Assembly (NCBI GenBank): GCA_017962925.1
Contig: JAGCUK010000038.1
Coordinates: 1 to 48,530, forward strand
Length of the DNA: 48,530 nt
From: Bacteroidales bacterium
GTDB taxonomy: Bacteria > Bacteroidota > Bacteroidia > Bacteroidales > UBA932
Direction: 5' to 3'
The position numbers and the translations under genes are program-made. Below the pieces are notes generated by a model. That model saw only the letters and a program-made list of their open reading frames with translations, did not search any database and was not told the origin of the DNA. Below, piece after piece: positions 1 to 48,530 of this stretch; position 1 is the first letter of the stretch, and each line of letters starts with the position of its first letter.

Positions 1-102
1 GATATCGCCGCGGTGATGGGCATTCCGGCAGGAAGCGTCAAGGCATACCTCTCCCGCGGCCGCGAGAAACTGAAAACAGAATTGAAAGATGAGTCACTTT
101 GA
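1..102 (+). CDS. RNA polymerase sigma factor, C-terminal fragment (ECF type)
   Basis: Only the last 33 codons lie in the window; the gene begins upstream. The residues DIAAVMGIPAGSVKAYLSRG followed by REKLKTEL match the helix-turn-helix of sigma-70 region 4.2, which contacts the -35 promoter element. The pattern (I/A)A..(M/L)G...G(S/T)VK..L.R.R..L is diagnostic for the ECF group. The stop codon overlaps the start of the next small gene by 14 bp, so both are probably on one transcript. In ECF operons the following gene often encodes an anti-sigma or membrane-regulatory protein. The identity of the ECF subgroup cannot be judged from this fragment. Confidence 0.85.
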   Translation, partial: DIAAVMGIPAGSVKAYLSRGREKLKTELKDESL

Positions 103-319
103 TGAACTGACAGCACAAATTCGAGCCTGCGGACCGGAGATTTCGGATGGCACCGCTGATATTGAACGACTTAGGACACGTTTTGATGCCGTAGAAGACC
201 TGCATCGTGATCTTGAAGGCCGACGACGCGCCTTTTTGCGAGGCCTTCTGTTCGGCTTTGCATTTGGGGTGCTGTCTGTTCTCTGGTTAGGGCGGTGCCT
301 TTGGATGCTGCTATCCTAA
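89..319 (+). CDS. Small single-pass membrane protein downstream of sigma factor
   Basis: A 76-residue protein whose ATG lies inside the 3' end of the sigma-factor gene (14-bp overlap), suggesting translational coupling. Residues 1-45 are polar, charged and probably helical; residues 48-72 form one hydrophobic segment rich in Leu, Phe and Val. This is the layout of a short membrane-anchored cytoplasmic domain. No zinc-binding or other anti-sigma motif is visible. By position it could modulate the sigma factor, but that is inference. I do not recognise a named family. Confidence 0.65.
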   Translation: MSHFDELTAQIRACGPEISDGTADIERLRTRFDAVEDLHRDLEGRRRAFLRGLLFGFAFGVLSVLWLGRCLWMLLS

Positions 320-435
320 AGCTCAGATCAAGCCTGAAATACCCGTGAAGTTGCGTTTAGGCCGACGTTAGCGAGTATAAGAGGCCTGAACAATGATGAT
401 TATAACGCTTTGTTTGACATATACAATAATTGATT

Positions 436-600
436 CTATATGAAAAAATCGATCTTTGTTTTAACTATTCTTTTGACGGCGTTGGAGGAGGCGAAGAGGA
501 CGGTACATTCTCCTTCGACCAGAAGGTCGTAGAAGTAGTGCTTGGGGTCGGGCTCCTCCAGGGCGTCATCCACCCACTGATTGGCACTCTTGACGGACAT
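436..600 (-). pseudogene. Decayed N-terminal fragment of mobile-element AAA ATPase
   Basis: The reading frame from position 600 gives about 54 residues starting MSVKSANQWVDDAL and including KHYFYDLLVEGECTVLFA. This strongly resembles, from memory, the N-terminus of RepA/RadA-like ATPases carried on Bacteroides mobilisable elements, where a segment of the type K(S/T)AN.W...A...P.P...F...W.EGE.CILFADTN.GKS precedes the Walker A motif. Here the Walker A lysine-serine is replaced (SSNAVKRIVK) and a stop follows at once, so the ATPase could not function. It lies 10 bp downstream of the two-helix membrane protein gene on the same strand. Most likely a relic of an integrated element; a short genuine gene is the alternative. 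Confidence 0.4.
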
Positions 601-610
601 GATGCCAATC

Positions 611-931
611 TTATCCGGAAGTCTTTCTGGCTTGCTCCAGGATAACGGCATAAGGCTTGGGCTTCTGGGGTTGGGCGGGGATCGGATTTCCCATTTCTAT
701 CTTCCGGATGTCCGCGATGTAAGTTGGAATCTGGAGGCCGGCGACAAGAAGGGCAAAGACGATGACGAAGAATAGATTCCAGCCATGGGTGAAGGGGCTG
801 TCGGGGGCTTTGTCGTATAGCCAGACGAGGAGCAGGCCGACAATCAGCACGAGCGCGACAAGCCACAATGCGTCGAACACGAACTTGAAGGTTCGCTGTA
901 GTTTTTGGTAGTGTTTGTCGTCGTGGGGCAT
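611..931 (-). CDS. Hypothetical two-helix inner-membrane protein
   Basis: A 106-residue protein with two predicted membrane segments, roughly residues 19-39 (LWLVALVLIVGLLLVWLY) and 52-70 (LFFVIVFALLVAGLQIPTY), separated by a short loop, with a polar tail rich in Pro and Gln. Both termini are probably cytoplasmic. Its start codon lies one nucleotide after the stop of the upstream nuclease gene, so the two are co-transcribed. I do not recognise the family. The location between a YhcG-like nuclease and a decayed mobile-element gene suggests that this is accessory DNA. Confidence 0.55.
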   Translation of the reverse strand: MPHDDKHYQKLQRTFKFVFDALWLVALVLIVGLLLVWLYDKAPDSPFTHGWNLFFVIVFALLVAGLQIPTYIADIRKIEMGNPIPAQPQKPKPYAVILEQARKTSG

Positions 932-932
932 G

Positions 933-2051
933 TTACATCAACTTCTTCATCTCTTCTTCATCAGGGAGCAGTTCCTTTAGCTTCTCCTGACTCACCTTAT
1001 AAGTGGCGACACCCATCGGACGCTGGTAATCCTGCAGCACATACTCCACGAAAGTCTTGTCGGCATCCTTACAAAGAATGATTCCTACCGGTGGATTCTC
1101 TCCTTCCAGGCGATCCTCATCATCCAAGACATGAAGATAGTGCGACAACTGTCCCAAATAAGAAGGCTTGAAAGCGCCCTTCTTCAGTTCCACGACAACG
1201 GTTGAGCGGAGAATACGGTTGAAGAACAAGAGGTCCACCCAATGATCGTGGCCCAGTTTGTCGAAGTGAACCTGATTCCCTGCATAGGTAAAACCTTTGC
1301 CGAAGGTCATGATAAAATTCTTCACATTGTGAACTATCTCGTTCTCTATCACGCGCTCGTCGATGTCTTCATCCCGTTCACCTAATTGCTCGACATTAAT
1401 ATAATCTAACAGGTACTCATCTTTAAACATCTGGATAGCTCGAAAAGCTTGCTTGTACTCCGGAATAGTCGTGATAAAGTTATTGGACATCTTTCCTTGA
1501 TTGTGGAAAGTATCCTCGGCTATCTTCTTTTGAATTCCATCCACGCTCAACTTCTGATCATAGCAAAGCTGAATGTAGTATTTACGTTCTTCCAGTGATT
1601 TCGCACTGGCTAATATGGCAGAATGATGTGAAAAGCCGATACTCATGAAAGCAATTACCGGGAAATCCTCGTAATTCGTCAGTTGTAACTGATGAATTTC
1701 CTCTTCGCCGCCATTGGCAATCTGTAATTCATCAGTCGCGACTGATGAATTGGCCTCAAGCGCCCTCCATTCCTCATAAAAGATACGCATTAAGCGAAGA
1801 TTTGTCTGAGAGAACCCCCTCAAACCCGGCAATTCATCATTAAGTTGACGGCTGATAGTAGCGATTGCATCCTTCCCCCAAAACCCCTTTCTCGTGTTAT
1901 CAGAGATGTAGCGTCCTATGCCGTAGTAAAGGGCAAGTTGTTCTTGATTCACCCCAGCGAGTGCTTTTGCCTGGCTTTTTAGAATAGCCGTCTTAATCTG
2001 CTGGACGGCTTCTTTGTATTGTGTACTGAGTTTCTCTTTCATATCGTTCAT
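933..2051 (-). CDS. YhcG-family PD-(D/E)XK nuclease (DUF1016)
   Basis: About 372 residues. The N-terminal half carries the DUF1016 winged-helix-like region (LYYGIGRYISDNTRKGFWGK, then ISRQLNDELPGLRGFSQTNL and an aromatic stretch FYEEW). The C-terminal half carries the nuclease core with Asp in WVDLLFFNR and the ELK motif in VVVELKKGAFKP, giving the D...(D/E)xK arrangement. Such proteins are single-chain nucleases found with mobile elements, toxin-like modules or restriction systems; here no methylase or specificity subunit is next to it. The window frame opens with TTG at 2054; ATG at 2051 is more likely, and a TAAATTTG promoter box at 2080-2087 fits it. It is followed after one nucleotide by a membrane-protein gene. 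Role in defence is inference. Confidence 0.88.
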   Translation of the reverse strand: MNDMKEKLSTQYKEAVQQIKTAILKSQAKALAGVNQEQLALYYGIGRYISDNTRKGFWGKDAIATISRQLNDELPGLRGFSQTNLRLMRIFYEEWRALEANSSVATDELQIANGGEEEIHQLQLTNYEDFPVIAFMSIGFSHHSAILASAKSLEERKYYIQLCYDQKLSVDGIQKKIAEDTFHNQGKMSNNFITTIPEYKQAFRAIQMFKDEYLLDYINVEQLGERDEDIDERVIENEIVHNVKNFIMTFGKGFTYAGNQVHFDKLGHDHWVDLLFFNRILRSTVVVELKKGAFKPSYLGQLSHYLHVLDDEDRLEGENPPVGIILCKDADKTFVEYVLQDYQRPMGVATYKVSQEKLKELLPDEEEMKKLM

Positions 2052-2079
2052 CAATTACAATCATCCGAGAGTCGGTTTT

Positions 2080-2087
2080 CAAATTTA
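2080..2087 (-). promoter_or_regulatory. Promoter -7 box for the YhcG-like nuclease gene
   Basis: On the minus strand the sequence reads TAAATTTG, matching the Bacteroidota -7 consensus TAnnTTTG, about 29 nt upstream of the ATG at 2051. It is divergent from the promoter of the lipoprotein gene at 2145-2152. Confidence 0.45.
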
Positions 2088-2144
2088 CAAATAATCCAAT
2101 ATAATATGGTGTACTCATAAAGGGTATGTTCCCAAGAAAAACAC

Positions 2145-2152
2145 TATCTTTG
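2145..2152 (+). promoter_or_regulatory. Promoter -7 box that decides the start of the BACON-SGNH gene
   Basis: The box TATCTTTG fits TAnnTTTG. It lies downstream of the furthest in-frame ATG (2126) and 21 nt upstream of the ATG at 2174, so transcription probably starts between the two and the protein starts at 2174, where a lipoprotein signal begins at once. Confidence 0.5.
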
Positions 2153-2173
2153 AATAGCAAACCTTGGAATACC

Positions 2174-5047
2174 ATGAAACGCCTGCTGATAACCATCCTG
2201 CCAATAAGCATCCTACCCATACTGTTCCTCCTGAACGCCTGCACGCCGCAACCACAACCGGAACCGGAAGAGCCCGAAATAGAAGAACCCCAGGAACAAA
2301 ACAAAGCATCCTTTAGCGTAAGCCCGGACAGTATCTCCCTTCCCGGAACCAATGCCCTGCTCACCATAACCATCACCTCAAATACCCCCTGGACGGTTTC
2401 CTCAACGGCAGAGTGGCTAGGCGTAACACCCTCAAGCGGCTCGAGAGATGCGATGATTGTTGTGGTTGCAAAAGACTTCCGTGGCAATGCCGAACCAAGA
2501 ACCGCACTCCTGCGTTTTTCATATGGAGATCAAGTCCTGGATGTCCCCGTTACACAAACGGCAGAGCAAGAATTCCAGGGCAGCGGAACCAAAGATGACC
2601 CCTATCTTATCACAAACGAAGCGGACCTGAGAAAACTGAGCGACCTCACCAACGATTCATCCACCGCATGGACATACTGCGCAGCGCACTACAAGCAGAC
2701 GGCCGAGATAGTCCTGATGAATACATTCACTCCAATTGCCCAGGGAGAAGTCGCATTCACAGGCAGTTACGATGGAGACTGGCATGGTTTGCACAGCATG
2801 GTCATCCGCTCCACAACGGTGAAAAAGCCTACCGGATTCATCGCTGTTGCATCCAATGCCGAAATCCGTTCCCTACGATTCTACCACTCAAACGTCGACG
2901 CCGGGTATGTCTATAGCGGCACTGTCGTGGGCAAGGCCGACAAAACAACCATCCACGATTGCGACGTCCAGGGCGAATTCCGCCAGTATGTCTCCAACCT
3001 TAAAGTCGTCAAAGAAGATAACGAAGGTTTCTCCGGAGGCCTGGCCGGATGGGTAACGGACTGCACTATAGAAGATTGCGACCTCGATGCCGACGTATCC
3101 ATCTATGGCAAATACAGTGGAGGTATGATAGGCGTGATGCAGAATTCTACCCTGGAAGGCTGCCACTTTGCCAAAGAACGCACCGTCAATATATACTACC
3201 ACTGGAGCGGAGGCCTGGTGGGCGTCATGCGCGGCTCCTCATCTTCAATCGTCAACTGCTCCTTCGAGGGTAATCTCACTTCCGTAGGTTACATCCAGGG
3301 AGGCATCGTGGGCCAGGTGGAGGGTGGCCAGATACGGAATTGCGTATTAGGCAGCTACGGTTCTATCGGCAGCGACAAGTACCTCGTGGGCGGCATCGCT
3401 GGAGCGCTTGTGCCTGTACAAAGTATACTTGTGGACCACTGTGCCTGTTATGGCACCATCAAAGGCCAGTATGCCGTCGGAGGCATAGCCGGCTATAGCG
3501 GATTCCTGTTTTCCAGCCTGAAGATAGCATCCGCCACCAAGGAGGTGAAAATCACCGGCTGCGCAACCATCGGGGCTGAAATCACCGCAACCGGCAACAA
3601 TGGTGGATCCAATCTCTATTCCATAGCTTCCGGCATCCTGGCATGGTCCCACGGCAATAATCCCCTTACCATAGATGGATGCTACAGCCGTCCGGCCCTC
3701 ATACAGACCATCTCCAGCGGCAGCCGGGGCGCCCTTGCCGGCATCCTTGCATATCAAAACTCCACCAGCGGCGACTGCAAAGTATCGAACTGCTACACTA
3801 CCCTCACGCCTTCATCCCTGCTTTCCTGCAACGATCTGGTGAGTACGCTCGACCCCAGCAGCTTCTTCTACGGAGCCATCTACTGCCGGGCAGTGCAGGG
3901 TACCAACGTTGTCGACTGTTTCTGCGATGTTGCGCTGAAGTTCGGCACGGGCGATGCTTCAGAAGAGCGGTTGGAGGCTCTGCAGACGGCACAATTTGGG
4001 GATGGCACATTGCTCGGCAAACTTCAGGCTTCCACGCAAGGCACATCATGGTATGCCGGATTTGACAATCTCCCGACCATCGATGGCCTGCCGTTGGATC
4101 CCAACGTGAAACCAAAGGCTGCCAAGCGCGTAAGCATTATCGGAGATTCCATCTCCACCTTCAAGGGATGGATCCCGGCAGGTTACAGTGCTCACTACCC
4201 CGCGGCCGACGGTTCTCTCACGCTAGTGAACGAGACCTACTGGTACCGCCTGATCCACGACTATATGGAAAGAGCAGAGCTCGATCAGAACATCGCTTTC
4301 TCTGCAACTACCGTAACAAATACGACGGATAAAAACTACGAAGCGCGCTATGGCACGGCCACCAATGCATGGTTCAAGCATGATTTCGTGACACGCTTCA
4401 AAGAACTCGGAGGCTGCGGCAACCCGGATATAATACTTATCCACGGTGGCACCAACGACTGGTCTCATAATGCCGATCCGCTCGCCCCGGGCGTGGCCAT
4501 CCGCAATGATGCCAACAACATCTACGGTGGTGAAGCCCCGTCTAAAAACATTATGGACGCAATCTTCGCTACGGCCGATGCCGCCACCACACGAAACGAC
4601 GTCAATGCTCTGCCGGACAGCACTTTCTGCCAGGCATATGCCAAACTGCTCTGCCAGATACACGAGCGCTACCCCCACTGCAAGGTCGTGTGCATAATCG
4701 GGGACTTCGTGAGCACATCCATCGAGCAGTCCATACTGCAGATTGCGGAGCACTACGGTGCCAAAACCGTCAATCTTCTCCGCGTGAACGGCTTCAACGA
4801 CCTTGGAGGATACTCACTTTCCACATTCAAGAATCAGGGAAGCCAGCCGAACATGCCCAAGCACGACTACTCCGGAAATGTGAACGGCTGTCACCCCAAT
4901 TCGGCGTGCATGAAATTCATCGCAGAAAAGATTTATACGGAGCTGGGTAACTGGCTCGAAGAAGATTACGACCAGGCTCTTGCCTTGATTCAAAGCGAGT
5001 TGGGAAAGAGTGTAGCGGGGATGTGGAAGTCGGGCTCGGCGATGTGA
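2174..5047 (+). CDS. Lipoprotein: BACON domain, beta-helix repeats, SGNH hydrolase
   Basis: About 957 residues from ATG 2174. A lipobox (LLNAC, Cys about 23) indicates a lipid anchor, so the protein is probably on the outer membrane. Residues about 35-140 resemble a BACON domain (SISLPGTNA, NTPWTVSS, EWLGVTPSSG), a carbohydrate- or mucin-binding module. Residues about 145-640 are turn-rich GG.AG/GG.VG repeats resembling GLUG or right-handed beta-helix units, opening with GSGTKDDPYLI. Residues about 650-940 form an SGNH/GDSL hydrolase: GDSIST (Ser about 658), GGTND, and a C-terminal CHPNSACM with His about 907. The likely role is deacetylation or ester hydrolysis on glycans at the cell surface; the substrate is unknown. 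The last 58 bp overlap the convergent DUF4838 gene. Confidence 0.85.
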   Translation: MKRLLITILPISILPILFLLNACTPQPQPEPEEPEIEEPQEQNKASFSVSPDSISLPGTNALLTITITSNTPWTVSSTAEWLGVTPSSGSRDAMIVVVAKDFRGNAEPRTALLRFSYGDQVLDVPVTQTAEQEFQGSGTKDDPYLITNEADLRKLSDLTNDSSTAWTYCAAHYKQTAEIVLMNTFTPIAQGEVAFTGSYDGDWHGLHSMVIRSTTVKKPTGFIAVASNAEIRSLRFYHSNVDAGYVYSGTVVGKADKTTIHDCDVQGEFRQYVSNLKVVKEDNEGFSGGLAGWVTDCTIEDCDLDADVSIYGKYSGGMIGVMQNSTLEGCHFAKERTVNIYYHWSGGLVGVMRGSSSSIVNCSFEGNLTSVGYIQGGIVGQVEGGQIRNCVLGSYGSIGSDKYLVGGIAGALVPVQSILVDHCACYGTIKGQYAVGGIAGYSGFLFSSLKIASATKEVKITGCATIGAEITATGNNGGSNLYSIASGILAWSHGNNPLTIDGCYSRPALIQTISSGSRGALAGILAYQNSTSGDCKVSNCYTTLTPSSLLSCNDLVSTLDPSSFFYGAIYCRAVQGTNVVDCFCDVALKFGTGDASEERLEALQTAQFGDGTLLGKLQASTQGTSWYAGFDNLPTIDGLPLDPNVKPKAAKRVSIIGDSISTFKGWIPAGYSAHYPAADGSLTLVNETYWYRLIHDYMERAELDQNIAFSATTVTNTTDKNYEARYGTATNAWFKHDFVTRFKELGGCGNPDIILIHGGTNDWSHNADPLAPGVAIRNDANNIYGGEAPSKNIMDAIFATADAATTRNDVNALPDSTFCQAYAKLLCQIHERYPHCKVVCIIGDFVSTSIEQSILQIAEHYGAKTVNLLRVNGFNDLGGYSLSTFKNQGSQPNMPKHDYSGNVNGCHPNSACMKFIAEKIYTELGNWLEEDYDQALALIQSELGKSVAGMWKSGSAM

Positions 5048-6549
5048 GGATCGACGAGGGTGTACCAGTTAATCGATTCGGGGCTCAGAGCATCGGCCCT
5101 GAACAAACCAATCAGCATTTTACCCCCTTCCTGCAAAAGATTCAGGCTGCGCAAGTAGTCTGAATCGAAAGAAACTTCTACCCTGTACCCGCTATTTATC
5201 TCACTCCCCACCGCCTTAGCTTCGCCCGTCCAGGAGTAATCGAACTGGCGGTAGAAAGAGTTACAATAATCCATCACCTTTCCCGCAGGATCTATTTCAA
5301 AGCCGTAGTAGCGGGCCATAGCAGGGTCACAACTCAAGAATATTTCCGCCCGGTCGGAGAAATCCACCGAACGCTCGTCCGGGCCGTCGGTAACCACCAG
5401 CGTGGAATCTGCCACCTCGAAACAAAAGCTCAAAGCCTTCCCATCGGAGCAGACAGACACCTGCGTATCATCCTTCAACCCGTCCCAGGGGTCGCTCAGG
5501 CCGCGAAAATGCCGGAAAGAGCGGAGCATCGCCCCATACTCTTCCACCGGTGCCAGAGAAGGAAAACGCCCGAAATACTCGGCATCCATGTACACCGCGA
5601 ACGAGGTCACGTTGCGGATTCCATATCGGGCATAGGTGGCCAGGTCGCTGCGGCAGACATCCGCCCGCCAGGGCAACTCCACGGCAGGGCGCTTCCACCG
5701 GCTGAACAACGACGCATCCAGCCAATACTCCAGCACCACCGCATCCCCCGCGTCGAACACCTGCAGATTGGCCTCCAGCCAGCGCAGATTGTCCCCGTTC
5801 GAAACCGGATACCCACGGGGGCAGAGCGCATCCTCCACCACCAGCGGCACGTCCCATGAACGGTAGATGGGCGCGAACTCCAGGAAAATCCCCTCATCCG
5901 GATGCACCTTCACGGGCGGATCCATAAAATGCGAGTAGGCCAGATGCGCCAGACGAGCCTCCGGATCCACCTTCCGTATCTCCTTCAGCATGCGATTTTC
6001 CACTATCAGAGCCTGCTCACTGGGGGAAAACTCCTTGCAGAGCGGGCAGCAACAGACCGGCGCGTTATCGTCCAGCCAGAAGTAGTAGCGGTGATTCCCG
6101 GGGCGCAGCAATCCCGCCAGACGGGCAGCGTTGGAGGCGATCAGCGAAAGGGCCTTCTCTGAATGCACGCAGCAGTTAAAATCCGCCGTCCGGGCGCCGG
6201 TGTCATCCATACGGAACATCTCCGGATCCTCCGAAAACAGCTCGCGCGGGAGCAACTCCCCCATCGCATGCAACTGATGCTCCACCGTAATGCCGTGCTC
6301 GCGGCAGGAGGCGGTGAAGGCACGCCCTTCCTCCGTCTCCAGGAAGCCCAGGACCTCGGAGGGAGTGATATGTGTGCCGATGGTATTGATGCCGTTGCCG
6401 GCGGCGATGCTGACCCAGTCGACCTCCGCCAATTCCTTGGTGGACAGCACTATACCGCGCATGCTCCACCAGCCTTCATCCTTCGGGGAACGGGAGCAGG
6501 CAGCCGCCAGAAGCGTAAAAGTCAGGATTGCCAGGGAACGCAGTCTCAT
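4990..6549 (-). CDS. DUF4838 lipoprotein with C-terminal carbohydrate-binding-like domain
   Basis: 519 residues with a lipoprotein signal (MRLRSLAILTFTLLAAACSR; lipobox AAAC). The central part (NTIGTHITPSE, ASCREHGITVEHQLHAMGEL, YYFWLDDNAPVCCCPLCKEF, FAPIYRSWDVPL) fits the DUF4838 family, TIM-barrel-like proteins associated with polysaccharide use in Bacteroidota. The C-terminal 160 residues (VSVCSDGKALSFCFEVADST, SDRAEIFLSCDP, FYGFEIDPAGKVMDY-like run) resemble a CBM9-type beta-sandwich. A Cys-rich CCCPLC segment is typical of this family. Its ATG overlaps the stop of a 37-codon ORF by ATGA, so translation is probably coupled. The 3' end overlaps the BACON-SGNH gene tail to tail. Glycan processing is the family context; activity is not proven. 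Confidence 0.78.
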   Translation of the reverse strand: MRLRSLAILTFTLLAAACSRSPKDEGWWSMRGIVLSTKELAEVDWVSIAAGNGINTIGTHITPSEVLGFLETEEGRAFTASCREHGITVEHQLHAMGELLPRELFSEDPEMFRMDDTGARTADFNCCVHSEKALSLIASNAARLAGLLRPGNHRYYFWLDDNAPVCCCPLCKEFSPSEQALIVENRMLKEIRKVDPEARLAHLAYSHFMDPPVKVHPDEGIFLEFAPIYRSWDVPLVVEDALCPRGYPVSNGDNLRWLEANLQVFDAGDAVVLEYWLDASLFSRWKRPAVELPWRADVCRSDLATYARYGIRNVTSFAVYMDAEYFGRFPSLAPVEEYGAMLRSFRHFRGLSDPWDGLKDDTQVSVCSDGKALSFCFEVADSTLVVTDGPDERSVDFSDRAEIFLSCDPAMARYYGFEIDPAGKVMDYCNSFYRQFDYSWTGEAKAVGSEINSGYRVEVSFDSDYLRSLNLLQEGGKMLIGLFRADALSPESINWYTLVDPHIAEPDFHIPATLFPNSL

Positions 6550-6659
6550 TCAGCTGCGCCGAAGTTGCGGGATGCGAAAGGAAGAGCCATGCGCAGGGGC
6601 TGTGCCGAAACGGCGACAGATACGACTACGAGGACAAAAACGGCTATCAGTCTTTTCAT
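6546..6659 (-). CDS. 37-residue secreted leader ORF upstream of DUF4838 gene
   Basis: A short ORF begins at ATG 6659, 16 nt downstream of a minus-strand TAAATTTG box. The first 20 residues (MKRLIAVFVLVVVSVAVSAQ) form a textbook signal peptide, followed by only 17 residues (PLRMALPFASRNFGAAE). Its TGA overlaps the ATG of the DUF4838 gene as ATGA. Either it is a real small secreted or leader peptide that couples translation of the lipoprotein, or the remnant of a larger gene whose body was deleted. I do not recognise the mature part. Confidence 0.5.
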   Translation of the reverse strand: MKRLIAVFVLVVVSVAVSAQPLRMALPFASRNFGAAE

Positions 6660-6675
6660 ATCATTATGTTTTATG

Positions 6676-6683
6676 CAAATTTA
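6676..6683 (-). promoter_or_regulatory. Promoter -7 box for leader ORF and DUF4838 gene
   Basis: Minus strand reads TAAATTTG, 16 nt before ATG 6659. It is the divergent partner of the box at 6694-6701. Confidence 0.45.
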
Positions 6684-6693
6684 GCAAATTGTT

Positions 6694-6701
6694 TATATTT
6701 G
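6694..6701 (+). promoter_or_regulatory. Promoter -7 box for the dipeptide epimerase operon
   Basis: TATATTTG, 11 nt upstream of ATG 6713; its position excludes the in-frame upstream ATGs near 6290 as starts, since those overlap the DUF4838 gene on the other strand. Confidence 0.5.
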
Positions 6702-6712
6702 CATATAGTGTT

Positions 6713-7858
6713 ATGAAAAGACGCGATTTTCTCAAGACTTCGGCTCTCGGTGCCGCAGGAGTAGCGCTTTCGGGCGGCCTGCAAGGATGCGTCGCCCCCA
6801 AAAAAGGCCCGATTCCCTACTCCACCGGCGGCAGCGCACGGATGAAGCTGAGCTTCTTCCCCTACGAACTTCAATTAAGGCATACTTTCACAGTGGCTTC
6901 CTACTCCCGCACCACCACACCGGGAGTGCAGGTACGCATCGACTATGACGGATTCACCGGGCATGGGGAGGCATCGATGCCGCCCTACCTCGGCCAGAGC
7001 GTGGAGAGCGTCTGCAGTTTCCTCCAGAAAGTGAATCTGGAGCAGTTTGCCGACCCGTTCCAGCTTGAGGAGATACTCGCGTATGTGGATTCCCTCTCCC
7101 CCGGCGACAGCGCGGCGAAGGCGGCAGTGGACATCGCCCTGCACGACCTTGTGGGTCAACTGCTGGGCCAGCCATGGTTCCGCCTCTGGGGCCTGAATCC
7201 CGCGAAAGCGCCCTGCACCACCTTCACCATAGGCATCGACACCCCCGAGGTAGTGCGCGCCAAGACCGAAGAATGCGCCGGGCAGTTCAGGATTCTCAAG
7301 GTGAAAGTGGGCCTGGAGAATGATAAGGAGATGATAGAGACCATCCGGAGCGTGACCGACCTGCCGCTGGCGGTGGATGCGAACCAGGGATGGAAGGACC
7401 GCGCCAAGGCCCTCAACGAGATCTTCTGGCTGAAGGAGCACGGAGTGGTGATGGTGGAGCAGCCCATGCCCAAGGAGCGCCTGGAGGATAATGCCTGGAT
7501 CACCGAGCACTCTCCCCTGCCCATTTATGCGGATGAAGCCATCCAGCGCCTGAAAGATCTCCCCGGCATACGCGGAGCATACAACGGCATCAACATCAAA
7601 CTGATGAAATGCACCGGCATGCGCGAGGCCTACCGTATGGCAGCTTGGGCGCAGGCGGAAGGGATGCGGGTGATGCTGGGGTGCATGACGGAAACCTCCT
7701 GCGCGGTTACCGCCGCAGCCCATCTCAGTCCTTTGGCAGACTTCGCGGACCTCGACGGCAATCTGCTGATCAGCAACGACTTATTCGAAGGAATGATAGT
7801 AAAAGACGGGCGGATCACTCTGCCCGACCGCCCCGGCCTGGGGCTTAAAACCATATAG
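6713..7858 (+). CDS. Dipeptide epimerase (L-Ala-D/L-Glu type, enolase superfamily), exported
   Basis: 381 residues. The N-terminus MKRRDFLKTSALGAAGVALS has a twin-arginine signal, and GGLQGC gives a possible lipobox, so the folded enzyme would be exported by Tat and perhaps lipid-anchored. The body matches muconate-lactonising/dipeptide-epimerase members of the enolase superfamily: catalytic KVKVG (both Lys), metal ligands in VDANQGW (Asp), VEQPMP (Glu) and YADEA (Asp), second catalytic Lys in NIKLMKCTG, and GCMTETS near the C-terminus. The family epimerises L-Ala-D/L-Glu from murein or other dipeptides. Most epimerases of this type are cytoplasmic, so a Tat signal is notable, though seen in Bacteroidota. 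The next gene, a C69 peptidase fusion, starts two nucleotides after its stop. Confidence 0.88.
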   Translation: MKRRDFLKTSALGAAGVALSGGLQGCVAPKKGPIPYSTGGSARMKLSFFPYELQLRHTFTVASYSRTTTPGVQVRIDYDGFTGHGEASMPPYLGQSVESVCSFLQKVNLEQFADPFQLEEILAYVDSLSPGDSAAKAAVDIALHDLVGQLLGQPWFRLWGLNPAKAPCTTFTIGIDTPEVVRAKTEECAGQFRILKVKVGLENDKEMIETIRSVTDLPLAVDANQGWKDRAKALNEIFWLKEHGVVMVEQPMPKERLEDNAWITEHSPLPIYADEAIQRLKDLPGIRGAYNGINIKLMKCTGMREAYRMAAWAQAEGMRVMLGCMTETSCAVTAAAHLSPLADFADLDGNLLISNDLFEGMIVKDGRITLPDRPGLGLKTI

Positions 7859-7860
7859 CT

Positions 7861-10095
7861 ATGACACACGGTCTCCTATACTTTTTCCTGTGTTTCGGCA
7901 TTATCGCCGGACGGAACGCCACCACCGACGGCTATGTCTATCTCGGTCACAACGAAGACCAGTTCGGCGAGCGGATGCTCAACATCTACAACGTGCCGGC
8001 CAACAAGGACCGCTGCGCGTATCTCTGGTTCGAGTTCCCCGGGGAGGCCTCGGGCGACAGTTTCGCCAACGAATATGGAGTGAGCATAGCATCGGACCAG
8101 TGTCTCTCCCGCGAAGACAAGGCCAGCGGAAAGTTGATTTATGAGATCCGCACCACCGCGATCCAGAAGGCGCACAGCGCACGTGAGGCCGTGGAGATAA
8201 TCGGCCGGCTGGTAGAGAAATATGGTTACGGTGATTCCGGCCGTTCCTATCTGGTCGCCGACCAGAAAGAGGGGTGGATAGTGGCAGTGGTGAAGGGCCG
8301 CCACTGGGTTGCCCAGAGGGTGCCGGACGACGAAATCGCCACCATCCCCAACTACTACACCATAGGAGAAATCAATCTTAAAGACAAGGCTAACTTCCTG
8401 GGTAGCAAGGATATAGTAAAGTATGCCCGCAAGCGCGGATGGTATGATCCCAAGAAGGACGGAACCTTCAATTTCCGCAAGGCCTACGCCGATCCCGGGA
8501 CTCTCACCGACAGCCACAACCTCAAGCGTCATGCCCTTGCGCAGGAGACTTTCTTCGGGGATTTCCAGCCGGAGACCTTCTCCCGCAAGCCGGAACACAA
8601 GTTCCACCGCAGACATCTCTCGCAGCTCCTCACGGTGCCGCCCATCCGCAATAACGCCACCTCCCTTACCACTGTATTCACCATGAATCCAGCCTTCCCT
8701 CCTGAAAGGGGCACGGTGGTCTGGGTAGGATTCCCGGGGCAGGATGCAGCCAGCCAGAGCCAGTGGACCGTATTCATGAGGGTGCCGGAAACTTGCCATC
8801 GCTACCCCACGGCGGATGAGGCCATGGAAAAGCACTTCACCGACACCGGAAACTACCGCGAACGATGGCCTCAGCACTTCTACTGGCATTATCTCTATCC
8901 CGAGACCGACATCGACGTCATCCCCCACGACTACACGGTTTACGTGCCGAAACAGCCGCGGATCGAGGCGGAACGCGATATCACCAAGCCAGGCGACACC
9001 TTCAACGACCACTTCCACGTGATTGCGGATCCCACCCGGGACATGCTCTTCGCCTTCTGGACCCAGGGTTCATATGAAACCGCTAACGATGAGCATGTGG
9101 TCTTCTCCAGCAGTTCGGATGGAGGATGGACCTGGACTGAACCGGTAATCCTGGCGGGCTCTGCTACCCTTGCCGACCCCAAGCCGGTGGCAGCCTGGCA
9201 GCAGCCCATGCTGAGCAAGAGCGGACGGCTCTATCTCCTTTGGAATCAGGAGACTACGCTCAAAAAGCACCTCTGCGGCACCATGTGCGGGCGCTACTCC
9301 GACGATGCCGGAAAGACCTGGTCCGAGCCCGAAACCGTCCCCTTCCCCATCCGCTTTGACGTGGATCCGGAAGATCCCTCCATCCCTCCGGTATGGTGCA
9401 TGTGGCAGAGACCGCTGCGCTTCGGACAGGGCCAGCGCTATCTGGCAGGATGCTCGCGCTACGACCGCAAAGGCATCGCGCGGGTGGAGTTCTGGCAGTA
9501 CGAGAATATAGATGACGACCCCGAGATCAGGGATATCCGCATATCCTTCTTCAACACCGGAGAGGAGTCTTTCGATGCGTCCAAAGTCGCCACGGACGAG
9601 GATTATCTCTCCCGCGAGGGCAAACTGACGGAAGAGGCCTGCATAGTGATGCTGCCGGACAAGCGCCTCTTCGCCGTGATGCGCACTACCATCGGCCATC
9701 CGATCTGGTCTGTGAGCGAGGATAACGGCCGCCATTGGAGCAGGCCCGAGGTTCTGAGGGAGAAGGATGGCGGCGCACCCATACTCCAGCCTTGCTCCCC
9801 CTGCCCTATCTACGATACGGCAGGCCCGGAGGCGCGCAGCGGCAAGTATGCGCTGTTCGTGCAGGATTGTTTCGATTTCAATGCTCCCACGGCCTACCAA
9901 AATCGCGGCCCCATGTACCGCAGGGACGGAAAGTTCGTACGCGGAGCGCACCAGCCGGTATGGTTCGGGGAGCCTGTATTGTTCTCGCCCAGAGACACCG
10001 GCAACTCCTTCTATACAAGTTGCACCGCCCTCAACGGGCAGTGCATCATGTGGTTCGGGGACCAGAAATTCTATCTGTTCGGAAAAAGACTCTAG
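7861..10095 (+). CDS. C69-family dipeptidase fused to sialidase-like BNR propeller
   Basis: 744 residues in one uninterrupted frame. Residues 1-335 match peptidase family C69: a short hydrophobic leader, then Cys11 in CFGIIAGRNATTDG and GHNEDQ, the place where processed C69 enzymes expose the N-terminal nucleophile; further GYGDSGRSYLVAD and a C-terminal region similar to dipeptidase A. Residues about 365-744 look like a six-bladed sialidase propeller with three Asp-box-like turns: SSDGGWTW (about 418), SDDAGKTW (480) and SEDNGRHW (619). No clear catalytic RIP arginine motif is visible, so this half may bind glycans only. It is co-transcribed with the epimerase. A role in trimming glycopeptides or muropeptides outside the cytoplasm is inference. 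Its stop overlaps the convergent next gene by 4 bp. Confidence 0.82.
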   Translation: MTHGLLYFFLCFGIIAGRNATTDGYVYLGHNEDQFGERMLNIYNVPANKDRCAYLWFEFPGEASGDSFANEYGVSIASDQCLSREDKASGKLIYEIRTTAIQKAHSAREAVEIIGRLVEKYGYGDSGRSYLVADQKEGWIVAVVKGRHWVAQRVPDDEIATIPNYYTIGEINLKDKANFLGSKDIVKYARKRGWYDPKKDGTFNFRKAYADPGTLTDSHNLKRHALAQETFFGDFQPETFSRKPEHKFHRRHLSQLLTVPPIRNNATSLTTVFTMNPAFPPERGTVVWVGFPGQDAASQSQWTVFMRVPETCHRYPTADEAMEKHFTDTGNYRERWPQHFYWHYLYPETDIDVIPHDYTVYVPKQPRIEAERDITKPGDTFNDHFHVIADPTRDMLFAFWTQGSYETANDEHVVFSSSSDGGWTWTEPVILAGSATLADPKPVAAWQQPMLSKSGRLYLLWNQETTLKKHLCGTMCGRYSDDAGKTWSEPETVPFPIRFDVDPEDPSIPPVWCMWQRPLRFGQGQRYLAGCSRYDRKGIARVEFWQYENIDDDPEIRDIRISFFNTGEESFDASKVATDEDYLSREGKLTEEACIVMLPDKRLFAVMRTTIGHPIWSVSEDNGRHWSRPEVLREKDGGAPILQPCSPCPIYDTAGPEARSGKYALFVQDCFDFNAPTAYQNRGPMYRRDGKFVRGAHQPVWFGEPVLFSPRDTGNSFYTSCTALNGQCIMWFGDQKFYLFGKRL

Positions 10096-11321
10096 TCTTC
10101 AAGTGCCTTGGGTGCATGCGACACCAGAGGGCAGTCGAACACCTGAGCCGGCATCTCCATATAGGAAAGGATGATTCCGTTCAGGGTGATGACGGAAGTC
10201 TTGGCGCTGGCCCATTCGGAAGTCTTCTTATCCGTGGCAGACATGCCTTCCAGTTCTGCATCGAGGGCTGCAACTTTCTTTGCGGTCTCGGCCTCAGCGT
10301 TCTCGAACTGCGTAATCTTGGCAATCCACTGATCCAGCTGCTTGGAGTTCCACTTGTCGATTATCTCATCCTGCTTGTCGCGGCTCTTGACGCCCTGGCT
10401 TCTCTCCAGCTGGTTCACGGTCTTGCATTCCTCGGACTTGGGCCATGCGGCGATAATCTTTTTGCGAAGAGCGAAGAGTGCTCCGCTGAGGTTGGTCTCA
10501 TCCACCGCAGTCTTGCCGCCGAGAAGAGCGGTCGACAGCGAGGTAATGGCCGTCTGGGCTGCGTTCACAGCGCTCATGGCACGTGATTCGAAGATGGCGG
10601 ACAACTCGTCCTGGATCTCCTGAATGCGGCTCTTGGGCTGGTCTTTCTGCGCCGCGGCGGACTCTGCCATCAATTTGACTGCCTGCTCCTTGCTTATGCC
10701 CTGCTTCTTTGCCACATATGCGGCAACGGCGTCCTGAATCTGAGTTTCAGTGGCAGTGGTGGGGTTGAGCCCGGCATCGGAAATGGCCTTGAAGACTTCG
10801 TCGGGAGTCATGTTTATCTGGCCGGCGCCCTGGGATGTGTAGGAGCTGGGGCCATTCATGGACTGGTTGTTGAGCTCGCTCTGGCGCAGGGAATACTGAC
10901 GGATCATTTCAAGGGTCGCTTCGCGCATGTCGGCAACCTTCGCAGCGTAAGCCTCGTAGTCCTTGATGCTGTTCAGTGAACCCTGCTTGGGAAGGGCCAG
11001 GCGGGCATTTATAGCATCCTGATATGTTGCAAATTTATAAGTTGATGCTTTTTCTTCGGTAGGATAGAAATCGTTCTGCTGGTCGGGATCAAGCAGTTCC
11101 TGAGCATAGGTCATGCTGACGGAGGAATATGTCTCCGTGTTGCTCTGGCTCTGGGTATTGTCTCCGCCGCCGAGCCCGAGGGCACCGCCTATGTTCTTCT
11201 TGAGCTGCTGACCTGCAGCCTGCTTGGCCTTTTCGCCAATCCCGCGGAGAAGACTCCCCTGGGCGTATGCTGCGCCACTCACAAGAACGAACGCAGCGAG
11301 AATGGTCATAATTTTTCTCAT
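10092..11321 (-). CDS. Secreted protein of unknown function, helical
   Basis: 409 residues with a clear signal peptide (MRKIMTILAAFVLVSGAAYA, cleavage before Q). The mature part starts with a Gly/Lys stretch (GIGEKAKQAAGQQLKKNIGG) and is otherwise largely predicted helical, with Gln, Ala and Lys-rich segments and no Cys pairs apart from two isolated Cys. I recognise no domain. A TATCTTTG promoter box lies 49-56 nt upstream and the gene appears to be transcribed alone. The periplasm or cell surface is the likely location. Confidence 0.7.
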   Translation of the reverse strand: MRKIMTILAAFVLVSGAAYAQGSLLRGIGEKAKQAAGQQLKKNIGGALGLGGGDNTQSQSNTETYSSVSMTYAQELLDPDQQNDFYPTEEKASTYKFATYQDAINARLALPKQGSLNSIKDYEAYAAKVADMREATLEMIRQYSLRQSELNNQSMNGPSSYTSQGAGQINMTPDEVFKAISDAGLNPTTATETQIQDAVAAYVAKKQGISKEQAVKLMAESAAAQKDQPKSRIQEIQDELSAIFESRAMSAVNAAQTAITSLSTALLGGKTAVDETNLSGALFALRKKIIAAWPKSEECKTVNQLERSQGVKSRDKQDEIIDKWNSKQLDQWIAKITQFENAEAETAKKVAALDAELEGMSATDKKTSEWASAKTSVITLNGIILSYMEMPAQVFDCPLVSHAPKALED

Positions 11322-11369
11322 GTGTTAACAGTTTTGGTCACCGAAAAATACGAAAAAGATATCTATTCG

Positions 11370-11377
11370 CAAAGATA
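11370..11377 (-). promoter_or_regulatory. Promoter -7 box for the secreted protein gene
   Basis: Minus strand TATCTTTG, 49 nt upstream of the ATG at 11321. Confidence 0.45.
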
Positions 11378-11389
11378 TAGCTCTCTGAT

Positions 11390-11428
11390 TAGCATCGATT
11401 CCACCCTAAAGAGTGGTGGTCGATGCTA
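11390..11428. repeat. Hairpin overlapping the 3' end of the phosphodiester glycosidase gene
   Basis: Perfect 9-bp arms TAGCATCGA (11390-11398) and TCGATGCTA (11420-11428), continued inward by CCACC/GGTGG with small mismatches. The right arm contains the stop codon of the gene. There is no T-run on the minus strand after it, so it is not a canonical intrinsic terminator; it may protect the 3' end of the mRNA. Confidence 0.5.
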
Positions 11429-12382
11429 CATCTTTTCCATTATCACCCAGGCATTGATGACGGCGCGGGCGCTGCCGTCCGAGGGTTTGTTGCGCGTCTC
11501 GAACTTGTCCGTAGAAGGATTTCGGACCAGGAGCTGGGTGGATCCGCCACCGTCCAGGTTGACGGCACGGTCGCAGCCGAGAGCCTCAAAGATGCTTCCC
11601 ATCTCATCGTAGGTCATACCCTCCGACACGCCCGCGTTCCTGCCATCCACGCAGAAGAAATACACGAAGCCATCTTTAGTATAGCCTATCGCCGTGCGGG
11701 GATGCCGGTCGTCCGCTGGCCAGGATGAATTGTCCACCTGCTTGCCGTCCCACGCCAGCATGATGCCGGAGCCCGTCACATTGGGGAAAGCAACCCCATC
11801 CGCCGAATAACTGGCACTATAGTCTATGTTCATCTTGTCCTCCGAAGAGCAGCTGACATACGAGATGCCCTGCTTGTTGCCGGACGGTTGGAACGTAGAA
11901 CTGATGACCTGTCCGTTGCAGTGCACAGGGCCTTTGGGGACAAAGGTGGTTGTGTTCCAGAAATCTGCATTTATCATCGCTATCACCAATCCCCCATTGA
12001 GGTCCAGGGCATAAGCCATGGTGGAGAGGGTGCGCCGGGGCCACTCGCCGGTCGGTTTTTCCATGGAAGGAAGAGCCACACGTGCGAAGATGCTGTCCCT
12101 GTCGAGATCTGCCGATATGATGAAGATATTCTCCTTCATGCCGTTGGTGAGCGTGACCATAAAATCGGTCTCCTGAACGCCTCCGGTGAGGGTTGTGGTG
12201 CTGCAGGAAACAACTTCTTTGATCACGGAAGCCTTCTTGACCAGGTTCTGGACATCGGGCATCTCCCGGTATTGCATCGGTTCTTTATCCGGCGGAAGCT
12301 CGTTCCCGTTTTCCGGCTTATGGCATCCATTCAGGAAAAGGCCGGAAAGCAGAATCAGGATGATTGTGGAACTCCGTTTCAT
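11426..12382 (-). CDS. Phosphodiester glycosidase family lipoprotein (NAGPA domain)
   Basis: 318 residues with a lipoprotein signal (lipobox LNGC in GLFLNGCHKP). The mature part matches the NAGPA/DUF2233 fold, whose founding member is the mammalian uncovering enzyme (N-acetylglucosamine-1-phosphodiester glycosidase): INADFWN, PRTAIGYTKDG, FFCVDGRN, GMTYDEMGSIFEALGC and the signature VNLDGGGSTQL, followed by SARAVINAW. In bacteria these enzymes cleave sugar-1-phosphodiester bonds, for example in teichoic-acid-like polymers or phosphoglycans; the exact substrate is unknown. It is the last gene of a six-gene run, seven nucleotides after the YpfJ-like gene. Confidence 0.85.
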   Translation of the reverse strand: MKRSSTIILILLSGLFLNGCHKPENGNELPPDKEPMQYREMPDVQNLVKKASVIKEVVSCSTTTLTGGVQETDFMVTLTNGMKENIFIISADLDRDSIFARVALPSMEKPTGEWPRRTLSTMAYALDLNGGLVIAMINADFWNTTTFVPKGPVHCNGQVISSTFQPSGNKQGISYVSCSSEDKMNIDYSASYSADGVAFPNVTGSGIMLAWDGKQVDNSSWPADDRHPRTAIGYTKDGFVYFFCVDGRNAGVSEGMTYDEMGSIFEALGCDRAVNLDGGGSTQLLVRNPSTDKFETRNKPSDGSARAVINAWVIMEKM

Positions 12383-12389
12383 AGAATGA

Positions 12390-13253
12390 TTACAGCTGAT
12401 TGTCCCTGAGGCTGAAGGTATCTCCCTGAGAGATATCTCCCGTATCCATGCCCTTCTTCAGCCAGCGCATACGCTGGGCCGCAGTGCCGTGGGTGAAGGA
12501 TTCCTCAACCGCATAACCCTGAGACTTTTTCTGCAGATAGTCATCGCCGATCACCGAGGCGCAGCGGATGGCCTCTTCCAGGTCTCCCTGCTCGATGGAT
12601 TTGAACATCTGCTTCTCGTAGTGAGCCCACACTCCGGCATAGAAATCCGCCTGGAGTTCGATGCGCACGCTCATCCTGTTGGAATCAGTCTTGCTCATGC
12701 GCGCCATCTGCTGATGCGCCTGGCCGAGCGTGCCCAGCAGGTTCTGGACGTGATGCCCGACTTCATGCGCGATCACATAGGCATAGGCGAAGTCCCCATC
12801 CGCCCCCAATTGCTTCTTCATGGAAGAGAAGAAGCTCAGGTCGATATATAACTTCTGGTCGGAAGAGCAGTAGAACGGTCCCATCGCAGCCTGGCCGGTG
12901 CCGCAACCCGTGGCGGTGGCGTCGGTGTAGAGCACCAGCGTGGGGTTCTTGTAGGCGCCGATCTTCGCTGCCTTGAAATAGGCGGACCACACATCCTCCG
13001 TGCTGGCAAGAATCTGCCTGGAGAACTTGGCCAGAGCCTCTTCTTCTGCAGTGAACTCGCGGGTCTGGGTGGTCTGGGTGCTGAGCCCGCCGGTGCTTTC
13101 CACGTTCTTGAGCACATCCCCCAGGTTACCTCCCATCAGAAGGGTGATAAGGCCCACAATCAGTACTCCGCCGAGGCCGAGCCCGACGGTGCCGCCGCTC
13201 ATTCCGCGACGGTCTTCCACATTGCTGCTTTCGCGTCTTCCGTCCAGTTTCAT
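12390..13253 (-). CDS. ypfJ: YpfJ/KPN-type neutral zinc metallopeptidase
   Basis: 287 residues. Near the N-terminus, MKLDGRRESSNVEDRRGMSG is followed by one membrane helix (GLGLGGVLIVGLITLLMGG), as in the neutral zinc metallopeptidase family (PF04228-type). The zinc site is VIAHEVGHHVQNLLG (HExxH), and the third ligand is probably in the region of IELQADFYAGVWAH. Other family marks are TGCGTGQAAMGPFYCSSDQK and the C-terminal FTHGTAAQRMRWL. The protein is anchored in the inner membrane with the protease outside. It overlaps the S41 protease gene by 4 bp. Substrate unknown. Confidence 0.92.
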   Translation of the reverse strand: MKLDGRRESSNVEDRRGMSGGTVGLGLGGVLIVGLITLLMGGNLGDVLKNVESTGGLSTQTTQTREFTAEEEALAKFSRQILASTEDVWSAYFKAAKIGAYKNPTLVLYTDATATGCGTGQAAMGPFYCSSDQKLYIDLSFFSSMKKQLGADGDFAYAYVIAHEVGHHVQNLLGTLGQAHQQMARMSKTDSNRMSVRIELQADFYAGVWAHYEKQMFKSIEQGDLEEAIRCASVIGDDYLQKKSQGYAVEESFTHGTAAQRMRWLKKGMDTGDISQGDTFSLRDNQL

Positions 13254-14830
13254 AGTTTGTATGCTACTTCATAAACATTATCAATCGCCAGGTAGATATG
13301 ATAGAACGCCTCGTCTCCGAGCTTGGAGTAACGCCCTACCAACGCCCGGACGGCTGTCATCATATAACTCTTTTCTCCCGCCCATTCCGCAGCAGACTTG
13401 GGCCTGAGCCCGTCTTTTGCGGCGGCGAATGAAAGGAACTTCTGCTCCAGACCGGCGGAATTCAGGTAACGCTCCAGCGCCGGGAATGAATCTATCTTCT
13501 GCAGTTCTGCCTTGTGGCTGTCGAAGTACGCGGAGGCAAAGCGCATAGCCGTCGCTTTCTTGTTGCAGGCAAGGTAGAAGTCGGATGCGCGGGTGGTGTC
13601 GATGGGCACGAAGATATCCGGCACTATGCCGCCTCCGCCATACACGGTACGCCCGCCAACTGTCTGGTAGACTGCGTTTTTATCCACCTTGACGCTATCC
13701 GCGCTGAGCATCTCGCCATCGCGGTAGCGATAGTAGAGGTCATACGCATAATCCTCGCTGCTGGAGTAAGGCTTCTGGATGCATCTCCCCGAAGGAGTGT
13801 GGTAGCGCGCCACCGTGATCCGCAGGCCGCTGCCGTCGCTGAAATAGAGGGGTTCCTGCACCAGGCCTTTTCCGAAGGAGCGCCGGCCTACGATGGTGCC
13901 ACGGTCGTTGTCCTGGATCGCCCCGGCGAAGATCTCGCTGGAGGATGCGGAGTTCTCGTTGATCAGCACCACCAGATCCACGTCCTGCAGAGGGCCCTTG
14001 CCGGTGGCGTTGAAGTCCTGCCTGGGCTGCGCGCGCCCTTCCAGATACACCACCTGAGCGCCTTTGGGGAGGAAGAGGTCTGCGAGGAGATAAGACTGGT
14101 CGAAGAATCCGCCGCCGTTGTCCCGGAGGTCGAAGATCAGCCGCGTCATGCCCTGCTTCTGCAGCTTCTGGCAAGCCTGCGAGACCTCCTGGAAGGTGGT
14201 GCGCGCGAACTTGCCGAGGCGCACGTACCCGGTGGTATCATCTACCATGAAGGCAGCGTCCATGCTGTTCATGGGGATCTTGCCGCGGGTGATCTCGAAC
14301 GGCACCGTCTCCCCGTCGCGCAGGACGGTGATGGTCACTTTCGATCCCGACGGCCCGCGCATCTTGCGCACCATGCTATCCTGGGGATATTTCACTCCGG
14401 CGATGGATTTATCATCTACCTTGAGGATGCGGTCGCCGGGCTGTAGGCCTATCTTCTCGGAGGGTCCTCCGGGGATGACTTCCAGCACGATGGCGGTGTC
14501 GTTGGGAACATTGAACTGTATGCCTATGCCGTCGAAATTGCCGGCGAGTTCGGTCTCGGATTCCTCCAGCACTGCCGGGGGCATATATACCGAATGAGGA
14601 TCCAACGCGCCCAGGGCTGCGGTAATGGCGGCATCGGTGACAACCTTGCGGTCGATGGTATCCACGTAATGCTCATCCAGCGACTGCAGCACCAGATTGA
14701 GCTTGCGCCAGTCCCGCATTTCGGTGCGGAGCAAGCGCCTGTTTTCCTGTGCCTTCTGGATGGTAAGCACCGACAGAACGCCCACCAGGACACCCAGCAC
14801 AGCTACCCAGACTGAGGAATACTTTCTCAT
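13250..14830 (-). CDS. S41-family C-terminal processing peptidase
   Basis: 526 residues. One N-terminal membrane anchor (SSVWVAVLGVLVGVLSVLTI) puts the enzyme in the periplasm. Then come a small helical domain with LDPHSVYMPP, a PDZ domain (GIGIQFNVPNDTAIVLEVIPG, GLQPGDRILKVDDKSI), and the Ser-Lys protease core: LIFDLRDNGGG, ENSASSSEIFAGA with the nucleophile Ser, and RRSFGKGLVQ with the general-base Lys. Length and order fit the tail-specific (CtpA/Prc) proteases. The gene overlaps its neighbours on both sides by ATGA, so it is translated within the operon. The function is turnover or maturation of envelope proteins. Confidence 0.94.
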   Translation of the reverse strand: MRKYSSVWVAVLGVLVGVLSVLTIQKAQENRRLLRTEMRDWRKLNLVLQSLDEHYVDTIDRKVVTDAAITAALGALDPHSVYMPPAVLEESETELAGNFDGIGIQFNVPNDTAIVLEVIPGGPSEKIGLQPGDRILKVDDKSIAGVKYPQDSMVRKMRGPSGSKVTITVLRDGETVPFEITRGKIPMNSMDAAFMVDDTTGYVRLGKFARTTFQEVSQACQKLQKQGMTRLIFDLRDNGGGFFDQSYLLADLFLPKGAQVVYLEGRAQPRQDFNATGKGPLQDVDLVVLINENSASSSEIFAGAIQDNDRGTIVGRRSFGKGLVQEPLYFSDGSGLRITVARYHTPSGRCIQKPYSSSEDYAYDLYYRYRDGEMLSADSVKVDKNAVYQTVGGRTVYGGGGIVPDIFVPIDTTRASDFYLACNKKATAMRFASAYFDSHKAELQKIDSFPALERYLNSAGLEQKFLSFAAAKDGLRPKSAAEWAGEKSYMMTAVRALVGRYSKLGDEAFYHIYLAIDNVYEVAYKL

Positions 14831-15234
14831 TCAGCATCTACTTTTTCGACCTCGACACCTGCCCTGCGGAGCAGCTGGAGGCCGTCGTCCAGACGATATT
14901 CTTCGCTATAGACCACACGCTTGATGCCTGCCTGGATGATGAGCTTGGAGCACTCAATGCAGGGAGATGCGGTCACGTAGAGAGTGGCGCCCTCGGAGGA
15001 GTTGCCGGATTTTGCAACCTTGGAGATCGCATTTGCCTCGGCGTGAAGTACGTACGGTTTGGTTACATTCCCATCTTCGCATTCGTTTTCGAAACCTGAA
15101 GGGGTGCCATTGTAACCATCGGAGATAATCATCTTGTCCTTCACCAGCAGGGCTCCGACCTGGCGGCGTTTGCAATAGGAATTGGTGGCCCATATCTTGG
15201 CCATCCTTATGTATTTATCGTCGAACTTGTTCAT
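14827..15234 (-). CDS. Deoxycytidylate (dCMP) deaminase
   Basis: 135 residues from ATG 15234; a longer open frame upstream is antisense shadow of the ligase gene. The zinc-dependent cytidine deaminase fold is shown by HAEANAI (zinc His and catalytic Glu, residues 64-66) and PCIECSKLII (two zinc Cys, residues 92 and 95), plus RQVGALLVKD and DGYNGTPSGF, which are typical of the dCMP deaminase/ComEB group. It converts dCMP to dUMP for dTTP synthesis, in the cytoplasm. ATGA overlaps with both the upstream ligase and the downstream S41 protease show tight coupling, although the functions are unrelated; this mixed gene set is common in Bacteroidales. Confidence 0.93.
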   Translation of the reverse strand: MNKFDDKYIRMAKIWATNSYCKRRQVGALLVKDKMIISDGYNGTPSGFENECEDGNVTKPYVLHAEANAISKVAKSGNSSEGATLYVTASPCIECSKLIIQAGIKRVVYSEEYRLDDGLQLLRRAGVEVEKVDAE

Positions 15235-16898
15235 TTGTTCCTCTGGTATAGATATCTCTTGATACTCTTCTTGGGAGTGCGCTCGAAGTCTTCGGGCATC
15301 AGCTCTATCTTCTTCAGCTGCGCATAGGCAGGCAGGAGCTTGTTGAATTCCGGCAGGCTGTCCATAAGCCTCTGCTCCAGCTGCTCGCGGTCCATGCCGT
15401 CGTTCTGCCCCTGCTGATAGTCGGGATAGATCAGCGCGGTGAGGCCGCCGCCATCCTCGATCACCAGAGACTCTACCACGTACGAGGCGTTGTTGATGAC
15501 CGCTTCCAGCTCCTCGGGATACACATTCTGGCCGTTCGCGCCCAGGATCATGCACTTGGAGCGCCCGCGCAGGTAGAGGTATCCGTCGGTATCGATGATG
15601 CCCATGTCGCCGGTCTTGAACCATCCGTCGTTGGTGAAGCATTTGCGCGTCTCCTCGCGGTTCTTGTAGTATCCAAGGAAGACGTTTCCGCCCTTGATCT
15701 GTACCTCGCCCGGGACTCTGTGGGGATTGGTGGAATCGATACGGATCTCGCAGCCGGGGATGGCCTTGCCGCAGGAGTTGCGGCGGGTGCGGAACCATTT
15801 TTCGTAGGTGATGATGGGGCCGCACTCAGTCATTCCGTACCCCACGGTGAATGGGAAGTGGATCCTGCGCAGGAAGGCTTCTACCTCCGGATTGAAGGCC
15901 GCTCCGCCGAGGATAACCTCCTCGAAGCGTCCGCCGAAGGCATTGATCAGCCCGTCGCGTATTTTCTTCTGGATGGCCTGGCCCAGCAGCGGCACGTACA
16001 TCATGGTCCTGGTGCGGTCGGCAATGGGTTTGAGCTGGGTCTTGTAGACCTTTTCCATGATCAGAGGCACTGCGATGATGATGTCCGGATGTATCTCCTG
16101 GAACGCCTTCATTATGATCTTGGGGCTGGGGAGACGGGTGAGGAAGTGCACGTGCGCACCTATCACCATCTCATACATCAGCTCGAACATCAGGCCGTAC
16201 ATATGCGCAGAGGGCAGCATTGCCACCACCTCGGAGGCGCAGGACATCTGCGGCTCGGCATAAAATGCCAGGTTGATGTTGGTGTAGAGCGACCGGTAGG
16301 GCAGCATCACACCTTTCGAAAAGCCGGAAGTGCCGGAGGTGTAGTTGATCAGAGCCAGCTCCTCGGGCTTATCCTCGTAATATTTGATATCCTCCGGCTT
16401 GAAGCCTTCGGGATACTTTTCGTTGAAGGTTCTGGTGATGTTCTCGCGTACGGCGGTAAGGGATTCGCTCTTTGCGTAGAGGAAATTGAAATTGTTCATC
16501 AGCACGACCACCGACAGATCGGGCATTTCAGCCTCGGACAGGCTTTCCCACTCTGTTTCCCCGACAAAGAGCACTTTGCTTTCCGAATGATTCACCAGAT
16601 AATGGACGTTTGCGGGCTTGAATTCGTGCAGGATGGGCACCGGCACGGCTCCATAGGTGAGGGCGGCCAGGAAGCACACGCCCCAGTTCGCCTGGTTGCG
16701 CGAGCAGAGGGCCACCTTGTCCCCTTTCTGCAAGCCGCACTGCTCGAAGCAGATATGCAGCATTGCAATGCGTTCCGCCATTTCACGATAGGTCAGCGTG
16801 CGGCCCTGATAATTAGACAGCGCCTCGCGGTCCCAATGCTCCTTGAAACTCTTTTCAAAGAGCTTGTTTACGGATTTATATTCCAATTCAGTTGACAT
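15231..16898 (-). CDS. Long-chain acyl-CoA ligase (AMP-dependent synthetase)
   Basis: 555 residues, full length for the ANL superfamily. Motifs: AMP-binding P-loop YTSGTSGFSKGV, adenylation motif YGMTECGP, the hinge-region GWFKTGDMGIID and RGRSKCMILGANGQNVYPEE, and a C-terminal lysine in TPKKSIKRYL that would activate the adenylate. It activates fatty acids to acyl-CoA (or acyl-AMP) in the cytoplasm or at the membrane face. No signal peptide. Its start lies 11 bp inside the 3' end of the upstream lipoprotein gene, and the stop overlaps the deaminase start, so all belong to one operon. Confidence 0.93.
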   Translation of the reverse strand: MSTELEYKSVNKLFEKSFKEHWDREALSNYQGRTLTYREMAERIAMLHICFEQCGLQKGDKVALCSRNQANWGVCFLAALTYGAVPVPILHEFKPANVHYLVNHSESKVLFVGETEWESLSEAEMPDLSVVVLMNNFNFLYAKSESLTAVRENITRTFNEKYPEGFKPEDIKYYEDKPEELALINYTSGTSGFSKGVMLPYRSLYTNINLAFYAEPQMSCASEVVAMLPSAHMYGLMFELMYEMVIGAHVHFLTRLPSPKIIMKAFQEIHPDIIIAVPLIMEKVYKTQLKPIADRTRTMMYVPLLGQAIQKKIRDGLINAFGGRFEEVILGGAAFNPEVEAFLRRIHFPFTVGYGMTECGPIITYEKWFRTRRNSCGKAIPGCEIRIDSTNPHRVPGEVQIKGGNVFLGYYKNREETRKCFTNDGWFKTGDMGIIDTDGYLYLRGRSKCMILGANGQNVYPEELEAVINNASYVVESLVIEDGGGLTALIYPDYQQGQNDGMDREQLEQRLMDSLPEFNKLLPAYAQLKKIELMPEDFERTPKKSIKRYLYQRNK

Positions 16899-18144
16899 TC
16901 AACAATATGTTTTTGGAGTCGGCGATAATGCTCAGCTCCTCGGTTACAAGATAATATTTTGCCTTGCGGGGCAATTGGATGGCAGATGTGCCTTTGCCGG
17001 CACCCAGCCAGGCGGCGAGGTCCCCTTCGCTCCCGAAGGCCAGCCATCCGCCCTGCGCAGCGCAGCAGGAATCATCCGCTAACCTGAAAGCATCTCCCAG
17101 CAGAGCGGGGATGAATCCGGCGCGGGCGTTCTCCCCTATCGCGGCGTTGCGCGCCTTCTTCTGCGGGCGGAGCAGCAGCACTTCGTGGGAATCCCATCTC
17201 ACCACCGCCACTTCCTTGGGGGAAAGCTCCCCGAACCAGGTCTCAGGGCTCTTGCCGGCGGCCTTTTTCAGCGCAGCCAGATGCCCGCGGTATTTCGAGA
17301 GCTCTGCGCGGCGGTCGAGGCAATCCTGCCAGGCGGCGAGATAATCCTTCGCATCCTTCAGGGGCAGGCCCATCACGAAGGATGCATTCTGCGGCAGCAC
17401 GGCGGCCACTCCGCAATCGGCGGCTGGCAGCGCGGCAAACATCTCGCACAGGTACTTCCTGTTGCCATCCCCCCGGAACCTCACGCCGATCTTCTCGCGG
17501 GAGTAGGAGTTGAATTCCAGCAGGGTCCACTCCGCGGCACCGGCGAAGAAGCGCACCAGGTCCTTGCGGGCAAAGTGCGTGGCAAGCATCTTCCTGGGCA
17601 GCAGGCGGGATGCGCTCTCGTTCTTGAGGAGGATGCATCCGCGGCCGCCTTCCGACATCGCTGCGGCTTGCACGAAGCCCCGGGCGTCCAGAATGGAATT
17701 GCCGCATTCGACGTGCCGGAGCGCCTCGTCCAGCATTTGCTGCGAGGGGCTGATGAGAACTGCGGCACGTTTGGGCATGAGCTCGCCGGTGTAGATGGCC
17801 CGGAGGCCGTTTTCCTCCGCCTGCGCCAACAGCTTCCGGACGGTGGAGGAACTATCCTCCGAAGCCCTGCCGGCATCTATGCTCAGCAGGGGGATGAGCC
17901 CGGCGCTATAGTCGTAGGAGAGGATGGTCTCGGCGCTCCCGAGGCGGCCGTAATCCAGGCGCCGGAACACCAAGGTGGAATCCAGGAGAAGCTCCAGCGC
18001 ATCGTCGCAACGGTCGAAATGCATCACCGCCAGCGAGCGGGACGGCACCGTTCGCATCAGCTGCGACATCTCCGCATTCCCGCCTTTGGAGCAGGAAACT
18101 ACGCAAAAGATTGCGATGGCGGAGAGCAGGATGGAACTTCTCAT
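16888..18144 (-). CDS. Lipoprotein of unknown function, first gene of six-gene operon
   Basis: 418 residues from ATG 18144. Signal MRSSILLSAIAIFCVVSCSK has a lipobox (VVSC, Cys 18). The mature part begins SRSLAVMHFDRCDDAL and includes YSAGLIPLLSID, a layout that reminds me of DUF3352-like Bacteroidota lipoproteins of unknown function, but the match is weak. No catalytic motif is visible. A minus-strand TATATTTG box (18163-18170) is 18 nt upstream, divergent from the phosphodiesterase promoter. It probably leads the operon down to the phosphodiester glycosidase gene at 11426. Confidence 0.7.
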   Translation of the reverse strand: MRSSILLSAIAIFCVVSCSKGGNAEMSQLMRTVPSRSLAVMHFDRCDDALELLLDSTLVFRRLDYGRLGSAETILSYDYSAGLIPLLSIDAGRASEDSSSTVRKLLAQAEENGLRAIYTGELMPKRAAVLISPSQQMLDEALRHVECGNSILDARGFVQAAAMSEGGRGCILLKNESASRLLPRKMLATHFARKDLVRFFAGAAEWTLLEFNSYSREKIGVRFRGDGNRKYLCEMFAALPAADCGVAAVLPQNASFVMGLPLKDAKDYLAAWQDCLDRRAELSKYRGHLAALKKAAGKSPETWFGELSPKEVAVVRWDSHEVLLLRPQKKARNAAIGENARAGFIPALLGDAFRLADDSCCAAQGGWLAFGSEGDLAAWLGAGKGTSAIQLPRKAKYYLVTEELSIIADSKNILLNVN

Positions 18145-18162
18145 AATTGTATCTAAAGAATA

Positions 18163-18170
18163 CAAATATA
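18163..18170 (-). promoter_or_regulatory. Promoter -7 box for the six-gene operon
   Basis: Minus strand TATATTTG, 18 nt before ATG 18144; no other promoter-like box is evident down to 11426, where the genes overlap or are separated by at most 7 nt. Confidence 0.5.
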
Positions 18171-18184
18171 CGAAGTATTTTTTC

Positions 18185-18192
18185 TATTTTTG
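18185..18192 (+). promoter_or_regulatory. Promoter -7 box for the phosphodiesterase gene
   Basis: TATTTTTG, 22 nt before ATG 18215; back to back with the box at 18163-18170. Confidence 0.45.
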
Positions 18193-18214
18193 TAGAAACA
18201 CTTAACTCTTGCAC

Positions 18215-19138
18215 ATGAAAAAACTCTTAACCTTCATGATTCTTCTGTGCTGCATTTCCGCAGTGGACATGGATGCCGCACGCAAAAAAGCAAAGCATGT
18301 TATTATGATAGGGCTGGACGGATGGTCCGCAGAAGGCCTCCGCAAGGCTGATATGTCCCAGATGCCCAATGTCAAGTATCTGATGGACAATGGCGCCTGG
18401 ACCTTGAAAAAGCGCTCCGTGATGCCTTCCGCATCCGCCATCAACTGGGCGACCATGTTCATGGGAACCCCTACCGAGATGCACGGATTCGACAAGTGGA
18501 ACTCCACCAAGGGAACCATCCCTTCCACCACCGATAACGGGCACGGAATTCCTCCTACCATCTATACCATCATGCGACAGCAGTTCCCCAAAGCGGAGCT
18601 TGGCCTGGCATGCGACTGGAAGGGCGTGGGCGCAGTTTCCGATACTCTGGCGATGGATTTCTATAAGTATATCGGCACCTACAAGGGCAAGCAAATTCTC
18701 ATCACTCCCGAGGAATATGCCCAGATCGCAGTGAATTACATTAAGGAGAAGAAACCTACATTCTTCACCTTCTATTTCGGCATCACCGATAACATCGGCC
18801 ACAACTATGGCTGGTGCAGCCCCGAATACATGCAGTGCCAGTACGACGTGGATAAGGGAATTGGCTTGATCATCCAGGCCATCAAGGATGCCGGCATCTT
18901 CGACGATACCATCATCATCCTCAGCTCAGACCATGGCGGAAAGGGCAAGGGCCACGGAAAGTTCACTCTCGAGGAACTCGAGACACCTTTCGTGCTCTAT
19001 GGAAAGAAGGTGAAGAGCGGGTATGAGATGACTCTTCCCGTGATTCAGTACGATACCGCCGCTACCATCGCCTACATTCTCGGTGCAACTATTCCCGAGG
19101 ACTGTCGTGGCAAACCGGTTAAGGAGGCCTTCAAGTAG
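18215..19138 (+). CDS. Alkaline phosphatase superfamily protein (nucleotide pyrophosphatase/phosphodiesterase type)
   Basis: About 307 residues from ATG 18215. The signal peptide MKKLLTFMILLCCISAVDMDA directs it to the periplasm. Metal-site motifs of the alkaline phosphatase superfamily are present: IMIGLDGWSAEG (metal Asp), VMPSASAINWATMFMG (nucleophile position Ser or Thr), HGFDKWNS, FGITDNIGHNYGW (Asp and His ligands) and LSSDHGGKGKGHGKF (Asp-His ligands). This is the layout of ENPP-like phosphodiesterases; the substrate may be a nucleotide or a phospholipid head group. Only one nucleotide separates its stop from the stop of the convergent hydrolase gene. Confidence 0.88.
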   Translation: MKKLLTFMILLCCISAVDMDAARKKAKHVIMIGLDGWSAEGLRKADMSQMPNVKYLMDNGAWTLKKRSVMPSASAINWATMFMGTPTEMHGFDKWNSTKGTIPSTTDNGHGIPPTIYTIMRQQFPKAELGLACDWKGVGAVSDTLAMDFYKYIGTYKGKQILITPEEYAQIAVNYIKEKKPTFFTFYFGITDNIGHNYGWCSPEYMQCQYDVDKGIGLIIQAIKDAGIFDDTIIILSSDHGGKGKGHGKFTLEELETPFVLYGKKVKSGYEMTLPVIQYDTAATIAYILGATIPEDCRGKPVKEAFK

Positions 19139-19139
19139 T

Positions 19140-20036
19140 CTATCTCAAGAAGAACCTTTCGAGATTTTCGATGGCTTTCTGGGTGCCGGTGGCATCGAAA
19201 CCGTGTCCCTGACCATCCAGAACAACCAGTTCGGCGTTCTTATAGACTTTTACGGCCTGCTGAGAGTTAGCTATCGGCACCGTAGTATCCTGGGTCCCGT
19301 GCATAATAAGTACGGGACCTTCGTATTTCCCGATGACATCGAAGGGATAAATGCCGTATGCATCGACAGCATACTTCTTATAGATTGTATGCCCTTGCAC
19401 CGTTACGCTTTCCGGGAGATTCTCCACCCCGCCGAGCAGGCCGGCGTACTGGCGCACGATTTCCGGAAGGTTGAAGGCCGGGAACATCAGGCCCAGAGCC
19501 AAGACATCGGCAGGATGATCGGCAGCATAAAGAGCCGCCACAAGGCCTCCCTGGCTGCCCCCCATCAAGAATATCCTACCAGAATCGATATCCTCGCGAG
19601 CCTTTATCGCCGCATAAACCGCGGTCAGATCCTGAACCTCGGTAAGAATGGTATTGTCGGATTTATTACCTTCACTGAGGCTGGCACCACTGGGGCCACC
19701 GCAGAAATCGAAACAGCAGGACACGATTCCCTGCTTGGCAGCCGCCCTGGCATACACTTCCGTATCCTTCCAGGAGGCATCCAGGCCCGTGCAGAAAATC
19801 GCAGCGGACTTGGAATACTTCTCCAATTCCTTCGGCAGATAGAGTTTCCCGCCGATCTTCAGGCTTCCACGGGTTGTCTGGAAATCTGCCTCGACCACGG
19901 TATAAGGAGGCTCGGGCCGCCCAACCTCCGGCTCCTCCGGAGTGTCGGGCTTATCCTCCTTGCATGAATTAATCAGCGCGACGAAGCAGAACATAACCGC
20001 CGCCAGCCAAAAGGCTTTCAATAACACATTTCTCAT
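19140..20036 (-). CDS. Alpha/beta hydrolase lipoprotein (S9-like esterase/peptidase)
   Basis: About 298 residues from ATG 20036. The start is chosen because a TATTTTTG promoter box lies at 20068-20075, between this ATG and the furthest upstream start at 20102. Lipobox INSC follows a long hydrophobic helix (AFWLAAVMFCFVALINSC). The alpha/beta-hydrolase core shows the nucleophile elbow MGGSQGGLVAAL (Ser), the acid in HGTQDTTVPIANS (Asp) and His in LDGQGHGFDATG, with an oxyanion region around FCTGLDASW. Such lipoproteins act as esterases or peptidases on the cell envelope; the substrate is unknown. Confidence 0.87.
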   Translation of the reverse strand: MRNVLLKAFWLAAVMFCFVALINSCKEDKPDTPEEPEVGRPEPPYTVVEADFQTTRGSLKIGGKLYLPKELEKYSKSAAIFCTGLDASWKDTEVYARAAAKQGIVSCCFDFCGGPSGASLSEGNKSDNTILTEVQDLTAVYAAIKAREDIDSGRIFLMGGSQGGLVAALYAADHPADVLALGLMFPAFNLPEIVRQYAGLLGGVENLPESVTVQGHTIYKKYAVDAYGIYPFDVIGKYEGPVLIMHGTQDTTVPIANSQQAVKVYKNAELVVLDGQGHGFDATGTQKAIENLERFFLR

Positions 20037-20067
20037 ATGTAAACGACTATCCCTAAAGGGCCTGCAA

Positions 20068-20075
20068 CAAAAATA
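20068..20075 (-). promoter_or_regulatory. Promoter -7 box deciding the hydrolase start
   Basis: Minus strand TATTTTTG, 31 nt upstream of ATG 20036. Confidence 0.45.
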
Positions 20076-20100
20076 GCAATTATCTTTGAATAATGAGCGC

Positions 20101-20180
20101 ACCAGCGCGAACGGTGGTTATTTCGGAGCGAAGCGACCGAGGGGGCGCAGGGGGATTCCTCCCCCGCCAAACATGGTGAT
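20101..20180. repeat. GC-rich intergenic palindromic element
   Basis: The stretch between the hydrolase promoter and the tRNA terminator is unusually GC-rich and contains a hairpin, GGGGGATTCCTCCCCC, plus the core GAGCGAAGCGA (20126-20136). The same 11-nt core occurs inside the in-frame insert of aroK (43774-43784). A 28-codon ORF starting ATGAGCGCACC behind a TATCTTTG box (20081-20088) crosses it but has no recognisable product. It looks like a member of a dispersed palindromic repeat family. Confidence 0.4.
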
Positions 20181-20181
20181 C

Positions 20182-20230
20182 AGAGGCTACGAAAAAGGCG
20201 CCCGCTCAGGGTGCCTTTTTCGTAGCCTCT
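20182..20230 (-). terminator. Long palindrome/terminator sharing the tRNA-Arg 3' end
   Basis: Arms 20182-20199 and 20213-20230 are perfect 18-bp inverted repeats (AGAGGCTACGAAAAAGGC and its complement), extended by a G-T pair and CCC/GGG to about 22 bp with a 5-nt loop. On the minus strand the inner part reads AAAAAGGC...GCCTTTTT, an intrinsic terminator just behind the tRNA. The outer 8 bp of one arm are the last eight nucleotides of the tRNA itself, repeated inverted on the far side. Confidence 0.75.
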
Positions 20231-20294
20231 ACAGGAATCGAACCTGTATTTAAGGTTTAGGAAACCTCCGTTCTATCCGTTGAACTAAGAGGCC
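20223..20294 (-). tRNA. tRNA-Arg (anticodon CCU)
   Basis: A 72-nt cloverleaf on the minus strand starting GGCCTCTTAGTTC. Acceptor arms GGCCTCT/AGAGGCT pair with a G-U at 1:72; D-arm GTTC/GAAC; anticodon stem GAGGT/ACCTT with loop TTCCTAA giving anticodon CCT; T-loop TTCGAAT with stem ACAGG/CCTGT; discriminator A. CCA is not encoded. It lies 8 nt downstream of rpmF and is probably co-transcribed with it. It decodes AGG. Confidence 0.93.
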
Positions 20295-20302
20295 CTGAGA
20301 TT

Positions 20303-20485
20303 TTAGTTCTCGTCCTTAACAATAATCTGACGACCACGATAGTAGCCGCACTCAGGACATACCCTGTGATACATTACGGTTGCACCGCAATTAGGGCAAG
20401 TTGCAAGAGTAGGAACAGGAGCGAAATCGTGAGTACGACGCTTGTCCCTGCGCTGCTTTGAGAGTTTGTGTTTCGGATGTGCCAT
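20303..20485 (-). CDS. rpmF: 50S ribosomal protein L32
   Basis: 60 residues starting MAHPKHKLSKQRRDKRRTH, the typical L32 basic N-terminus, and carrying a zinc ribbon CPNC...CPEC (TCPNCGATVMYHRVCPEC) and the tail GYYRGRQII. It is a small structural protein of the large ribosomal subunit. The gene follows yceD by 21 nt, the arrangement found in many bacteria, and precedes the tRNA-Arg gene. Confidence 0.97.
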   Translation of the reverse strand: MAHPKHKLSKQRRDKRRTHDFAPVPTLATCPNCGATVMYHRVCPECGYYRGRQIIVKDEN

Positions 20486-20506
20486 TGTACTATATTTTAT
20501 TTATTG

Positions 20507-21043
20507 TTATTTCAAAATGTCCTTCAGCACTGCAAACGGACTCCCGGCTGCGGGAGCCTCGGTTGCAGTATCTTCCGTACTCAAATACTTCAGAGCTTCC
20601 GGATTGCACTCCCCTTCGGGATGAACCCTCTGCATCGGCAGATAAATGCAGGTATAGTCATAGACGAACTGCGATAGGTCCAGCTCCGAAGAGCCATCAG
20701 GAATCATAACGATTTCCCTATCCCCAGCGTCAGCAGTCTCTGCACTCTCTCCGAACTTCACGCTCAGTTTGAACCCCGTATTCACAGGCAGCTCAAGTTC
20801 CTCCAGACATCTGTCGCAAAGAACCGTCACCTTGCCCACTATGGTGCAGTCCACGCCGAAAAAGCGCATCGCCTTTTCCACATGCACATCCACCTCGAGA
20901 TCCGCATCAAGAATCTCCGAGTTGCCGGAATTGCCAAAGAACTTTCCGTCGGCACGCCATTTAAACTGCGTCCCGCCTTGTGTCAGGCCACTTAAGGGTA
21001 TAACAAAGGGCTGCAAAGGTACAAAATTTTTTTCTATTATCAA
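20507..21043 (-). CDS. yceD: YceD/DUF177 family protein
   Basis: 178 residues. The DUF177 core is seen as LTVLCDRCLEEL-like segment VTVLCDRCLEELELPV and the C-terminal motif YDYTCIYLPMQRVHPEGEC, in which plant and bacterial members have a conserved P-x-x-x-x-H/C pattern. The family is linked genetically to rpmF and to 23S rRNA accumulation in plants and bacteria. Start overlaps the stop of typA by 4 bp (ATGA), and rpmF follows, so the trio is co-transcribed. Confidence 0.9.
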   Translation of the reverse strand: MIIEKNFVPLQPFVIPLSGLTQGGTQFKWRADGKFFGNSGNSEILDADLEVDVHVEKAMRFFGVDCTIVGKVTVLCDRCLEELELPVNTGFKLSVKFGESAETADAGDREIVMIPDGSSELDLSQFVYDYTCIYLPMQRVHPEGECNPEALKYLSTEDTATEAPAAGSPFAVLKDILK

Positions 21044-22844
21044 TCAGCGTTGTCACTATTTCTTTTACGCGCAAGCGGATCAAGCAAAATCTTGCGAATG
21101 CGCATAAAATGAGGCGTCACCTCCACAAGCTCATCCTCCTGAATATACTCCAGCGCCTCCTCCAAAGAGAACTTGATGGCGGGCGGCAGAATAATCTTCT
21201 CGTCGGATCCGGCAGCACGCACGTTGGTGAGCTGCTTGGCCTTGCAGATATTGATGTTCAGGTCCCTCTCGCGGGTATGCTCGCCAACCACCTGCCCGGC
21301 GTAAATCTCCTCTCCAGGCTCCACGAAGAAGCGTCCGCGGTCCAGCAGCTTATTCATGGAATAGGCCTTGGCATCCCCCGTCTCCAGCGAAACCAGCGAA
21401 CCGTTGTTGCGATGCTCGATCTCGCCTTTGTAGGGTTGATAATCTTTGAAGCGATAGGCCACGATGGCCTCTCCCTGAGTAGCTGTCAGCAAGTTCGAGC
21501 GAAGCCCCATCAGGCCGCGGGTAGGAATCTCGAATTCGAGCAGAGTGCGGTCTCCGCGGGGTTCCATGCGCAGCAGCGCGCCCTTGCGGCGGGTAGATAT
21601 CTCTATGGCGGCTCCCACGAACTCCTCCGGCACCTCGATGGACATCTCTTCGATAGGCTCGCAGCGCTGTCCGTTGATGGTCTTGTCCAGCACCTTCGGC
21701 TGGCCTACCTGCAACTCGAAGCCCTCCCGGCGCATGGTTTCTATCAGCACCGAAAGATGCAGCACGCCGCGCCCGTAGACCACGAATGAATCCGCGCCGA
21801 GGCCGGGTTTCACGCGCAGGGCGAGGTTCTTCTCCAGCTCCTTTTCCAGGCGCTCCTTGATATGGCGCGAAGTCACGTACTTGCCGTCCCTCCCGAAGAA
21901 AGGAGAATTATTAATGGTGAAGAGCATGCTCATCGTGGGCTCGTCCACAGCGATAGGCGGCAGTGCCTCGGGATTCTCCAAATCGGCGATGGTATCCCCG
22001 ATCTCGAAGCCCTCGATGCCAACGACGGCGCAGATATCTCCGCAGCCGACCTCATCCACATTGCTCTTGCCGAGGCTTCGAAGGTCATCAGCTGCTTGAT
22101 CTTATGCTTCTGGACTATATCGTAGCGCTTGCAGAGGCTGATCTGCTGCCCGGTGCGAAGCGATCCGCGAGTGATCTTGCCGACGGCGATGCGCCCTACG
22201 TAAGGCGAGTATTCCAAGGAGGATATCAGCAGCTGCGGCGTGCCTTCTACCACGGCGGGAGCGGGCACTTCTTCGAGGATGACGTCCAGCAGAGGGGTGA
22301 TGTCGGTGCCGGGATTCCTCCAATCCAGCGACATCCAGCCCTGCTTCGCGGAGCCATACACGGTCTTGAAGTCCAACTGCTCCTCGGTGGCGTCCAGATT
22401 GAACATAAGGTCGAAGACTTCTTCCTGCACTTCATCCGGGCGGCAATTGGGCTTATCTACCTTATTTATTACTACTATAGGCTTCTTGCCCATCTGGAGG
22501 GCCTTCTGAAGCACAAAGCGCGTCTGGGGCATACAACCCTCGAAGGCATCCACCAGAAGCAGCACACCGTCCGCCATATTGAGCACACGCTCGACCTCTC
22601 CGCCGAAATCACTATGCCCGGGAGTATCTATGATATTGATCTTTACATCCTTGTAGGTGACCGATACGTTCTTGGCGAGGATGGTGATTCCGCGCTCACG
22701 CTCCAGGTCATTGCTGTCCAGGATAAGCTGCCCAAGGTTCTCCGGCTGACGCACCAGGTTCGCCTGATAGATCATGCGGTCCACCAACGTAGTCTTGCCA
22801 TGGTCCACGTGGGCTATGATTGCTATGTTTCTGATTTCTTGCAT
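21040..22844 (-). pseudogene. typA: TypA/BipA ribosome-associated GTPase, with apparent one-base frameshift
   Basis: Two frames together cover the family's full length of about 600 residues. The first (start 22844) has all GTPase motifs: [37 protein letters not shown], and runs to HKIKQLMTFE; the second (to 21040) resumes at NVDEVGCGDICAVVGIEGFE and includes domain III and the C-terminal region through LARKRNSDNAD. Adding one G near 22074-22077 (GAAGCCTCGG to GAAGGCCTCGG on the minus strand) restores FEGLGKSNVDEVG, the expected sequence. So the gene either carries a true one-base deletion or the base is a sequencing or assembly error; every other residue looks conserved. TypA binds ribosomes under stress or at low temperature. 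A TATCTTTG promoter box is at 22862-22869. Confidence 0.88.
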
Positions 22845-22861
22845 ATATAATTTTTAACGCG

Positions 22862-22869
22862 CAAAGATA
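22862..22869 (-). promoter_or_regulatory. Promoter -7 box for typA-yceD-rpmF-tRNA
   Basis: Minus strand TATCTTTG, 18 nt upstream of ATG 22844; it lies immediately downstream of the terminator of the ompA gene. Confidence 0.5.
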
Positions 22870-22870
22870 C

Positions 22871-22903
22871 AAAAAAAACAGGCTGGTCAACTGGCCAGCC
22901 TGT
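22871..22903 (-). terminator. Rho-independent terminator of the OmpA-family gene
   Basis: On the minus strand ACAGGCTGG pairs with CCAGCCTGT (22878-22886 and 22895-22903) around an 8-nt loop and is followed by eight T residues. Confidence 0.88.
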
Positions 22904-22926
22904 CGAAACATAAATTTGTTTTTAAA

Positions 22927-24096
22927 TTACTGCTTCTCGATGATAACAGCACGGTTGAGTTCAGGAGTTGCGAACCTTTCGGTGCCATCCCACTCAACGA
23001 CGGTGATGTTCTCACGGCTTACGCCAAGCTCATCAACGAGGTTGTAGACAGTCTTAGCACGCTGCTCGGAGAGCTGCTTGTTGCGAGCCTTGGAACCGGT
23101 GCCGGTGTCTGCGCTACCATTGAGCGTGAACTTAACATTCTCGCCACGGGAGATGATGTTCTTGATTGCGTATTCGGCGTGTGCCTTCTCCTTCTTGGAG
23201 AGCTTGCTCTGACCAATCTCGAAGTAAACAACCACGGGCTCGTCGAAGAGACCATCAACATTGGTGCTGGCGGCCTTCTTGGCTTCGTCAACAAGCTGCT
23301 TGGCCTCGTCCTTAGCGTTGTCAGCTTCCTTCTTTGCATCGTCGGCAGCCTTCTGTGCGCCAGCGACCTTGGACTCTGCGGCATCCTGTGCAGCCTTTGC
23401 AGCAGCGATAGCAGCAGCAGCGGCAGCAGCGGTGGTAGCAGTGCGGGTCCAGTTGGTCTTGCCTGCATTGTAAACTACACCAACCTCGAGCTTCCAATAG
23501 TTGTAGGTGTCACCGGCGGTGGTGAGGAGCTTGCTGTCAGCAAGGATTCCACCGAGATCGCCGAAGATGCCCCACTTCTCGCTGAGGTTCAGAGTGCCAT
23601 AGAGACCGGCACCTGCACCAGCGGTGAGGGCTTTGCCACCCCTCATGAAAGGAGCGAGGGAGAGATAAGGACTGAGCTCGAACTTGCGGCCTTCCTTGTA
23701 TCCCCACCAAGCGTTGCAGATGTTCCAAACGATGTCAACGTGTGCATAGTTCAGGTTCTTTACAACGTCAGCGACGGGATCAACGGTCTGCATGCCGGTC
23801 CATCCGAAACGGACACCGTAGCAAGGCTCGATCCATTTGAGAGCGAAGAGCTCGATTCCACCAGGGAATGCCTTGGTGAAGTTACCGATCTGGCCATAAA
23901 CAGTGGGAATGTACAGAGGAGTAGTGGTAGTGGTAGGAATAGCATTCCAGCCAAGACCAATCGTCCAGTTGTCCCAGAAGCCATTGGTTTCATAGCCACC
24001 GAACTTGAGATTTCCGTTCTCATCCCTGTTGGTCTCCTGCGCGAAGGAAGCAACTGCGATCAGAACTGCGGCAGCAATTGCGAAAAACTTTTTCAT
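22927..24096 (-). CDS. OmpA-family outer membrane protein
   Basis: 389 residues. Signal peptide MKKFFAIAAAVLIAVASFAQ; residues about 20-210 form an eight-stranded-barrel-like region with many Tyr, Trp and Gly; residues about 215-285 are an Ala/Lys/Asp-rich helical linker (AAAIAAAKAAQDAAESKVAG and KKEADNAKDEAKQLVDEA); the C-terminal 110 residues are an OmpA-like peptidoglycan-binding domain (VVYFEIGQSKLSKKEK, GSADTGTGSKARNKQLSEQR, with Asp and Arg for diaminopimelate binding). It links the outer membrane to murein. A TATATTTG box at 24177-24184 gives a 5' leader of about 75 nt, and a strong terminator follows, so it is a single-gene transcript, as expected for an abundant protein. Confidence 0.93.
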   Translation of the reverse strand: MKKFFAIAAAVLIAVASFAQETNRDENGNLKFGGYETNGFWDNWTIGLGWNAIPTTTTTPLYIPTVYGQIGNFTKAFPGGIELFALKWIEPCYGVRFGWTGMQTVDPVADVVKNLNYAHVDIVWNICNAWWGYKEGRKFELSPYLSLAPFMRGGKALTAGAGAGLYGTLNLSEKWGIFGDLGGILADSKLLTTAGDTYNYWKLEVGVVYNAGKTNWTRTATTAAAAAAAIAAAKAAQDAAESKVAGAQKAADDAKKEADNAKDEAKQLVDEAKKAASTNVDGLFDEPVVVYFEIGQSKLSKKEKAHAEYAIKNIISRGENVKFTLNGSADTGTGSKARNKQLSEQRAKTVYNLVDELGVSRENITVVEWDGTERFATPELNRAVIIEKQ

Positions 24097-24176
24097 ACTG
24101 TTTTTTTTATTTAGTTAACTAAAAATTAAACTACAAACTAAACTGCAACGGCTCAAATGAGGGCACAATTGCGCTG

Positions 24177-24184
24177 CAAATATA
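24177..24184 (-). promoter_or_regulatory. Promoter -7 box for the OmpA-family gene
   Basis: Minus strand TATATTTG, 80 nt upstream of ATG 24096, implying a long AT-rich 5' leader. Confidence 0.45.
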
Positions 24185-24229
24185 GCAAGATTTCATTAAT
24201 TAACAAAATTAATTAACAATTTATCCACA

Positions 24230-26830
24230 TCAGATGATCTCGATTTCAGAGGCCTTCAGCCAGCCTTCACGGCCATCCTCCAGCCGCACGTCGCACCAAT
24301 CCCCGACAGAATCAAGCACTTGCACACAGGTGCCTTCATGCAGAATAAAGAGGTCTTTGGTATCCATCTGGGACGGAGCGCTCTTCACCGAAACCACCGG
24401 ACGCATTACCACTGCATCGTCTGCACGGAGGTAATCCCGCCTCTGCCAGGAAGCAAATAACAGTGTGAATATCAATAAGATAAGCAACACCACGCCGCCG
24501 AAGAATCCCCACTTTCGGGCGGAGGATCCACGCGCCAGCAAGAAGAGCAGAGCCAGCGCCAGCACACCCGCCAGAAGAACCAGCGAGAGCCACGCCCAGG
24601 TGTCGGATGGCAAGGTCCAGCAGAGCTTCCGCATCCACGAACTGAGGAAGAATTCCGGCAGGGAATCGATCCTGTCCTGAGTCAAAGATTTTGCAAATTC
24701 CAGATTATGACGGGCGTCGGAATATGACGGATCCAGCTTCAAAGCACGCGAATAATACAGAATCGCCTCTGCCAGACGGCTCTCTCGGAAGCGGACATCG
24801 CCGATATTGCAGTAGAGTTCGGGAGAAGACATCCCCACCCCTTCGATGGCGGTCCAGGCGCGGTCGGCATCCTCCCAGCGGCCATCGGAATACGCGGCCA
24901 CGCCGGCAGTCCACAGCGAATCCAGGTAGTTATCCGCCGCCTGCGCACCGAACGGCAGCAGCATCAGGCAAAGGGCCAACAGAGCACCGGCGCCCTTCTT
25001 ATTACTCTTTTTCATGGAAGCATCGATGGCCGAAATCACGGAAACGGCCGATTCATAATGGGTATTCATCGCCTCGTGACCTGCATCCGGGGAATAGCGG
25101 GCATACTCGCAAGCCTCCAGCAGAGCGGAGAAATCCGCCGCCAGGCCCTCGGAAACGCCGGATTCGCACAAGCGCGCGGCAATATTCTCGCGGCTCATCT
25201 CGCCCGCATCCATATTCAGCTTGTCCGACACGAACCCGAGCAGGGCCTTGTGCAGTTCTTCATAAAACGCGGTGTAGAGGTTCTTCTGGAGGAAATCCCC
25301 TGCCACTGCCAGGCGCTTGCGGGCCATCTTGGTGGCGGAGCGATTGCGGCTGCCGGCAACATCTGCAAGGCGGGCGGCCCTCCTGCGCAGGAAGAACCAG
25401 ACCGCGACGGCGGCGAGCAACAGCATCCCCGTGAGACCCCAGAAGAGCGGCGAGAAGATAAAGAAGCTGCCTGTGCTGGAGAGGGATGGCATCTTGGTGC
25501 TGATGAAGCGGATGTCGCTCCCGAGGTCCTTCACGTCCCTGCGGTTCTGCACCAGCTGCCCCCCGGCGGGCACAACGCTATCCAGTTCCGCCCCCCTGGC
25601 AACCGCCAGATTCAGCGGCCCGGAAGTCAGAGTCACATAGCGCCCGGCGGCGATATCGTAGTAGCTGTATTCCACCGGCCCTATCTCGAAGTCCCCGTGA
25701 CTGCGGGGGATGAAAGGATATTCGAAGGTCCTGCTGCGGCCGGAGTCGGAGGATTTCATGTCGTAGAGCTCGAAATCCGGCGGGAAGGAAATCTTCGGCG
25801 CGGAGAGCAGTGCCAGGTTGCCGCTACCGCTGATGGTGACCTTCAGCGACGCTGCATCGTGGGTTTTGATGGAGTCCCGGGTGAGCTCCGCCTTCATCTC
25901 GAACTTGCCCACACCGCCTCCGAAGGATGCCGGAGCCCCGGCGGGCAGGGCGGAGATATGCAGGGTGACGGGCTGGGTGGCCACGCGCTTGCGAACGGTG
26001 CGGTAGCTATCCTGGAAGAAGCTGTCGAAGATGCTCCCGGAGGAGGATGTAGCCGCCCGCACGTTCACGCTGCACACCAGTTCCGCGGGCTCGATCGTGA
26101 AATCTCCCGGTTTCTGCGGGATAAGGTTCCAACTGCGGATGACGGCCGTGTTGTAGATCTGCCCGCCGACGTTCTCGCGTTTGAATTCGATGTTGGAAGG
26201 AGCCGCTAGTTCCTGGCTCCAGAAGCCGTTGAATGAGGGGAAGTGGGCATCGTCCAGCCCGGAAATATTCACCCTCTGATAGAGTTTCAGGGTGGCGGTG
26301 ATTCCCTCGCCCACCACCGCGCGGTTCTTGTTCACCAGGAGGCGGAGGAAGATATCTTCCGAAGAGATGGAGGAGGATACGTCCCCGCGTGCCTGGCTGC
26401 CGGCGGATCCGGCCTGCGCGGACTGGGAGGATTGATTCCTGGATGTGCCGCCAGCCACGACCTCAATGCTGAAACTGCGGGAACTCACCTTTTTCCCTTG
26501 AATGGTTGCCACTGCACCGGGCAGGGTAAAAGTGCCACTGCGCACCGGCATCAGCACGTAAGTATAAGAATTGGTAACGGTCTTGGAACGCTTGCCGTTG
26601 ACTATGCTGATGGATGTGGAAGTGCCTTTCTGCGGGCCCCAGATGAGTCTGAAGCCATCTCCCGGCTCCCAGGAGAACTCGGAAACCGAGTGCTCTCCCT
26701 CAACCGAAAAGCTCACGTTGAACTGCTCGTCCGCTGCCACCAGATTGGGCGCATCCACCTTCACCGTCTGGGCGTTCAAGGCTGCCCCGGCGAAGATGCT
26801 CAGCACTATGGCGATTATCAGTCTTTTCAT
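24230..26830 (-). CDS. BatD-BatE fusion protein (aerotolerance)
   Basis: 866 residues in one frame. Residues 1-about 600 are BatD: signal peptide (MKRLIIAIVLSIFAGAALNA), beta-rich repeats (PGDFTIEPAEL, SHGDFEIGPVEYSYYDIA), and a membrane helix near 455-480, followed by a cytoplasmic helical segment. Residues 606-866 are BatE: an internal Met606 (nucleotide 25015) followed by a second signal-like hydrophobic stretch (GALLALCLMLLPFGAQAAD), three TPR-like helices (AILYYSRALKLDPSYSDARH), two membrane helices (750-770 and 777-795) and a C-terminal SH3-like domain (LHEGTCVQVLDSVGDWCDVR). In the Bacteroides bat operon these are normally two genes, so this is a fusion or two products from one frame through an internal start. 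It is the last gene of the operon. Confidence 0.85.
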   Translation of the reverse strand: MKRLIIAIVLSIFAGAALNAQTVKVDAPNLVAADEQFNVSFSVEGEHSVSEFSWEPGDGFRLIWGPQKGTSTSISIVNGKRSKTVTNSYTYVLMPVRSGTFTLPGAVATIQGKKVSSRSFSIEVVAGGTSRNQSSQSAQAGSAGSQARGDVSSSISSEDIFLRLLVNKNRAVVGEGITATLKLYQRVNISGLDDAHFPSFNGFWSQELAAPSNIEFKRENVGGQIYNTAVIRSWNLIPQKPGDFTIEPAELVCSVNVRAATSSSGSIFDSFFQDSYRTVRKRVATQPVTLHISALPAGAPASFGGGVGKFEMKAELTRDSIKTHDAASLKVTISGSGNLALLSAPKISFPPDFELYDMKSSDSGRSRTFEYPFIPRSHGDFEIGPVEYSYYDIAAGRYVTLTSGPLNLAVARGAELDSVVPAGGQLVQNRRDVKDLGSDIRFISTKMPSLSSTGSFFIFSPLFWGLTGMLLLAAVAVWFFLRRRAARLADVAGSRNRSATKMARKRLAVAGDFLQKNLYTAFYEELHKALLGFVSDKLNMDAGEMSRENIAARLCESGVSEGLAADFSALLEACEYARYSPDAGHEAMNTHYESAVSVISAIDASMKKSNKKGAGALLALCLMLLPFGAQAADNYLDSLWTAGVAAYSDGRWEDADRAWTAIEGVGMSSPELYCNIGDVRFRESRLAEAILYYSRALKLDPSYSDARHNLEFAKSLTQDRIDSLPEFFLSSWMRKLCWTLPSDTWAWLSLVLLAGVLALALLFLLARGSSARKWGFFGGVVLLILLIFTLLFASWQRRDYLRADDAVVMRPVVSVKSAPSQMDTKDLFILHEGTCVQVLDSVGDWCDVRLEDGREGWLKASEIEII

Positions 26831-26833
26831 ATT

Positions 26834-27622
26834 CTACCAGTTCTTCTCTTTCTGGCGGGATTGAAGCGCCGCCGCTTTCTCTTTATTCACCTTGTCCTGG
26901 GTTTCTTTTTCCTTGGCCTGCACGGCCTGAAGCATCTGCTGGGCCTGCTGGGGAGAGATCTGCGGCTCCCGGCCGGGCTGAGGCTGGGGCTTCGGCTGCT
27001 GCTGGGGTTGGGGCTGGTTCTGCTGTTGCTGGTCCTCGCCGTCCTGATCCTGATCCTTGTCTTGGTCCTGCTGGTCTTGCTGATCCTGTTGATCTTGCTG
27101 ATCCTGCTGGTCCTGCTGATCCTGATTCTGGTCCTGCTGTTGTTGATCCTGATCCTGCTGCTGGTCGTTATCCCCTCCTCCGCCGCCGCCATTCTGCTGA
27201 TTCTTCAGCATCAGCTTGGCATAGATGTAATTCTCCTTGGCATTCATATCGTCCGGGCGCAGCAGCAGGCTCTCCTTGAAGGCCTTCACCGCCGCCCCGT
27301 AATCATTCTTCTGCAGGGCCACATCCCCTACATTGTAATAATAGTCGGCGGCATGCTCGCTCGCGGGAGCCACATCCTTCACCGTTTCCAGCGCCTTGCC
27401 GGCCTCGTCCCAGGACTCCTGCCGGTAGAGTGCGGATGCCAGATTGTACTCGCCTGCCAGCGAGAGGCTATCCTTCACCACCGCCCTGCGGTAATCTATC
27501 TCTGCATTCTTGTAATCTGCCTTGCGGAACTTGCGGTTGCCGGCGCGGACCTCCCTCCTGTCCACCTGGGCAGACAGAGGCAATGCGCTCAGTATCAGCA
27601 ATATGCACAATATCTTTCTCAT
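26834..27622 (-). CDS. batC: BatC: TPR protein with Gln/Asp-rich repeat region
   Basis: 262 residues from ATG 27622, which overlaps the batB stop by ATGA. Signal peptide MRKILCILLILSALPLSAQ is followed by two to three TPR units (YNLASALYRQESWDEAGKAL, YYNVGDVALQKNDYGAAVKA). Residues about 155-235 are an extreme Gln/Asp/Pro repeat encoded by CTG/ATC-rich DNA (QDQQDQQDQQ units), and the tail returns to a Gln/Lys helix. Such a low-complexity segment is common in BatC of Bacteroidales. It is part of the Bat complex and is presumably periplasmic. Confidence 0.88.
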   Translation of the reverse strand: MRKILCILLILSALPLSAQVDRREVRAGNRKFRKADYKNAEIDYRRAVVKDSLSLAGEYNLASALYRQESWDEAGKALETVKDVAPASEHAADYYYNVGDVALQKNDYGAAVKAFKESLLLRPDDMNAKENYIYAKLMLKNQQNGGGGGGDNDQQQDQDQQQQDQNQDQQDQQDQQDQQDQQDQQDQDKDQDQDGEDQQQQNQPQPQQQPKPQPQPGREPQISPQQAQQMLQAVQAKEKETQDKVNKEKAAALQSRQKEKNW

Positions 27623-28620
27623 CAGAACATCCTCCTTTTCCATCGTCTCTCCCCTATCAGCATCTCCAGCACCAACAGCACCAGAGCCACTGCGAAGAAA
27701 TACATATACTGCTCGTCGTACTCCTCGAACACCACCGAATTGAAGGTTTCCTCTTCGAGCTTGTTGATGTCGTTGATAATCGGGTTCAGACCGAATTCCT
27801 CGTTGCCCGCATGCACATAGGCGCCGTTGCCCACCTCCGCAATCTTCTGGAGGGTGCCCTCATCGAGGCGGGTGACCACTATGTTGCCGTCCTTATCCTT
27901 CATTAGATCTCCGTCCAGAGGGATGGGTTCGCCCCGGAGGGACCCTACGCCGATGGTGTAGACCTTGATTCCGAGGGCGGCGGCCTGCTTGGCGGCCTCC
28001 ACGGGATCATCCTCATGGTTCTCTCCATCCGTGATGATGATTATCGCGCGGCTCTTCTCGCTCTGGGCGCTGAACCCGCGGGCGGCGGTCATTATGGCAT
28101 CCCCGATGGCCGTTCCCTGCACGGGCACAGACTCGGTGGTGATGCTGGAAAGGAACATCTTGGCCGACACATAATCATTGGTAATGGGCAACTGCACGAA
28201 GGATGTGCCTGCAAAGATGATGAGCCCGATGCGATCGTCCTGCAACTTGTCGGTGATGCGGGAGATTGCCAGTTTCGCGCGTTCCAGACGGTTCGGGGAA
28301 TAGTCCCTGGCCAGCATGGAATTGGATACGTCCAGGCAGATCATGATTTCGGCGCCGCGGGTTTCACGCTCCTGCAGCTTCGCTCCTATCTGCGGACGGG
28401 CGATGCCGATTATGAAGAAGAGGAATGCGAGGTCGAAGAGCACCAGCCTCACCCAGCCTTTTGCGCCGGACCAGGAAGGCATCAGCTGCTTCACCAGCGC
28501 GGGATCACCCACGCGGCGGATGCGCTTCTTCCGCAGCCAGCGCACCAGGGCGTAGAGCAGCGGCATCAGCGGCACCAGCAGGAGCAGCCACAAGTACTGT
28601 ATGTTAGCGAATATCAGCAT
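27622..28620 (-). CDS. batB: BatB: VWA-domain membrane protein
   Basis: 332 residues. Two membrane helices near the N-terminus (YLWLLLLVPLMPLLYALV and VLFDLAFLFFIIGIA) lead into a von Willebrand A domain with MIDAS motif DVSNSMLARDYSPNR, the Thr in PVQGTAIG and Asp in IITDGENHEDD, and a C-terminal helix (YMYFFAVALVLLVLEMLIG). It is an inner-membrane component of the Bat aerotolerance operon, thought to act together with BatA and MoxR; the molecular role in Bacteroides is not settled. The start overlaps the batA stop by 1 nt. Confidence 0.93.
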   Translation of the reverse strand: MLIFANIQYLWLLLLVPLMPLLYALVRWLRKKRIRRVGDPALVKQLMPSWSGAKGWVRLVLFDLAFLFFIIGIARPQIGAKLQERETRGAEIMICLDVSNSMLARDYSPNRLERAKLAISRITDKLQDDRIGLIIFAGTSFVQLPITNDYVSAKMFLSSITTESVPVQGTAIGDAIMTAARGFSAQSEKSRAIIIITDGENHEDDPVEAAKQAAALGIKVYTIGVGSLRGEPIPLDGDLMKDKDGNIVVTRLDEGTLQKIAEVGNGAYVHAGNEEFGLNPIINDINKLEEETFNSVVFEEYDEQYMYFFAVALVLLVLEMLIGERRWKRRMF

Positions 28621-29603
28621 TATGGCAGCCTCCTTATGAATAATCTAAGGGCAAGTTCCAGCAGCAGGCAGATAAGTGCCCAAAGCGCGTACTTGCCGAA
28701 CAGTTCCTTATAGATGGGGAAGCTGTCCACGGTGGTGCGGACCTTCTCCATCTGGTTGATTTCGGAGTAGATCTCCGAGAGTTTTGTATTGTCGGTGGCA
28801 CGGAAATAACGGCCCCCGGTGGACTCTGCGATGCTTTTGAGCAGGTCCTCGTCTATCTCTACCGGCAATTTGCGGAGCTCCACGCCCCACTGAGTCATCA
28901 CCGGATAAGGGGCCTCCCCGCGAGTGCCGATTCCAATGGTGTAGACGCGGATGCCGAAGGTCTTGGCGATCTCCGCCGCAGTCGCGGGTGCAATTTCGCC
29001 GCGGTTGTTGACACCGTCGGTAAGGAGGATGATCACGCGGCTCTTGGCGTCCGAATCCTTCATCCGCGCCACCGCAGTCGCCAGGCCATTGCCTATGGCA
29101 GTGCCATCCTCGATCAGATCCGTCTGCACATCCTTCATCAGGTTGATAAGGGTGGCGCGGTCGGTAGTCAGCGGGCACTGGGTGTAGCTCTCGCCCGCAA
29201 AAACCACGATTCCCATGCGGTCGCTGGGCCGCTGCGCGATGAATTCTATGGCGATGTCCTTGGCGGCGCTGATGCGGTCCGGTTCGAAGTCCCGCGCCAG
29301 CATGGAGGTGGAGACGTCCATCGCCAGCACTATGTCAATGCCCTCGGTATCGATCTTTTCCGTTTCGGAGGATGAGCGGGGCCTGGCCAGTGCGATGATT
29401 ATCAGGGAGATAGCTGTGATGCGGAGGATGAAAGGGAGATGCCTGATCCACGCCAGTACGCTGCTGCCACCGGAGAGCCAGGGGGCCGAGGAACTCACCC
29501 TCATATGCGGGCGCCTGCCGCTCAACTCCATCCATAGATAATGGAGTATCAGCACCAGCGGAATCGCCAGCAGGAAGAGGGCTTTGGGATACTCAAAGAA
29601 CAT
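28620..29603 (-). CDS. batA: BatA: VWA-domain membrane protein
   Basis: 327 residues from ATG 29603 (MFFEYPKALFLLAIPLVLIL). The layout is the same as BatB: N-terminal membrane helices, a VWA domain with MIDAS AMDVSTSMLARDFEPDR, Thr in DGTAIGNG and Asp in LLTDGVNNRG, and a C-terminal membrane helix (ALWALICLLLELALRLF). BatA and BatB are paralogues always found together in this operon. The start lies 11 bp inside the preceding gene. Confidence 0.92.
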   Translation of the reverse strand: MFFEYPKALFLLAIPLVLILHYLWMELSGRRPHMRVSSSAPWLSGGSSVLAWIRHLPFILRITAISLIIIALARPRSSSETEKIDTEGIDIVLAMDVSTSMLARDFEPDRISAAKDIAIEFIAQRPSDRMGIVVFAGESYTQCPLTTDRATLINLMKDVQTDLIEDGTAIGNGLATAVARMKDSDAKSRVIILLTDGVNNRGEIAPATAAEIAKTFGIRVYTIGIGTRGEAPYPVMTQWGVELRKLPVEIDEDLLKSIAESTGGRYFRATDNTKLSEIYSEINQMEKVRTTVDSFPIYKELFGKYALWALICLLLELALRLFIRRLP

Positions 29604-30537
29604 CGCTCTTCTGCTCCTCCTCAAGCGTTGCGCGGTAGGTGTCGGTCACGAACCTGACAGCCGTGGGCACCACCTTGGCGTTATATTCGTCCGGGGCGGA
29701 ATGCTTCGCGAACTTCACGAAGTCGGCCGTCTCGAAGAGTTCTTTTGTCTGATCGTAGAGTTCCGGGGTGATGGCAGTTTCGGTTTTGAGCGCGTCGAAC
29801 ACCTCGGCGGTAGTCATTTCGGGCGCATCCACTCCGAAACGGGCGGCCATATAGGTCTTGAGGGTATCGGTCACTCCGGAATAGAAGGCCTTCTGCTTTT
29901 CGGGGGCCCAGAACTTCTCTCCGCGGTACTTGTCCAGATTGCGGAGAGCGGTGATATGCGCCGGTTCCTTGATCTTCTCCGCTTCTTTTTCCTTGCTGCG
30001 TTTCCTCATCCACCAAACCAGCGCGGCAATCAACGCCGCCAGCAGCAGGCCGCCTCCTATCCAGGGCAGTAACTCGCTGAAAGTCACCGGGTAACGTATC
30101 TGGCCTTTGATATCGTGAGGCACGAAGGTGGCGGTATCCACGGGGATGGTTTTCACCTCCAGTTCAGGGGCGGTGAACATCAAAGTATCCACCTGCCCGG
30201 CGCAACTCCGCACCACATACAGGGGCGGAAGTTCATAACGGCCTTCCTCGAAAGGAGCAAGAATGACGCTGGCTTTGATATCCACCATCTCCCTCTTTTT
30301 CAGCACCCGGAGGGTATCTATCTTCCAGTTACGCACCAGCGTGAGGGTGTCGTTGGAGGCTTCCGAGAAATCCGCCATCTTCAACTCCGTGCCGGCACTG
30401 ACGCCTTCCAGCTTGAATCCATATTCCAATTGATCCGCCACAAGGATCGAATCCCTCTTCTGAAGCTGGTTCAGGAAGGCAGGGCCCTTGGGGAGAATCT
30501 CCAGCGCTACGGTCAATATGATGGCTAAGAGTTTCAT
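29593..30537 (-). CDS. Bat operon membrane protein of unknown function
   Basis: 314 residues. A short signal-like hydrophobic start (MKLLAIILTVALEIL) is followed by a beta-rich periplasmic region (VADQLEYGFKLEGVSAGTEL, EGRYELPPLYVV), one membrane helix (LPWIGGGLLLAALIAALVWW) and a cytoplasmic helical tail with a conserved-looking WAPEKQKAFYSGVTDTLKTY and ARFGVDAPEMTTAEV. This domain order resembles the C-terminal half of BatD or DUF4381-like proteins found between DUF58 and batA genes in Bacteroidales. It starts 4 bp within the DUF58 gene end. Specific function unknown. Confidence 0.82.
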   Translation of the reverse strand: MKLLAIILTVALEILPKGPAFLNQLQKRDSILVADQLEYGFKLEGVSAGTELKMADFSEASNDTLTLVRNWKIDTLRVLKKREMVDIKASVILAPFEEGRYELPPLYVVRSCAGQVDTLMFTAPELEVKTIPVDTATFVPHDIKGQIRYPVTFSELLPWIGGGLLLAALIAALVWWMRKRSKEKEAEKIKEPAHITALRNLDKYRGEKFWAPEKQKAFYSGVTDTLKTYMAARFGVDAPEMTTAEVFDALKTETAITPELYDQTKELFETADFVKFAKHSAPDEYNAKVVPTAVRFVTDTYRATLEEEQKSDVL

Positions 30538-31420
30538 CTTCCGGCAAACAGTGTCATCAGCCCCTTCACATAATCGGAGCCGGTGGCGATTTCTACGTGA
30601 TCTATCTTATAGCGGTTGAACAACTGCACTTCGGCCTCGGAAAGCTTGGAGAACCATTGTTCGTACGCTTTGCGGGTGGCGGCGCTGTCGGTGTTGACCC
30701 ATGCGGAACGGCCGCTTTCGCTGTCTTTGATGTTGATGAGTCCGACGGGAACGAGGCTGCGCTCGCGGGGGTCGAATACCTTGATAACGGAAAGGTCGTG
30801 CCTGCCCGCCGCCACCTTCAGGGCATCCTCATAAAGAGGTTTGCCGCTGGCGTCCACATCCAGCATATCGCTGAGTAGGAAGGCGGTGCATTTCTTTTTG
30901 ATGGCGCCGGTGAGGAACTGCAGGGCTGCGCCGATATCGGTGCCGTCCGAAGTGGGCTGGAGTTCCAGCATCTCCCTGATTATATGAAGGAGATGGCTGC
31001 GGCCTTTCTTCGGGGGGATGAATTTTTCGACGCGGTCGCTGAAGAAGAGGGCGCCGACCTTGTCGTTATTGAGGATGGCGCTGAAACTCAGCACGGCGGC
31101 GATTTCCGCCAGCAGCTCGCGTTTGGTGCGGGTCTGGGTGCCGAAAAGGCCGGAGCGGCTGACATCCACCAGCAGCACCACCGTCATCTCGCGTTCCTCC
31201 TCGAATATCTTGATGTAGGGCGCATGCATACGGGCGGTAACATTCCAGTCCATGTTGCGGACGTCATCCCCATATTGATACTCGCGGACCTCGCTGAAGG
31301 CCATTCCGCGCCCTTTGAACGCGGAGTGGTACTCCCCCGCGAAAATCTGGTGCGAGAGAGCTTTGGTGCGGATTTCAATCTTCCGGACCTTCTTCAGGAG
31401 TTCTGTTGCGTCGGTTGGCA

Positions 31421-31421
<1 letters not shown>
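30534..31421 (-). CDS. DUF58 (VWA-like) protein of the MoxR/Bat operon
   Basis: 295 residues, cytoplasmic. The DUF58 signature is visible as FKGRGMAFSEVREYQYGDDVRNMDWNVTAR-type segment (VREYQYGDDVRNMDWN), then a VWA-like core with VVLLVDVSRSGLFGTQTRTK and SDRVEKFIPPKKG. The family always stands next to MoxR ATPases and is thought to recruit or regulate them. The start codon overlaps the moxR stop by one base (TAATG). One of the two MIDAS serines is replaced by Arg-Ser-Gly, as usual in this family. Confidence 0.93.
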
Positions 31422-32413
<992 letters not shown>

Positions 32414-32422
32414 ATATTTTAA

Positions 32423-32430
32423 TAATTTTG
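32423..32430 (+). promoter_or_regulatory. Promoter -7 box for truA, possibly leaderless
   Basis: TAATTTTG ends 6 nt before ATG 32437. The usual distance from this box to the transcription start would put the first transcribed base at or next to the ATG. Confidence 0.4.
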
Positions 32431-32436
32431 CAGTCT

Positions 32437-33318
32437 ATGCGTTATTCCATTACTTTGTCTTATGCCGGGGCCGGCTTTTGCGGCTGGCAGCGGCAGCCTT
32501 CGGACCCGTCCGTGCAGGAATGCCTCGAAATCGCCCTTGGAAAGCTTCTGGGGGGCGAGGTTCCCGTTATCGGGGCGGGGCGTACGGACACAGGCGTGAA
32601 CGCTATTGGTTACGTTGCGTGTTTCGATGGCCCCGAGGGCCTTTCGGCAGATGATATATGCTACAAATTAAATGCCATTTTGCCCCGTTCAATCGTGGTT
32701 TTGCAGGTGGCTCCGGCGGCTCCGGATTTTCATGCTCGGTTTGATGCCCGGAGGCGGGAATATACGTATTTTCTGCACCGTTCGAAGGATCCTTTCGTGG
32801 AGGCTTTTTCGTGGCAGTGCGGGTATCCGGATCTGTCGTTTGAGGCGATGAATGAGGCGGCCGCGATGTTGGTGGGGACGCATGATTTTTCGTGTTTCGA
32901 GAAGGTCGGCGCGGATAACAAGACTTCGGTCTGCACGGTGTTCGAAGCCTTCTGGGCACAGTACACACCCTCACTTTATGCCGTTATGACGCCGGAGCAG
33001 GGTAGCCTCTCGGCTCCGCTACCGCCACGCACAAGGCCCACTCAAAAAACTTCCGCCGAGAGGCTCCCTGCCTCCGGCGGCCAGTATTGGTATTTCCGCA
33101 TATCTGCCGACAGGTTTTTAAGGAATATGGTGCGGGCCATCGTCGGAACCCTGATCGAAGTTGGCCGCGGCAAACGCACCCTCGACGACTTCGCCAGCCT
33201 GATCCTGCCGCCTGCCTCCGGCGACGTCCCCTCCGCGAAAAGCAAAAGGCCCAACCGCTCCCTGGCCGGCGAATCCGTCCCCGGCCACGCCCTCTTCCTG
33301 TCGAAAGTGGAATACTAA
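32437..33318 (+). CDS. truA: tRNA pseudouridine(38-40) synthase TruA with in-frame palindromic insert
   Basis: 293 residues, against about 245-260 for most bacterial TruA. The family motifs are intact: GFCGWQRQ, GAGRTDTGVNAIG with the catalytic Asp, FHARFDARRREYTY, and SADRFLRNMVRAIVGTLIEVGRGK. Between CTVFEAFWA and YWYFRISADRF there is an insert of about 30 residues encoded by a palindromic element at 32991-33078. A second small extra segment of about 15 residues lies near the C-terminus (LPPASGDVPSAKS) before the conserved GESVPGHALFLSKVEY. The enzyme pseudouridylates positions 38-40 of many tRNAs in the cytoplasm. Reading frame and catalytic residues are intact, so it may work. Confidence 0.92.
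   Translation: MRYSITLSYAGAGFCGWQRQPSDPSVQECLEIALGKLLGGEVPVIGAGRTDTGVNAIGYVACFDGPEGLSADDICYKLNAILPRSIVVLQVAPAAPDFHARFDARRREYTYFLHRSKDPFVEAFSWQCGYPDLSFEAMNEAAAMLVGTHDFSCFEKVGADNKTSVCTVFEAFWAQYTPSLYAVMTPEQGSLSAPLPPRTRPTQKTSAERLPASGGQYWYFRISADRFLRNMVRAIVGTLIEVGRGKRTLDDFASLILPPASGDVPSAKSKRPNRSLAGESVPGHALFLSKVEY
32991..33078. repeat. Palindromic element inserted in frame in truA
   Basis: Left arm 32991-33014 and right arm 33055-33078 are 24-nt imperfect inverted repeats: the left begins GCCGGAGCAGGG and reads to CTCTCGGC; the right is its complement with one base inserted and one missing. The middle 40 nt are not symmetric. The element is translated without stop as part of TruA. Confidence 0.75.
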
Positions 33319-33340
33319 ACTCCCCGGGTGACTCCCCGAG

Positions 33341-33429
33341 TGCTGCAGGTGTCCCAAAAATAGGGGGACCTGCAGCGAAAAGTGTGGGTTTTTGACGCAG
33401 GTGTCCGTAAAAATGGGACACCTGCAGCA
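33341..33429. repeat. 89-bp REP-type double hairpin, copy A
   Basis: Two tandem hairpins: GCTGCAGGTGTCCC pairs with GGGGGACCTGCAGC, then GCAGGTGTCC pairs with GGACACCTGC. It lies 32 bp beyond the 3' end of the RAYT gene and 23 bp after truA. Copy B at 36377-36465 is its reverse complement with about four differences. Confidence 0.88.
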
Positions 33430-33460
33430 CCTCCCCCAGAGATATCCGGGTGTAAAAGTA

Positions 33461-34324
33461 TCAAGAGTCCGAAAAAGAATCCAGAAGTTCGCAGACCTTT
33501 TCATACGATTCACCACTGACGCGTGCTATTTGGGCCGGGTCTGCAGAGAATCTGAACTTAACCTGCCGGAACAGTTCTGACTTTTGCCGGTCATCCAATC
33601 CGGTTATACTGTGTTTCCTAAATAAAGATACGAGAAGGTCTTGAATGGCCGCTCCAATAATCTGGTCCTTAAATGATGGAGCCTCTTTCACGCGTTTGGC
33701 TTTCGAGGAATTGTTAAGGAAATACGTCATCCGGCTAGGGGCCCTGAATACGGATTCTACAAACTTGACAGGAACATAGCATGAAGGATTCACATATCCC
33801 TGCTCATTTACAGTGTAATCCTCCGGCACAGAAAACCTGCTGCGGAGTATTTTTATCCTGGTCCGCCCACTCATATCCCCTATTCTAGTTCCTGTCACCG
33901 GGGTGGGATTGAAATAGCAGGCGCCGGTGCCCCAGGGATATTCGGAAGCATGCAGGCAAATCTTCGCTGCGACAGAGTTCATCAGCACATAAGCGACACC
34001 CCTTTCGAAAGATTCATCACCGACAACAATCTGTTGATAATCAACTGCATTATCCCGCAGCAATTCGCAGGAACCATACTTTTTACTGTAGTACTGCGAA
34101 TACATTTTCTTGAACCTGGTTATGAAAACCTCGGCCAGATCCCTATCACATCCCAATATGAAGTGCACATGATTGGACATCAAAATAAATGCGATGATAC
34201 GCAGGTTCATGGTCGCCGCCAGAACGGCAACGATATTCATCGCCGCCTTGAAATCTTCATCGTCTTTAAACCAAATCCGGTCTGTCAGGTGGTCGGTGGT
34301 GACCAGCCAGAATATCATTCTCAT
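33461..34324 (-). CDS. REP-associated tyrosine transposase (RAYT, Y1_Tnp/IS200-like)
   Basis: About 287 residues from ATG 34324, which has AAAGAGGAG in front; the open frame also has a TTG at 34339. The Y1 transposase HUH motif is LMSNHVHFIL, the catalytic Tyr lies in FKKMYSQYYSKKYG, and the RAYT-type downstream segment is VAYVLMNSVAAKICLHASEY followed by PWG. The C-terminal region (about 170-287) contains further helices, including a DnaA/HTH-like part KVKFRFSADPAQIARVSGES. RAYTs bind and process REP hairpins and are thought to have been domesticated from IS200/IS605 transposases. A REP-type element directly follows the gene, and a second copy lies 2 kb upstream of its start. A TATTTTTG box is at 34347-34354. 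Confidence 0.9.
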   Translation of the reverse strand: MRMIFWLVTTDHLTDRIWFKDDEDFKAAMNIVAVLAATMNLRIIAFILMSNHVHFILGCDRDLAEVFITRFKKMYSQYYSKKYGSCELLRDNAVDYQQIVVGDESFERGVAYVLMNSVAAKICLHASEYPWGTGACYFNPTPVTGTRIGDMSGRTRIKILRSRFSVPEDYTVNEQGYVNPSCYVPVKFVESVFRAPSRMTYFLNNSSKAKRVKEAPSFKDQIIGAAIQDLLVSLFRKHSITGLDDRQKSELFRQVKFRFSADPAQIARVSGESYEKVCELLDSFSDS

Positions 34325-34346
34325 AGACTCCTCTTTCAATCATTCG

Positions 34347-34354
34347 CAAAAATA
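34347..34354 (-). promoter_or_regulatory. Promoter -7 box for the RAYT gene
   Basis: Minus strand TATTTTTG, 22 nt upstream of ATG 34324; it supports that ATG rather than the TTG at 34339. Confidence 0.45.
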
Positions 34355-34387
34355 GTCAATTAATTTGAAAAAGGAATATTTAATCAT

Positions 34388-34395
34388 TACCTTTG
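34388..34395 (+). promoter_or_regulatory. Promoter -7 box for the XRE gene
   Basis: TACCTTTG, 18 nt before ATG 34414; divergent from the RAYT promoter. Confidence 0.4.
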
Positions 34396-34413
34396 TGAGA
34401 AAGCATTAATCAC

Positions 34414-34638
34414 ATGTCTAAACTGGTTTTCGAGGAAAAGGGGGAGGAAATCCTCCGGAAAAAGGGTATCCGCAAGGCAGAGTTCGCTCGTCGCATGGGG
34501 ATACGCAAGCAGAATGTCAAAGCCCTCTTCAAAACAAAGAATCTAGATACGATCTTCCGTGCCGCCAAAGTGATGGATGTTCCCTTTGAAATGCTTATAG
34601 GCTACACTGAAGAACCGGATCTCAGCATGTACGATTAA
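34414..34638 (+). CDS. Small XRE-type helix-turn-helix protein
   Basis: 74 residues. The HTH region is KGIRKAEFARRMGIRKQNVKALFKTKN, with the usual XRE pattern of two helices and a basic recognition helix, followed by LDTIFRAAKVMDVPFEMLIGY, which is characteristic of Cro/CI-like short regulators. It starts 89 bp from the RAYT ATG on the opposite strand. It may regulate the transposase gene or simply be a small orphan regulator; nothing in the sequence decides this. Confidence 0.8.
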   Translation: MSKLVFEEKGEEILRKKGIRKAEFARRMGIRKQNVKALFKTKNLDTIFRAAKVMDVPFEMLIGYTEEPDLSMYD

Positions 34639-34685
34639 GGTGCTCCTAAAAAATAACCGACTATTATCAGTATCTATTTGTAAAT

Positions 34686-35510
34686 ATGAAACGAATCCTG
34701 ATCCTGGCGGTGGCGGTGCTGATGGCAGCGTCCTGCGCAAACAAGAAATCTGAAATCAAAGCACTTGTGCTTTATTATTCCCAGAACGGCACCACGGAGG
34801 CGGTGGCGGAGGAAATTGCCGACAGACTCGGTGCAGACATCGAGGCCATCGTGCCCATGATTCCTTACGACGGGGATTTCATGCAGACCATCGAACGCGG
34901 CAAGAAGGAACTGGACGGGGGCATCCTCCCGGAAATCCAGCCCATTAAAGCTGACATACAATCCTACGACGTAATCTTCCTGGGCTTCCCGATTTGGTTC
35001 GGGACTTATGCCACGCCCATCTTCACGGTGCTGGACGGCGTGGATTTCAGCGGCAAGAAGATAGTCCCGTTCTGCAGTTTCGGCAGCGGCGGTCTCGATT
35101 CCGCCACCCGTGCCCTGGAGGAGAAACTCCCCGGTGTGGAAATCCTCCCCGGATATGGCGTGAGGACGGCGCGTATCGATGCGGCATCCACCGAAATCGA
35201 CCGTTTCCTGAAGGAGAACGGATTCTTGGAGGGAGACATCACCCCTCTCGAGCCGTTCCCGGCCCTGCATCCGGCCAGTGAAGAAGAAGCAGCCATCTTT
35301 GATGCGGCGGTAGATGGGTACCCGATGCTGAATGCCAAGGCGGAGGAGGTTGCGGCCCGCAGCGTTCCCGGCGGCACGGAATACATCTTCACTGCCAGGG
35401 ACCAGCGCCCTCAGAAGGCGGATGCATCCCTTCCTCCGGCAGGCACGCTCAAGGTTTATGTGCTTGCGGAGGATGGCAAGGCCCCTGTTTTCACCCTGGT
35501 CATACGCTAA
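34686..35510 (+). CDS. Flavodoxin-domain lipoprotein
   Basis: 274 residues. Lipoprotein signal MKRILILAVAVLMAASCANK (lipobox AASC) is followed by a flavodoxin domain: FMN phosphate loop YYSQNGTTEAVAEEIA, IQSYDVIFLGFPIWFGTYATP, and VPFCSFGSGGLDSATRAL. The last 70 residues (from about 200) are an added domain with no recognised family (ARDQRPQKADAS, GTLKVYVLAEDGKAPVF). Secreted flavodoxins of this kind are found in gut Bacteroidales and may carry reducing equivalents in the periplasm. The next gene starts 12 nt after its stop. Confidence 0.87.
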   Translation: MKRILILAVAVLMAASCANKKSEIKALVLYYSQNGTTEAVAEEIADRLGADIEAIVPMIPYDGDFMQTIERGKKELDGGILPEIQPIKADIQSYDVIFLGFPIWFGTYATPIFTVLDGVDFSGKKIVPFCSFGSGGLDSATRALEEKLPGVEILPGYGVRTARIDAASTEIDRFLKENGFLEGDITPLEPFPALHPASEEEAAIFDAAVDGYPMLNAKAEEVAARSVPGGTEYIFTARDQRPQKADASLPPAGTLKVYVLAEDGKAPVFTLVIR

Positions 35511-35522
35511 AACTTACCTGAC

Positions 35523-36371
35523 ATGGCAACTCCCTACGACTACAATCCCTATGTGCTTAAGGCACTTGAATTCATGAAGACCCACGATCTTTCCCAGATG
35601 CCCGCGGGGAAGCATGTGATCGATGGCGACAATCTTTGGGTGAATATCGTGGATGCGGATCTGAAGGCTTCGGCCGATGCTCGCCTGGAGGCTCACGAGA
35701 GCTATATTGACGTGCAAGTACCCCTCTCAGGCCCGGAGACTTTCGGCATCAAACCGGTGGCTGCATGCCTGAAGCCGGTCGGCTGCATGGATAAGGAAAA
35801 AGACATCCTTTTTTACGATGATCCGGTGGAGGAAACCATATCCCTCAAAGCTGGAGAGATGGTCGTTTTCGGCCCGGATACCGCCCATGCTCCTTTGATT
35901 GGGGAAGGCCGTATTCATAAGGCGATTTTCAAGGCTAGGGTACCTTACAAGTACCGCGAGGCCGCCGGACGCAGGTTCATCCTCAGTGTCGATAATCATC
36001 AGGAGATCACTGCCGCGCTGGCCGCATTCTGCGCCGAAAAAGGCATACGCTCCGGCAGCGTTAGCGGACTCGCGGCCATCAAGAAAGCCACATTCCGGTT
36101 TTTGAACCCTGCCACCAAGCAGTACGTGGACAAGACTTTCGCCGAGCAGATGGAGGTCTGTTCACTTACCGGAAATGTGTCTGAAAAGGATGGGAAGGTG
36201 TATCTTCACATCCATGTAACCGCCAGCCGCAGCGACTATTCCTGCATCGGCGGGCATCTCCTCACCGCAACCGTCAATGGCGCCTGCGAACTCTTCGTGG
36301 AGGATTACGGCCTCACCGGCATCGGCCGCCGTTTCGATCCGGAAACCGGTCTGAATCTATACGACTTCTGA
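35523..36371 (+). CDS. YhcH-like beta-subunit domain fused to PPC (DUF296) domain
   Basis: 282 residues. Residues 1-150 belong to the YhcH/YjgK/YiaL family (DUF386), a cupin-like fold: HVIDGDNLWVNI, AHESYIDVQVPLSGPE, YDDPVEETISLKAGEMVVFGPDTAHAP with putative metal-binding His and Glu, ending HKAIFKARVPYKY. Residues 155-282 are a PPC/DUF296 domain: RRFILSVDNHQEI, AFCAEKGIRSGSVSGLAAIKKA, HIHVTASRSDY and GGHLLTATVNGACELFVEDY, where the HIHVT/GGHL motif is a predicted metal site. The combination in one chain is unusual. YhcH relatives are linked to sialic acid and other sugar use. It is co-transcribed with the flavodoxin gene, and REP copy B follows its stop by 5 nt. Confidence 0.85.
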   Translation: MATPYDYNPYVLKALEFMKTHDLSQMPAGKHVIDGDNLWVNIVDADLKASADARLEAHESYIDVQVPLSGPETFGIKPVAACLKPVGCMDKEKDILFYDDPVEETISLKAGEMVVFGPDTAHAPLIGEGRIHKAIFKARVPYKYREAAGRRFILSVDNHQEITAALAAFCAEKGIRSGSVSGLAAIKKATFRFLNPATKQYVDKTFAEQMEVCSLTGNVSEKDGKVYLHIHVTASRSDYSCIGGHLLTATVNGACELFVEDYGLTGIGRRFDPETGLNLYDF

Positions 36372-36376
36372 TCCAC

Positions 36377-36465
36377 TGCTGCAGGTGTCCCATTTTTACG
36401 GACACCTGCGTCAAAAACCCCCACTTTTTGCTGCAGGTCCCCCTTATTTTGGGACACCTGCAGCA
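36377..36465. repeat. 89-bp REP-type double hairpin, copy B (inverted)
   Basis: Starts 5 nt after the YhcH-PPC gene. Its reverse complement matches copy A at 85 of 89 positions, including both hairpins. It has the opposite orientation to copy A. Confidence 0.88.
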
Positions 36466-36572
36466 CTGCCTCTCCTTTAGATTCCCGGGATTTGAGAAAA
36501 AAGATCTTAAACCAGCGACACCAAAGGTCAAAAAAAGGGTAGAATGAAGGCTTTTACAACCGATTTTTTGAT

Positions 36573-36580
36573 TATATTTG
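36573..36580 (+). promoter_or_regulatory. Promoter -7 box for the exbB operon
   Basis: TATATTTG, 16 nt upstream of ATG 36597. Confidence 0.45.
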
Positions 36581-36596
36581 CGTGATATTATAATTT

Positions 36597-37319
36597 ATGG
36601 GAATTATGCTCTTTACTTTACTCCAGGCCGATACGCTGAATGCCGTGCAGGCCGCTCCGGTACCTCAGGAGATGACTTATTCGCTCATCGATATGGCAAT
36701 GAAGGGTGGATGGATTATGATAGTCCTTCTTCTCCTTTCTGTCATAGCCATCTACATCTTCGGGAAGAAACTCGTGCAGATTAACCGCGCTGCCAAGGTG
36801 GACCGCAACTTCATCGACGATATCCGCGATTACATCCACGACGGCAAGACCAAGTCCGCCATCACCCTCTGCGGCAAGTACGACAATCCTACCGCACGTC
36901 TGGTGGAGAAAGGTCTCGAGCGCATCGGACGTCCCCTCAGCGACATCCAGACTGCAGTCGAGAATACCGGAAACCTTGAAGTGGCACGTCTCGAGAAGGG
37001 TCTGCCCATCCTCGCAACCATCGCGGGTGGCGCTCCTATGCTCGGATTCCTCGGCACCGTTATGGGTATGGTCAGGGCATTCTTCAATATGTCCAACGCA
37101 GGCAACAATATCGACATCACTCTCCTCTCCGGAGGTATCTATGAGGCAATGATCACCACCGTCGGCGGTCTGATCGTGGGTATCCTTGCATACTTCGGAT
37201 ACAACTACCTCACCTCCCGCATCTCCGATGTGGTGTTCACCATCGAGAACTCCACCATCAGCTTCATGGACGTACTGAACGAGCCTGAGTCCGCCACCAC
37301 CGTTAAATCTGAAGAGTAA
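36597..37319 (+). CDS. exbB: ExbB/TolQ/MotA-type proton channel subunit
   Basis: 240 residues with three membrane helices, about residues 38-60 (GGWIMIVLLLLSVIAIYIFG), 140-160 (ILATIAGGAPMLGFLGTVMG) and 180-205 (SGGIYEAMITTVGGLIVGIL). The conserved ExbB segment GAPMLGFLGTVMGMVRAF and the following TVGGLIVGILAYFGYNYL are clear. It forms the inner-membrane proton channel that energises TonB-dependent outer-membrane transport. The stop overlaps the exbD start by one base (TAATG). The gene opens a run of genes to aroK on the plus strand. Confidence 0.95.
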   Translation: MGIMLFTLLQADTLNAVQAAPVPQEMTYSLIDMAMKGGWIMIVLLLLSVIAIYIFGKKLVQINRAAKVDRNFIDDIRDYIHDGKTKSAITLCGKYDNPTARLVEKGLERIGRPLSDIQTAVENTGNLEVARLEKGLPILATIAGGAPMLGFLGTVMGMVRAFFNMSNAGNNIDITLLSGGIYEAMITTVGGLIVGILAYFGYNYLTSRISDVVFTIENSTISFMDVLNEPESATTVKSEE

Positions 37320-37729
37320 TGGCAATCAAGAGAACAACCAGGGCGGACGCTTCGTTCTCGATGTCGAGTATGACCGACATCGTGTTCCTGCTGCTCATCT
37401 TCTTCCTGGTGACGTCCACCCTCATCAACCCTAACGCCCTCAAGCTCCTGCTCCCCAAGAGCACCGGCCAGGTGAGTGCCAAACCCACAGTCAGCGTGAG
37501 CATCAAGGACTGGGGCGGCAGCTACACCTATCACATCAACGGCAATGAGCTGGCAGAGAACGACATCGCCCAGGTGGAGGATGACCTCGTAGGCCTTCTC
37601 CAGAACGAAGAGGATCCCACTTTCAGCATCTATTCCGACGAGAGCGTTCCCATCGGCGAAATAGTGCAGGTGATGAATATCGCCAAACGAAATCACTACA
37701 AGGTAATACTCGCAACACAACCAGAGTAA
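37319..37729 (+). CDS. exbD: ExbD/TolR-type proton channel subunit
   Basis: 136 residues with one N-terminal membrane helix (SMTDIVFLLLIFFLVTSTLI) containing the conserved Asp of ExbD/TolR used for proton translocation, and a periplasmic domain (YTYHINGNELAENDIAQVED). It assembles with ExbB. Bacteroidales often have two ExbD paralogues in tandem; here there is one, followed after one nucleotide by tonB. Confidence 0.95.
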   Translation: MAIKRTTRADASFSMSSMTDIVFLLLIFFLVTSTLINPNALKLLLPKSTGQVSAKPTVSVSIKDWGGSYTYHINGNELAENDIAQVEDDLVGLLQNEEDPTFSIYSDESVPIGEIVQVMNIAKRNHYKVILATQPE

Positions 37730-37730
37730 A

Positions 37731-38513
37731 ATGAAAGAGTATCTCCGCGAAAGACAGAAAACCGAAGACAGGTCCAAGGTGACAGGCATCACCCTCACGG
37801 TGCTGCTGCATGTCGCCGCCCTGTGCGTGGTGTCTTTCTCCGGTCTCAAATACATCTGGCCTCCGCCCGAAGAGAGCTCCTTCCTGGTAGATTACACCGA
37901 GAAGGAAGAGGTGGAGATTGAACCCATATTCGGCCGCGAGCCCCAGGGAGAGGATGTCGACCTGGAAAAGGATGTGGAGCTGGTGCAGAAGAGCGAATCC
38001 CCCAACCAGAGCCTTGCAGAGAACCTGACCCCCGCCGCCAAGCCGGATATTTTCGGCGACGTGGAAACACCTGAACCTCCGCGCGAAGAGGAGCCCAAGC
38101 TGGATCCCCGCGCAGCATTCCCCGGAATGGCAAAGAAGGATACTTCCGTGACAGCGCCCCATAACGCCCGCGAGGCATCCACCGACTTCCGTGCCGGACA
38201 GGCCACCGGCAACACCAGCACCACCAAGACCGAAGGCGAAGCCAACGCCCACGTGGAGGGCAGGAAGGTGAACAAGTCCACACTCGAGAAGCCCAAATAC
38301 AACGTTCAGGAAAGCGGCCGTATCGTAATGAAGATCTGGGTGGATAATTACGGCAACGTAAAGAAGGCCATTGTGGATGACGGCACCACCATTTCCAACA
38401 CTAAACTTATTGCGGAGGCCCGCGCCGCCGCGATGAAAGCACACTTCGATCAGAAAATCGACGCCCCTGCCATGCAGGAAGGCACGATTACATACATTTT
38501 CAATTTAAAGTAA
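37731..38513 (+). CDS. tonB: TonB-like energy transducer
   Basis: 260 residues. One membrane helix near residues 20-40 (VTGITLTVLLHVAALCVVSF), then a long acidic and Pro-rich periplasmic linker (EKEEVEIEPIFGREPQGEDV and repeated E/K/P stretches), and a C-terminal domain similar to TonB (ESGRIVMKIWVDNYGNVKKA, KAHFDQKIDAPAMQEGTITY). The C-terminus does not carry the classic YP motif, as is usual for this Bacteroidota variant. It contacts TonB boxes of outer-membrane receptors. Confidence 0.85.
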   Translation: MKEYLRERQKTEDRSKVTGITLTVLLHVAALCVVSFSGLKYIWPPPEESSFLVDYTEKEEVEIEPIFGREPQGEDVDLEKDVELVQKSESPNQSLAENLTPAAKPDIFGDVETPEPPREEEPKLDPRAAFPGMAKKDTSVTAPHNAREASTDFRAGQATGNTSTTKTEGEANAHVEGRKVNKSTLEKPKYNVQESGRIVMKIWVDNYGNVKKAIVDDGTTISNTKLIAEARAAAMKAHFDQKIDAPAMQEGTITYIFNLK

Positions 38514-38567
38514 CATTCAAGAGCACAAGCCCACGACGTGAGTTGCGGATGTGCATTATTCAAGACA

Positions 38568-39779
38568 ATGACAGAATTTAGTAAAGATGGTCGCAAGCTC
38601 AGGCCGAGAAGGTCGGCTTCGGCACAAGGAAAGCCCGCGTACAGCACGTCGGGCGAACGCCGCTCGTATGGTGAACACAAAGCCTATGGCGAAAGGAAAA
38701 ACGGCAGCTACGGCAGCAAGCCTTATGGCGAACGCCGTGGAGCAGCCGGTCAGACCAGCCGCGACAACAGAAGCGGCAACTATGAAAACAGGAGCGGCAA
38801 TTTCGAAAACAGAGGCAGCGGTTACGGCAACAGGAACAGCAGCTATAACAACCGTCGCTCCAGGCCCGAAAGGGAAGGCGGCAACTACAGCAGTAAGCCT
38901 CAGTACGGCGCCCGCAAGCAGTACGGCCAGAAGCCGAACTACGGCGCAAAGCGCGGCAGCAACAACTTCAACAAAGCATCCGACGAGGGCATCAACCGCA
39001 TGATCGCGGCCAGCCCCAAGGCACATATCTCCGATTTCGACTCCGCACCCAGCATGGTGAAGGAGGAAATCCGCCTCAACAAGTTCATCGCCAATTCGGG
39101 AGTATGCTCCCGCCGCGAGGCCGACACCATGATCCAGGCCGGAGTGGTTACGGTGAACGGAGAGGTGGTTACCGAACTCGGCACCAAGGTGAACGTGCTG
39201 ACCGATGTGGTCAAATTCAACGGAGAAACCCTCCACGGCGAGGCCAAGGTCTATATCGTGATGAACAAACCCAAAGGCTACGTGACCACGGCATCTGATC
39301 CCCACGCCGACAAGACCGTGATGGATCTCCTCAGGAACTGCCCCAACCGCGTCTATCCTGTAGGCCGCCTGGACAAGGCCACTACCGGTGTGCTGATGTT
39401 CACTAACGACGGCGAGATCTCCGAGCGCCTGACTCATCCTTCCTACGACAAGAAGAAGATCTATCAGGTGGTGCTCAACAAGCCCCTCACCGAGGAAGAC
39501 CGTCAGAGGATACTCTCCGGCATAGAACTGAACGACGGCCCCATCTCTGCCGACGCCCTGGAGTTCATCGATCCCGAAGACAAGCGCAAGCTCGGCATTG
39601 AGATCCACTCCGGCAAGAATCGCATCGTCCGCCGCATATTCGAGGCCGTGGGATGCGAGGTGCGCACGCTGGACCGCGTCTATTTCGCCGGTCTGACCAA
39701 GAAGGGCCTGAAGAAGGGCGAATGGCGCTATCTCACAGAGGGAGAAGTCAACATCCTTAAAATGGGAGCATACGTATAA
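38568..39779 (+). CDS. rluB: Pseudouridine synthase RluB/RsuA family with long low-complexity N-terminus
   Basis: 403 residues from ATG 38568. Residues 1-about 150 are a Gly/Tyr/Arg/Ser/Asn-rich low-complexity region (GERRSYGEHKAYGERKNG, repeated YG and NNR units) with no globular domain. Then an S4 RNA-binding domain (LNKFIANSGVCSRREADTMI) and the RsuA/RluB catalytic domain: GRLDKATTGVLMFTNDG with the catalytic Asp, IHSGKNRIVRRIFEAVG and RTLDRVYFAGL. It probably modifies 23S rRNA. The disordered tail may aid RNA binding. Its stop overlaps the era start by one base. Confidence 0.93.
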   Translation: MTEFSKDGRKLRPRRSASAQGKPAYSTSGERRSYGEHKAYGERKNGSYGSKPYGERRGAAGQTSRDNRSGNYENRSGNFENRGSGYGNRNSSYNNRRSRPEREGGNYSSKPQYGARKQYGQKPNYGAKRGSNNFNKASDEGINRMIAASPKAHISDFDSAPSMVKEEIRLNKFIANSGVCSRREADTMIQAGVVTVNGEVVTELGTKVNVLTDVVKFNGETLHGEAKVYIVMNKPKGYVTTASDPHADKTVMDLLRNCPNRVYPVGRLDKATTGVLMFTNDGEISERLTHPSYDKKKIYQVVLNKPLTEEDRQRILSGIELNDGPISADALEFIDPEDKRKLGIEIHSGKNRIVRRIFEAVGCEVRTLDRVYFAGLTKKGLKKGEWRYLTEGEVNILKMGAYV

Positions 39780-40660
39780 TGGCGCATAAATCCGGTTTCG
39801 TAAATATCATTGGCAACCCCAACGTCGGCAAGAGCACGCTGATGAACGCGATGGTGGGCGAAAAGCTGTGCATAGTCACGGCCAAGGCCCAGACCACCCG
39901 TCACCGCATCATGGGCATTGTCAATGGTGAGGACTTCCAGATTGTATATTCCGACACCCCCGGCATCCTGAAGCCCGTCTATCGCCTGCAGCAGAACATG
40001 ATGAACTTCGTGGACTCTGCCATCGGCGACGCAGACATCATCCTCTACGTGACGGACACCGTGGAGAAGCCGGACAAGAACATGGATTACGTGAGCAAGC
40101 TATCGCAACTGGCCTGCCCCGTGATCATCGTCATCAATAAGATAGATATCAGCAGCCAGGAGAAGGTGCGCGAGCTGATGGCATGGTGGCAGGAGAAGGT
40201 GCCGGCCGCGCTGGTCATCCCCGCATCCGCCCAGGAAAACTTCAACCTCGACGCCATCCTGAACGCGGTGGTGGAGCGCCTGCCGGAATCCCCCGCCTGG
40301 TACGACAAGGATACTTTCACCGACAGGAACCTCCGCTTCTTCGCCTCCGAAATCATCCGCGAAAAGATCCTCCTCAACTATAAGGATGAGATCCCCTATA
40401 GCTGCCAGGTGGAGATAGAGAGCTTCAAGGAGGGAGAGGAACGCTACGACATCAGCGCCATCATCTATGTGATGAGGGATTCGCAGAAGGGCATCCTCAT
40501 CGGCAAGAAGGGGGCGGCCCTGAAGAAGACGGGCACCGCCGCGCGCATAGAGATGGAGGATTTCTTCCAGAAGAAGGTGTTCCTGCAACTGCTGGTGAAG
40601 GTGGATCCCGACTGGCGGGAGAACCGCCGCGAGTTGCGTAAATTCGGTTACGAAGATTAA
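39779..40660 (+). CDS. era: Era GTPase
   Basis: 293 residues, the normal length. GTPase motifs GNPNVGKST (G1), TTRHRIMGI (G2), DTPGI (G3), NKID (G4) and SAQEN (G5) are all present, and the C-terminal KH domain carries IGKKGAALKKTGTAARIEME with the GxxG loop. Era binds the 3' end of 16S rRNA and helps 30S subunit maturation. It overlaps rluB by one base and precedes parC by 7 nt. Confidence 0.97.
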   Translation: MAHKSGFVNIIGNPNVGKSTLMNAMVGEKLCIVTAKAQTTRHRIMGIVNGEDFQIVYSDTPGILKPVYRLQQNMMNFVDSAIGDADIILYVTDTVEKPDKNMDYVSKLSQLACPVIIVINKIDISSQEKVRELMAWWQEKVPAALVIPASAQENFNLDAILNAVVERLPESPAWYDKDTFTDRNLRFFASEIIREKILLNYKDEIPYSCQVEIESFKEGEERYDISAIIYVMRDSQKGILIGKKGAALKKTGTAARIEMEDFFQKKVFLQLLVKVDPDWRENRRELRKFGYED

Positions 40661-40667
40661 AAAGACT

Positions 40668-43421
40668 ATGAGCGAAGACTACGAAGATATACAGAACGAG
40701 GAACTCGAAGATCAGATCGACGAAGAAGTCGAACTGGTCGAGGGTGAAGACGAAGAGAAGGCCGGCAAGTTCAGCCGCCTGCTGGAAAGCGACAGCCGCC
40801 GCTTCAAACTCTCCGGCATGTTCAAGGACTGGTTCCTGGACTACTCCTCGTACGTTATACTCGAGCGTGCCGTCCCCCATATTGTGGACGGACTCAAGCC
40901 CGTGCAGAGGCGCGTGCTCCACGCCATGTATCGTATGGACGATGGCAACTACACCAAGGTGGCCAACATCGTCGGCCAGGCGATGCAGTATCATCCCCAC
41001 GGCGATCAGTCCATCCTGGGTGCCCTCGTGCAGTTGGGCCAGAAGAACCTGACCGTGGACTGCCAGGGAAACTGGGGTAACATCCTCACCGGAGATTCGA
41101 ACGCTGCGCCCCGATACATCGAGGCACGCCTCTCCAAGTTCGCGAAAGAGGTGGTGTTCGATCCGGAGATCACCAACTGGATGAACTCCTACGACGGTCG
41201 CAACCAGGAGCCGGTGGAGCTGCCCGTGCGCTTCCCTCTGCTGCTCGCTCAGGGCACCGAGGGCATCGCTGTGGGTATGGCCTCCAAGATCCTCCCCCAC
41301 AACTTCAATGAGCTACTGGACGCATCCGTCAAGATCCTCGAAGGCAAGCCCTACGAGCTCTACCCGGACTTCCCCACAGGCGGCTTTGCCGACTGCAGCA
41401 AATACAATCAGGGCAAGCGCGGCGGCGCCGTGAAAGTGCGCGCACGCATCGAGAAGATAGACAAGAGCACCGTGGCCATCACCGAAATCCCTTACGGCAA
41501 GACCACGCACATCCTCATCGATTCCATCCTGAAGGCGAAGGACAAGGGCAAGATCAAGATCAAGAAGATCGAGGATATGACCACCGACAAGGTGAACATC
41601 ATTATCCACCTGCCCAACGACGTCTCCCCGGACAAGACCATCGACGCGCTCTATGCCTTTACCGACTGCGAATGCAACATCGCCCCGAACGCCTGCGTGA
41701 TCGTGGACAACAAGCCGCAGTTCCTGGGAGTGCACGACATCCTCGAATACGACACCTTCCACACCCGCGACCTGCTGGAGCAGCAGCTGCGCATCCGCCT
41801 GGCCAAGCTCCAGGACGACTGGCACTACTCCAGTCTAGAGCGCATCTTCTTCGAGAACCGCGTCTATAAGATCCTCGAGCAGGACCAGAAGACCTGGGAG
41901 GACCAGCTGCAGGATATCTTCGACAAGATGAAGGAATATCAGGAGATGCTCCGCCGGGAGATCGTGATGGAGGATATCCATCGCCTGGTAGACAAGCCCG
42001 TGCGCAAGATTTCCAAGTTCGACGCCAAGGCGATGGACGAGAAGATTGCCGCTTTGGAAGAGCAGATGCAGGCGGTGCAGGCAGATATCGACAATATCAC
42101 CGGCTACACCATCGACTGGTTCAAGGGCCTGAAGAAGAAGTATGGCAAGGATTTCCCCCGCCAGACCGAACTCACCGGCTTTGAGACCATCGCCGCCACC
42201 AAGGTCATCAACAATAACGCGAAGCTTTATGCCAACCTGGCAGAAGGATTCGTGGGCATCGGCCTCAAGCGCGACGACAACGGAACCTACATCTGCGATT
42301 GCTCCGACCTCTCCGAGATCATAGTCATCGGAAAGGATGGCAAGTACCGCATCACCAAGGTAGAAGACAAGGCCTTCTTCGGCAAGGACCTGCTCTATGT
42401 GGGCATCTTCAACCGCGGCGACGACCGCACCATCTATAATGTGATCTATCGCGAGGGCAAGACTTCGGTCTATTATGCTAAGCGCTTTGCCATCACCTCG
42501 GTCACCCGCGACAAGGAATACGACATCACCACCGGCGCTGCTGGTTCGCAGATAATGTGGTTCACCGCCAACCATAACGGCGAGGCGGAGACCGTGCGCA
42601 TCGCTCTGCGTCCGAAACCGAAACTCAAGAAGACTTCGCTGGAGTACGATTTCGCCCAGCTGGCCATCAAGGCCAAGACCGCCCGTGGCAACCTGGTGAG
42701 CAAGAATTCCATCGCCCGCATCACCCTGAAGAGCAAGGGTGTCAGCACCATCGCCGGCAAGGATATTTGGTATGATACTGATATTCAGAAGCTTAACGAG
42801 GATGGGCGCGGGTTGTACCTGGGTCAGTTCGAGGGAGAGGACAAGGTGCTTGCCATCTTCAAGAACGGCACCTTCTACACTACCTCCTTCGATCTGGTGA
42901 ACAAGTATCAGGGAGATGTGCTCAGCATCAGCAAGTTGGATACTTCCAAGACCTACACGGCGCTTTATTATGACGGCGCCGCCAAGACTTTCTATGTGAA
43001 GCGCTTCTCCTTCATCGAGAGCGACAATTCCCCGATGCTGTTCATTTCCGATGCGCCGAAGTCCTATCTGGTGGCGCTTTCGGAGGATAAGCATCCGCAG
43101 TACAAGTGCACCTTCGGCGGCAAGTCCGCGCACAAGGAGCCCGAGTTCATAGATGCGGAAGAGTGGATTGGGAAGAAGGGTGTGGCTGCCAAGGGCAAGA
43201 AGTGTCACGATCGCGAGACTGTGAAGAAGGTCGAGTTTGTGGAGCCGCTGGTGAAGCCGGAGGATTTGGAGCCGGAGGTGCCTGCGGAGCTTTCTGCGGA
43301 GCCGATGGAGATTGTGTTGCCGGATGAGGAGGATCTTTCTCTTCCTACCGGGGAGATTATTCTTCCGGATCCGGAGGCGGATATTCCTGAGTTGATTATC
43401 GAGGAGCCGACGTTGTTCTGA
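40668..43421 (+). CDS. parC: Type IIA DNA topoisomerase subunit A (topoisomerase IV, ParC-type)
   Basis: 917 residues. An acidic N-terminal extension (residues 1-45) precedes the breakage-reunion domain (DGLKPVQRRVLHAM, catalytic Tyr in GDSNAAPRYIEARLS), a coiled-coil region (residues about 420-470), and a C-terminal beta-pinwheel-like part, ending in an acidic tail. There is no clear GyrA-box (QRRGGKG), and the sequence resembles the ParC-like A subunit of Bacteroidota. It decatenates chromosomes together with ParE, which is not in this window. The stop TGA overlaps the start ATG of aroK (TGATG). Confidence 0.93.
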   Translation: MSEDYEDIQNEELEDQIDEEVELVEGEDEEKAGKFSRLLESDSRRFKLSGMFKDWFLDYSSYVILERAVPHIVDGLKPVQRRVLHAMYRMDDGNYTKVANIVGQAMQYHPHGDQSILGALVQLGQKNLTVDCQGNWGNILTGDSNAAPRYIEARLSKFAKEVVFDPEITNWMNSYDGRNQEPVELPVRFPLLLAQGTEGIAVGMASKILPHNFNELLDASVKILEGKPYELYPDFPTGGFADCSKYNQGKRGGAVKVRARIEKIDKSTVAITEIPYGKTTHILIDSILKAKDKGKIKIKKIEDMTTDKVNIIIHLPNDVSPDKTIDALYAFTDCECNIAPNACVIVDNKPQFLGVHDILEYDTFHTRDLLEQQLRIRLAKLQDDWHYSSLERIFFENRVYKILEQDQKTWEDQLQDIFDKMKEYQEMLRREIVMEDIHRLVDKPVRKISKFDAKAMDEKIAALEEQMQAVQADIDNITGYTIDWFKGLKKKYGKDFPRQTELTGFETIAATKVINNNAKLYANLAEGFVGIGLKRDDNGTYICDCSDLSEIIVIGKDGKYRITKVEDKAFFGKDLLYVGIFNRGDDRTIYNVIYREGKTSVYYAKRFAITSVTRDKEYDITTGAAGSQIMWFTANHNGEAETVRIALRPKPKLKKTSLEYDFAQLAIKAKTARGNLVSKNSIARITLKSKGVSTIAGKDIWYDTDIQKLNEDGRGLYLGQFEGEDKVLAIFKNGTFYTTSFDLVNKYQGDVLSISKLDTSKTYTALYYDGAAKTFYVKRFSFIESDNSPMLFISDAPKSYLVALSEDKHPQYKCTFGGKSAHKEPEFIDAEEWIGKKGVAAKGKKCHDRETVKKVEFVEPLVKPEDLEPEVPAELSAEPMEIVLPDEEDLSLPTGEIILPDPEADIPELIIEEPTLF

Positions 43422-44152
43422 TGGCGGTCTGGGCTCTCATAGGGTTCATGGGGTGCGGCAAGTCGTCGATTGGGCGCACCGTCCAACACCTAGCCACAAA
43501 GGCAGCGTCCGGAGTCATTCCTGTCTTCGCCAAAAAAAGGCTCAGCCAGAAAAGCTCCGGCCCGCTGCAGTATATCGATTTGGATGAGGAAATCGTCCGG
43601 CGGTGCGGCAAATCAATCCCCGAAATATTTTCGGCCATCGGCGAAGCGGGGTTCCGCGCCATCGAACGGGACACCCTGGAGGAACTGCTGACGGCAGGTG
43701 GGCTTCCCGCTGAGGGACGTAACACCCGCGGTTCGATAGCGGGGGGACCGTCGGCTACAGCCGATGGTGGGGTGAGCGAAGCGAACTCCCGAAAGGGGAA
43801 GGCCCACCTACCGTCAGATATACTGCTATCGCTTGGTGGAGGGACGTTGACCGATGAGGGGAGCCGGGAGCTGGTGAAGCAGAACTGCAAATGCATCTAC
43901 CTGAGGGCGACAGTAGAGACGCTGGCAGCGAACCTTCGGGAAGCCGGAACCGAAGGCCGGCCGATGCTGGCGGGCGTCAATCTCGATGCACCGGCATCTG
44001 CCCCGGACAGCCTTGAATCCCACATCGCCTCCATGATGGCCGAACGCGGCCCCATCTACGAAAAAACCGCCGACATCATCCTCGACATCGACGGCCTCAG
44101 CTACGAACAAGCAGCCCGGCAAATCCTTAGCATCAAGTCATCGGGATCTTGA
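43421..44152 (+). CDS. aroK: Shikimate kinase with two in-frame palindromic inserts
   Basis: 243 residues, against about 170-175 usual for the family. P-loop GFMGCGKSSIG, shikimate-binding YIDLDEEIVRRCGKSIPEIF, GEAGFRAIERDTLEEL, and LSLGGGTLTDEG are all present; the C-terminal part has RPMLAG and ERGPIYEKTADIILDID. Extra segments of about 20 residues (after QHLATKA, rejoining at LQYIDLDEE) and about 40 residues (after EELLTAGG, rejoining at LPSDILLSLGGG) are encoded by palindromic DNA at 43502-43568 and 43688-43817. Catalytic residues are intact, so it may be active; the inserts fall in loops between the P-loop helix and the shikimate strand and before the GGG loop. The enzyme phosphorylates shikimate in the chorismate pathway. 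The 3' end overlaps the convergent RhuM-like gene by 52 bp. Confidence 0.9.
   Translation: MAVWALIGFMGCGKSSIGRTVQHLATKAASGVIPVFAKKRLSQKSSGPLQYIDLDEEIVRRCGKSIPEIFSAIGEAGFRAIERDTLEELLTAGGLPAEGRNTRGSIAGGPSATADGGVSEANSRKGKAHLPSDILLSLGGGTLTDEGSRELVKQNCKCIYLRATVETLAANLREAGTEGRPMLAGVNLDAPASAPDSLESHIASMMAERGPIYEKTADIILDIDGLSYEQAARQILSIKSSGS
43502..43568. repeat. Palindromic element 1 inserted in frame in aroK
   Basis: Imperfect inverted arms GCAGCGTCCGGAG (43502-43514) and CTCCGGCCCGCTGC (43555-43568); 67 bp in all, translated in frame (residues of the type GVIPVFAKKRLSQKS). Confidence 0.55.
43688..43817. repeat. Palindromic element 2 inserted in frame in aroK
   Basis: Arms CTGACGGCAGGTGGGCTTCC (43688-43707) and the complement of the same read from 43817 with one substitution and one added base; an inner near-palindrome CCGTCGGCTACAGCCGATGG lies at 43749-43768, and GAGCGAAGCGA at 43774-43784 recurs in the intergenic element at 20126. 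Total 130 bp, translated in frame. Confidence 0.7.
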
Positions 44153-44949
44153 TTCTCCATCTTTAGCACTGCAAACCACTTTTTCCCCAAGTCCTTGATA
44201 GAAGCACCTATATGGTAGACCTTATCATCAATGATGAGGAAGCGATCATGGGACTTGTCAAATTCTTGAACTGAGATAGCTGGATATTGCGCATTGTGCT
44301 TGGCGATGTCCAAATCAAAATGCTTTGATATCTTCTGTGTATAAATGGCGGCAGTTACTCCAGGATTCCGCTTATCAAGTATAGCAAGAACACTATCGTC
44401 AACGTAATTATCTATCAGAACTACTCTTGATGAGGCACTTTTAATCAGTTTGCAAACAAATTCGTAGGCATCAAATATCTGGCCATCAAAGAATAACCCC
44501 TCAACAGGAGGCAACGCTGTCTTTACGAAGAAATCTATCTTAGTCTCTGCATTCGCAACCCGCAGTTCCAACTGTTCCAAGCGAGTATTAACTGCATACC
44601 CACGAATCAAATACTCCTTTAACACAGTATTGGCCCAGCGACGAAATGCTATTCCTCTAGAGGAATGCACACGATAACCAACGGACAATACCATATCAAG
44701 ATTAAAAAACTCCTTGGTCCTTTTTACCTGGCGGTTTCCTTCCTGTTGAACTATCTCAAAATTTGCGACAGTTGGGAGCCCTTTCAATTCTTCGTCCAGA
44801 GCAGAGCATATATGTTTCCCTATTGTCTTTATATCACGGTCAAATAATAAAGATAATTGGTTACGATCCAACCATACATTATCTTGATCCAAACGAACTT
44901 CTAAACGAATCGAATCATCCGGATTATAGATAGCCACTTCACCTACCAT
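44101..44949 (-). CDS. RhuM-like protein with PLD-like C-terminal domain
   Basis: 282 residues. Residues 1-150 match the RhuM/ORF6N-type region (VRLDQDNVWLDRNQLSLLFD, ALDEELKGLPTVANFEIVQQ, FFNLDMVLSVGYRVHSSRGI, FRRWANTVLKEYLIRGY), a family first named in a Salmonella pathogenicity island and common on mobile elements. Residues about 165-282 look like a phospholipase-D-like fold with a HxK-related segment KSHDRFLIIDDKVYHIGAS; a full HKD duplicate is not visible. The gene ends 52 bp inside the convergent aroK. It lies 4 nt after the PIN toxin gene on the same strand, so it may be on the toxin-antitoxin transcript. DNA binding is a guess from the RhuM part. Confidence 0.8.
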   Translation of the reverse strand: MVGEVAIYNPDDSIRLEVRLDQDNVWLDRNQLSLLFDRDIKTIGKHICSALDEELKGLPTVANFEIVQQEGNRQVKRTKEFFNLDMVLSVGYRVHSSRGIAFRRWANTVLKEYLIRGYAVNTRLEQLELRVANAETKIDFFVKTALPPVEGLFFDGQIFDAYEFVCKLIKSASSRVVLIDNYVDDSVLAILDKRNPGVTAAIYTQKISKHFDLDIAKHNAQYPAISVQEFDKSHDRFLIIDDKVYHIGASIKDLGKKWFAVLKMENQDPDDLMLRICRAACS

Positions 44950-44953
44950 ATCC

Positions 44954-45397
44954 TCAACTCATTTTCTCTATAAGGCCTTCGGGGGTTAGGATTTGGGGGC
45001 CGTCGGCGCTCTGACGGGCAAGGAAGCGTCGGTCGGAGGTGACCACAATGTCGAAGTCTTCGGAATCTGCCTGGGCGAATTGGGCATCGTCTTCGAAATC
45101 CCCTGTGGGGTTCTTTAGGGCCTTACGGATAGACATACCGTCGATCTGTGTGATGTTCACGAACGACATGATGTACAGCATTTTATTGTGGAAATTCGGG
45201 TTCTTGCTTCCCGGACTTCTATTGCTTATAAACTCTGCATCAATGATGCTCTGGGTTGTAATAAATGCCTCGAACAAGCCAGCACGGGCTGCTTGAAACA
45301 TCTGTAAGGAAGCATTGTGGGATGGACGGATCTCTCCAACCAGCACATCAACCAGGACGTTTGTGTCAAAAAAGACACGTTGTTTATTCTCCGCCAT
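44954..45397 (-). CDS. PIN-domain ribonuclease toxin (VapC-like)
   Basis: 147 residues from ATG 45397; the longer frame upstream is shadow. PIN acidic residues are seen in FFDTNVLVDVLVGE (Asp), SIIDAEFI (Asp and Glu) and DDAQFAQADSEDFDIVVTSDRRF (Asp residues). This is a single-strand RNase fold acting on RNA. The start overlaps the antitoxin gene by 14 bp, and the pair is typical of a type II toxin-antitoxin module. The following gene, RhuM-like, is 4 nt away. Confidence 0.85.
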   Translation of the reverse strand: MAENKQRVFFDTNVLVDVLVGEIRPSHNASLQMFQAARAGLFEAFITTQSIIDAEFISNRSPGSKNPNFHNKMLYIMSFVNITQIDGMSIRKALKNPTGDFEDDAQFAQADSEDFDIVVTSDRRFLARQSADGPQILTPEGLIEKMS

Positions 45398-45653
45398 ATT
45401 TACCCCACAAATAAGCAAGTTTAGCATCTTTGTCAAGCATCTCTTGAGTGGGAACAGCAATAGTGCCGCCAAGACTAAGGATCTCATCCGAAACTTTGAA
45501 ATCTTTCGGAAGTTTTGGGAATTCAAGGCCGGTGGCCTTCTCCAGGGTGCGCTCTACGAAACTGTTCATCGAACGGTTCTCGCGTCTGGCGGCTCGTTTC
45601 ACCCGAGCCATCAATTCCGGCTTCAGCCGTACAATAACCTGCACTCTTTCCAT
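45384..45653 (-). CDS. Ribbon-helix-helix antitoxin
   Basis: 89 residues. The Arc/MetJ-type ribbon-helix-helix is MERVQVIVRLKPELMARVKRAARR followed by ENRSMNSFVERTLEKA. The C-terminal part (LEFPKLPKDFKVSDEILSLG and beyond) would wrap the toxin. The gene starts just after an inverted-repeat operator (45658-45696) that encloses the promoter, indicating autoregulation, as expected for an antitoxin. Confidence 0.85.
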   Translation of the reverse strand: MERVQVIVRLKPELMARVKRAARRENRSMNSFVERTLEKATGLEFPKLPKDFKVSDEILSLGGTIAVPTQEMLDKDAKLAYLWGKYGGE

Positions 45654-45657
45654 AATA

Positions 45658-45696
45658 ATATCACCTTTTCTGCAAATATAGCAAAAAAGGTGATAT
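45658..45696 (-). promoter_or_regulatory. Palindromic operator around the promoter of the toxin-antitoxin operon
   Basis: Perfect 12-bp arms ATATCACCTTTT (45658-45669) and AAAAGGTGATAT (45685-45696) flank a minus-strand TATATTTG -7 box at 45673-45680. A further half-site GTGATATC lies at 45710-45717. This fits binding by the ribbon-helix-helix antitoxin. Confidence 0.75.
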
Positions 45697-45729
45697 CAAA
45701 AAATAGAAAGTGATATCAGTTCACAAAAA

Positions 45730-46350
45730 CTAGAAGTGGCGGGCGAGGCGTAGGGTCAGGGCCGGGGTTGGTTTTTCATGGGAATTATAACTGACTCTCA
45801 CCACATCCGTACCAGTTACATAGTAATAAACCCTATCGCCACAGTCGGTCTGATGCAGGCGAAGGCCAAGAGCGAGTGAAAGTTTATCGCTAAAACGATA
45901 GCCTACCTGGGGCTCCACAAAAAAGCCGTCATAGTGGGGATCCGGATTATACGTTCCTCCGGGGGCGGGACCGGGCTTGTGCGCCATAATGCCAAGGGAG
46001 TACCCTAAATCACAGTTGAAGTATAGTTTCTCCAAAACGTAATTGAGTCTGAGATACACAGGTATGTCCACCTCCGTTTGTGTCTTGCGTTCAACCGAAG
46101 TCTCCACATTATCCCTCAGTTTCGTACACACCTCATCCATCGTTTTACCAACACGCAGACCGCCACCAAAGCCAAGCTTAAAGTTGCCGTACAGTGGGTA
46201 CAACTTATTTAAAGTATACTCTCCGGCCCAGAGGGGACCGTACTTAAAACCAGCGCAACCCGTTATTTCCATAGAGACGTTATGCGCGTCCTGCGCATAG
46301 AGGCCTGCCATCGACAGGCTCAAAACCAAAATGACTATCAGCTTTTTCAT
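45730..46350 (-). CDS. Outer membrane beta-barrel protein
   Basis: 206 residues with signal peptide MKKLIVILVLSLSMAGLYAQ. The mature protein alternates polar and hydrophobic residues with many Gly, Tyr and Leu, ending in LTLRLARHF, whose terminal Phe is typical of outer-membrane barrels. It resembles short OmpW/PorT-like barrels of Bacteroidota without a firm family match. It lies 22 nt downstream of the stop of the GH2-GH33 gene and on the same strand. Confidence 0.75.
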   Translation of the reverse strand: MKKLIVILVLSLSMAGLYAQDAHNVSMEITGCAGFKYGPLWAGEYTLNKLYPLYGNFKLGFGGGLRVGKTMDEVCTKLRDNVETSVERKTQTEVDIPVYLRLNYVLEKLYFNCDLGYSLGIMAHKPGPAPGGTYNPDPHYDGFFVEPQVGYRFSDKLSLALGLRLHQTDCGDRVYYYVTGTDVVRVSYNSHEKPTPALTLRLARHF

Positions 46351-46372
46351 ACTTCAATAATCCGCTACTGCC

Positions 46373-48530
46373 CTAAATCTTGCATGCTTTTTTCAAGAGT
46401 TTTCGGGGTATGCGGCTGAAGACTATGTCGTAGCCGTCGTCGGTGCTGCGGGAGCCATCTTCATACAACACGCCTACGTCGCCGTTGCGGAAGACAACCA
46501 TGGTGGAATATGCGGCAGGACCGGGCTGCAAGGTCAGTACATCCTTCCAGGAAGTGCCGTTGTCGGCGCTCACCGCCAGGGTAAGCCCGCGGCGGGCCTT
46601 CTCTTCCTTAATATATGAATGCAGCAGCAGACCGTCTCGCCATAAAACAATATCCCCGTTGCAGGGGTTGGCCACCAGGCCCTCGGTGAACCTCTCCCCT
46701 TCCCAGTGCCAGATGCCGTCGGGGCCCTTCACGGCGGTATTCAGGCCGCGGGGACCGTAAAACCACCGGCGAGAGCTGGATAGCAGCCGGCCGTCCGGGA
46801 GCAGCACGAGCTTGGTTTCATCTGCCGGCGAGAAGAGGGGCTCGGGCTGAAGCGTCCAGCTCTCTCCTCCGTCCTTCGAATAGAACAGGTGCGGCTCGAT
46901 CGGCCAGGGCACGGGCATAGGATCAGGATAATCCCTGGGCAGAACGTCGGCCGCCAGCAGGATATCTCCATCCGCATCCACTATCCCCTTGCCGGAGGTG
47001 ACAAACGCGCTGTGCAGGGTGTCCGGGAAGGCCCCCAGACGCGGCTCGCTCCAAGTGATGCCACCGTCGTCGCTGGTGCAGACGGTGGTGTGCTTGAGCC
47101 CGCGGCGGAACCCTTTGGTGCCGTTTCCGCAGGCGAAGAGGCAGACTATCCGCCCGCTAGGCAGACAGGTGAGGGATGCATCCCCATAGCCATATCCCAG
47201 TACGCGGGAAGTATCTCCCCGGGCGATGAAGGATTGAGGCCCCCAGGTGCGTCCGCCGTCGGTGCTACGCTTGCAGGCGATGTCGATGCTGGTCCTGCGG
47301 TAACCGAGGTCCGCCAGATTTTCATAGCGGCGGTCGATGACAGCCACCACGTTCCCGCGGGCATCCAGGCACATTGCGGGGATGCGGTAGAAATGGCAGG
47401 AATCGCTGCCCTCCGCGAACACGATGGTGTTGCGGATCTCCGGGGTGGAGTAAAGATTGAATCCTTGTAATTGGAGGCGGGGCGTGCCATGGCAATCCTC
47501 GCGCCGCACGCGGGCAGTGACGGTACGGCTCTCCCCAGGCATCAGGAAGATGTAATTATCTGAATACCAGACAGGTAGCACCAAATCTCCGGTGTCACCG
47601 TCCTCAACTTTCAGGCGCAGCATCAGAGCCGGAGTCTTACTCTTATTGGTTAACTTCGCGGTCATCACGCACTCCTTAGCTCCCTGCTCGCGGGAAACCT
47701 TCATTGCAACGCGAGCCTTCGGGAGGCTGCGCAGAGCGGTGAGATTGCCCTCCTCCTTGCCCTGCCAGTAGAAATTATCTGAGAGTATGACGCCCTGGGA
47801 ATCAGAGAGCTTCAGCCGCACAAAATACACATCCGTGATATCCCCGGGCACTTCCAGAGGGAAGCAGACCGCAGTCTCATCCTCTGCGATATCCAGCGGG
47901 CAGGACTTCTCCCACACCGGCTTACCGTTGATATCCAGAATGACCGCCGAGGCATTGAGGCCACTGCGCTCACCTGCGTGATAGTTGGCCACTTCCACGT
48001 TGCCGTGAATAGGATTGAACAGTATGTGGATAGGCTCGCAGGCCTTCTTGCAGCCGAAATAAGCCGCGGTAGGTTCCAGATAATAGTCGTAGGTCTGCCA
48101 GACCATGGAAGGCCATGCGGGATGGCTCATCCAAAGCTGAAGCCCGCGTCTGTGCTCGCTGCGTCCTTCGAAGATCGCCCGGTATCCGTCGTAATTGACC
48201 CACTGGGCAAGCTCGGCGAACTCTTTGGCATCCGCAGGCTCGCCAAATGCCTTGGCTATCAACTTATTGAAGCTCTCGATGCGTTGCGCGCAGAAGCCCT
48301 GCTTGCTGCCCAGGCACCAATCGTGCAGGCCGTACATATCGTTGGGATGCGCCTCCGTGCTCACGGGTTCGATATCATCCTCGCCCATGGTGCGCAGCAG
48401 ATTCTCGTAGTTCATCACGTTAGGCATGCCGCGCTCGCTATGCAGCTTGTCGGCACCGAACATGCGGAAATAATCCTTCACCGGATACGCCTGGTAAGGC
48501 CCGCCGCCACTGACTTCATCAGCCCCGGAA
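46373..48530 (-). CDS. GH2 glycosidase fused to GH33-type sialidase (N-terminus cut by window)
   Basis: The frame is open through the window edge at 48530, so the N-terminus is missing; the GTG at 48481 is not the start. The visible N-terminal half belongs to GH2 of the exo-beta-glucosaminidase/endo-beta-mannosidase group: HSERGMPNV (nucleophile Glu), WMSHPAWPSMVWQTYDYYLE and PTAAYFGCKKACEPIHILFN, followed by a Ig-like C-terminal domain. The second half (last about 360 residues) is a sialidase propeller: RIP motif in HFYRIPAMCLD (catalytic Arg), Asp boxes STDGGRTWG, TSDDGGITWSEP, SKDGGESWT and SADNGTSWK, and a Tyr-rich C-terminal segment. Both catalytic domains look complete. Such a protein could strip terminal sialic acid and an underlying sugar from host or dietary glycans. 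Confidence 0.85.
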   Translation of the reverse strand, partial: SGADEVSGGGPYQAYPVKDYFRMFGADKLHSERGMPNVMNYENLLRTMGEDDIEPVSTEAHPNDMYGLHDWCLGSKQGFCAQRIESFNKLIAKAFGEPADAKEFAELAQWVNYDGYRAIFEGRSEHRRGLQLWMSHPAWPSMVWQTYDYYLEPTAAYFGCKKACEPIHILFNPIHGNVEVANYHAGERSGLNASAVILDINGKPVWEKSCPLDIAEDETAVCFPLEVPGDITDVYFVRLKLSDSQGVILSDNFYWQGKEEGNLTALRSLPKARVAMKVSREQGAKECVMTAKLTNKSKTPALMLRLKVEDGDTGDLVLPVWYSDNYIFLMPGESRTVTARVRREDCHGTPRLQLQGFNLYSTPEIRNTIVFAEGSDSCHFYRIPAMCLDARGNVVAVIDRRYENLADLGYRRTSIDIACKRSTDGGRTWGPQSFIARGDTSRVLGYGYGDASLTCLPSGRIVCLFACGNGTKGFRRGLKHTTVCTSDDGGITWSEPRLGAFPDTLHSAFVTSGKGIVDADGDILLAADVLPRDYPDPMPVPWPIEPHLFYSKDGGESWTLQPEPLFSPADETKLVLLPDGRLLSSSRRWFYGPRGLNTAVKGPDGIWHWEGERFTEGLVANPCNGDIVLWRDGLLLHSYIKEEKARRGLTLAVSADNGTSWKDVLTLQPGPAAYSTMVVFRNGDVGVLYEDGSRSTDDGYDIVFSRIPRKLLKKACKI

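Follow-up and report, generated by a model that had tools for sequence, protein, structure and literature searches.

A C69-type peptidase domain fused to a sialidase-like propeller in a Bacteroidales lineage: a possible two-domain hydrolase of peptidoglycan fragments

The stretch of DNA considered here (48,530 nt; hereafter the window) comprises positions 1-48,530 of the forward strand of contig JAGCUK010000038.1 (assembly GCA_017962925.1), from a Bacteroidales bacterium, called a gut bacterium, of the GTDB family-level lineage UBA932 (Bacteroidota; Bacteroidia). Within it, one gene encodes a protein in which two domains exceed their curated Pfam cut-offs, Peptidase_C69 (PF03577) at residues 96-232 (111.5 bits; cut-off 23) and BNR_2 (PF13088) at residues 396-633 (54.8 bits; cut-off 31.4). 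The features of the locus are as follows.

6713..7858, + strand: gene for an enolase-superfamily epimerase/racemase with a Tat signal; 2 bases separate its end from the fusion gene
7861..10095, + strand: fusion gene, a single uninterrupted open reading frame of 744 amino acids with both Pfam domains above cut-off
7861..7890, + strand: ten-residue hydrophobic leader before the nucleophile, its start bounded by an upstream in-frame stop
7891..8913, + strand: C69 (Ntn-cysteine) half, residues 11-351 (Pfam, alignment, profile match to 5iau)
7891..7893, + strand: Cys11, presumed N-terminal nucleophile (matches the 5iau cysteine in the alignment; kept by 26 of the 40 fusions)
8914..10092, + strand: BNR_2 sialidase-type half, residues 352-744 (Pfam, alignment, profile match to solved sialidases)
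9004..9018, + strand: residues 382-386, the place of the sialidase RIP arginine, Asn-Asp-His-Phe-His with no Arg (alignment)
9112..9135, + strand: Asp-box 1, residues 418-425 (motif search)
9298..9321, + strand: Asp-box 2, residues 480-487 (motif search)
9634..9636, + strand: Glu592, at the place of the glutamate in the sialidase Tyr/Glu pair (alignment, conservation, solved-sialidase match)
9682..9684, + strand: Arg608, aligned with the second sialidase arginine (alignment, conservation, solved-sialidase match)
9715..9738, + strand: Asp-box 3, residues 619-626 (motif search)
9904..9906, + strand: Arg682, aligned with the third sialidase arginine, less surely given gaps nearby (alignment, conservation)
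10012..10014, + strand: Tyr718, aligned with the sialidase nucleophile tyrosine (alignment, conservation)
11426-12382, - strand: NAGPA phosphodiester glycosidase gene, with a homologue between epimerase and fusion at loci L015 and L058

An earlier, sequence-only reading of this locus had proposed that a C69 peptidase is joined directly to a BNR/Asp-box propeller, and the domain search of the two halves bears this out; the fusion of the two domains in one chain is real. Orthologues of the same architecture, for which that reading had suggested a search, were found in a second collection holding one genome per species. A scan of this collection gave 36 loci: 27 with both halves (L006-L032), six with the propeller alone and three with the C69 domain alone. 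The two halves lie in one frame in all 27 except L027, the propeller half of which changes frame. The six propeller-alone loci are labelled Verrucomicrobia, Thermoguttaceae, Planctomycetia and Kiritimatiellae, one of them (L038) being cut by the contig start. By source label, ten of the fusion loci derive from a ruminant stomach compartment, 13 carry RUG names, which we take to denote a rumen genome series, and four have neither.

Within the genus of the window, 46 of 400 sampled genomes matched at E 1e-60 or better, and these comprised 38 fusions, two propellers alone (G551, G570) and six C69 proteins alone (G404, G510, G660, G683, G610, G713). No propeller was found in the flanking stretches examined around these six stand-alone C69 genes, nor a C69 gene in those around the two stand-alone propellers. 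At the family level, 8 of 299 genomes matched at E 1e-40, seven from the same genus and one from another (G828), whose match is also a fusion (L091); for the order as a whole, the propeller profile at a threshold of E 1e-10 picked out 4 of 393 genomes, with a strong match in the window's own genome and weak ones in the other three. Removal of duplicates left 40 distinct fusions, that of the window included. In a tree of C69 halves (51 rows), all 40 form one clade (support 100/100) with stand-alone C69 proteins of the same genus as its neighbours, and this pattern fits a single fusion event. In the propeller tree (45 rows, L027 excluded), the fusion from the other genus, L091, groups with stand-alone propellers in a part where the branching is without resolution. 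The architecture was not found in the literature searched, which consisted of titles and opening abstracts and covered few subscription papers. The parts are of known kinds; it is their combination, and the repeated decay of one half described below, that we take to be new.

For the C69 half, a profile of 15 rows, nine of them from fusions, matched a dipeptidase of solved structure, 5iau, with the match starting at the Cys of the latter (E 2e-46), and Cys11, at the start of the first strand, aligns with the 5iau cysteine, in agreement with the nucleophile assigned in the sequence-only reading. The half retains Cys11, Asp33, Asn70, Asn164 and Arg223 in the window protein, and the last four are among the invariant or nearly invariant positions of our alignment A2. 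By analogy with PLBD2, whose oxyanion hole is ascribed to an Asn and an Arg in the available part of a review (PMC9140057), Asn164 and Arg223 may form the oxyanion hole. Comparison of the window gene with that of L006 gave dN/dS values of 0.051 and 0.063 for the two halves, indicating purifying selection on both. The fusion thus shares with family C69 (PF03577; 5iau) the Cys followed by the usual first strand and the conserved Asp, Asn and Arg positions. It departs from the family in having a ten-residue leader where a signal peptide would be, in carrying the propeller in place of the C69 C-terminal region beyond approximately residue 345, in the loss of the nucleophile from 14 of the 40 fusion relatives, and in falling below the cut-off of the NCBIfam equivalog. 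With the latter (C69_fam_dipept), it scored 106.5 bits against a cut-off of 250; since this model consequently assigns no dipeptidase function, only membership in the domain family is claimed, and the shortfall counts against the explanation preferred below.

Only 14 codons lie between an in-frame stop and the Cys codon, and the sole ATG among them gives the ten-residue leader. Leaders of 7-10 mostly hydrophobic residues occur in 33 of the 40 fusions, and 26 of these leaders contain no Lys, Arg, Asp or Glu; the 33 proteins form one group in the C69 tree (support 89/92, not starred); the other seven (L020, L021, L023, L027, L029, L031, L091) have a longer N-terminus that by eye resembles a signal peptide. 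Just ahead of the nucleophile position, 30 of the short leaders have Leu and three have Met. The usual lipobox does not permit Leu or Met just before the Cys, and for this reason a lipoprotein reading of the leader was set aside. The leader is still hydrophobic in the 12 short-leader proteins that lack the Cys, and covering the nucleophile is therefore probably not its only task; service in export would be a guess. A precedent for a short leader is found in family C44, in which, according to the available part of the review cited above, a few residues ahead of the Ntn cysteine are removed through self-cleavage (PMC9140057). A similar short hydrophobic stretch directly before the Cys was also seen in two stand-alone C69 proteins (L072:4850-5869 and L073:5908-6846), although the frame of the former starts further upstream than the leader-like stretch. 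Both sit elsewhere in the C69 tree than the fusions, and parallel evolution is possible.

For the second half, a profile of 14 rows (10 from fusions) matched solved sialidases with a best E value of 2.5e-10, and this match, together with the three Asp-box-like motifs, suggests a propeller fold, perhaps the six-bladed one of GH33 sialidases. The active-site residues were mapped by alignment with three RIP-bearing proteins found via the BNR_assoc_N family and taken to be GH33 enzymes. When the propeller was aligned profile to profile against three sialidase-type proteins, only a short local match and a loose global alignment resulted, and hence the mapping relies on the match to the solved sialidases, which itself shows the correspondence of Glu592 and Arg608, and on the alignment with the RIP-bearing proteins. 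The RIP arginine is indeed absent, as the sequence-only reading had noted, and the position of the GH33 acid/base aspartate is occupied by Thr401. What such residues do in sialidases is treated in the part of PMC4747158 that was available. A sialidase of the usual kind was rejected, the positions of the RIP arginine and the acid/base aspartate being changed in the window protein and in every tabulated row. All six tabulated stand-alone propellers and 39 of the 40 fusions share Glu592, Arg608, Arg682 and Tyr718 without change, and likewise Asp383, His384, Thr401 and Gln402. The exception is the fusion L027, in which position 592 is Asp and position 718 is missing owing to the break in its frame; the propeller of L025 lacks approximately 50 residues.

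The propeller thus resembles the GH33 sialidases in its BNR/Asp-box pattern and in the aligned Glu, Tyr and two arginines, but differs from them in lacking the RIP arginine and the acid/base aspartate at the aligned positions. Its closer relatives are stand-alone BNR_2 propellers without the RIP arginine (L033-L038, L066, L067), which are approximately 49-56% identical over the part present and, unlike the fusion, have no peptidase fused to them in the frames read (that of L038 being cut by the contig start). The six tabulated among them have the same residue as the fusion at 19 of 20 positions, the exception being residue 386. More distant BNR proteins (L043-L046) share the positions of Glu592, Arg608 and Arg682; the Tyr could not be aligned cleanly.

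The residue at the nucleophile position of the C69 half is Cys in 26 of the 40 fusions, Ser in nine and Gly in five. As all 11 tabulated stand-alone C69 rows have Cys, this residue is taken to be the older state, and the propeller tree then requires at least two losses, one in L029 together with L031 and another in a clade of 12. Among the 14 rows lacking Cys, residue 164 is Asp or Gly in nine, and residue 223 is absent or Ala in ten. The pattern has its complications: L017 and L030 keep the Cys with Asp at 164, L091 has Tyr at position 33, and L080 has Ser at the nucleophile position with most other positions intact. Rates of amino-acid-changing substitution in the two halves were compared in 20 chosen close pairs. 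The C69/propeller ratio of these rates was 0.57-1.64 in ten of the 11 pairs with Cys (2.11 for L017-L030) and 1.45-4.18 in the nine pairs without it (Mann-Whitney p 0.0018, the pairs not being independent); the C69 half changes faster in fusions that have lost the nucleophile. The dN/dS values remained below 0.2 for both halves in all 20 pairs, and the altered C69 half is thus still held by selection. In some relatives, then, the peptidase half looks dead while the propeller is intact. The family offers a natural series within one genus, which runs from stand-alone halves, through a fusion single in origin by appearance and the replacement of a signal peptide by a 7-10-residue leader, to at least two losses of the nucleophile with the propeller intact.

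These observations bear on what the propeller does. The sequence-only reading had offered it as a binding module, and a propeller that only binds sugar, steering an active C69 peptidase to glycopeptides or muropeptides, would agree with the missing RIP arginine and acid/base aspartate and with the intact C69 half of the window protein. The Tyr/Glu pair and two of the three sialidase arginines are nevertheless kept in almost all fusions and in the tabulated stand-alone propellers, the propeller also exists alone, and in proteins with a decayed peptidase it is better preserved than the C69 half; being kept where the C69 nucleophile is gone, it is hardly a mere helper of the peptidase. A purely binding role is accordingly regarded as unlikely, and given the conservation of the sialidase-aligned residues, the propeller is more likely to be an enzyme than a binding module.

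Clues to the substrate come from the gene neighbours. The epimerase-like gene directly upstream of the fusion reaches the cut-off of neither model that it matched, scoring 217.8 bits (cut-off 400) with the N-acetyl-D-Glu racemase model and 151.4 bits (cut-off 343) with that of the L-Ala-D/L-Glu epimerase; it is the only such match in the window's genome, which is 84% complete. L015 and L058 have consecutive genes for the epimerase, NAGPA and the fusion. In L010, L016, L017, L030 and L065, an M15 gene (D-ala-D-ala dipeptidase by Pfam) is no more than 6 kb away from the fusion. In 12 genomes, chosen partly for their known neighbours, there is at most one M15 gene per genome if split rows are joined; it is beside the fusion in four (G615, G753, G752, G559) and on another contig in six, and none was found in two of the 12 genomes searched. 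Counted within 6 kb, or as much flank as was available, an epimerase or M15 gene accompanies 8 of the 26 fusions with Cys versus none of the 14 without it (Fisher two-sided p 0.034, the rows being related and not independent). The stand-alone C69 gene of L040 adjoins an M19 dipeptidase gene. Other neighbours of the fusions encode GH3, GH20, GH39 with a sulfatase, GH106, GH78, an S58 peptidase and a SASA esterase.

Several arrangements around the fusions were recorded in passing. In L016 (4417-14008), a same-strand run comprises genes for an M15 dipeptidase, a PCMD protein, the fusion, a SASA esterase, an S58 peptidase and a GH106 rhamnosidase, the M15 and SASA genes being assigned by likeness to those of L010. 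In L078 (4613-9892), a GH39 gene overlaps the start of the fusion frame by 8 bases and a sulfatase gene overlaps its end by 4 bases. The fusions of L029 and L031, which lack the nucleophile, are near genes for a 3-keto-disaccharide hydrolase (scanned in L029, by likeness in L031) and a GFO/IDH/MocA oxidoreductase (scanned in L031, by likeness in L029). In the window itself, positions 2126-5047 (+ strand) hold a lipoprotein-like gene of 973 amino acids with BACON, GLUG and GDSL-type matches, a homologue of which is directly upstream of the L009 fusion; positions 4990-6549 (- strand) encode a DUF4838 protein with homologues near the fusion in L009, L015 and L025; and positions 933-2054 (- strand) hold a gene with DUF1016 and YhcG-type PDDEXK nuclease domains.

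The best explanation, which is advanced tentatively, is that the fusion is a two-domain hydrolase of one Bacteroidales lineage that takes part in the breakdown of peptidoglycan fragments (muropeptides). Its architecture, its conservation, the residues kept and lost, the gene neighbours and the repeated loss of the nucleophile are read from the sequences, whereas the substrates, the cellular location and a catalytic role for the propeller are inferred, the neighbours suggesting peptides of peptidoglycan in particular. Removal of the short leader would expose Cys11 as the N-terminal nucleophile; the neighbouring epimerase would invert L-Ala-D-Glu to L-Ala-L-Glu, and the C69 half would then split small dipeptides, such as L-Ala-L-Glu. 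The propeller, for its part, would use its sialidase-like Tyr/Glu pair, two arginines and a different general acid to attack an acidic sugar in this peptidoglycan material. In the order proposed for Escherichia coli in the available part of one study, an epimerase first converts L-Ala-D-Glu from peptidoglycan to L-Ala-L-Glu, which a dipeptidase splits next (PMC2954226), and the gene pair of the window fits this order in that an epimerase-like gene is followed by a C69 domain. The pair likewise recalls YcjG followed by PepD in E. coli, and YkfB with YkfC in Bacillus, as described in that part of the same source, in placing an epimerase-like gene next to a peptidase gene; unlike the YcjG/PepD route, its peptidase is a C69 domain carrying a sialidase-like propeller, and its epimerase falls under the model cut-offs (PMC2954226).

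Several findings count against this explanation. The epimerase has a match to a Tat signal, whereas in the fusion an ordinary signal peptide is not apparent by eye; they may therefore occupy different compartments. The epimerase also scores better with the N-acetyl-D-Glu racemase model than with that of the L-Ala-D/L-Glu epimerase, below the cut-off in both cases. Moreover, 18 of the 26 fusions with Cys have neither an epimerase nor an M15 gene in the available flanks, some of which are truncated. The sequence-only reading had suggested an enzyme of sugar-bearing peptides, naming muropeptides and mucin glycopeptides as examples; the epimerase and M15 dipeptidase context favours the former in part, and nothing was seen to point to the latter.

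A role in the breakdown of glycans or glycoproteins generally, of plant or other origin, with the peptidoglycan-type neighbours incidental, would account for the fact that fusions of several lineages have neighbouring genes for GH3, GH20, GH39 with sulfatase, GH78 and GH106, which point to glycans at large and count against the muropeptide explanation, and for the GH106 gene directly beside the stand-alone propeller L067. Against this, GH106 is common, with 3-10 matches in each of nine genomes, whereas M15 and epimerase genes occur once per genome or close to it, and the general role is judged rather improbable. Because GH106 is so common, its nearness says little, and the rhamnosidase neighbours were set aside as a clue to the substrate. 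Less likely again is that the C69 half cuts another amide, such as that of an N-acylated amino acid or amino sugar, with the neighbouring gene encoding an N-acyl amino acid racemase. The half does have weak, below-cut-off matches to the AAT acyltransferase family (Pfam) and a C45 acyltransferase model (NCBIfam), and the best model of the neighbour is the N-acetyl-D-Glu racemase; the C69 match is, however, far stronger, and the M15 genes near other fusions point to dipeptides. An assembly or frame artefact, to which the sequence-only reading would have turned had all homologues kept the halves as separate proteins, is rejected as next to impossible, given the 40 distinct fusions that form one clade in the C69 tree and the absence of any point found in its favour.

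Within the muropeptide explanation, the propeller could conceivably be a glycosidase of an undescribed group with the sialidase fold, using the Tyr/Glu pair and a new general acid while two arginines hold the carboxylate of the sugar, for example that of the lactyl group of N-acetylmuramic acid. This is a long shot, and N-acetylmuramic acid as the sugar is the boldest guess made here; if true, one chain would attack both the sugar and the peptide sides of muropeptides. Many sialidase-like BNR proteins that lack the RIP arginine are not known to have a tested function. Through the conserved fusion, one group of this kind acquires a partner whose chemistry is known, and with it a testable guess at the substrate.

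Long open reading frames were also noted antisense to the fusion gene, at 7876-9018 of the window (- strand, 380 amino acids) and at L010:1741-4428 (- strand, 895 amino acids); these are probably a by-product of codon usage.
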